NCBI GenBank assembly: GCA_022450705.1
Contig: JAKUPP010000010.1
Coordinates: 1-33,034, forward strand
Direction of reading: 5' to 3'
Source of the DNA: Alphaproteobacteria bacterium
GTDB taxonomy: Bacteria > Pseudomonadota > Alphaproteobacteria > GCA-002720895
DNA length: 33,034 nucleotides
The stretch's first letter is position 1. Each line of letters begins with the position of its first letter. A program made the translations under genes and the position numbers. Positions 1-33,034 of the stretch are shown piece after piece. The notes under the pieces are model-generated. The model saw nothing but the letters and a program-made list of their open reading frames with translations, was not told the origin of the DNA and did not search any database.

Positions 1-410
1 CCTTTTATAACTTCAATTGCTGCAATTCTCTCATCTGGTGGTATGTAATGTGTTGTTGGATCCGTATATGGTGCAAAATTAAGTGGGTTATATTCTTCGT
101 ATACACTTATTTTTCTTGATCTTCTAGAATGTGCTCCACGAATTCCAAAATTAGCTTTACGAGTATCTCCATCATCCATTTCTGAAATAACTCCTGGTAT
201 TTCTTCAAGTGTCTCTCCAACTGTCAATCCTCTTGATTTATCCATTTTTTCTCTGCCAACGTAATTTGTAGATCCTGGCGTTAAACGTGTTCTATCGCCA
301 ATTGATGATTGAATTTCAATGTCAGGTAAAACTATAGTTTCTTCTTCATCAGAAAAAACTTTTGTAGAAAAATTAAAAAATAAAAAAAATATAATAAATA
401 ATCTAAGCAT
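1..410 (-). CDS. TonB-dependent outer-membrane receptor, N-terminal part (LutH-like by context)
   Basis: The minus-strand reading frame opens at ATG 410 and runs off the left edge, giving about 136 residues. I see a signal peptide (about residues 1-20, ending near VFS-DEE). A TonB-box-like ETIVL follows just after the predicted cleavage site. The plug-domain pattern comes next, with GLTVGETLEEIPGV around residues 62-75 and then FGIRGAHSR. This is the typical start of a TonB-dependent receptor, which imports scarce metal complexes across the outer membrane using proton-motive force. The barrel lies outside the window, so the ligand cannot be read. The neighbouring ABC, propeller and exported-protein genes match the lanthanide-uptake (lut) cluster of Methylorubrum, whose receptor is LutH; the lanthanide assignment is therefore contextual. 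Siderophore or other metal chelates are the alternative. Confidence 0.85.
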   Translation of the reverse strand, partial: MLRLFIIFFLFFNFSTKVFSDEEETIVLPDIEIQSSIGDRTRLTPGSTNYVGREKMDKSRGLTVGETLEEIPGVISEMDDGDTRKANFGIRGAHSRRSRKISVYEEYNPLNFAPYTDPTTHYIPPDERIAAIEVIK

Positions 411-432
411 TTTTTTTTACACATATTTTATA

Positions 433-462
433 TATATATTATTAATTCTATGACTAGTTCAA
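433..462 (-). promoter_or_regulatory. Possible promoter of the TonB-dependent receptor gene
   Basis: On the minus strand TTGAAC (457-462) is followed 18 bases later by TATATA (433-438), about 23 bases upstream of the receptor ATG at 410. The region is AT-rich, so chance matches are common. The 109-base gap to the preceding gene fits a separate promoter. Confidence 0.3.
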
Positions 463-519
463 AATTTTATTATTGTATAAAGGATTATATCGATTAGAAA
501 TAATGGTATTTAAATGTAT

Positions 520-927
520 TTAGCCCCCATGTTGTGTTGGGTATGTTTCTTCAACTTTAATATCAGGAGAATCTAGGATCCCTTTTGCTTCTCTAGCTAC
601 AATAAGAACTTTATCTTTTGATAGTTCTTCAAGATTTTCTTTTGGTAGGCTTGGGTTTCTTGCAACAGCTCTTCTTACATAAGGATCTTCATCTTTTGAA
701 AATATAACTAATTTATTTTCTTCAGTTTTTGGATTTAAAGCTTGTGAAAGTTTAAACGATGGGATAGGTGTTTTAGTAAAATCAATATAATGTGGGTCTT
801 CCTTTGTTTTTTCATCTATCTTCTTAAATTTAAAATACAATCTTCCAATATAATAAACCACGTAAAATATAGGTTTTAAAATAATAGTTATGATTTTTTG
901 TAAAAAACTACCTCTGTATGGATCCAT
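520..927 (-). CDS. Small membrane-anchored LRV-repeat protein
   Basis: A 135-residue protein. A hydrophobic segment near residues 10-32 suggests a single membrane anchor. A basic and acidic linker follows, then a C-terminal repeat region (about residues 75-115) with the pattern DEDPYVRRAVARNPSLP..NLEELSKD..L.VAREA. This is the leucine-rich-repeat-variant (LRV/HEAT-like) motif known from short alpha-solenoid proteins, usually used for protein binding. It starts 3 bases after the stop of the 32-residue peptide, with a GGAGG at 940-944 upstream, so the two are probably co-translated with the radical SAM gene before them. I cannot assign a specific function; a scaffold or assembly role for the neighbouring radical SAM or receptor protein is only a guess. 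Confidence 0.7.
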   Translation of the reverse strand: MDPYRGSFLQKIITIILKPIFYVVYYIGRLYFKFKKIDEKTKEDPHYIDFTKTPIPSFKLSQALNPKTEENKLVIFSKDEDPYVRRAVARNPSLPKENLEELSKDKVLIVAREAKGILDSPDIKVEETYPTQHGG

Positions 928-930
928 TTT

Positions 931-1029
931 TTATCTTGTCCTCCATCTAGAATGAGTTATGCAAATTTTAATAAATAAAAAAATTATAACTAAAGCCAGT
1001 ACTCCAAGTATTATGAATAATGTTTGCAT
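931..1029 (-). CDS. 32-residue single-span membrane peptide
   Basis: ATG at 1029 opens a short frame that begins MQTLFIILGVLALVIIF, which is one strongly hydrophobic span. It ends in a basic tail (THSRWRTR) with TAA at 931-933. The frame fills the gap between the radical SAM gene (stop at 1048) and the LRV gene (start at 927) almost exactly, leaving 18 and 3 bases. That spacing, the membrane-peptide composition and the positive tail support a real gene. Function unknown. It could be a membrane partner of the adjacent anchored LRV protein. Confidence 0.55.
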   Translation of the reverse strand: MQTLFIILGVLALVIIFLFIKICITHSRWRTR

Positions 1030-1047
1030 AATAATTTTATTCTAAGA

Positions 1048-2814
1048 TTATCTAACTTGTTTTCCTGCGTGAAATAATGCGTATTTTATAAAATATGACC
1101 AGGGAGCGCCTGCGTGTACTCTGATATTCAATAAACCTTCAGTTATTTTCCATACTACTCTATTAAATTTGTTATCTGGTAATTCCATGAGTTTTTCTAC
1201 TGCTTTCCTTAATCCAGGAAATCTTATTAAAACATGAGAATATCTTGAAAGTTTTAAAATATATAAACCCAATTTATCTCTACGATAATTATCATAAAAA
1301 ACCATTTCTTTACTTCCAAAAACATTTTTTCCATGATTATAGCCTGAGTTGTGTTGATTTTCATTTATACCAGTTTTATGCATGACTGATCTGCTAGTCA
1401 AATAAGCCTCATCAGCCGGAATAAACAAATCATCGTATTTCTTTTTATCATCTGCAGCATCCTTTGCGTTCTGATTTATTTCTGAAGCTGCTTTATTTCT
1501 AGCTGCAATTTCAGGAGGAACTTTATTATTAGTATTGCTTGTTACATCCTTATTATTATTAGTATTGGTTGTTACATTCTCATTATCTGTTCCAGTTTTA
1601 CGCCATGTCGGTGGGGCAACGCTGCCCGGTGCCATAACATCAGAAGCTTTATACTGGCCTAATTCGAGACCAACATTATTTATTTCTAGTCCTGGAAAAG
1701 GTTTAAAAATATTAATACCGTGAACACCCGTTTTTCCTGTAAGTCTTCTTGCAACATCCAAAGTTTCCATTGCGTACTCCTGTGTTTCACCTGGAAGACC
1801 TAGCATCATTTGCATAGAATAACGTATGCCATATTTGTTCATTCGATCTGTTACTTTTATTAAATCATCATTTTTAATACTTTTTCTTAAAGTTCTATAT
1901 CTAAATTCTTCATTACCTGTTTCTAAACCAAAACGGACAAGTCTACATTTTTTAGTATCAGCAAGTGCCTTACATACATCTTCATTCATTTCTGGTATAA
2001 CAACATTAATTGAAAAGGTTTGTTTTAATTTTGACTTTTTATAGGCTTTACAAAAATCAACGATCCATTCTTTATTATAAGTTAAAGTACTATCATTAAA
2101 AAAGAAGTCTTTAGCATCATATTTTTTTGACAACATTTTTAATTCTCTAATAACATGTCCTACGCTTCTAAGATTTGTATACTCTTTTCCATTCATTCCA
2201 GCATCTTCATGAATTTTTTTGTAACCAGCATTAAAGCAATATGTACATGGATAAGGACAACCTCGGCCAGCTAATACTTGTGTAAATGGAACAATTCGAA
2301 AATATGGGTCTTTATCCCAATAAATATCCCTGTCTTCAAATGGTGCAGCATCCATATCCATTAACCAATATCTCATTGGATTTTTATTTACCACACCTTT
2401 TTTATTTTTTATGTGAAGATTGCCAATTTTAAGATTTCTCCAATCTTTTTTTTTATCTAAAGCATTGCAAAATTCTACCATTGGATCGCCGCCCTCTCCT
2501 TTGCAAATAACATCTAAATTAGAATTTTCTAAAATTTGAGGCATAAATGTAATATCATATCCTCCAGCCATTAAAGGAATATTCAAATTTGCTTCTTTTA
2601 TAGCATCAACTGTAGCTAACATATGATTTCTATATGAAGTTAAAACAGAAAAAGCTACTAAATCTGCCTTATTTTCTTCAACATATTTAACAATCTCAGA
2701 AGGACTTCCTATTGCAACATCGGTAGTATGGCCTGCTTTTTTTAAATATGCTGACAAAGCCATTGTGCTTTGTAATGGAAAAAACATTTCTTGTGCAAAT
2801 ATTATATGTGCCAT
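1048..2814 (-). CDS. Radical SAM protein with cobalamin-binding-like N-terminal domain
   Basis: A 588-residue protein. Residues 1-120 have the Rossmann-like layout of B12-binding domains (SVLTS near 57, then AGGYD near 84), but the cobalamin-ligand motif DxHxxG is not visible at the N-terminus (AQEMFFPLQS instead). The radical SAM core follows, with the cluster motif GRGCPYPCTYC (CxxxCxxC) near residues 182-192. Downstream, RFGLETGNEEFR and MLGLPGET are typical of B12-binding radical SAM enzymes. Residues about 410-430 form an Asn/Thr-rich linker encoded by a short tandem repeat. Family members do methylations, ring contractions and other radical modifications; the substrate here is unknown. 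It lies between the ABC genes and the TonB receptor, with two small genes just downstream. A role in making or modifying a metal-binding molecule is inference only. Confidence 0.85.
   Translation of the reverse strand: MAHIIFAQEMFFPLQSTMALSAYLKKAGHTTDVAIGSPSEIVKYVEENKADLVAFSVLTSYRNHMLATVDAIKEANLNIPLMAGGYDITFMPQILENSNLDVICKGEGGDPMVEFCNALDKKKDWRNLKIGNLHIKNKKGVVNKNPMRYWLMDMDAAPFEDRDIYWDKDPYFRIVPFTQVLAGRGCPYPCTYCFNAGYKKIHEDAGMNGKEYTNLRSVGHVIRELKMLSKKYDAKDFFFNDSTLTYNKEWIVDFCKAYKKSKLKQTFSINVVIPEMNEDVCKALADTKKCRLVRFGLETGNEEFRYRTLRKSIKNDDLIKVTDRMNKYGIRYSMQMMLGLPGETQEYAMETLDVARRLTGKTGVHGINIFKPFPGLEINNVGLELGQYKASDVMAPGSVAPPTWRKTGTDNENVTTNTNNNKDVTSNTNNKVPPEIAARNKAASEINQNAKDAADDKKKYDDLFIPADEAYLTSRSVMHKTGINENQHNSGYNHGKNVFGSKEMVFYDNYRRDKLGLYILKLSRYSHVLIRFPGLRKAVEKLMELPDNKFNRVVWKITEGLLNIRVHAGAPWSYFIKYALFHAGKQVR
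1525..1590 (-). repeat. 30-base imperfect tandem repeat in the radical SAM gene
   Basis: Two adjacent 30-base copies (1531-1560 and 1561-1590) align with few mismatches, and ATTATT precedes each. They encode the Asn/Thr-rich segment NVTTNT/DVTSNT. The period is a multiple of three, so copy-number change would keep the reading frame. Confidence 0.8.
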
Positions 2815-2846
2815 GTTTAATATATATGTTAATTAACTATTTAAAT

Positions 2847-2875
2847 ACTATACCAATATCTGGTTATTTTTGAAA
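2847..2875 (-). promoter_or_regulatory. Possible extended -10 promoter of the radical SAM unit
   Basis: On the minus strand TATAGT (2847-2852) is preceded by TGG, giving an extended -10. TTTCAA (2870-2875) lies 17 bases further upstream. The distance to the ATG at 2814 is about 32 bases. The 119-base gap after the exported-protein gene supports a new transcription start here. Confidence 0.4.
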
Positions 2876-2933
2876 TATTTTTAATCAATAAAATCGATTA
2901 GTTACGTACTTTTTCTAGGAATAAACCGTAAAA

Positions 2934-3542
2934 TTAAATATATTCAAGAATTATGCCGCTATAAATTCCTAGTCTTTTTTCATAAAATCTAGGTTGTTCA
3001 CATAAACTATCAGAAAGAGATCTTCTATCTTCAAATCTTCTAACATCCCAAAAATTTTCTTGTTCTAATTTTTGTATCTCGTCTTTATTTGACTCATAAT
3101 CTTTAGATAATTTTTTTATTTTTCCTAGCTTCGTAGATATTTTTTCTGATGTTAGTCTTTGTCTTTTTCCAAAATTTAATAATTTTATATTTCTTTTTTT
3201 CCATATATTATTTGTTGTATCAAATAAAGCATGAAATAATTTGGTAAGTTGCTCTGGTGATTTATTTTTCTTTATATATTTTCTCAATTCTTTAACACCT
3301 TCTTTTTCTTTAGTGTTTCTTTTCATTAATTTTTCCGCAAAAGTATTTAATTTCTCATCATCTATCCATTTAGAAGATTTTTCATCAAGAGGCGGGCCTG
3401 TCCATATTGACCCCCAACTTAATTCTTCAATATATACTTGAATACATGGCCAATCCACATTCTTCTCTTTACCTGGCGGCTTTGCAAAAATATTATTTGC
3501 TAAAAAGAATAATATTAAAAAAATAGATATTTTTTTTGTCAT
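2934..3542 (-). CDS. Exported protein of a PQQ/lanthanide-associated locus (LutG-like position)
   Basis: A 202-residue protein with a clear signal peptide (about residues 1-20, ending NIFA-K). The mature part begins near DWPCIQVYIEELSWGSIWTGPP, with a WPCxQ motif and a WTGP motif. I recall such motifs from small exported proteins beside ABC genes in methylotrophs. The middle is lysine-rich and helical (KISTKLGKIKKLSKDYESN). A second cysteine sits near the C-terminus (SLCEQPRFYEKRLG), so a disulfide with the first is possible. It follows the permease by 7 bases and is therefore probably in the same operon. In the Methylorubrum lut cluster an exported protein sits in this position between the ABC permease and the TonB receptor. 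Molecular function is unknown. Confidence 0.7.
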   Translation of the reverse strand: MTKKISIFLILFFLANNIFAKPPGKEKNVDWPCIQVYIEELSWGSIWTGPPLDEKSSKWIDDEKLNTFAEKLMKRNTKEKEGVKELRKYIKKNKSPEQLTKLFHALFDTTNNIWKKRNIKLLNFGKRQRLTSEKISTKLGKIKKLSKDYESNKDEIQKLEQENFWDVRRFEDRRSLSDSLCEQPRFYEKRLGIYSGIILEYI

Positions 3543-3549
3543 AAAAAAA

Positions 3550-4371
3550 CTAAACCTTTTTCTTTAGAATAACGCCTTTACTAGGATCATATCCATAAAT
3601 TGCTAATATCAAAAAAATTAATAAATAAATTGAAACAAAAACAAGAGACTTTTCATTAAGTTGTCCATATAGTGAGAAACGGATAAGTTCTACAGCATGA
3701 GTAAATGGATTATAAGAACAAAAATAAAATAAAATTTCACTGGATTCTCTAATTTTCCATAGAGGATATAATGCTGAAGATGCAAAAAACATTGGAAAAA
3801 TTACAAAATTCATAACGCCTGCAAAATTTTCTAACTGTTTAATTGCTGATGATAAAAACATACCTAAAGCTCCTAACATCATTCCAGATAAAAAAAGTGC
3901 GGGTATTACCGTTAAATAACCAAATGTTGGAGGTTGAACATCCCAAAATAATGCAATCATTAAAAATGCAAAAACCTGAAGAATACTTACTGATACTCCT
4001 GCTACTAATTTTGAAATTAATAAAAAGGATCTTGGGAATGGACTTACCAGTAAAGTTCTCATACTTCCCATCTCTCTATCATAAACCATTGAAAGAGAAC
4101 TTTGCATACCATTAAACAACTGAATCATTGCTATTAAACCTGCTGCTATATAAAGCTCGTATGGAACTAAAGATATTGGATAAGGCCAATTTTCCGGTTG
4201 CCCTAATGGTCTACTTATTCCTAAAAAAGAACGAAAACCCACTGCGAAAATTGCAAGCCACACTAAAGGTCTAACTAAAGCAGAAAAAAATCTTTCTCTT
4301 TGATAAAAAAACCTTAGAGATTCTCTAAATACAATTCCTTTAAAACACAAATAATATTGAAATATATTCAT
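3550..4371 (-). CDS. ABC-2 type transporter permease (PQQ/lut-associated)
   Basis: A 273-residue inner-membrane protein with about six hydrophobic spans. It has the ABC-2 layout: an N-terminal amphipathic stretch (FRESLRFFYQRERFFSALVRPLVW), spans around residues 30-50 and 105-245, and the motif VYDREMGSMRTLLVSPFPR near 95-113 that contacts the ATPase. It starts 2 bases after the ATPase stop and is surely its partner. This pair belongs to the permease/ATPase families linked to PQQ-dependent alcohol dehydrogenase loci (the ped and lut clusters). In Methylorubrum the equivalent (LutF) was proposed to move lanthanide across the inner membrane. ABC-2 permeases more often export, so direction should not be assumed. 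Confidence 0.85.
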   Translation of the reverse strand: MNIFQYYLCFKGIVFRESLRFFYQRERFFSALVRPLVWLAIFAVGFRSFLGISRPLGQPENWPYPISLVPYELYIAAGLIAMIQLFNGMQSSLSMVYDREMGSMRTLLVSPFPRSFLLISKLVAGVSVSILQVFAFLMIALFWDVQPPTFGYLTVIPALFLSGMMLGALGMFLSSAIKQLENFAGVMNFVIFPMFFASSALYPLWKIRESSEILFYFCSYNPFTHAVELIRFSLYGQLNEKSLVFVSIYLLIFLILAIYGYDPSKGVILKKKV

Positions 4372-4373
4372 AA

Positions 4374-5102
4374 TTAATCTTTTGTATAATAATCAAATGC
4401 ATTTGATACATTCTTTGTTTTAGTTTTTCTTAAAATATTTTTTACATGATCGTTTGCTAATACTTTTCCACGATGTAAAACAATAAGCTTTCCATTTTGA
4501 TCAACTTCATCAATTAAATGTGTTGCCCAAAGTACAGCCAATTGTTTTTCTTTACATAAACTTTTTACATGTTTGACAATAAGCTTTCTACTTTCTATGT
4601 CTACGCCAACTGTGGGCTCGTCTAATAAAAGAAGTTTAGGATTGTGCATAAGCGCTCTAACAATTTCTACTCTTCTTTTTTGACCTCCACTCAATTCACG
4701 TACCTTTTTTTTTAAAATATTTTCCATATTTTGTCTTTTTAATTCTATTAGAGCATTATTTAAAGCAAATTTCTTTCGCATACCATGAAGAGATGCGTGA
4801 TATTGTAAATTTTGTTCAACTGTTAAATCTAAATCTACTGTAGGTTGTTGGAAAACAACGCCTATGTTTGCTAATGCTTTAGTTGGATTTTTTTTTAGAT
4901 TATGAGAAAAAATTTCAATTAAACCAGTTTGATTATCATACAATCTTGTAATTAAAGAAAAAAGAGTTGTTTTACCAGCACCATTTAAACCTAATAATAT
5001 TGAATAGTCTCCTTCATTTAATGTAATATCTATATTATCTAAAGCTTTTAGGCTTCCAAAATTATGGTTTAAAGTTTTTATAGTTAAAGCTGAAGAGTTC
5101 AT
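4374..5102 (-). CDS. ABC transporter ATP-binding protein (PQQ/lut-associated)
   Basis: A 242-residue ATPase with all core motifs: Walker A GLNGAGKTTL near residues 38-47, Q-loop in VVFQQPT near 83, signature LSGGQKRR near 138, Walker B LLLLDEPTVG near 158-167, and the switch histidine in WATHLIDE near 193. It is the length expected for single-domain ABC ATPases. It sits between the beta-propeller gene and the permease, an order seen in PQQ-alcohol-dehydrogenase-associated and lanthanide-uptake clusters (LutE-like). It powers the permease encoded 2 bases downstream. The ATPase assignment is certain; the transported substrate is inferred from context. Confidence 0.92.
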   Translation of the reverse strand: MNSSALTIKTLNHNFGSLKALDNIDITLNEGDYSILLGLNGAGKTTLFSLITRLYDNQTGLIEIFSHNLKKNPTKALANIGVVFQQPTVDLDLTVEQNLQYHASLHGMRKKFALNNALIELKRQNMENILKKKVRELSGGQKRRVEIVRALMHNPKLLLLDEPTVGVDIESRKLIVKHVKSLCKEKQLAVLWATHLIDEVDQNGKLIVLHRGKVLANDHVKNILRKTKTKNVSNAFDYYTKD

Positions 5103-5129
5103 ATTAATTTAAGAATAAAAAAGATTTTT

Positions 5130-6092
5130 TTAATCTCTAACAGCTACGCCCCATGGATATCTACCAACTGGAATTGATTTAATTACTTTTCTTTTATCAA
5201 TATCTATTACAGAAATATCATTACTAACGCCGTTTGTTGTATAAAGTTTTGTGCCATCAGTATTAATCATCAAATTCCAGACTCGTTGTCCTGTTAAAAT
5301 ATATTTTTCAACTTCAAATGTTTTCATATTTATAATTCCAATTCTATTTGCCGGTCCAAGAGCAACGTAAGCTAATTGTCTTTTCTCGTCTAGTCTAACT
5401 CCAACAGGCTGGACAGACTCTTTAGACATACCTGGAATTTTAAATTCTATTTTTTTAATTATTTCAAACTTTACTGGATCTATAATACTAATAGTTCCTC
5501 CAATTTCAGATGAAACCCAAACAAATTTTCCATCATCAGTATATTGAGCTACTCTTGGACGAGCATCAACTAAAACATTGGCTTTAATTTCCAGAGTAGC
5601 TGTGTCAATAAAATGAGCCATATTTGTAGTTTCAGAAGTATTAACTAAAGTTTTCCCATCTGGACTTAAACCCATACCTTCTGGCTCAACACCAACTGGA
5701 ATTTCTTTAACAATTTTTTTTTCTATATAATCAACCACTGTTACCATATTATCATCTTCATTAGCAACATAGATAAACTTGCCAGCGTCATCCATTACCA
5801 TTAATTCTGGATCAGGACCAGATGGTAAATAATACTCAACTTCTAAACTTCCTACATCAACAACTGCAATCCTATTGTCATCACTTGTACAAATTATTAT
5901 TTTTTTTTTATCTTTACTTAAAATTATACCTCTTGGCCTATGTCCAACTTTAACTGTTTTAATAACTTCTAAAGAATTTCCATCTATAACAGACATGTTA
6001 TGATCTTTTTCATTTGATACATATATTACCTCACCAAATGCAGCTTTTTGAATCAGAGTTAAGAAAAGAATTAATATAATTTTTTTTATCAT
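5130..6092 (-). CDS. Periplasmic YVTN-type beta-propeller protein (PQQ-associated)
   Basis: A 320-residue protein with a signal peptide (residues 1-20, FG-EV) followed by about seven repeats of the form YV.N...N.V.VID...E....I.VG..P.G. Examples are YVSNEKDHNMSVID, YVANEDDNMVTVVD and YTTNGVSNDISVID. This is the beta-propeller family that accompanies PQQ-dependent alcohol oxidation and the lut cluster of methylotrophs. The closing copy ends with VGRYPWGVAVRD. It is exported and probably periplasmic. It lies 27 bases upstream of the ATPase and 36 bases after the binding-protein gene, so it is in the same operon. Propellers of this kind are thought to bind ligands or partner proteins; the ligand is not known. 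No CXXCH haem motif is present. Confidence 0.88.
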   Translation of the reverse strand: MIKKIILILFLTLIQKAAFGEVIYVSNEKDHNMSVIDGNSLEVIKTVKVGHRPRGIILSKDKKKIIICTSDDNRIAVVDVGSLEVEYYLPSGPDPELMVMDDAGKFIYVANEDDNMVTVVDYIEKKIVKEIPVGVEPEGMGLSPDGKTLVNTSETTNMAHFIDTATLEIKANVLVDARPRVAQYTDDGKFVWVSSEIGGTISIIDPVKFEIIKKIEFKIPGMSKESVQPVGVRLDEKRQLAYVALGPANRIGIINMKTFEVEKYILTGQRVWNLMINTDGTKLYTTNGVSNDISVIDIDKRKVIKSIPVGRYPWGVAVRD

Positions 6093-6128
6093 TTGTTTAC
6101 ATCCAATAAAAATAAAATTTATTTTTTA

Positions 6129-7316
6129 TTAATTAAATCTACATTTTGTATCTGGTTGGTCAACACCTAGAGTATCTAATTCTGTTCTTGGGTGGACAAA
6201 CCCTATTTGAGGAGAAACAGAAACTAAGGCTCTAGGGGTTACTAATAAAATAGGTTGTCGCAACTGACCATTCCATTTTCTAAAACTAACTGGTTTTCCT
6301 TTATATGCTGCTAAATTAAATTTTTCATCCATAATTTTATCTAAAACTATTTTTGAATCTAATGATTTGGTTCTAGTAATTGCTTCGCCAATTGCTCTAA
6401 CTCCTACCCAAGAATTAAAATCTATATTTGTCATAAGTCTTTTAGAATCTTTTAAAAAACGACTTTGCATTTGATTTCCTCCCCATTGTTCATGTGCAAA
6501 ATGCCATGATGTTGGCTTTAATACTTCTCCACCAACAACTATTGTAGGCTTCCATGTTCTATAAGGGATATAATCACCAAAACTATTACCTGAATCACCA
6601 AAAGTATTTCCTTCATCTGCTAAAACTAAAACTTCGTATTTTTCTCCCTGTGTAAATTTAACAACTTCAAGATCTGCTGATCTTCTAAAATCATGATTAA
6701 AATCCCATATTTTTTCATTAATTATTTTTAATCCAAATCTTTTTGATGAAACTTTTATAGAATCTGCAAATTGTTTATCTCTTTCATTTACACCTGATAT
6801 TAATAGTAACTTAACCCAATTCTTTTTCTTTAAAAATTGAGTTAATGCATCAGAAAGCATTCTGTAACTTGGTGCTGTATGTAAGATTTGTTTATTACAT
6901 TTTTCGTTTCTTAAATCATTATCTTTTAAAGAGGTGTTAATTAAAAGCGCATCTTCTAGTAAATCTGACGAAAGTATTTTGTTAAAATCATCCTTAGAGA
7001 CATTCAGAATAAAAAATTTGTATTTATCTTTCCTAAATTTTTCGAAAATTTCTTTTGCAGATTCGTTTGGCATTATATTTTGTTCTATTAATTCAAAATT
7101 CTGATTGGTAAATTTACCTGTTGTGTTATTGTCTTTAATTCCCATTCTGCTACCTAAAATACCATTATTTATAATCTCAGGATTAATTGAATAAATTGTT
7201 GGTTCTCGTTCAATTATTCTATTTAAATGAACTATTTTAATTTGTTGAATTTCTGCAGCAATAATTGAGAAAATAAAAAGAAAATAAAAGAAAATAATAT
7301 AAAAAATGTTTTTCAT
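6129..7316 (-). CDS. Periplasmic binding protein of PQQ-associated ABC system (LutA-like)
   Basis: A 395-residue protein with a signal peptide (about residues 1-21). The fold is of the branched-chain amino-acid binding type. Diagnostic stretches match the binding proteins of PQQ-dependent alcohol dehydrogenase loci: GSRMGIKDNNTTGKF near residues 55-69, SYRMLSDALTQFL near 150, VLVLADEG followed by IPYRTW near 230-255, and WHFAHEQWGGNQMQSRF near 271-287. It is the first gene of the minus-strand operon and starts opposite the ExbB-like gene across a 123-base gap. In Methylorubrum the homologous protein (LutA) belongs to the lanthanide-uptake ABC system. Unlike its relatives as I remember them, it carries a seven-residue tandem duplication (GNTFGDS/GNSFGDY) before the PYRTW motif. 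Confidence 0.88.
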   Translation of the reverse strand: MKNIFYIIFFYFLFIFSIIAAEIQQIKIVHLNRIIEREPTIYSINPEIINNGILGSRMGIKDNNTTGKFTNQNFELIEQNIMPNESAKEIFEKFRKDKYKFFILNVSKDDFNKILSSDLLEDALLINTSLKDNDLRNEKCNKQILHTAPSYRMLSDALTQFLKKKNWVKLLLISGVNERDKQFADSIKVSSKRFGLKIINEKIWDFNHDFRRSADLEVVKFTQGEKYEVLVLADEGNTFGDSGNSFGDYIPYRTWKPTIVVGGEVLKPTSWHFAHEQWGGNQMQSRFLKDSKRLMTNIDFNSWVGVRAIGEAITRTKSLDSKIVLDKIMDEKFNLAAYKGKPVSFRKWNGQLRQPILLVTPRALVSVSPQIGFVHPRTELDTLGVDQPDTKCRFN

Positions 7317-7399
7317 ATATAGAAAGTAGTTTAGTTAATTAAATTAAATCATTTTTTTTTTACATATAACATCATTTATAGGGTGAATATAGAATAATC

Positions 7400-7414
7400 G
7401 TTAGTTGAATTAAC
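7400..7414. promoter_or_regulatory. Imperfect palindrome in the divergent lut/exbB-like gap
   Basis: GTTAGTT-G-AATTAAC has half-sites that match at six of seven positions. It sits in the only intergenic gap between the minus-strand lut-like operon and the plus-strand proton-channel genes. A shared regulator site is possible, but in such AT-rich DNA chance is a serious alternative. Confidence 0.2.
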
Positions 7415-7439
7415 AAAAAAAAAATTTAATATCCTTACT

Positions 7440-7970
7440 ATGAAACCTTTATTGAGATGGTGGTTGTTCATAAGCTTAACAATAATATTAACTTTTGCTT
7501 TTTACTATTTCGGTCTTTTTGCAGAAGTTTGGGATAAAGATAGAACTAAATTATCTTTTTTAATAATGTTTTTATTTTTCGTAACTTCAATTCATTGCGG
7601 TAAAGAAACAATTAAAGTATCAAATGCTTTAGAAGGAAATATTTCAGAAAATGAAATTAAGAATATAGATTGGAGAGGTAACCAAGAAGTTGGTTGGTTT
7701 ATCTCTGATTTTGTTTTAACAATTGGAATGGTTGGAACAGTTTCAGGTTTTCTACTTATGCTTACAGGAGCTTTTGCGGGCGTTGATCTTAATGATGAAG
7801 TTGCGATGCAAAATGTTTTAGAAAAAATGTCAAAAGGAATGTCTACTGCTCTTTACACAACTCTCTTTGGTCTTATTTCCGGTGGTTTACTAAAAATACA
7901 ATATTTTAGTCTTGGAAGAGCTACAGATCTTTTGGTTGATCCTATCGAAAAAAAAAATAAGGAAAAATAA
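7440..7970 (+). CDS. ExbB/TolQ/MotA-like proton channel protein
   Basis: A 176-residue inner-membrane protein. Two hydrophobic spans lie near the N-terminus (about residues 8-27 and 34-52). Two further spans carry the family signature: VLTIGMVGTVSGFLLML near residues 91-107 and STALYTTLFGLISGGLLK near 133-150, matching the GxxGTVxG and ALxTTxxGL patterns of ExbB/TolQ. It is shorter than typical ExbB (about 240) and lacks the long cytoplasmic loop. The stop overlaps the next start (TAATG), showing translational coupling with the ExbD-like gene. By homology the pair would form a proton-driven motor. Placement opposite a locus with a TonB-dependent receptor suggests, but does not prove, that it energises that receptor. 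Confidence 0.8.
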   Translation: MKPLLRWWLFISLTIILTFAFYYFGLFAEVWDKDRTKLSFLIMFLFFVTSIHCGKETIKVSNALEGNISENEIKNIDWRGNQEVGWFISDFVLTIGMVGTVSGFLLMLTGAFAGVDLNDEVAMQNVLEKMSKGMSTALYTTLFGLISGGLLKIQYFSLGRATDLLVDPIEKKNKEK

Positions 7971-8566
7971 TGCAGCGTAGGTATCATACAAATCTTCCTT
8001 TTCTTGACTTGCTATTTAATGTCTTAATTGGCTTTGTTTTTTTATTTATTGTTTCTTTTTTATTAATTAATCCAATTGCCAAAAGGGCTGACATTGAAGT
8101 TAAAGCAGAATTCTTGATAACTGTTTTTTGGCCTGATAATTTAGAAGATGATGTAGATATTTATGTTGAAGATCCTGCTGGAAATCTAGTTTGGTTTAAG
8201 TCACGTGAGCCAGGATTAATGCATTTAGATAGAGATGATCTAGGAAAAAGAAATGATGAGGTTGTTACTGCAGCTGGAACAATTTTATTCCCAGAAAATA
8301 GAGAAATAGTTACTTTGCGTGGTATTGTGCCAGGTGAATATGTAGTAAACGTCCATTGTTATTTTAAAGTTGGAGGAGATCCTGTTCCAGTTACGATTCA
8401 GATTGACAAAATTAATCCGTACTCTGTTGTTTTAAGAGAAACAGTTGATTTGAATAAAAAAGGAGATGAAATTACTGTAACAAGATTTAGTGTTAACTCA
8501 AAAGGTGAAGTAACAAATGTAAATAAACTTCCTAAAAAATTGGTGCAAGAATGGCAGAAGGGATAA
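7970..8566 (+). CDS. ExbD-like protein with DUF2135-like periplasmic domain
   Basis: A 198-residue protein with one N-terminal span: LPFLDLLFNVLIGFVFLFIV at residues 9-28. The aspartate at about residue 13 is in the place of the proton-carrying Asp of ExbD/TolR. The periplasmic part is not the usual ExbD domain. It reads ITVFWPDNLEDDVDIYVEDPAGN, then LMHLDRDDLG, then VPGEYVVNVHCYFK, the pattern of beta-sandwich domains such as DUF2135 (YfaP-like). It is coupled to the ExbB-like gene upstream by TAATG and overlaps the next gene by 16 bases. The combination suggests a specialised motor whose periplasmic head binds something other than TonB. Function is inferred, and the domain assignment is from pattern only. 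Confidence 0.72.
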   Translation: MQRRYHTNLPFLDLLFNVLIGFVFLFIVSFLLINPIAKRADIEVKAEFLITVFWPDNLEDDVDIYVEDPAGNLVWFKSREPGLMHLDRDDLGKRNDEVVTAAGTILFPENREIVTLRGIVPGEYVVNVHCYFKVGGDPVPVTIQIDKINPYSVVLRETVDLNKKGDEITVTRFSVNSKGEVTNVNKLPKKLVQEWQKG

Positions 8567-9165
8567 TTGGTTTATCAGCAAGTTTTCTACTTTTAGTAGC
8601 CTTGATACTATGGTTAATCATTCTTTCTAAAGGAAAATTCTGGATAATAAAAAGTATTGTCATAACTGTAGCTACTTTGTTCTCTATAATTGTTCTCCTT
8701 TCATTAAAAGATTTTATTGGTTGGCCAAGTAAATCTGAACTACCTCAAGAATTTCAATTACATTGGGCTATAATTGATGAACCTGACAAAATTAAAAATA
8801 CTGAAGGTGCTATATATATGTGGATTACTAGATTAGATAAAGAAAATAAAAATAAAGGTTTGCCTAGAGCATATAAGATTGATTATACAAGAAAAAATCA
8901 TGAACAAATTATACAAGGATTAATTAGTTTAGGAGATGGTATCCAACAAAAAGGTGAAAAAGTAAAAGTAAAAGAAGATATCGATATAGATGAAGACTTA
9001 AGTAATCTCCAAGAAATTGTTATTTATGAACTTCCAAAACCTCTGCTTCCAGAAAAAAATACGTCAACAAGAACAGAGCAAGGTGGTCCACCAACTAGTG
9101 GTTTTAATGCTTTAGAAATAGATCCTGAGACTGGAAGACCAATTATTGAAAAAGAAAAAGAATAA
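8551..9165 (+). CDS. Membrane protein of unknown function, third gene of proton-channel operon
   Basis: A 204-residue protein that starts inside the end of the ExbD-like gene (16-base overlap). It has two closely spaced spans (about residues 5-25 and 32-52). A soluble domain follows, with FQLHWAIIDEPDK and IYMWITRLDKENK near residues 65-105. The C-terminus is acidic and Pro/Glu-rich (YELPKPLLPEKN, ending EKEKE). I do not recognise a family. Overlap and orientation say it works with the two channel proteins. The tail after the membrane part could reach across the periplasm in the way TonB does, but no TonB C-terminal domain is visible, so this is speculation. Confidence 0.7.
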   Translation: MAEGIIGLSASFLLLVALILWLIILSKGKFWIIKSIVITVATLFSIIVLLSLKDFIGWPSKSELPQEFQLHWAIIDEPDKIKNTEGAIYMWITRLDKENKNKGLPRAYKIDYTRKNHEQIIQGLISLGDGIQQKGEKVKVKEDIDIDEDLSNLQEIVIYELPKPLLPEKNTSTRTEQGGPPTSGFNALEIDPETGRPIIEKEKE

Positions 9166-9173
9166 TTTGTTTC

Positions 9174-9962
9174 TTAAAAAGCGCTTAGAAAAGAAACATT
9201 TCTTTTATTTAAACTTAAAATTATTGACATTGCAGTTAGTCTAGATGTTTTAGGATTTTTACTTGGATTATTTTCTAAAATAACTTTTAATTTTCCAAAT
9301 TTACCAAGCGCTTCTATCTCAGCTATATTTTTTTTTATTTTAGGATCGGCTATCACAACTACTTTTGTTTTATCAAAACCTATTCCGCACATTGCTAAAG
9401 TAGCTGCAATATTTGAATTTTTTGGAAATTCCTTACATATTTTTCTTGCTGTAGATCTTAATAAAACTTTTTCATTCTTTATTTTTATTGATTCTGATAC
9501 TGTCAATAAAGCTTTAGGGGGTTTTCTTTGAATAAGTTTTACATATTTTAATTCATTGGAAAGTGATGCTGATGATATAGCATCAATTCCAGCTATGGCA
9601 CCTGTTGGAATATAAATTTTATTTTTTATTTTTTTAACTAAATTAGAAATTCTTTTGAAAAAATTTCTATCAGCAAAAGAACAAACAGATAAACAAACAA
9701 AATCTATTTTACTTTTTAAAACTTTCTCTGCATAATCCTTACAAGCTTCCACGCTTGCTACTTCGATAATTATAGTTGGTTTTTTTTTTAATAATTCCTC
9801 AAATGATTTACATTTGATTTTTTTTGGAAGTTTTTTTAAATTAATATCATCTGAAAAAACTCCAATAACGTTGTAACCCTTTATAGTTTTTCTTGAAATT
9901 TTTTTATAAACTTCCTGTCCTATTGCACCAAAACCAATTAAACCAATTTTTTCATTTTTCAT
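9174..9962 (-). CDS. nadX: L-aspartate dehydrogenase
   Basis: A 262-residue enzyme with an N-terminal NAD(P)-binding Rossmann motif GLIGFGAIGQEV (residues 7-18). Family landmarks follow: IEVAS near 66, IPTGAIAGIDAISSA near 117-131, FPKNSNIAATLAMCGIGFDKT near 178-198, and NPKTSRLTAMSIILSL near 236-251. It oxidises aspartate to iminoaspartate, which quinolinate synthase (NadA, an Fe-S enzyme) uses to make NAD; it thus replaces the flavoenzyme NadB. It can also assimilate ammonia in reverse. It is transcribed away from the suf operon, and the ICE element lies 22 bases upstream of its ATG, so shared iron control is possible. Length is usual for the family. Confidence 0.88.
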   Translation of the reverse strand: MKNEKIGLIGFGAIGQEVYKKISRKTIKGYNVIGVFSDDINLKKLPKKIKCKSFEELLKKKPTIIIEVASVEACKDYAEKVLKSKIDFVCLSVCSFADRNFFKRISNLVKKIKNKIYIPTGAIAGIDAISSASLSNELKYVKLIQRKPPKALLTVSESIKIKNEKVLLRSTARKICKEFPKNSNIAATLAMCGIGFDKTKVVVIADPKIKKNIAEIEALGKFGKLKVILENNPSKNPKTSRLTAMSIILSLNKRNVSFLSAF

Positions 9963-9983
9963 TATTTTAATATAAAATTCTAA

Positions 9984-10000
9984 TTTAGAATTATTCTAAA
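9984..10000. promoter_or_regulatory. Iron control element (Irr box) between nadX and sufB
   Basis: The 17 bases read TTTAGAA-TTA-TTCTAAA, an exact match to the ICE consensus TTTAGAA-N3-TTCTAAA bound by the haem-sensing iron regulator Irr of Alphaproteobacteria. The flanking bases extend the palindrome to nine on each side (9982-10002). Its centre lies about 48 bases upstream of the predicted suf transcription start. No irr gene is in the window. Confidence 0.8.
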
Positions 10001-10005
10001 TTGGA

Positions 10006-10033
10006 TTGACAATATTATTAACATTTTTATATT
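10006..10033 (+). promoter_or_regulatory. Promoter of the suf operon
   Basis: A perfect -35 TTGACA (10006-10011) is followed after 16 bases by TATATT (10028-10033). The expected start near 10040 gives a 5' leader of about 22 bases before the sufB ATG. The ICE palindrome ends 4 bases before the -35. Confidence 0.6.
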
Positions 10034-10061
10034 CTATGTATAACATTGTATAATATAAATT

Positions 10062-11513
10062 ATGTCAATCGATCTAGAAACAAAAAAAACCGTTAAATCT
10101 ATAACTGAGAAATATAAATATGGTTTTACAACTAAAATTAGTTCCGATAAGGCTCCAAAAGGTCTTAATGAAGACATTGTCAAACTAATCTCTGGAAAAA
10201 AAAAGGAACCTAAATGGCTTTTAGATTGGAGATTAAAGGCATTTAGAACATGGTTAAAAATGAAAGAACCAAATTGGAGCATGGTCAAATTTCCAAAAAT
10301 AAATTATCAAGATTCTTATTATTATTCTGCTCCAAAGCCAAAAAAAAAATTAAAAAGTTTAAATGAAGTTGATCCTGCAATTTTAAGTACATATGAAAAA
10401 TTAGGTATTCCTCTAGAAGAACAAAAAAGATTAGCTGGAGTTGCAGTAGATTATGTTTTCGACAGTACTTCTGTTGCAACAACTTTTAAAGAACAACTAT
10501 CTAAATTAGGAATAATTTTTTGCTCATTTTCTGAAGCAGTACAAAAAAATCCAGAATTAGTTAAAAAATATTTAGGGACAGTTATTCCATATACAGATAA
10601 TTATTTTGCAACTTTAAATTCAGCAGTTTTTAGCGATGGCTCTTTTGTTTACATACCTCCAGGAGTGAGATGTCCTATGGAACTATCAACATATTTTAGA
10701 ATAAATGCTGAAAATACTGGACAGTTTGAAAGGACTCTTATAATTGCTGATAAAGATAGTTATGTAAGCTATCTTGAAGGGTGTACAGCGCCGATGAGAG
10801 ATGAAAATCAATTACACGCTGCATGCGTAGAACTAATAACGCTTGATAATGCAGAAATTAAATATTCAACAGTCCAAAATTGGTATCCAGGTGATGAAAA
10901 AGGTAAAGGCGGTGTTTATAATTTTGTTACTAAAAGAGGAGCGTGCCGCGGTAACAACTCAAAAATATCATGGACACAAGTTGAAACAGGGTCAGCAATT
11001 ACTTGGAAATATCCAAGTTGCATTTTACAAGGTGACAATTCTGTCGGTGAATTTTATTCAGTTGCAATAACCAACAATTTTCAACAAGCAGATACTGGTA
11101 CAAAAATGATTCATCTTGGAAAAAATACTAAAAGTACAATAATATCGAAAGGAATTTCTGCTGGAAGAGGTCAAAATACTTATAGAGGTCTGGTACGTAT
11201 GGGACCAAAAGCTAAAGATGGAAGAAATTTTACTCAATGCGACTCACTTTTAATTGGAGATAGATGTGGTGCGCATACAGTTCCTTATATCGAAGTAAAA
11301 AATCAATCCGCAAAAGTAGAGCATGAGGCAACAACATCTAAAATAAGTGATGATCAAATGTTTTATTGTAGACAAAGAGGTCTGGATCAAGAAAATGCCG
11401 TATCTTTAATTGTAAATGGTTTTTGTAAAGAAGTCCTTAAAGAACTTCCTATGGAATTTGCAGTAGAAGCCCAAAAGCTTCTTGGAATAAGTCTTGAAGG
11501 AAGTGTAGGTTAA
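10062..11513 (+). CDS. sufB: Fe-S cluster assembly scaffold protein SufB
   Basis: A 483-residue SufB, the main scaffold of the SUF complex SufBC2D on which new iron-sulfur clusters form. It shows the expected features: [14 protein letters not shown] and [19 protein letters not shown] in the N-terminal half, then the beta-helix core with [22 protein letters not shown] near 234-255, and the C-terminal [19 protein letters not shown] and [23 protein letters not shown]. Conserved cysteines (in EGCTAP and GDRCGA) are present. It is first in a run sufB-C-D-S-(DUF59)-sufA; sufC follows after 6 bases. The promoter and Irr box upstream indicate iron-responsive expression. No IscR/Rrf2 regulator gene precedes it, unlike in many alphaproteobacterial suf operons. 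Confidence 0.97.
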
Positions 11514-11519
11514 TTATTT

Positions 11520-12257
11520 ATGCTTAAAATAGAAGGTCTTCACGTAAATGTGGAAGATAAAAAAATAATTCAAGGACTTGATTTGCAGATTGCTCCTGGT
11601 GAAGTGCACGCAATTATGGGACCAAACGGATCAGGTAAAAGTACTTTAGCAAATGTTTTATCCGGTAAAGATGGTTATGATGTAACAAAAGGAAAAATAA
11701 CTTTTCTCAAAAAAAATTTATTTGATTTGGAACCTGAAAATCGAGCAGGTGAAGGTTTATTTCTTGCTTTTCAATATCCAGTAGAAATACCAGGTGTTTC
11801 TGGTATGAATTTTTTGAGGACTACTATAAATTCTATAAGAAGATATAGAAAACAAAAAGAACTTGATGGTGTAAATTTTCTAAAAGTTTTAAGAGAAAAA
11901 GCCAAATTTATAAAAATGGATGAAAAATTAATAAAAAGATCGGTTAATACTGGTTTTTCAGGTGGGGAAAAAAAAAGGAGTGAAATATTACAAATGAGTT
12001 TATTAGAACCGAAACTTGCAATATTAGATGAGACTGACTCTGGGTTAGATATTGATGCATTAAAAACTGTAGCAAATGGTGTGAATAATCTAAAAAATAA
12101 AGAACGATCCTTCTTGATTATAACTCATTACCAAAGATTATTAAATTATATTGTTCCTGATAAAGTGCACGTTTTATCAAAAGGAAAAATCGTTAAAAGT
12201 GGAGATAAAAACTTAGCTATTGAATTAGAAAAAAAAGGTTATGAAGGAATTATGTAA
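11520..12257 (+). CDS. sufC: Fe-S assembly ATPase SufC
   Basis: A 245-residue ABC-type ATPase that binds SufB and SufD and drives cluster assembly in the cytoplasm; it is not a transporter. Walker A GPNGSGKST at residues about 34-42, Q-loop FQYPVEIPG near 85, signature FSGGEKKRSEI near 147, Walker B LAILDETDSGLDID near 166-179, and switch His in ITHYQRLL near 200. The DETDSGLD form and the EIPG segment after the Q-loop are specific to SufC. It has the usual length and lies between sufB and sufD with gaps of 6 and 2 bases. Confidence 0.97.
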   Translation: MLKIEGLHVNVEDKKIIQGLDLQIAPGEVHAIMGPNGSGKSTLANVLSGKDGYDVTKGKITFLKKNLFDLEPENRAGEGLFLAFQYPVEIPGVSGMNFLRTTINSIRRYRKQKELDGVNFLKVLREKAKFIKMDEKLIKRSVNTGFSGGEKKRSEILQMSLLEPKLAILDETDSGLDIDALKTVANGVNNLKNKERSFLIITHYQRLLNYIVPDKVHVLSKGKIVKSGDKNLAIELEKKGYEGIM

Positions 12258-12259
12258 TT

Positions 12260-13453
12260 ATGGAAAAATTAATTGAAGATTTTCAAATACCAGATAAAAA
12301 AATTGAAACATGGAAATTTACCGATTTAAAAAAAGTTCAAGAGAAAAATAATTTTCGACCTTCTGTTAAATCAGATTCGACTCCAACTAATCCTTATAAA
12401 ATAAATTTAGATATTTCAAATAATATTTTTTTTGACCCAAAAAATAACTTTATAATTTTTGAAAATGGATACCTAAAAAAAATTAATACAAAATCAGATG
12501 ACTTAGAAATAAAATCTTTAGATAGTAATTTAGAAAACAAAATATTTAATAAAAAAAATTTTACTAGAAAAGATAGTCTGCTTGATATAAACAGTGCTTT
12601 TTTAAATGAAAATTTAATCATTAAAGTTAAGAAAAATGCAAAATTAAAGAACCCTATATCAATTTTTTATTACAACTGTGAAGAGGAAAAATATCTTATT
12701 AATAATAGAATAAATATCATTCTTGAAGAAAATTCTGAAGCCGAAATAAATGAAATTTTTTTTTCAAATAATAAATCTATTTATTGGAATAATGTACATA
12801 ATTATGTTTGTTTAAAAAAAAATTCAAAACTCCAACATTATAAAATTCAATTAGAATCTAAGAATGCTATTCATTCATCATCAACTAATATAGATTGTGA
12901 AAATTCTTCAATTTATAATAATTTCATTTTCTCTATTGGAGGAAATATGTCCAGAATTGAGGTCATAAGTTCTATAAATTCTGCTGATATTAATTTTAAT
13001 ATAAAAGGTTTATATTTAGCAAAAACTAATCAACATCACGATATAACTACATTAATGCAGCACAAACATCCTGAAAGTAAAAGTAATCAACATATAAAAG
13101 GAATATTGCAAAAAGATTCTTCAGGGGTTTTTCAAGGTAAGGTAATTGTAGCGCAAGATGCTCAAAAAACTGATGCATTTCAATTTAATCAGAATTTATT
13201 ACTATCTGAAACAGCAGAAGTGAATGCAAAGCCTGAGCTAGAAATATATGCTGATGATGTAAAATGTAGCCATGGCGCAACAACCGGAGAATTAGATGAA
13301 GGAATGTTATTTTATTTAAGATCAAGAGGTTTAAACAAAGAGGAGGCAAGAAAACTTTTAATTGAAGGTTTTATAAATGAATTATTTGATGATATAGAAA
13401 ATAAAGAATTAAAAAAAAAATTATTACTTACTTCAAAAAAAACAATTTATTGA
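12260..13453 (+). CDS. sufD: Fe-S cluster assembly protein SufD
   Basis: A 397-residue SufD, the partner of SufB in the SufBC2D scaffold. The N-terminal part is poorly conserved and Asn/Lys-rich, starting with the familiar pattern PDKKIETWKFTDLKK (residues 11-25). The C-terminal core is clear: QHHDITTLMQHKHPESKSNQHIKG near 257-280, FQGKVIVAQDAQKTDAFQ near 293-310, and CSHGATTGELDEGMLFYLRSRGL near 336-358, which parallels the SufB C-terminus. The conserved histidine in CSHGA is present. It starts 2 bases after sufC and is followed by sufS after 9 bases. Confidence 0.94.
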   Translation: MEKLIEDFQIPDKKIETWKFTDLKKVQEKNNFRPSVKSDSTPTNPYKINLDISNNIFFDPKNNFIIFENGYLKKINTKSDDLEIKSLDSNLENKIFNKKNFTRKDSLLDINSAFLNENLIIKVKKNAKLKNPISIFYYNCEEEKYLINNRINIILEENSEAEINEIFFSNNKSIYWNNVHNYVCLKKNSKLQHYKIQLESKNAIHSSSTNIDCENSSIYNNFIFSIGGNMSRIEVISSINSADINFNIKGLYLAKTNQHHDITTLMQHKHPESKSNQHIKGILQKDSSGVFQGKVIVAQDAQKTDAFQFNQNLLLSETAEVNAKPELEIYADDVKCSHGATTGELDEGMLFYLRSRGLNKEEARKLLIEGFINELFDDIENKELKKKLLLTSKKTIY

Positions 13454-13462
13454 TAATTTTTA

Positions 13463-14680
13463 ATGTTAGATATAGACAAGATAAGAAAAGATTTTCCAAT
13501 CTTAAAAATAAAGTCAAACAATAAAGATCTAATATTCTTTGATAATGGTGCAAGTTCTCAAAAACCTAAAGTTGTATTAGACAAAATAAAAGAAATATAT
13601 GAAACAAAATATGCAAATATACATAGAGGCATATACAATTTAAGTCAACTGTCGACTGAAGCATACGAGGAATCAAGGAAAATTATTCAAAAATTTTTAA
13701 ATGCTAAAAGTGAAAAAGAAATAATATTTGTAAGAGGAGCAACTGAAGCAATAAACCTAGTTGCACAATCTTTTGGATTAAATAATTTTGAAAAAGGTGA
13801 TGAGGTTATATTGTCTCAAATGGAACATCATTCAAATATTGTTCCTTGGCAGCTACTTAGAGATAAGTTGGGTATTAAAATAAATGTAATTCCTATAAAT
13901 CAAGATGGTGACATTGACTTAAACAATTTTAAAAAATTATTATCAAAAAAAGTTAAGTTGGTTTCTATACTCCATGTATCAAATGCTTTAGGCACAATAG
14001 TGCCAATCAAAGAATTAATTTCGATTTCACATAAAAAAAAAATACCTGTCTTAGTAGATGGATGTCAATCTGTCCCCCACATGAAAGTAGACGTTCAAAG
14101 TTTAGATGCTGATTTTTATTGTTTTTCTGGCCATAAAATTTATGGTCCGACGGGTATAGGAATTTTGTATTCTAAAAAAGATTTTTTAGAAAGAATGTCG
14201 CCATATCAGGGAGGTGGCGAAATGATATCAGAAGTAACTTTTAAAAAAACTACATATCAAGAACCTCCTCATAAATATGAAGCGGGAACGCCTAATATAG
14301 TAGGATCTATAGCTTTAGGAACTGCAGTTGATTATGTAAAAAATATTAATATTGAAAAAATATGTAAGCATGAACAAAATTTATTAAATTATGCAACAGA
14401 TAAAATTAAGTCTATAAATGAAGTTAAAATTATTGGAACATCAAAAAATAAAGCAGGGATTATCTCATTTATTGTTAAAAATACCCATCCAAATGATATA
14501 GGTGTTATTTTAGATAATCATGGAATTGCTGTTCGAACAGGTCATCACTGTTGCCAACCTTTAATGCAATTTTATAATATACCAGCAACAATTAGGGCTT
14601 CGTTTGGTCTATACAATACTTTAGATGAAATCGATAGTTTTATAGATGCTTTAAAAAACGCAATTAACCTTTTAAGATAA
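13463..14680 (+). CDS. sufS: Cysteine desulfurase SufS
   Basis: A 405-residue PLP enzyme of the class II (SufS/CsdA) group. It takes sulfur from cysteine and passes it to the SUF scaffold. Visible features are the N-terminal YFDNGASSQKP-like motif (FFDNGASSQKP at 25-35), HRGIYNLSQ near 54, MEHHSNIVPW near 121, the PLP lysine in FSGHKIYGPTGIG near 220-232, and the active-site cysteine in RTGHHCCQP near 357-365. The neighbouring HCC is the usual SufS form. Class II desulfurases normally need a SufE or SufU activator; neither is visible in this operon. Confidence 0.96.
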   Translation: MLDIDKIRKDFPILKIKSNNKDLIFFDNGASSQKPKVVLDKIKEIYETKYANIHRGIYNLSQLSTEAYEESRKIIQKFLNAKSEKEIIFVRGATEAINLVAQSFGLNNFEKGDEVILSQMEHHSNIVPWQLLRDKLGIKINVIPINQDGDIDLNNFKKLLSKKVKLVSILHVSNALGTIVPIKELISISHKKKIPVLVDGCQSVPHMKVDVQSLDADFYCFSGHKIYGPTGIGILYSKKDFLERMSPYQGGGEMISEVTFKKTTYQEPPHKYEAGTPNIVGSIALGTAVDYVKNINIEKICKHEQNLLNYATDKIKSINEVKIIGTSKNKAGIISFIVKNTHPNDIGVILDNHGIAVRTGHHCCQPLMQFYNIPATIRASFGLYNTLDEIDSFIDALKNAINLLR

Positions 14681-14706
14681 TTTTTTTACATTATATTATT
14701 ATTGAT

Positions 14707-15015
14707 ATGCCAAATTCTATTAAAGATAATATTATAAAAAATCTTCATACGGTTTATGACCCGGAAATACCAGTGGATATTTATGAACTTGGATTGATAT
14801 ATGATCTTAAAGTAAATTCAAAAGGTTTGGTCGATATTATAATGACATTAACTTCACCAAATTGTCCTGTAGCTGAAATCTTACCGGAACAAGTAAAAAC
14901 AGCAGCAAAAAAAACTAAAGGAGTTAAAGATGTAAATTTAAAGTTAGTTTTTGAACCGCCATGGACGCCGGATATGATGTCTGAAGCAGCTAAAGTTGAA
15001 TTAAATATGGAATAA
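14707..15015 (+). CDS. sufT: SUF-associated DUF59/MIP18 protein (SufT-like)
   Basis: A 102-residue protein of the DUF59 (MIP18) family. It shows the family core: VYDPEIPVDIYELGLIYDL near residues 15-33, VDIIMTLTSPNCPVAEIL near 41-58 with the single conserved cysteine, and VFEPPWTPDMMSEAAK near 81-96. In many bacteria a short protein of this kind lies in the suf operon and helps mature Fe-S proteins, probably as a carrier or targeting factor. It lies between sufS and the A-type carrier gene, only 2 bases before the latter. The role is known from the family; the symbol is given for the short suf-operon version. Confidence 0.88.
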   Translation: MPNSIKDNIIKNLHTVYDPEIPVDIYELGLIYDLKVNSKGLVDIIMTLTSPNCPVAEILPEQVKTAAKKTKGVKDVNLKLVFEPPWTPDMMSEAAKVELNME

Positions 15016-15017
15016 AA

Positions 15018-15359
15018 ATGAACAATGTAAGAGAAATTATAACTTTGACTACAGCGGCTAAAAATAGAGTTAAAGAAATAATTGCAAAAGGAAAAAAAAA
15101 TTATATTGGTATAAGAATAGGAATTGATAATACTGGGTGTTCTGGTCATTCATATAAAATTGATTACGCTGAAAGTAAAATTAATGGGGATGAAGTAATA
15201 TCTATAGATAATATAAAAATTTTTATTGATGCTTCAGCAACTATGTATATTCTAGGATCGAAAATTGATTACATTGATAATGGCATGGAATCTGGGTTTG
15301 TTTTCAGTAATCCAAATGAAAAAGGAAGATGTGGTTGCGGAGAATCTTTTAGTGTGTAA
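15018..15359 (+). CDS. sufA: A-type Fe-S carrier protein SufA/IscA family
   Basis: A 113-residue HesB/IscA-family protein that accepts clusters from the scaffold and delivers them to target enzymes. The three conserved cysteines are present: one in DNTGCSGHSYKIDY near residue 41 and the pair in GRCGCGESF near 105-107. The middle has the family pattern IFIDASATMYILGSKIDYI. It is the last gene of the suf run, 2 bases after the DUF59 gene, and its length is normal. Confidence 0.93.
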   Translation: MNNVREIITLTTAAKNRVKEIIAKGKKNYIGIRIGIDNTGCSGHSYKIDYAESKINGDEVISIDNIKIFIDASATMYILGSKIDYIDNGMESGFVFSNPNEKGRCGCGESFSV

Positions 15360-15384
15360 TATTATTTGTGTTGGGATTAAATAA

Positions 15385-15777
15385 TTGTACGAAGAAATAA
15401 CAGAAAAAATAAAAATAACTGTAAAACCGGAATTTCTTGATGAACATTCAGACCCAGATGAAAAAAGATTTATATGGGCATATCATGTGAAAATTGAGAA
15501 TTTTGGAGATGACACGGTAAAATTAGTAAGTAGATCATGGACTATATCTGATTCACTTGGAAGAGTGCAAGAGGTTAGAGGCTCTGGAGTTGTTGGAGAG
15601 AATCCTATTTTAAAACCAGGTAGTTCATTTGAATATACTTCTGGCACTCCATTAAACACGCCTTCTGGATTTATGATGGGAACTTATAAAATGAAAAAAA
15701 ATAATGGTTCAACTTTTAATGCACATATTCCTGCATTTTCATTAGATAGTCCTCATGAAAAAGGTTTACAAAATTAA
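15385..15777 (+). CDS. apaG: ApaG protein
   Basis: A 130-residue protein of the ApaG family (fibronectin-III-like beta fold), a cytoplasmic protein linked to divalent ions and nucleotide metabolism whose exact role is unclear. Family motifs seen: FIWAYHVKIENFGDDTVKLVSRSW near residues 28-51, the GxGxxG-like VRGSGVVGENPILKPG near 58-73, YTSGTPLNTPSGFMMGTY near 78-95, and the closing IPAFSLDSP. I chose the TTG at 15385 because a stop codon lies directly upstream in frame and the first residues fit the family. It follows sufA by 25 bases. Confidence 0.93.
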   Translation: MYEEITEKIKITVKPEFLDEHSDPDEKRFIWAYHVKIENFGDDTVKLVSRSWTISDSLGRVQEVRGSGVVGENPILKPGSSFEYTSGTPLNTPSGFMMGTYKMKKNNGSTFNAHIPAFSLDSPHEKGLQN

Positions 15778-15798
15778 AAAAAAAAATAGTTTTATAGA

Positions 15799-16425
15799 AT
15801 GAGCAAAATAGAAAAAATTTCCAATTTAAAAAAAATTAAATCTACAAAAGTGTCTGAAAATCAAGCATTAGAATCAGTAAAAACATTAATTAGATGGGCA
15901 GGAGATAATCCTGAACGAGAAGGCTTAAAAGAAACACCAAAAAGAGTTATTAAATCTTATAAAGACTTTTTTTCTGGTTATAATTCAGATCCAAGAGAAA
16001 TATTATCAAAAAAATTTAAAGAAGTTGATGGTTACGATGAAATAATTATTTTAAAAAATATTAGATTAGAGTCTCATTGTGAACATCATATGGTTCCTTT
16101 CATTGGTACTGCGCATGTAGGATACTTGCCAAAGAACAAAGTTGTTGGTCTTAGTAAGCTTGCTAGATTAGTTGAAGCCTTTGCTAAACGTCTTCAAATT
16201 CAAGAAAAACTTACAGCGCAAATAGCAAATGCTATTGATGAAGTTCTTCAACCTAGAGGTGTTGGGGTTATTATAGAAGCTTCACATTTATGTGTAGGTA
16301 CAAGAGGAATTCATAAGCCTGACGCAAAAATGGTAACAAGTAGAATGTTGGGAAGTTTTAGAAATGACCAAGCTACTAGAAAAGAGTTTCTCGAGTTGGT
16401 AGGGATTAACAAATCTCAATTTTAA
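15799..16425 (+). CDS. folE: GTP cyclohydrolase I
   Basis: A 208-residue enzyme that converts GTP to dihydroneopterin triphosphate, the first step of folate synthesis, working as a cytoplasmic decamer. Landmarks: WAGDNPEREGLKETPKRV near residues 33-50, zinc and active-site residues in LESHCEHHMVPFIGTAHVGY near 90-109, VVGLSKLARLVEAFAKRLQIQE near 114-135, and QPRGVGVIIEASHLCVGTRGI near 151-171 with the second zinc cysteine. Length is typical of the bacterial FolE type that needs zinc. It lies 21 bases after apaG. Confidence 0.96.
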   Translation: MSKIEKISNLKKIKSTKVSENQALESVKTLIRWAGDNPEREGLKETPKRVIKSYKDFFSGYNSDPREILSKKFKEVDGYDEIIILKNIRLESHCEHHMVPFIGTAHVGYLPKNKVVGLSKLARLVEAFAKRLQIQEKLTAQIANAIDEVLQPRGVGVIIEASHLCVGTRGIHKPDAKMVTSRMLGSFRNDQATRKEFLELVGINKSQF

Positions 16426-16452
16426 TATTTTAAAAAAAAAAATTAATAATCT

Positions 16453-17895
16453 ATGATTTTTCAACCGGTATTATATGTCATAGGATATTTGCTATCAGCG
16501 TTATCTATTATACTTTGTATCCCGGCTGCTGTTGATGCATTTTATGGCGATAACCAATGGCAATCCTTTACTTTTGCATCATTAATTAGTCTTTTTTTCG
16601 GTATAATTCTAATTTTAGGAAACAAGTCAGATAATTTTAGTATTTCTTTAAAACAAGCTTTTCTTGTTACAACGTTAAGTTGGATATTTGTTGCTTTTTT
16701 TGGTTCACTACCTTTTGTTTTTTCTGATTTAGAATTATCTTTTACAGATGCTTTTTTTGAATCTATGTCAGGAATAACAACGACCGGTTCAACAATTTTA
16801 TCAGGTCTTGATACTTTGCCTCATGGCATTTTAATTTGGCGTTCATTATTACAATGGTTTGGTGGCATAGGTATAGTTGTTATAGCTATCGCATTTTTAC
16901 CTATATTAAAAGTTGGAGGTATGCAATTATTCCACACTGAATCTTCAGACTCATCAGAGAAAGTTTTGCCAAGAGCAGGACAAATAGCAAGCATTATAGG
17001 AATAATATATTTTTTTCTAACTATTCTTTGTGCTTTATTACTCTGGAAATTTGGAATGCCTATTTTTGACTCAATTGCACATGCAATGACAACTTTAGCT
17101 ACAGGAGGATTTTCTACTTCAGATATGTCAATTGGAAAATATGACAATATAAATATTGAATTTACAATTGGTATATTTATGATTTTAGGTTCGCTACCTT
17201 TCATTTTATATTTACAAACTCTTAAAGGTAATCTTTCAGTAATATTTAAAGATAGTCAGGTCCAGTTTTTTATATTCCTTGTTATTATATCAATTCTGAT
17301 TGTCACTTTCTGGAGGTATCAAAATACTGCTAGTCTTTTTAATAATTTTAGACCAGCGTTTTTTAATACTATATCGATTTTTACTGGAACAGGTTACACA
17401 ACCCAAGATTTCAATAGTTGGGGACCATTTATTATTATACTTTTTTTATTTTTAATGCTAGTTGGAGGTTGCGCTGGTTCAACAACTTGTGGTATTAAAA
17501 TTTTCAGACTTCAAATACTATATCAGTCAGCAAAAGTACAAATATTCAAATTACTAAATCCTCACGGAGTATCATTAGCTAAATATAATAAAAAACCTGT
17601 ATCTGGTGATATTACTTCATCTGTAATGGGATATTTTTTTATGTTTATAATTTCTTACATTATTATCGCTTTAATTTTATCATTTTTAGGAAATGATTTT
17701 TTAACCTCACTTTCTGGAGCTGCAACCTCATTAGCAAATGTTGGCCCAGGACTAGGTAATGTGATAGGCCCAACCAAAACATTTGCTGAATTATCAGATA
17801 TAACTAAATGGGTTTTAATATCAGGTATGTTAATTGGTAGATTAGAACTTCTTTCAGTTTTTATTATTTTAACGCCTGCGTTTTGGAGAAATTAA
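16453..17895 (+). CDS. trkH: Trk-type potassium uptake protein TrkH
   Basis: A 480-residue inner-membrane protein, the K+-conducting subunit of the Trk system. It has about ten hydrophobic spans arranged as four pore repeats. Their selectivity-filter loops are readable: SGITTTGST near 108-116, TTLATGGFST near 212-221, FTGTGYTTQD near 310-319, and SLANVGPGLGN near 426-436. These glycines coordinate potassium. TrkH needs the NAD-binding regulator TrkA, which is not in this window. The stop overlaps by 3 bases the stop of the convergent gene on the other strand. Confidence 0.95.
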   Translation: MIFQPVLYVIGYLLSALSIILCIPAAVDAFYGDNQWQSFTFASLISLFFGIILILGNKSDNFSISLKQAFLVTTLSWIFVAFFGSLPFVFSDLELSFTDAFFESMSGITTTGSTILSGLDTLPHGILIWRSLLQWFGGIGIVVIAIAFLPILKVGGMQLFHTESSDSSEKVLPRAGQIASIIGIIYFFLTILCALLLWKFGMPIFDSIAHAMTTLATGGFSTSDMSIGKYDNINIEFTIGIFMILGSLPFILYLQTLKGNLSVIFKDSQVQFFIFLVIISILIVTFWRYQNTASLFNNFRPAFFNTISIFTGTGYTTQDFNSWGPFIIILFLFLMLVGGCAGSTTCGIKIFRLQILYQSAKVQIFKLLNPHGVSLAKYNKKPVSGDITSSVMGYFFMFIISYIIIALILSFLGNDFLTSLSGAATSLANVGPGLGNVIGPTKTFAELSDITKWVLISGMLIGRLELLSVFIILTPAFWRN

Positions 17896-18491
17896 TTATA
17901 TTTGTTTGTAAGAAAATCTCTAAATTCTTTATTAATACCTTTTCTTAAATGAATATTTATCTTGACGATCATATTTTGCATTAATTCGTCAATTGCTTTT
18001 GAACGATCATTAATTGAGAAGCTTCCTAAAAAAGTTTTATCTCCTTTAACTATTGAAAGAACTTCGCCTTTAGCATTATTTTTTTTATTTTCTGCTATAA
18101 TTTTAACTTTAAAATTAATTTTATAAGCTATTCCATCTTTAGATAAAAAACTAAACTTCTCTTTATGCTCCTCGGCAAAACTATCTATTACACTTTCATC
18201 TAGAATCTGTACTATTAGATTTCCAGAATTGCCTTTTAAAACAATGTTTTGTTTTATCCAATTTTGTATCTCTTTATCTAAATCCGTCTTAGTTAAAAGC
18301 TGTGTGCTGGTTTGATATTTTTTATAATTAATTTTATTGTCAAATTTTACAGTTAATAAATCCAAATATATTTTATCATTAGATAGCGCGTAATTTGTTT
18401 TTAAAAATGAGAAAAACAAAAAAAATAAAAAATAAATTAATTTCTTATTTAAAAAAAAATTCATCAACTTTTTAATTATTTTAAACACCAA
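17892..18491 (-). CDS. Exported or membrane-anchored protein of unknown function
   Basis: A frame of 199 residues from ATG 18491. The N-terminus has a basic stretch then a hydrophobic span (IYFLFFLFFSFL) ending near YALS, a likely signal peptide. The second methionine (18464, MNFFLNKK) gives a more normal signal peptide and avoids the 16-base overlap with argF, so it may be the true start. The mature part mixes beta-like segments (YLDLLTVKF, GNLIVQILDES, YKINFKVKII) with a lysine-rich C-terminus. I recognise no family. It follows argF on the same strand and converges on trkH. Confidence 0.72.
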   Translation of the reverse strand: MVFKIIKKLMNFFLNKKLIYFLFFLFFSFLKTNYALSNDKIYLDLLTVKFDNKINYKKYQTSTQLLTKTDLDKEIQNWIKQNIVLKGNSGNLIVQILDESVIDSFAEEHKEKFSFLSKDGIAYKINFKVKIIAENKKNNAKGEVLSIVKGDKTFLGSFSINDRSKAIDELMQNMIVKINIHLRKGINKEFRDFLTNKYN

Positions 18492-19375
18492 TTTAAAATA
18501 GCTTTTTGGGTATGTAATCTGTTTTCAGCTTCGTCCCAAACAACAGATTTGGGATGTTCTAAAATATTTTTTTCTACTTCTTCTCCTCTGTGTGCTGGTA
18601 AACAATGCATAAAAATAGATTTTTTTTTTGCAATAGATAATATTTTATTATTTATCTGAAAAGGTTTTAGTAAATTTCTTTTTTTTTCTGAAGTTATTTG
18701 ACCCATTGAAAACCACGTGTCAGTCATTACGCAATCAGAATTCTTACATGCATTTTCTGCTGAATCAAATATTTTTATACTTTTGATTTTATTTATTTTG
18801 TTCATTTCATCTTTATTTATTAGTTGCTTTGGGGAAGCGATATGTAAATCAAAATTTAAGATGCTAGATGCTTGTACCCAGCTTCTACAAACATTATTAA
18901 AATCTCCACACCAACTAACAACCTTATTGTTAATTATACCTATATTTTCCTCAAAAGTCATGATATCTGCGACTAATTGACAAGGGTGCGTATTATCATT
19001 TAGACCGTTTATAACAGGAATTGAAGAGTATTTAGCTAATTCATACAATTTTTTTGCTGTTGTGGTTCTATAAACAATAACATCTAAATATCTAGATAAA
19101 ACTTTAGCTGTATCCGAAATTGTTTCTCCTCTTCCTAAGTGAGTTTTTTCATGCTCAAGAATTGAAACATTCCCTCCAAGTTGGTACATTGCAATTTCAA
19201 AAGAAACTCTTGTTCTAGTCGAAGGTTTTTCAAAAATTAATCCTAAAGTTTTTCCTTTATGCGTATCTTGGCCTGAAGTAATACCTTGTTTATACGACTT
19301 TGACAAATCTATAATACTTCTTAACTCTTTATTATTAATTTGGTCTAAATCTAGAAAGTGCTTTATTTTTTTCAT
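18476..19375 (-). CDS. argF: Ornithine carbamoyltransferase
   Basis: A 299-residue enzyme that joins ornithine and carbamoyl phosphate to form citrulline in arginine synthesis. The carbamoyl-phosphate loop KPSTRTRVSFE lies near residues 50-60, GETISDTAKVLSRYLD near 82-97, the HPCQ motif in DNTHPCQLVADIMTFEE near 126-142, and the ornithine-binding HCLPAHRGEEV near 257-267. All key residues are present and the length is normal. It overlaps the end of argD by 4 bases, so the two are translationally coupled. Confidence 0.96.
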   Translation of the reverse strand: MKKIKHFLDLDQINNKELRSIIDLSKSYKQGITSGQDTHKGKTLGLIFEKPSTRTRVSFEIAMYQLGGNVSILEHEKTHLGRGETISDTAKVLSRYLDVIVYRTTTAKKLYELAKYSSIPVINGLNDNTHPCQLVADIMTFEENIGIINNKVVSWCGDFNNVCRSWVQASSILNFDLHIASPKQLINKDEMNKINKIKSIKIFDSAENACKNSDCVMTDTWFSMGQITSEKKRNLLKPFQINNKILSIAKKKSIFMHCLPAHRGEEVEKNILEHPKSVVWDEAENRLHTQKAILNWCLK

Positions 19376-20547
19376 CTTTTATTAATATCCTCACATGTTT
19401 TTTCTATTATTTTTAAAGCAATTTTAAGTTCTTTTTTTGTTACATTTAATGGAGGCAAAATTCTAATTACATTTTCATTAGCTCCAACAATTAATAAACC
19501 ATTATTTCTTAATTTTTCTATTAATATAGAATTATTAATCTTGCTTTTTATCCCTAATAAAAATCCCTTTCCTCTAATTTCATCAATTAAGTTACTATGA
19601 TTATCTTTAATTCTTTCAAGATTATTTAGAAAAAAAATTGATTTTTCATTTATGCTCTCTAAAAATTTCTTTTTAGAAATAATTTCAACAACCTTATTTG
19701 CAACGGAACATGCTAACGGATTTCCCCCAAAAGTTGATCCATGGCTTCCAATTTTCATTCCTTTAGCTACTTTGTTAGTTACTAAACAAGCGCCGATTGG
19801 AAATCCCCCTCCTATTCCTTTTGCAGTCGCTAATATATCTGGTTTTATTTTTGACCATTGATATGAAAAAAACTTACCTGTTCTACCAATACCAGATTGT
19901 ACTTCATCGAAAATTAGTAAAATTTTTTTTTTATTACAAAGTTTTCTTAATCCTTCCAAACATACATTAGGAATTACTTTTATACCACCTTCACCTAAAA
20001 TTGGTTCAACCATAATTGCTGCTGTTTGTTTATCTATTACTTTTTCAATTAATTTGTGATCACCAAATTCTACTTGTACAAAACCATCAACTAAAGGATC
20101 AAACCCTTCAATTAACTTTTTTTGTCCTGATGCAGAAATTGCCGCTAAAGTTCTACCATGAAAACTACCTTTAATTGTAATAATTTTAAATTTTTTTGTT
20201 TTTTTTTTTATTTGATGATAGGCCCTAGCTGTTTTAATGGCTGTTTCAACAGATTCTGCTCCTGAGTTACAAAAAAAAACTTTATCAGCAAATGTAAGTT
20301 TTACTAACTTTTTAGCTAATTCTTCTTGCTCTGAAATTTGAAATGCATTTGATACATGCCATATTTTTTTTGACTGTTTATATAGTGCTTTAATTAATTC
20401 TGCATTACAATGTCCAAGAGAATTTACAGCTATGCCGCTAGCAAAATCCAAATATTTCTTGCCATTTTTGGCAGTTAAATAAGAACCTTTTCCTTTAACA
20501 AAAGAAAAATTAGATCTTTTATAAGTAGATAAAATTGATGAGTGCAT
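19372..20547 (-). CDS. argD: Acetylornithine aminotransferase
   Basis: A 391-residue class III PLP aminotransferase. It shows YLDFASGIAVNSLGHC near residues 31-46, FCNSGAESVETAIKTAR near 91-107, GSFHGRTLAA near 126-135, the aspartate of LIFDEVQSGIGRTGK near 211-225, and the PLP lysine in ATAKGIGGGFPIGA near 239-252. The direct 4-base overlap with argF and the short length fit ArgD, which converts N-acetylglutamate semialdehyde to acetylornithine. Many such enzymes also act in lysine synthesis (DapC activity); with argB and dapD elsewhere in this window this dual use is likely but inferred. Confidence 0.93.
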   Translation of the reverse strand: MHSSILSTYKRSNFSFVKGKGSYLTAKNGKKYLDFASGIAVNSLGHCNAELIKALYKQSKKIWHVSNAFQISEQEELAKKLVKLTFADKVFFCNSGAESVETAIKTARAYHQIKKKTKKFKIITIKGSFHGRTLAAISASGQKKLIEGFDPLVDGFVQVEFGDHKLIEKVIDKQTAAIMVEPILGEGGIKVIPNVCLEGLRKLCNKKKILLIFDEVQSGIGRTGKFFSYQWSKIKPDILATAKGIGGGFPIGACLVTNKVAKGMKIGSHGSTFGGNPLACSVANKVVEIISKKKFLESINEKSIFFLNNLERIKDNHSNLIDEIRGKGFLLGIKSKINNSILIEKLRNNGLLIVGANENVIRILPPLNVTKKELKIALKIIEKTCEDINKR

Positions 20548-20559
20548 TATTTTTTATAT

Positions 20560-21354
20560 TTAAGTTCTTAATTTGTACCCTGTCTGAAACATTTTATAAA
20601 CTAAGAAGAATAATATGGTATTTAAAACAATACATACAATGATTCCATTTATAATTGGTGCGTCTGAATATCCAATAAAACCTGCTCTAAAACCGTCTAT
20701 AAAATAAAATATTGGATTGTACTTTGCTAAGAATTCTAAAATAAAAGGCAATTTCTCAATAGAATAGAATGAGCCAGATAAAAAAGTTAAAGGAGTTATA
20801 ATAAATGCTGTCAAACCAGCCATATGGTCAAATTTTTCACTCCAAATCCCTCCCATAATTCCTAAAAGGCTAAGAGCTAAAGAGCCTGACAAAGAAAAAA
20901 AAATAATGTAAAAAAAATTAACAAACTTCATATCTATAAAAAAGTACAAAGCTATTGTGCTTGCTAGTCCTACAATCATTCCTCTGGCTACCCCTCCAAA
21001 ACTTATTGCAAGAGTGAGTTCAAGGCTTGATAGAGGAGGTAAAAGAATATCAACAATGTTTCCTTGAACTTTAGAAATCATAATTGTTGATGTAGTATTC
21101 ATGAATGCATTTTGTAGAATTTGCATCATTACTAAACCTGGAACTAAAAACTCTGGATAACTTACACCGCCAATGATAAAATCTTCTCTATCAATAACAA
21201 TTAAAAAAACAGTTAAAAATAAAATATTTGTAACAACAGGAGCCAAAACAGTTTGATAAAAGACTTTTAGAAATCTTGAAGTTTCTTTACTAAATAAAGT
21301 CCACAATCCCACCCAATTAGTTCTTGATGCATCAAAATTTCTATTATTTAACAT
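20560..21354 (-). CDS. ABC-2 type transporter permease (YadH-like)
   Basis: A 264-residue membrane protein with about six spans. The ABC-2 signature is clear: FLKVFYQTVLAPVVTNILFL near residues 28-47, YPEFLVPGLVMMQIL near 66-80, GNIVDILLPPLSSLELTLA near 98-116, and FLSGSFYSIEKLPFILEFLAKYNPI-type segment near 189-214. It is the membrane half of an export-type ABC transporter similar to YadH. No matching ATPase gene lies next to it, so the partner must be encoded elsewhere. It is 12 bases upstream of argD on the same strand. Substrate unknown. Confidence 0.88.
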   Translation of the reverse strand: MLNNRNFDASRTNWVGLWTLFSKETSRFLKVFYQTVLAPVVTNILFLTVFLIVIDREDFIIGGVSYPEFLVPGLVMMQILQNAFMNTTSTIMISKVQGNIVDILLPPLSSLELTLAISFGGVARGMIVGLASTIALYFFIDMKFVNFFYIIFFSLSGSLALSLLGIMGGIWSEKFDHMAGLTAFIITPLTFLSGSFYSIEKLPFILEFLAKYNPIFYFIDGFRAGFIGYSDAPIINGIIVCIVLNTILFFLVYKMFQTGYKLRT

Positions 21355-21401
21355 TCTTTAATTTTTTTAATTTTTTATATTAAATATAATTAATTTATTT
21401 T

Positions 21402-21974
21402 ATGAAAAAAAAAATACCAAAGAAAATTACTCTAGACTCTCTTGAGAAGAGTGCAATTAAATATTTAGAGAAATATTCAGCAACAGAATATCAATTAAAA
21501 AAAGTGTTAAGAAGAAAAATTATTAAAAATTCTTTTTTTTATAAAATTGATCCTAAAAAAGATTTTGATTTAATTAAATTAATAATAAAAAAATTTAAAG
21601 AAATAGGATTAATTGATGATAAAGTTTTCTCAGAAAATAAAGTTTTAACTTATATTGATAAAGGTTATTCGAAAAAAAAAATAATTTTTAATCTCAAAAA
21701 TAAAGGAATCTCAGATGAGAACATTCAAAAAGCTGTAGATAATTTAGAAAAATCTTTCCTTAATTTTGAATTGTTATCTGCATTAATATACGCACACAAA
21801 AAGAAAATTTTAGCTTTTAAAAAAAAAGAAAAAAATTTTTATGAGAATAAAAAAAAACTATTACAAATGTCCCAAGCAGGTTTTTCTTACGACATTGCAA
21901 AAAAAATAATTAATCTAAATAGTGAAAAAGAATTTGAAGAATTAAAAAAATATGCAAAGTATGGTGATGATTAA
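21402..21974 (+). CDS. recX: RecX-family regulatory protein
   Basis: A 190-residue, very lysine-rich protein with the helical repeats of RecX: AIKYLEKYSATEYQLKKVLRRK near residues 17-38, LIDDKVFSENKVLTYIDKGYSKKKI near 75-99, and GISDENIQKAV near 106-116. A last helix set has MSQAGFSYDIAKKIIN near 155-170. RecX binds RecA and modulates its filament. The extended basic C-terminal half is normal for alphaproteobacterial RecX. No recA is nearby. It ends overlapping the convergent mscS gene by 4 bases. Confidence 0.85.
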   Translation: MKKKIPKKITLDSLEKSAIKYLEKYSATEYQLKKVLRRKIIKNSFFYKIDPKKDFDLIKLIIKKFKEIGLIDDKVFSENKVLTYIDKGYSKKKIIFNLKNKGISDENIQKAVDNLEKSFLNFELLSALIYAHKKKILAFKKKEKNFYENKKKLLQMSQAGFSYDIAKKIINLNSEKEFEELKKYAKYGDD

Positions 21975-22873
21975 TCGTCGTCTGAACCTGCTGAAAATTT
22001 AGGTTCTCTTTTTATATTCTTTTTGGTTGGTTTCTTTTTTTTCGTGTTAGCATATGAAATTGTTGTTTGAGGAAAAGGTATTTCGATTCCACCTTTATCG
22101 AAAGCTAATTTTATTCTTCTATTAAATTCTCTTCTGACCGCCCATTGTTGCTTGTGAACTGTTGGAATTCTTCCTTTTATAATAATTGCAGAATCTTCGA
22201 ATTTATCTAATCCAAAAACTTCTATTTCTCCATTAATTTTAGATGTAAAATCTTTATCTTTTCGTAAATTCTTTCCTACTTTTTCAATAGTTTCTATTAC
22301 ATTATCTACATCTTCATTATAAGATACTCCTATTTCAAAACTATGGTAATCTTGATCTTGAGTTATATTTTTAACTGTAGTAACTTCACTAAATGGAACA
22401 ACGTGCAAATGTCCGTTAACATCTCTTAATCTAACAGTTCTAATAGTAATAGCTTCAACACGTCCTGAATGTCCCGCCACTTCAACTATATCTCCTATAG
22501 TAATTTGTCCTTCTAGTATAATAAATAAACCTGTAATAATATCTTTCACTAAAGTCTGTGCGCCAAAACCTACTGCTAAACCCACTACTCCAGCTGCAGC
22601 AATTAACGGACCTATTTCTATTCCCAATTCTGATAAAACAAGCATAATAACAACAATCAAAATCGCTATAGATACAAAATTTCTTAATATACGAAAAAGT
22701 GTATTAACTCTTTGTGTTTGCGCTTCATCTTTTGAATCATCAAGACTATCTAATTTTTTTTTTATTATTGTTGAAAGAGTCTTCCAACTAAAAAAGCCTA
22801 TAAAAATAATTATGAATATATTTAAAAAGATTTGATATGAATCTTTAAAGATATTTAAAAAAGATAAGTCCAT
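21971..22873 (-). CDS. mscS: Small-conductance mechanosensitive channel (MscS family)
   Basis: A 300-residue inner-membrane protein of the usual MscS size, with spans near residues 12-32, 60-80 and 85-115. The pore helix and gate region read AAAGVVGLAVGFGAQTLVKDIITGLFIILEG (positions about 91-121; key features are the Gly/Ala pattern and the conserved QxLVKD). The beta domain follows with IGDIVEV and HLHVVPFSEVTTVKN near 155-169. The C-terminus is an added charged tail, lysine-rich then acidic. It releases solutes on sudden osmotic downshift. The gene converges on recX. Confidence 0.92.
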   Translation of the reverse strand: MDLSFLNIFKDSYQIFLNIFIIIFIGFFSWKTLSTIIKKKLDSLDDSKDEAQTQRVNTLFRILRNFVSIAILIVVIMLVLSELGIEIGPLIAAAGVVGLAVGFGAQTLVKDIITGLFIILEGQITIGDIVEVAGHSGRVEAITIRTVRLRDVNGHLHVVPFSEVTTVKNITQDQDYHSFEIGVSYNEDVDNVIETIEKVGKNLRKDKDFTSKINGEIEVFGLDKFEDSAIIIKGRIPTVHKQQWAVRREFNRRIKLAFDKGGIEIPFPQTTISYANTKKKKPTKKNIKREPKFSAGSDDD

Positions 22874-22930
22874 TTAAAAAAATATAAAAAGTATTCCAAA
22901 TATATTATAATAAACTATATAAATTCAATA

Positions 22931-23488
22931 ATGATTATGAAAAAATATGTTCTTGTAACGTTATTTATTTTAGTTTTTGGTTTTTTAAATTTTAATTATA
23001 TAGAATCTCGAGAAGTGCCAGGATCAGCTTATGATTTTTCTTTTAAAGATATAGATGGTAAAGAACTTTCTTTATCACAATTCAAAGGTAAACCTTTGTT
23101 AATATTTAATTCCGCTTCAAAATGTGGATTTACTTCTCAATACACCGGATTACAAAAAATTCATGAAAATTATAAAGATAAAGGTTTGGTTGTTATTGGG
23201 ATACCTTCTGATAACTTTAATCAGGAGCCAGGATCAGAAAAAGAAATAAAGGAATTTTGTATGGTAAACTTCAATATAACTTTTAATTTAACAAAAAAAA
23301 ATGATGTCGTTGGTTCTAATGCTCACCCTTTTTTTAAATGGTTAAATGATAATTATGACGCAAAACCTAAGTGGAATTTTTTTAAATTTGTTATAAATAA
23401 AGATGGAAAGTTAGAAAATCATTTTTCATCTATGATCTCACCTTCTTCAAAAAAATTAACCTCCGTATTAGATAAAATAATCAAATAA
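22931..23488 (+). CDS. Exported glutathione peroxidase-like thiol peroxidase
   Basis: A 185-residue protein with an N-terminal hydrophobic signal (residues about 4-25). The glutathione-peroxidase fold follows: LSLSQFKGKPLLIFNSASKCGFTSQY near residues 46-71 with the peroxidatic cysteine (not selenocysteine), IGIPSDNFNQEPGSEKEIKEFC near 96-117 with the conserved Gln and a second cysteine that could resolve it, and WNFFKFVINKDGK near 149-161. It probably reduces peroxides in the periplasm with a thioredoxin-like donor rather than glutathione. The start could be either the first or third codon (ATG ATT ATG). Confidence 0.9.
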   Translation: MIMKKYVLVTLFILVFGFLNFNYIESREVPGSAYDFSFKDIDGKELSLSQFKGKPLLIFNSASKCGFTSQYTGLQKIHENYKDKGLVVIGIPSDNFNQEPGSEKEIKEFCMVNFNITFNLTKKNDVVGSNAHPFFKWLNDNYDAKPKWNFFKFVINKDGKLENHFSSMISPSSKKLTSVLDKIIK

Positions 23489-23503
23489 TTGTAATTTTAA
23501 ATT

Positions 23504-23581
23504 TGGTGCGCCCGAGAGGAGTCGAACCCCTAACCTCCTGATCCGTAGTCAAGCGCTCTAATCCAATTGAGCTACGGGCGC
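23504..23581 (-). tRNA. tRNA-Arg (anticodon ACG)
   Basis: The minus strand gives a full cloverleaf. The seven-pair acceptor stem is GCGCCCG with CGGGCGC; the D arm begins GCTCAATTGGATTAGAGC; the anticodon stem CTTGA/TCAGG frames the loop CTACGGA, with ACG at its centre; the T arm contains GGTTCGACCCC. The CCA end is encoded (23504-23506). The adenosine at the first anticodon position is expected to become inosine and read CGU, CGC and CGA. Confidence 0.97.
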
Positions 23582-23715
23582 TTTTTTTTCTTTTTTTTTT
23601 TTATATTTTGTAAGAAATCAAATTTTTGCCACACATATTTTCGCATATCATGGCAAGTAATCTCTTTTTCCTTTCCATGGACAATCGATGTGCTGCTTCC
23701 TAATTTTTTTTTCAT
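23572..23715 (-). CDS. Possible 47-residue small protein, ends inside tRNA-Arg
   Basis: ATG at 23715 opens MKKKLGSSTSIVHGKEKEIT, continues with CHDMRKYVWQKFDFLQNI, and ends in seven lysines then RP, with the TAG stop lying in the 5' part of the tRNA gene. The central part has Trp, Cys, His and Met residues and balanced codons unlike random AT-rich DNA. The lysine run comes from poly-A tracts just before the tRNA. No strong ribosome binding site is seen and I know no matching family, so it may be a chance frame. Confidence 0.35.
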   Translation of the reverse strand: MKKKLGSSTSIVHGKEKEITCHDMRKYVWQKFDFLQNIKKKKKKKRP

Positions 23716-23878
23716 GAAATTAAAAACTCATTTATAATTTAATAAATTGCAAATTACATGTTCAAGTGTTGTAAAAAAACAACACAATTAACTTGTTTTT
23801 CTTAATTTACAAATCATAATACTAGTATAAGTTTTAAAGTAATATATAATTATTTTAGAAATATTTTGTGTTGGGAGC
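23582..23878. other. 297-base intergenic region between tRNA-Arg and lipoprotein gene
   Basis: Besides the possible 47-residue frame on the minus strand, this gap holds T tracts of 8 and 12 next to the tRNA (23582-23602), a perfect 7-pair hairpin at 23766-23785, and AT-rich sequence before the lipoprotein start. A ribosome-binding-like GTGTTGGGAG directly precedes the ATG at 23879. I see no other gene. Confidence 0.6.
23766..23785. repeat. Inverted repeat, 7-base stem
   Basis: GTGTTGT and ACAACAC flank a loop of six A. On the minus strand the loop is six T. It may be a weak terminator or an operator upstream of the lipoprotein gene; no uninterrupted U-run follows directly on either strand. 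Confidence 0.4.
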
Positions 23879-25042
23879 ATGCTTAATAGATTTTTATTAA
23901 TATTCATATTCTCAGTTTTAGTTACTAGTTGTGGTTTGCTAGATAGAGGTGGTAGAGATGATGATCTTGCAGAACTTGAAACTATCCCTGATGAACCAAT
24001 CACACAAGAACCTTCAATTTTAATTGATGATGAAGAAATGATAGCCCCTGTTGATGGCGCGATAGTTGATGATGGTTCAGTCCCAAGAACTCAACAAATG
24101 GAAGCGGGACCTAGTGGAACTTTCGTTGGTCAAAAAATTAATCCTTTAAGAGAAGATTTTCTAGCAGTTGCAGAAGCATTTAATATACATAGAGATTCAT
24201 ATGAGGAAGTAAAATCTAGAGTTTATGGTGCCTCAACGGAGTTTTATGGAACTATAGCAGCTGTTAATACAAAATTACAATTAGGAACAACACCTGGCAA
24301 CCCCGTTTTAGTTAGACAATATGATCAAGCACAAAGTGAACTTGATAACATTGAAGAATATATGCGTGAAATAAATCTACTAAATCAAAAAGTAAATGCT
24401 GATGCAGGAGTTGTTGCGCTTTTAAAAAGTACATTAAATAAAACATTACGTTTAGCCGGTGCAATTGACCAAGATCACCGTCAATTGGAACTACTAGAAG
24501 ATGATACTGAAAAATTAGAAATTGATATTGCGAGACTTATTAATGAAATTACTGAAGAAATTTCTAGACAAGCTGGTTTTGCAAAAATTGAAAATCAAAA
24601 TATGTTAGTAATGGCTGTTGCTATAAGAAATGGTGAAGCAATGGGAACAGGTATCTTGAACCGTTCATTCCTTGCAGCTCAAGCTTTAGCAGAAGCAGGT
24701 GCTCCTGATGAACAACTAGAAGTTCCAAGAGTAAATATAACTGGATTACCTTTAGTTGTTATTAGATTTGATGATCCTGATATTGATTATGAAAAAACAC
24801 TTTTTGATGCCATAGGAACTACTATTGATAAAAAAGCTGGTGCTAACTTTGGATTAGTTGCAGTTTCACCAATTGGAAAGAATGAAGGGGAAACTCGTAT
24901 TAATAGTAGTAAAGTAAAAAAATATGCAGAAAGAGTTTTAAGAAGTCTAGTTAGTTTTGGCCTGCCTTCAAAAAGAGTTGCTTTATCAGCTAAAACAAGT
25001 GGTGACGTTGTAGTTCCTGAAGTTCATATATACGTTCAATAA
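23879..25042 (+). CDS. Lipoprotein of unknown function with long coiled coil and OmpA-like end
   Basis: A 387-residue protein. The signal peptide ends in a lipobox (LVTSC, cysteine at about residue 18), so it is probably lipid-anchored. An acidic, Asp/Pro-rich linker (20-75) follows, then a helical region (about 90-230) with heptad-like segments (LDNIEEYMREINLLNQKV, LLEDDTEKLEIDIARLINEI). The C-terminal domain (285-387) has ITGLPLVVIRFDDPDIDYEK and ends with YAERVLRSLVSFGLPSKRVALS...VPEVHIYV. This ending resembles the last helix and strand of OmpA-like domains, where a helix is followed by a 'G(V/L)P..R' turn and a final strand. Fewer poly-A/T tracts than neighbours. I recall similar hypothetical lipoproteins in Alphaproteobacteria; an envelope role is inferred. 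Confidence 0.78.
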   Translation: MLNRFLLIFIFSVLVTSCGLLDRGGRDDDLAELETIPDEPITQEPSILIDDEEMIAPVDGAIVDDGSVPRTQQMEAGPSGTFVGQKINPLREDFLAVAEAFNIHRDSYEEVKSRVYGASTEFYGTIAAVNTKLQLGTTPGNPVLVRQYDQAQSELDNIEEYMREINLLNQKVNADAGVVALLKSTLNKTLRLAGAIDQDHRQLELLEDDTEKLEIDIARLINEITEEISRQAGFAKIENQNMLVMAVAIRNGEAMGTGILNRSFLAAQALAEAGAPDEQLEVPRVNITGLPLVVIRFDDPDIDYEKTLFDAIGTTIDKKAGANFGLVAVSPIGKNEGETRINSSKVKKYAERVLRSLVSFGLPSKRVALSAKTSGDVVVPEVHIYVQ

Positions 25043-25046
25043 TTAA

Positions 25047-25895
25047 TTAGCTTTTATAATTATCAATTAATCTAGTTTTACCTAAATATGCAGCCACAAA
25101 AACTCGCAAATTATTTTTTTTCATATCTTTTTTCAATAAATTATTCTCATTATAAACTTCTAAATAGTCAATCTTATTAAAACCAAGATTTATTAATTCT
25201 TTTTTACCCTTTAATTTTAAATTATTTAATTGTTTTAAATCTTTTTTTGCTTTAAAAGAAATTTCTTTTATTGTTTTAAATAAGAATGGTGCAATTTTTT
25301 TTTGCTTTTTATCTAATAAAAAATTTCTTGATGAAAAAGCCAAGCCATTATTTTCTCTTACTGTTGGAATAATATTTACTTTTATTTTTAATTTATATTT
25401 TGATATTAAATCTTTAATAATTAAATTTTGTTGAAAGTCCTTTTCGCCGAAAAAAGCTATGTTAGGTGAAACTTGTTCAAATAATGACTTTAAAACAGTA
25501 ACCACACCATCAAAATGTCCTTTTCTAAATTTACCGCATAATTTTTTAGACTTACTTGATGCTTTAATTATTTTAATTCTTTTAGTAGGAAAAACCTCCT
25601 TTATTGATGGTAAATAAAGTATATTTACTTTTTTTTTATTAATCTTTCTTTTGTCATAGTTTAAATTAGATGGATATTTTATAAAATCATTTTTTGAATT
25701 AAATTGTAAAGGGTTTAAAAAAATACTAACAACTACAATGTCAGATTTCTTTTTTGCTAAATCTATTAAATCAAAGTGTCCTTTGTGTAATCCACCTAGA
25801 GTTGGTACAAAACCTATTATTTTTTTTTTTAACTTAAGTTTTTTAATTTCACTTAGTAAAATCTTTGAATCTTTAACTATTTTAAAACTAGTCAC
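25047..25895 (-). CDS. panC: Pantothenate synthetase
   Basis: A 282-residue enzyme that joins pantoate and beta-alanine using ATP, the last step to pantothenate. Nucleotidyl-transferase motifs are clear: VPTLGGLHKGHFDLI near residues 30-44 (the HxGH motif), FLNPLQFNSKNDFIKYP near 59-75, FFGEKDFQQNLIIKDL near 148-163, and the KMSKS-like VRENNGLAFSSRNFLL near 179-194. Some positions differ from the common form (Leu-Gly for Met-Gly-Ala; Asn-Asn for Ala-Asp), as is usual in AT-rich genomes. It overlaps panB by 4 bases. Confidence 0.94.
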   Translation of the reverse strand: MTSFKIVKDSKILLSEIKKLKLKKKIIGFVPTLGGLHKGHFDLIDLAKKKSDIVVVSIFLNPLQFNSKNDFIKYPSNLNYDKRKINKKKVNILYLPSIKEVFPTKRIKIIKASSKSKKLCGKFRKGHFDGVVTVLKSLFEQVSPNIAFFGEKDFQQNLIIKDLISKYKLKIKVNIIPTVRENNGLAFSSRNFLLDKKQKKIAPFLFKTIKEISFKAKKDLKQLNNLKLKGKKELINLGFNKIDYLEVYNENNLLKKDMKKNNLRVFVAAYLGKTRLIDNYKS

Positions 25896-26761
25896 TTTTT
25901 TTTATTAAATTTTAGATATGTTATATTGTTAGAGTTTTTTATAGTCTTAATATAACAAAATTCACTACCTGGAAATATGCCACTTCTTACTTCTTTACAA
26001 AATATTTTTATACAAGTTTCTAAATCATAGTTTTTATAAACTTTTACAAACTTAGGTGGTTTACTTTTTTTATATTTATTTGTTATACCTAATATATCAT
26101 CGGTAACTAGTATTTGACCGTCACATTCACTAGAGGCACCGATTCCAATTATTGGAATAAATTTGTTTTTATATTTTTTAATTCTTTTTACCACAGCTTT
26201 TGCTGCACTTTCTGCTACTGCTTCTATTACAATAGAAAAAACCCCTGCTTCGTACAATAAGGAAGCGTCTTCTATTAATTTCTTTTTTTCTGAAATATTA
26301 AAACCTTTGATTTTTACATTTTTATAGTTTTTTATTGATTGAGGAGATAAGCCAATGTGTCCCATAACGTTTATACCTCTATCCACTAAATATGAAACTG
26401 TTTCTGAGATTTCTTTTCCTCCTTCAATCTTAATTCCATAACAGTTTGTTTTATCTATCACTTTAGATGCAGTTTCGTATGCTTGAATAGGAGATCTTTC
26501 GTAAGTTCCAAATGGTAAATCAACTATAACTAATGTATTTTTTGCTGCTTTAACGACTGCTTTTGAATGATTAATCATCATATCTAAAGATACTTTTCTG
26601 GTATTTTTCATACCATATAAAGTTGTACCTAAGCTATCCCCGACTAATATAAAATCTACATATTTATCCAATATTTTTGCCATATTATATGAATATGCAG
26701 TTAAGCCGACTATAGGATTAGCTTTATTAAAGAATTTTGTAATTTTGTTTTTTAAATTCAT
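25892..26761 (-). CDS. panB: 3-methyl-2-oxobutanoate hydroxymethyltransferase
   Basis: A 289-residue enzyme that makes ketopantoate with methylene-tetrahydrofolate, the first committed step to pantothenate. Motifs: LTAYSYNMAKILDKYVDFILVGDSLG near residues 19-44 with the metal-binding aspartate, NTRKVSLDMMINHSKAV near 53-69, VIVDLPFGTYE near 79-89, KIEGGKE near 112-118, and the GHIGLSPQS segment near 135-143. A late segment, GIGASSECDGQILVTDD near 204-220, is also typical. panB-panC overlap and are one unit. The ketopantoate reductase gene is not in the window. Confidence 0.95.
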   Translation of the reverse strand: MNLKNKITKFFNKANPIVGLTAYSYNMAKILDKYVDFILVGDSLGTTLYGMKNTRKVSLDMMINHSKAVVKAAKNTLVIVDLPFGTYERSPIQAYETASKVIDKTNCYGIKIEGGKEISETVSYLVDRGINVMGHIGLSPQSIKNYKNVKIKGFNISEKKKLIEDASLLYEAGVFSIVIEAVAESAAKAVVKRIKKYKNKFIPIIGIGASSECDGQILVTDDILGITNKYKKSKPPKFVKVYKNYDLETCIKIFCKEVRSGIFPGSEFCYIKTIKNSNNITYLKFNKKK

Positions 26762-26799
26762 CTCAATATAATTATATCAATTAAGGTTTAATAAAAAAT

Positions 26800-28446
26800 T
26801 TGTTTAAATCAATATTAAAAATATTTTTTTTGTTTTTTTTAATATTAGCAAAAAATACTTTTGCAGTTGAAAAAAATAGCTTTTTTGTCTCTACTTCCCA
26901 TCCGGCAGCATCAAAAATAGGCGGAAATATTCTAGCTAAAGGTGGTAATGCTATGGATGCTGTTTTAGCTATTCAAATGGCTCTTAACTTATTAGAACCT
27001 GAATCTTCTGGTATTGGCGGAGGAGGATTTTTATTATATTATGACAAAAAAAAAAATCATTTAACTTTTTACGATGGCAGAGAAACAGCGCCTTCCAAAA
27101 TAAAAAAAGAATTTTTCTTGGACAATGAAGGAAATCCTTTATCATTCTTTGATATAGCAGTTGGTGGTAGTGCGGTTGGTGTGCCCGGTCTTTTATCAAT
27201 GCTTGAAATTGCACATAATGATCATGGATTATTAAACTGGAAAGATTTATTTACACCGACAATTAAACTTTCAGAAAATGGTTTCAAAGTTTCTTCAAAG
27301 CTTCATAAAGCAATTGAAAAAGACAAATATTTATATCTCTTTCCAGAAAGTAAAAAATATTTCTATAAAAACAATCGTCCTAAAAAGAAACTGAGTATGC
27401 TAAAAAACTCTAATTTTACAGAAACACTTAAAATTATATCTTTGGAAAAATCTAAGGGTTTTTATCAAGGAAAAATTGCAGAAAGTATAGTTTATGCAGT
27501 TCAAAATTCTCCTATTAAAAGAGGTTATATTTCTTTGAATGATTTAAAAAATTATAAGGCAAAAAAAAGAGAACCAATTTGCGGTAAATATAGAGAATAT
27601 AAAATATGTAGTGCTGCTCCACCAAGTGCTGGGGGCTTTAGTATTTTACAAATTTTAGGAATACTCGAAGAATTTGATCTGTCTAAAGATCAAATAAAAG
27701 AAGATATTCATTTAATTTTAGAAGCAGCAAAATATTCTTATAATGATAGATACAAATATTTAGGTGATCCTGATTTTTCTAATATTGAAATAAATAATTT
27801 TTTGACTAAAAAATACCTCAGGCAAATTGCAAAACGAATATCTACAAAAAAAAGGGGGGGGTCAAATATAAAAATAAATAATGAATCATTTATTCCTACA
27901 TCAACAACTCATTTCTCAGTAATTGATTCATATGGTAATATTGCATCAATTACTTCTAGTATCGAAAATACTTTTGGATCTAGATTAATGGCATCAGGTT
28001 TTTTGTTAAACAATCAGCTTAGCGACTTTAATTTTAAAATAGATGGTGATTTATTTAAAAATAACATAGTAGAACCTAAAAAAAGACCCTTAAGCTCGAT
28101 GTCACCAACCATAATCTTTGATAAAAATAATAATGTAAAAATGGTTATAGGTTCGCCTGGAGGTAAATCGATTATAATGTACGTGGTTAAAACAATTATA
28201 GCTGTCATAGATTGGAAAATGGGAATAGAAGAAGCTGTAAATTTTCCAAACTTTAGTATTCATAAAGAAAAAATTTTAATTGAAAAAAATAAATTTGACG
28301 ATGAATATAAAAAATATCTTTTAAATTTGGGGCATTTAGTAGTTGAAAAAGAGCTTAATAGCGGTTTAAATGGTTTTGAAATTAAAGGCAATCTCATATT
28401 TGGAGTTGCAGATAAAAGAAGAAATGGATTAGCTATATATAATTAA
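26800..28446 (+). CDS. ggt: Gamma-glutamyltransferase
   Basis: A 548-residue exported enzyme that cleaves gamma-glutamyl bonds, such as in glutathione, and transfers the glutamyl group. The start is TTG at 26800; the signal peptide covers about residues 1-23 (ending NTFA-V). Landmarks: HPAASKIGGNILAKGGNAMDA near 34-54, ESSGIGGGGFLLYYD near 68-82, YDGRETAP near 91-98 with the substrate-binding Arg, and SAAPPSAGGFSILQIL near 268-283. The self-cleavage/nucleophile threonine lies in PTSTTHFSVID near 366-376, and SPGGKSI near 451-457. It is expected to mature into a large and a small chain in the periplasm. Codons near residues 349-354 contain an A8G8 tract. Confidence 0.95.
   Translation: MFKSILKIFFLFFLILAKNTFAVEKNSFFVSTSHPAASKIGGNILAKGGNAMDAVLAIQMALNLLEPESSGIGGGGFLLYYDKKKNHLTFYDGRETAPSKIKKEFFLDNEGNPLSFFDIAVGGSAVGVPGLLSMLEIAHNDHGLLNWKDLFTPTIKLSENGFKVSSKLHKAIEKDKYLYLFPESKKYFYKNNRPKKKLSMLKNSNFTETLKIISLEKSKGFYQGKIAESIVYAVQNSPIKRGYISLNDLKNYKAKKREPICGKYREYKICSAAPPSAGGFSILQILGILEEFDLSKDQIKEDIHLILEAAKYSYNDRYKYLGDPDFSNIEINNFLTKKYLRQIAKRISTKKRGGSNIKINNESFIPTSTTHFSVIDSYGNIASITSSIENTFGSRLMASGFLLNNQLSDFNFKIDGDLFKNNIVEPKKRPLSSMSPTIIFDKNNNVKMVIGSPGGKSIIMYVVKTIIAVIDWKMGIEEAVNFPNFSIHKEKILIEKNKFDDEYKKYLLNLGHLVVEKELNSGLNGFEIKGNLIFGVADKRRNGLAIYN
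27846..27861 (+). repeat. A8G8 homopolymer tract inside ggt
   Basis: Eight A (27846-27853) are followed directly by eight G (27854-27861), coding for Lys-Lys-Arg-Gly-Gly. A G8 run is very unusual in DNA this AT-rich and is prone to slippage. Confidence 0.85.
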
Positions 28447-28526
28447 AATTTTTTTGTATATTTTATGACAATTTAATTTATAAATATTAACCATATTATA
28501 GATATTAATTTTTTAAAAATTTAAAA

Positions 28527-28661
28527 GTGAAACGTACATTCCAACCCAGTAAAAGAAAAAGAAAAAATAAACATGGTTTTAGAAAAAGAATGTCAACTAA
28601 GGATGGTAGACTGATTTTATCTAAAAGAAGAAATAAGGGTAGAAAAAGAATTTCAGCTTAA
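28527..28661 (+). CDS. rpmH: 50S ribosomal protein L34
   Basis: A 44-residue basic protein starting at GTG 28527. It reads (M)[20 protein letters not shown], then [23 protein letters not shown]. This is the full-length L34 pattern (KRTFQPS...RKHGFR.RM.T..GR..L..RR.KGR..L.A). It is a structural protein of the large ribosomal subunit. rnpA begins 6 bases after its stop, the standard rpmH-rnpA pair found near the replication origin in many bacteria. No dnaA is visible here. Confidence 0.96.
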
Positions 28662-28667
28662 AAATTA

Positions 28668-29006
28668 ATGCCAACAATTTTTCTCAAAACCATAAAAAAA
28701 AGAGTTGATTTTTTAAAGGTATCAAAAAGTGGAAAAAAATTTTTTACTAAAGGTTTTATTCTTCAAAAATATAAAAGAACTGTGGGTTTAGAAAAAGATA
28801 CTATTAGAATTGGATTTACAATAACAAAAAAAATTGGTGGTGCGGTAATAAGAAATAAAATTAAAAGACGTTTTAGAACAATAATTAGAGAAATTTTTAC
28901 TAAATACCTGAAAAAAAATTACGATTATGTAATTATTGCAAATAAAAAAAGTCTAATTATGGATTATAAAGAATTAAAAAGTGATGTTATTAAAACAGTT
29001 AAATAA
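28668..29006 (+). CDS. rnpA: Ribonuclease P protein component
   Basis: A 112-residue basic protein, the protein subunit of RNase P, which trims the 5' leaders of tRNA precursors. The family core is visible: VDFLKVSKSGKKFFTKGFILQ near residues 12-32, IRIGFTITKKIGGAVIRNKIKRRFRTIIRE with the RNR-type motif (RNKIKRRFR) near 62-70, and YDYVIIANKKS near 84-94. It lies between rpmH and yidD, the classical order. Confidence 0.94.
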   Translation: MPTIFLKTIKKRVDFLKVSKSGKKFFTKGFILQKYKRTVGLEKDTIRIGFTITKKIGGAVIRNKIKRRFRTIIREIFTKYLKKNYDYVIIANKKSLIMDYKELKSDVIKTVK

Positions 29007-29010
29007 AAAA

Positions 29011-29256
29011 ATGAGTCTTCTAAATAAGATATTTGTAAGTTTTTTTATAAATTTAATTAAATTTTATAGTTTTTTTTCCCCTTTTTTTTATAGAGGCGTG
29101 TGTAGATTTAATCCCAGTTGTAGTCAGTATTCTATCCAAGCAATATCAAAATACGGCCCTATAATTGGAATTTATAAAAGTATAGTTAGATTATTAAAAT
29201 GTCATCCATTTGGAAAACATCAATTTGATAAACTTAAAAAAGGACAAGTAAAATAA
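29011..29256 (+). CDS. yidD: Membrane protein insertion efficiency factor YidD
   Basis: From ATG 29011, an 81-residue protein of the YidD family (small, amphipathic, membrane-associated, thought to help YidC insertion). It shows the typical pattern FYSFFSPFFYRGVCRFNPSC with SQYSIQAISKYGPIIGIYKS and RLLKCHPFGKH, including the three conserved cysteines. An in-frame GTG at 28981 would give 91 residues but would overlap rnpA by 26 bases; ATG 29011, placed 4 bases after rnpA, fits better. yidC follows after one base. Confidence 0.93.
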   Translation: MSLLNKIFVSFFINLIKFYSFFSPFFYRGVCRFNPSCSQYSIQAISKYGPIIGIYKSIVRLLKCHPFGKHQFDKLKKGQVK

Positions 29257-29257
29257 A

Positions 29258-30976
29258 ATGAAAGAACAAGGCAATCTATTATTAGCAATCGTATTATCAC
29301 TTTTAATTTTATTAGGTTTTCAATATTTTTTTGAAGCTCCAAAAATGAAAAAAGAGGCGGAAAGAAAAAAACATCTAGAGCAAACAGAAGATTTAATGAA
29401 GAATAATACTAATAATTTAGAAGATAGTATAACTGGTTATTTAGAAATAGATGATGCGCTAAGTAAAGATCAAAGAATTAAAATTGATGCAACAAGACTT
29501 CAGGGTTCCATATCCTTAAAAGGTTTAAAAATTGATGATCTCACTTTTAAAAATTACAAAGAAACATTAAATAATGATAGTAAACTTGTTACTTTGTTTA
29601 AGCCAAGTTCAACTAAAGGTGGATATTTTTCTAATTTTGGTTGGATTAAAGCATCTGCAAATGAAGATTTTGATATTCCAAATGATCAAACTATTTGGAC
29701 AACAAATTCAAAAGAAATAACTAATAATAACCCTGCTATATTTTCTTGGACTAATAAACAAGGAGTTAAATTTGAACAAGAAATTTCAATTGACGAAAAC
29801 TATATGTTCAAAATTAAACAAAAAGTCATCAATAATACAAACAAAAATATAAGTATGACTCCTGTTGCTAAAATTAGTAGAACGGATACACCTGAAACTC
29901 TGGGTTTCTTTATTTTGCACGAAGGCCCTATTGGTGTTATCGATGACATTCTTGAAGAACTAGATTACAAAGATTTAAAAAAAAGTATTGGACCAATTGA
30001 GTATAAATCAAAAGGAGGTTGGATGGGGATAACAGATAAATATTGGTTAGCTGCACTTATACCTGATCAAAACTCAAATGTTGTTGCTAGATATCAATTT
30101 TATACAAAAAATAATAAAGAAAAATACCAAGTTGATTATAAAGGAGGTATTATTGAAATACCTTCCAATAAATCAGCAACTATTCAGAATCTATTATATG
30201 CAGGTGCAAAAGAGATTAAACTTCTAGATAAATATGAAAAACTGTATTCTATACCAAGGCTAGACTTTGCTATAGACTTTGGATGGTACTATTTTTTAAC
30301 TAAGCCTTTTTTATACATTTTAATTTTCTTCCAAAATATATTTGGAAACTTTGGTGTATCCATAATATTGCTTACTCTTTTAATCAAATTAGTATTTTTT
30401 CCATTAGCAAATAAATCATATGTGGCAATGCATAAAATGAAAGAACTGCAGCCTCAGCTTCTGAGAATAAAAGAAATGTATAAAAACGATAAAGTTAAAT
30501 TAAATCAAGAGATGATGGCATTGTATAAAAGAGAAAAAGTAAATCCTGCAGCGGGTTGTTTGCCAATTTTAATACAAATACCCGTGTTCTTCGCACTTTA
30601 CAAAATTCTTTTTGTTAGTTTGGAAATGAGACAAGCACCATTTTATTTGTGGATTAATGATTTATCAGTTGCTGATCCTACTTCTATTTTGAATTTATTT
30701 GGTTTATTGCCATATGATCCAAATTTTCTTCCTAAAATTATTAATATTGGGATTTGGCCTTTACTTATGGGTGGAACTATGTGGCTACAGCAAAAATTAA
30801 ATCCTCAACCGACTGATCCTATGCAGGCTAAAATTTTTATGTTTTTACCAATATTTTTTACATTTATTCTTGCACCATTTCCTTCAGGCCTTGTGATTTA
30901 CTGGACCGCTAATAATGTTTTAAGTATGGGGCAGCAAATTTTAATAAAGAAAAAGATGGAAAAAGAGAAGAATTAA
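29258..30976 (+). CDS. yidC: Membrane protein insertase YidC
   Basis: A 572-residue inner-membrane insertase that integrates proteins with or without the Sec translocon. Span 1 lies at residues about 6-24. The large periplasmic P1 domain (about 50-330) has FSWTNKQGVKFEQEISIDEN and KGGWMGITDKYWLAALIPDQ. The conserved catalytic core follows, with FGNFGVSIILLTLLIKLVFFP near 365-385, the positively charged hairpin MKELQPQLLRIKEMYKND near 394-411, NPAAGCLPILIQIPVFFALYKIL near 429-451, and FPSGLVIYWTANNVLSMGQQ near 542-561. Length is normal for Gram-negative YidC. Confidence 0.97.
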   Translation: MKEQGNLLLAIVLSLLILLGFQYFFEAPKMKKEAERKKHLEQTEDLMKNNTNNLEDSITGYLEIDDALSKDQRIKIDATRLQGSISLKGLKIDDLTFKNYKETLNNDSKLVTLFKPSSTKGGYFSNFGWIKASANEDFDIPNDQTIWTTNSKEITNNNPAIFSWTNKQGVKFEQEISIDENYMFKIKQKVINNTNKNISMTPVAKISRTDTPETLGFFILHEGPIGVIDDILEELDYKDLKKSIGPIEYKSKGGWMGITDKYWLAALIPDQNSNVVARYQFYTKNNKEKYQVDYKGGIIEIPSNKSATIQNLLYAGAKEIKLLDKYEKLYSIPRLDFAIDFGWYYFLTKPFLYILIFFQNIFGNFGVSIILLTLLIKLVFFPLANKSYVAMHKMKELQPQLLRIKEMYKNDKVKLNQEMMALYKREKVNPAAGCLPILIQIPVFFALYKILFVSLEMRQAPFYLWINDLSVADPTSILNLFGLLPYDPNFLPKIINIGIWPLLMGGTMWLQQKLNPQPTDPMQAKIFMFLPIFFTFILAPFPSGLVIYWTANNVLSMGQQILIKKKMEKEKN

Positions 30977-30995
30977 TATTTAGAGTTTTTAAAAA

Positions 30996-31862
30996 TTGAA
31001 ATTAAATTTATCTTCAACCGAAAAAAAATATCTTCAAGAAGTATTATCTTTCACCGAGGCTGAAAAATATATAAAAAGATTTAAAAACAAAATTTTTGTA
31101 ATTAAATATGGAGGAAGTGCTCTAAGCGATAAATATTTAGCAAATAACTTTGCTAAAGATCTTGTCTTAATAAAAAAATTAGGAATTAATTTAGTTGTTG
31201 TTCATGGCGGTGGAGTTCAAATATCAGAAACACTAAAAAAAGAAAAATTAGATACTAAATTTATAAACGGATTAAGAGTAACAGATGAAAAAACTATAAA
31301 AATAGTTAAAAAAGTTTTAATAAAAAGAATAAATAATAAAATTGTTGATCTAATTAACCAAGCCGGTGGTAAAGCTATAAGTTTGCCAGGTCATAAAAAA
31401 AATTTGATTGAAGTTAAACCATTAAAAAAAGAAATGGGTTTTGTTGGAAAGCCTAAGAAAATAAAAATAAAAATTATAAAAAATCTTTTAAAAAAAAATT
31501 ATATACCAATTATTGCAAGTTTGGGTTTTAAGGAAAAAAAAGTTTTTAACATCAATGCAGATACTGTGGCAGGCGCGCTTGCTTCCTCACTGTCTGCTAC
31601 AAGATTTTATTTTATAACAAACATAAAGGGGGTTATGGATAAAAATAATAAATTAATAAAAGAAATTACTCCTAAAAAAGCAAAGGAATTAATAAAAAAT
31701 AATATTATAAAAGGTGGCATGATTCCTAAAGTAGAAACTTGTTTAAATGCTGTAAAAAAATCAGCTAATGCTGCAGTAATTTTAGATGGAAGAGTTCCGA
31801 AATTATTGTTAAAAGAAATATTTACGACAAAAGGAGTTGGAACTTTAATTGGAAAAAAATAA
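30996..31862 (+). CDS. argB: Acetylglutamate kinase
   Basis: A 288-residue kinase for the second step of arginine synthesis, with a TTG start at 30996. Motifs: IKYGGSAL near residues 35-42, VVHGGGVQISETLKK near 67-81, FINGLRVTDEKTI near 88-100, FNINADTVAGALASSL near 185-200, and IKGGMIPKVETCLNAV near 238-253. Length and motifs are those of the hexameric, arginine-inhibited type, but feedback control cannot be read from sequence alone here. The end overlaps the next start by 14 bases. In many alphaproteobacteria a GTPase gene (engB) stands between yidC and argB; it is absent here. Confidence 0.96.
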   Translation: MKLNLSSTEKKYLQEVLSFTEAEKYIKRFKNKIFVIKYGGSALSDKYLANNFAKDLVLIKKLGINLVVVHGGGVQISETLKKEKLDTKFINGLRVTDEKTIKIVKKVLIKRINNKIVDLINQAGGKAISLPGHKKNLIEVKPLKKEMGFVGKPKKIKIKIIKNLLKKNYIPIIASLGFKEKKVFNINADTVAGALASSLSATRFYFITNIKGVMDKNNKLIKEITPKKAKELIKNNIIKGGMIPKVETCLNAVKKSANAAVILDGRVPKLLLKEIFTTKGVGTLIGKK

Positions 31863-32511
31863 TATAGATTTTACTCATTGGTTTTTTGATCTAGATAATA
31901 CTTTATATTGTGCTAATACCGGTATTTTTGATCAAATACATAAAAAAATGGGAGAATTTATTTCAAAAAATTTAAAAGTTAGTTTAAAGGAAGCAAAATT
32001 ACTACAAAAAAAATATTTTATAGAAAATGGAACAACTCTTCATGGATTAATGATAAATCATAATATTGATCCAAAAGAATTTTTGAGTTATGTACATGAT
32101 ATTGATTTTAGTATAGTTAAGCCCGATGAAGAATTAAATAATCTAATAAAAAAAATTCAAGGAAGAAAAATAGTTTTTACAAATGCAAATATTTCATATG
32201 TAGAAAAAATACTAACAAATTTAGACTTAAATAATATCTTTGAAGATATATTTGATATTGAACGTATGAATTTTTTACCCAAACCAAATTTAAAAACTTA
32301 TAAAAAGTTAATATCTACTTATAATGTAAAAAAAGGAATTTTATTTGATGATATTCCAAAAAATTTATTTCCTGCGTCAGATTTAGGTTTAAAAACAGTC
32401 CAGGTCTACAATAAAAAACTTGATAAAGAATTAAATGGAACATCAAAAAAAATTGATTATATGACAAATAATCTAAAAGAATGGTTGAAAAAATGGATAC
32501 AGAACAATTAA
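31849..32511 (+). CDS. HAD-family pyrimidine 5'-nucleotidase
   Basis: A 220-residue HAD hydrolase starting at TTG 31849 inside the end of argB. Motif I is FFDLDNTLYC near residues 13-22 (nucleophile and acid/base aspartates), followed by a helical cap region (about 25-90) with FIENGTTLHGLM. Motif II is VFTNANISY near 109-117, motif III lysine in FLPKPNLKTYKKL near 142-154, and motif IV GILFDDIPKNL near 168-178. It matches the pyrimidine 5'-nucleotidase group (SDT1-like) often found beside argB and dapD in Alphaproteobacteria. The exact substrate is not certain. It overlaps dapD by 19 bases. Confidence 0.88.
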   Translation: MEKNNIDFTHWFFDLDNTLYCANTGIFDQIHKKMGEFISKNLKVSLKEAKLLQKKYFIENGTTLHGLMINHNIDPKEFLSYVHDIDFSIVKPDEELNNLIKKIQGRKIVFTNANISYVEKILTNLDLNNIFEDIFDIERMNFLPKPNLKTYKKLISTYNVKKGILFDDIPKNLFPASDLGLKTVQVYNKKLDKELNGTSKKIDYMTNNLKEWLKKWIQNN

Positions 32512-33034
32512 AAAAAATTATTGAAATAAATTTTAAAAAAATTGAAGAAATCGATCCTAAAACTAAAGGTGAATTACCTGAGTCGATAAATGAAGTTATA
32601 AATTTATTAGATAAAGGAAAAATAAGAGTAGCTGAAAAAAAAAATAATGAATGGATTGTAAATCAATGGATTAAACAAGCAATACTATTAAGTTTTAAAA
32701 TAAATGAAATGGATAGCCTAAGTGGCCCTTATAGTAGTTGGTATGATAAAGCCCACTTATTAAAAGGAAAAACTGCAGGCTGGACAAAAGATGATCATAT
32801 TAAGGCAGGGTTTAGAATGGTTCCTAATTCTCCGGTTAGAAAAGGATCTTTTGTTGGAAAGAATGCTGTATTAATGCCATGTTACGTAAATATAGGCGCT
32901 TATATTGATGAAGGCACCATGATTGATACTTTTGCAAGAGCCGGAAGTTGTTGTCAAATTGGAAAAAATTGTCACATCTCAGCAGGATCCGGAGTGGGTG
33001 GCGTTTTAGAACCAATTCAAGCAAACCCAACTAT
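32493..33034 (+). CDS. dapD: Tetrahydrodipicolinate N-succinyltransferase, N-terminal part
   Basis: The frame opens at ATG 32493 within the end of the nucleotidase gene and runs off the right edge (about 180 residues). It reads MDTEQLKKIIEINFKKIEEI, then EWIVNQWIKQAILLSFKIN near 50-68, FRMVPNSPVRKGSFVGKNAVLMP near 108-130, and the left-handed beta-helix part YVNIGAYIDEGTMIDTFARA then GSCCQIGKNCHISAGSGVGGVLEP. This is the DapD pattern; it succinylates tetrahydrodipicolinate in lysine and diaminopimelate synthesis. Family members commonly have DTWATVGSCAQIG where this one has DTFARAGSCCQIG, a small variation. Confidence 0.94.
   Translation, partial: MDTEQLKKIIEINFKKIEEIDPKTKGELPESINEVINLLDKGKIRVAEKKNNEWIVNQWIKQAILLSFKINEMDSLSGPYSSWYDKAHLLKGKTAGWTKDDHIKAGFRMVPNSPVRKGSFVGKNAVLMPCYVNIGAYIDEGTMIDTFARAGSCCQIGKNCHISAGSGVGGVLEPIQANPT

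Follow-up and report, generated by a model that had tools for sequence, protein, structure and literature searches.

Several described systems come close to the locus analyzed here. The lut cluster of Methylorubrum extorquens (lutA–lutH) shares with it a periplasmic binding protein, exported proteins, an ABC ATPase and permease, a protein in the LutG position, a TonB-dependent receptor, and a functional tie to XoxF; in that species, La3+ is held in the periplasm of lutE and lutF mutants, and lutH mutants have no deposits (PMC7391723). The four inner-membrane module families are also shared with Pseudomonas putida, where they form PedA1A2BC and their loss raises the need for La3+ about 100-fold, but P. 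putida lacks homologues of the methylotroph receptors and works with PedH in place of XoxF (PMC6839425). XoxF-type enzymes have been reported to dominate marine methanol-oxidation transcripts, and lanthanide acquisition in the open ocean is poorly known; receptor searches so far rest on few Methylobacteriaceae sequences (PMC11996626). Clade X, a group of marine XoxF5 alphaproteobacteria, has in common with our locus that it comprises uncultured marine alphaproteobacteria with xoxF; the main text of its description reports REE receptors found only via similarity to those of Methylobacteriaceae and does not mention lut genes by name (PMC11996626).

We analyzed a 33,034-nucleotide stretch of DNA from a marine alphaproteobacterium with a small genome (the window), which is contig 2 of an assembly of 989 kb in 101 contigs that is 79% complete. 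A lut-like locus runs along its minus strand from 7316 to 3, where the contig end cuts the receptor gene (Table 1). We put the probability at roughly three in four that this locus forms one end of a lut-pqq-xox supercluster serving the lanthanide-dependent oxidation of methanol (or another alcohol). The best reading is a streamlined supercluster with a FecA-type receptor in the place of LutH. The evidence consists of which genes are present and in what order, of their conservation among sibling species, of the DxD motif carried by the sibling XoxF proteins, and of the phylogeny of the receptor.

Table 1. Features of the lut-like locus and the adjoining divergent genes in the window
Feature	Position	Strand	Evidence
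Periplasmic binding protein, PedA1/LutA type	6129..7316	-	TIGR03863 PQQ_ABC_bind
Exported YVTN beta-propeller, PedA2 type, LutD position	5130..6092	-	TIGR03866
ABC ATPase, PedB/LutE type	4374..5102	-	TIGR03864
ABC-2 permease, PedC/LutF type	3550..4371	-	TIGR03861 PedC
Exported WPCxQ protein, 202 aa, LutG position	2934..3542	-	WPCIQ motif
B12-binding radical-SAM protein	1048..2814	-	PF04055 + PF02310
135-aa protein, one leucine-rich-variant (LRV) repeat	520..927	-	PF01816, 23.3 bits
FecA-like TonB-dependent receptor, first 136 residues	3..410	-	Plug domain
MotA/ExbB-like channel protein, divergent from lut genes	7440..7970	+	PF01618, 27.4 bits
ExbD-like one-helix protein with acidic, possibly TerD-like beta-sandwich domain	7970..8566	+	Alignment, model
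Third trio gene, family unknown	8551..9165	+	ORF; no Pfam match

All four families of the PQQ-associated ABC module occur together in the window, three of them above the curated NCBIfam cut-off: the propeller (469.9 bits, cut-off 287.3), the ATPase (316.8 bits, cut-off 302.3), and the permease (370 bits, cut-off 241.4). The binding protein is ∼3 bits short of its own (410.5 bits, E = 5e-123, cut-off 413.6). The TIGR03863, TIGR03866, TIGR03864, and TIGR03861 proteins correspond to P. putida PedA1, PedA2, PedB, and PedC, respectively. An earlier note on this DNA had named these genes, their transcription order, and their motifs, and all were found where it had put them: DNNTTG, PYRTW, and HEQWG belong to the binding protein and WPCIQ to the 202-aa exported protein. 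Its assignment of the four module proteins to the PQQ-associated ABC families was borne out by the profile searches, and of the families it listed, five stood as described and the receptor is present only as an N-terminal fragment. Gaps among the first five genes, from the binding protein to the WPCxQ gene, are 36, 27, 2, and 7 bases, and the next gaps (WPCxQ to radical-SAM to LRV to receptor) are 119, 120, and 109 bases; because of this tight spacing compared with the wider later gaps, the first five look like one operon. No extra gene that could be lutB or lutC lies between the binding protein, propeller, and ATPase genes, and none was seen in the cluster. The only RNA element found in the window was one tRNA.

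ABC-2 permeases are usually exporters. Together with the annotation of PedB as an efflux ATPase, this speaks for a transporter that exports something (an alcohol, an aldehyde, or a chelator) and imports no metal. We consider export improbable, given that the module includes a periplasmic binding protein and that genetic work on two species favors the import of lanthanides (PMC6839425, PMC7391723).

The window's lut genes recur, at roughly 72%–95% identity, in two sibling genomes, Pelagibacteraceae bacterium isolate SP38 (G003) and the single cell AG-464-G09 (G002). In both, the WPC gene is followed directly by the receptor, then by pqqABCDE and by convergent xoxJ, xoxG, and xoxF; beyond xoxF lie genes for a CXXCW rhodanese, a zinc metallohydrolase, a SoxYZ-like carrier, and LysR. 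The two TIGR03075 matches over the cut-off are the XoxF genes of these siblings, ∼12 kb from the lut binding-protein gene. The sibling XoxF proteins carry WDYD, that is, the DxD lanthanide-type motif (one neighboring residue is masked in SP38), and their closest PDB entries are 6dam and 6oc5, both named as lanthanide-dependent XoxF (about 830 bits; the top-scoring methanol dehydrogenase under another name reaches 607). In a third relative, MarineAlpha6_Bin2 (G005), one contig piece carries the receptor, then pqqABCD and the beginning of pqqE, and other pieces hold two lut loci (L051, L052) with 89% DNA identity, which may be paralogues or come from two strains within the bin. In all three genomes, a pqqA peptide with the E-x-x-x-Y pattern is encoded between the receptor and pqqB. 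The SAR11 label of the earlier note found no footing here: one sibling is named Pelagibacteraceae and two only Alphaproteobacteria, and those listed relatives that lie outside the host's own family share only its class, none of them coming from another family of its order.

No PQQ alcohol dehydrogenase scored over the cut-off in the host's 79%-complete assembly, and weak matches on contig 80 are at the background level of control genomes without such an enzyme. On its own, this absence would count among the outcomes that the earlier note named as refuting its proposal. Because the assembly is incomplete and the window's contig ends inside the receptor, we do not take it as a refutation; the host genome alone neither confirms nor refutes a tie to XoxF. 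The window's own species probably has xoxF beyond the contig end, as xoxF, xoxG, and xoxJ are all present in SP38 and AG-464-G09. The earlier proposal that the organism has a compact lut system of its own is supported for a lut/ped-type import locus tied to XoxF, the tie coming from these two siblings only, and fails for the identity of the receptor with LutH. Compared with the M. extorquens cluster (PMC7391723), the locus has no visible lutB or lutC, a FecA-like receptor, and no lanmodulin, and the sibling loci are joined to pqqABCDE and xoxFGJ.

Lanthanide acquisition best explains the locus, given its inner-membrane module and the association with PQQ genes and XoxF. Driven by TonB/ExbB, the receptor would pass a lanthanide chelate through the outer membrane; transport of the metal into the cytoplasm, on its own or as a chelate, would fall to the LutA-type protein, the propeller, and the LutEF-type ABC transporter, by analogy with the Ln3+ import known from PedA1A2BC and Lut in other species. 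In the periplasm, the WPCxQ/LutG-type protein would play a helper role, and XoxF would use Ln3+ with home-made PQQ and pass electrons to XoxG.

The WPCxQ protein matched no Pfam or NCBIfam family, and a fold search with its AlphaFold model (pLDDT 90, all helical) gave no significant PDB match; W31-P32-C33 and C181 are invariant in an alignment of 15 relatives. The window locus has a LutG-type exported protein after the permease by position and profile, the AM1 LutG sequence being outside the comparison. In another class genome (G285), the protein found by the WPCxQ profile is flanked by the permease and a LutH-like receptor, the place that lutG has in M. extorquens (PMC7391723). The PedC permease was present in 56 of 385 alphaproteobacterial genomes. 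Among the lut loci read in this class survey, the WPCxQ protein accompanied all five that had a regional XoxF at least 55% identical and none of those beside other PQQ dehydrogenases. Elsewhere in AG-464-G09, a second WPC-type protein adjoins a second PQQ dehydrogenase with DxD and a sulfocyanin-like protein (L050:8707-9300 and 6886-8577), an arrangement which suggests that the LutG-like family may be tied to the dehydrogenase and not to the transporter.

The outer-membrane receptor departs most from the earlier note, which had taken it for LutH. The window's fragment is 81% identical to a complete sibling receptor over the shared part, and the tree and approximately unbiased (AU) tests use the complete sibling receptors rather than the 136-residue fragment. 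In a 24-row tree, whose rows comprise neither AM1 LutH nor Methylotuvimicrobium buryatense LanA, the sibling receptors fall among FecA and FecA-like receptors (support 99/98), apart from a clade of LutH-like receptors (support 100/100). The LutH-like clade has as anchors the lut-cluster receptor of G285, a receptor close to the lut genes of G362, plasmid-borne receptors near PQQ propellers in Sphingobium and Novosphingobium, and, in Methylobacterium nodulans, a receptor located two genes away from an EF-hand gene of the lanmodulin type. A union of the sibling receptors with the LutH-like clade was rejected (AU test, p = 5e-6). The FecA-like placement is among the outcomes that the earlier note named as refuting; it overturns the receptor's identity as LutH and leaves the import system standing. 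The branch to the host family's receptors is long (1.66), so their exact place among FecA-like receptors is unsure. A different receptor class is no contradiction, since the published lanthanide receptors LutH and LanA are already two classes, <20% identical (PMC6839425).

The best PDB relative of the receptor is FecA (E = 7e-23), the ferric dicitrate receptor, whose subfamily it shares by both tree and profile. We take R365, R380, R438, Q570, and N721 to be the ferric citrate residues of FecA; only R365 and R380 of these five align (at ∼22% identity), and R438, Q570, and N721 have no same-residue match. Being FecA-like and not LutH-like, the receptor could carry iron: the ABC module would then serve lanthanides, and an ordinary ferric-chelate receptor would sit between lutG and pqqA by chance. 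The clade, the PDB match, and the two aligned arginines favor such a receptor, but both arginines occur in all other FecA-like rows compared and therefore say nothing on iron, and with the FecA ligand residues only partly matched, the cargo cannot be read from sequence. The receptor also differs from FecA in having no N-terminal signaling domain and in its gene neighbors. Its position in the host's family, between lutG and pqqA, is fixed in both siblings that have this stretch, and it stands before pqqA in the family's second genus; the sibling loci showed no ABC genes of the FecBCD type next to it, and the genome encodes another FecA-like receptor at a different place. We therefore regard a chance ferric-chelate receptor as rather unlikely and infer a lanthanide-chelate cargo from the receptor's position.

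That position, beside the pqq operon, would also suit import of PQQ, and PqqU (9c4o) matches among PDB entries too, more weakly than FecA (E = 2e-9). This seems very improbable for a family whose siblings encode pqqABCDE: grouping with PqqU was rejected, more weakly than the LutH-like grouping (AU test, p = 0.026); only R365 of PqqU Y99, R304, and R365 aligns, in an uncertain alignment; and PqqU is reported to be largely absent from Alphaproteobacteria (PMC12124388).

Outside the family, a single receptor matched at E <= 1e-60 among the 385 class genomes. Surveys of the class and phylum found only distant FecA-like receptors, and no lut genes were seen in the neighborhoods of the two that were read. 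The lut-pqq-xox loci of other families (e.g., G122, G146, G324, G063) have the same order and no receptor, and the lut + XoxF loci read in smaller class genomes (1.2–2.5 Mb) likewise lack one; a receptor within the cluster is thus not obligatory. The locus names a specific receptor outside the Methylobacteriaceae similarity range that several related species encode beside uptake and PQQ genes, and surveys with LutH alone would miss it. It is possible, though less likely than not, that the host family's FecA-like receptor is an independently recruited lanthanide-chelate receptor class distinct from LutH and LanA, perhaps for carboxylate-type Ln chelates in seawater, with the divergent trio (Table 1) as a possible metal-responsive energizer or sensor.

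The receptor is one of at least three TonB receptors in the host genome and thus not the only one. A scan of genome contigs with the receptor as query found only the three relatives already known. A fragment on contig 32 was considered as a continuation of the receptor cut at the contig end, but it shows no detectable resemblance to the sibling receptors and belongs to another one. In the host genome, L068:2-1402 encodes the C-terminal half of another TonB receptor; the small membrane ORF next to it looks BtuM-like by eye.

The trio is a possible partner of the lut system through its MotA/ExbB-like and ExbD-like proteins. It adjoins the lut binding-protein gene in G003 and G004 as well, with the third gene kept, and lies beside lut genes in the host's family, G232, G312, and G366. 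A role as general lut partner is weakened by its occurrence in many other genomes, either away from lut or in genomes without the permease. Nor is it the genome's sole ExbB, as better ExbB matches and a TonB are encoded elsewhere. The ExbD-like protein has invariant acidic motifs, DD-x-D and HLDRDD, in its alignment; its acidic domain is possibly TerD-like, judging from weak Foldseek matches (best 2qng and 2qz7, a TerD homologue; E = 3e-3 to 5e-3) to a low-confidence model (pLDDT 66).

An EF-hand search for lanmodulin found none at the locus and one protein away from it, on contig 73 of the host genome (L159). This protein is secreted, 131 aa long, and conserved in the siblings, and 12 residues separate its loops; it was rejected as lanmodulin on the grounds that the loops have no proline at position 2, in the siblings as well.

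Finally, the radical-SAM and LRV genes, which the earlier note does not list, lie between the WPCxQ gene and the receptor in the window's genome only and are absent there in SP38 and AG-464-G09; the radical-SAM gene was not found in five family relatives (54%–89% complete). A role in the lut system is doubtful for the radical-SAM protein and equally so for the LRV protein. The base composition of this stretch (520-2814) is like that of the neighboring genes.
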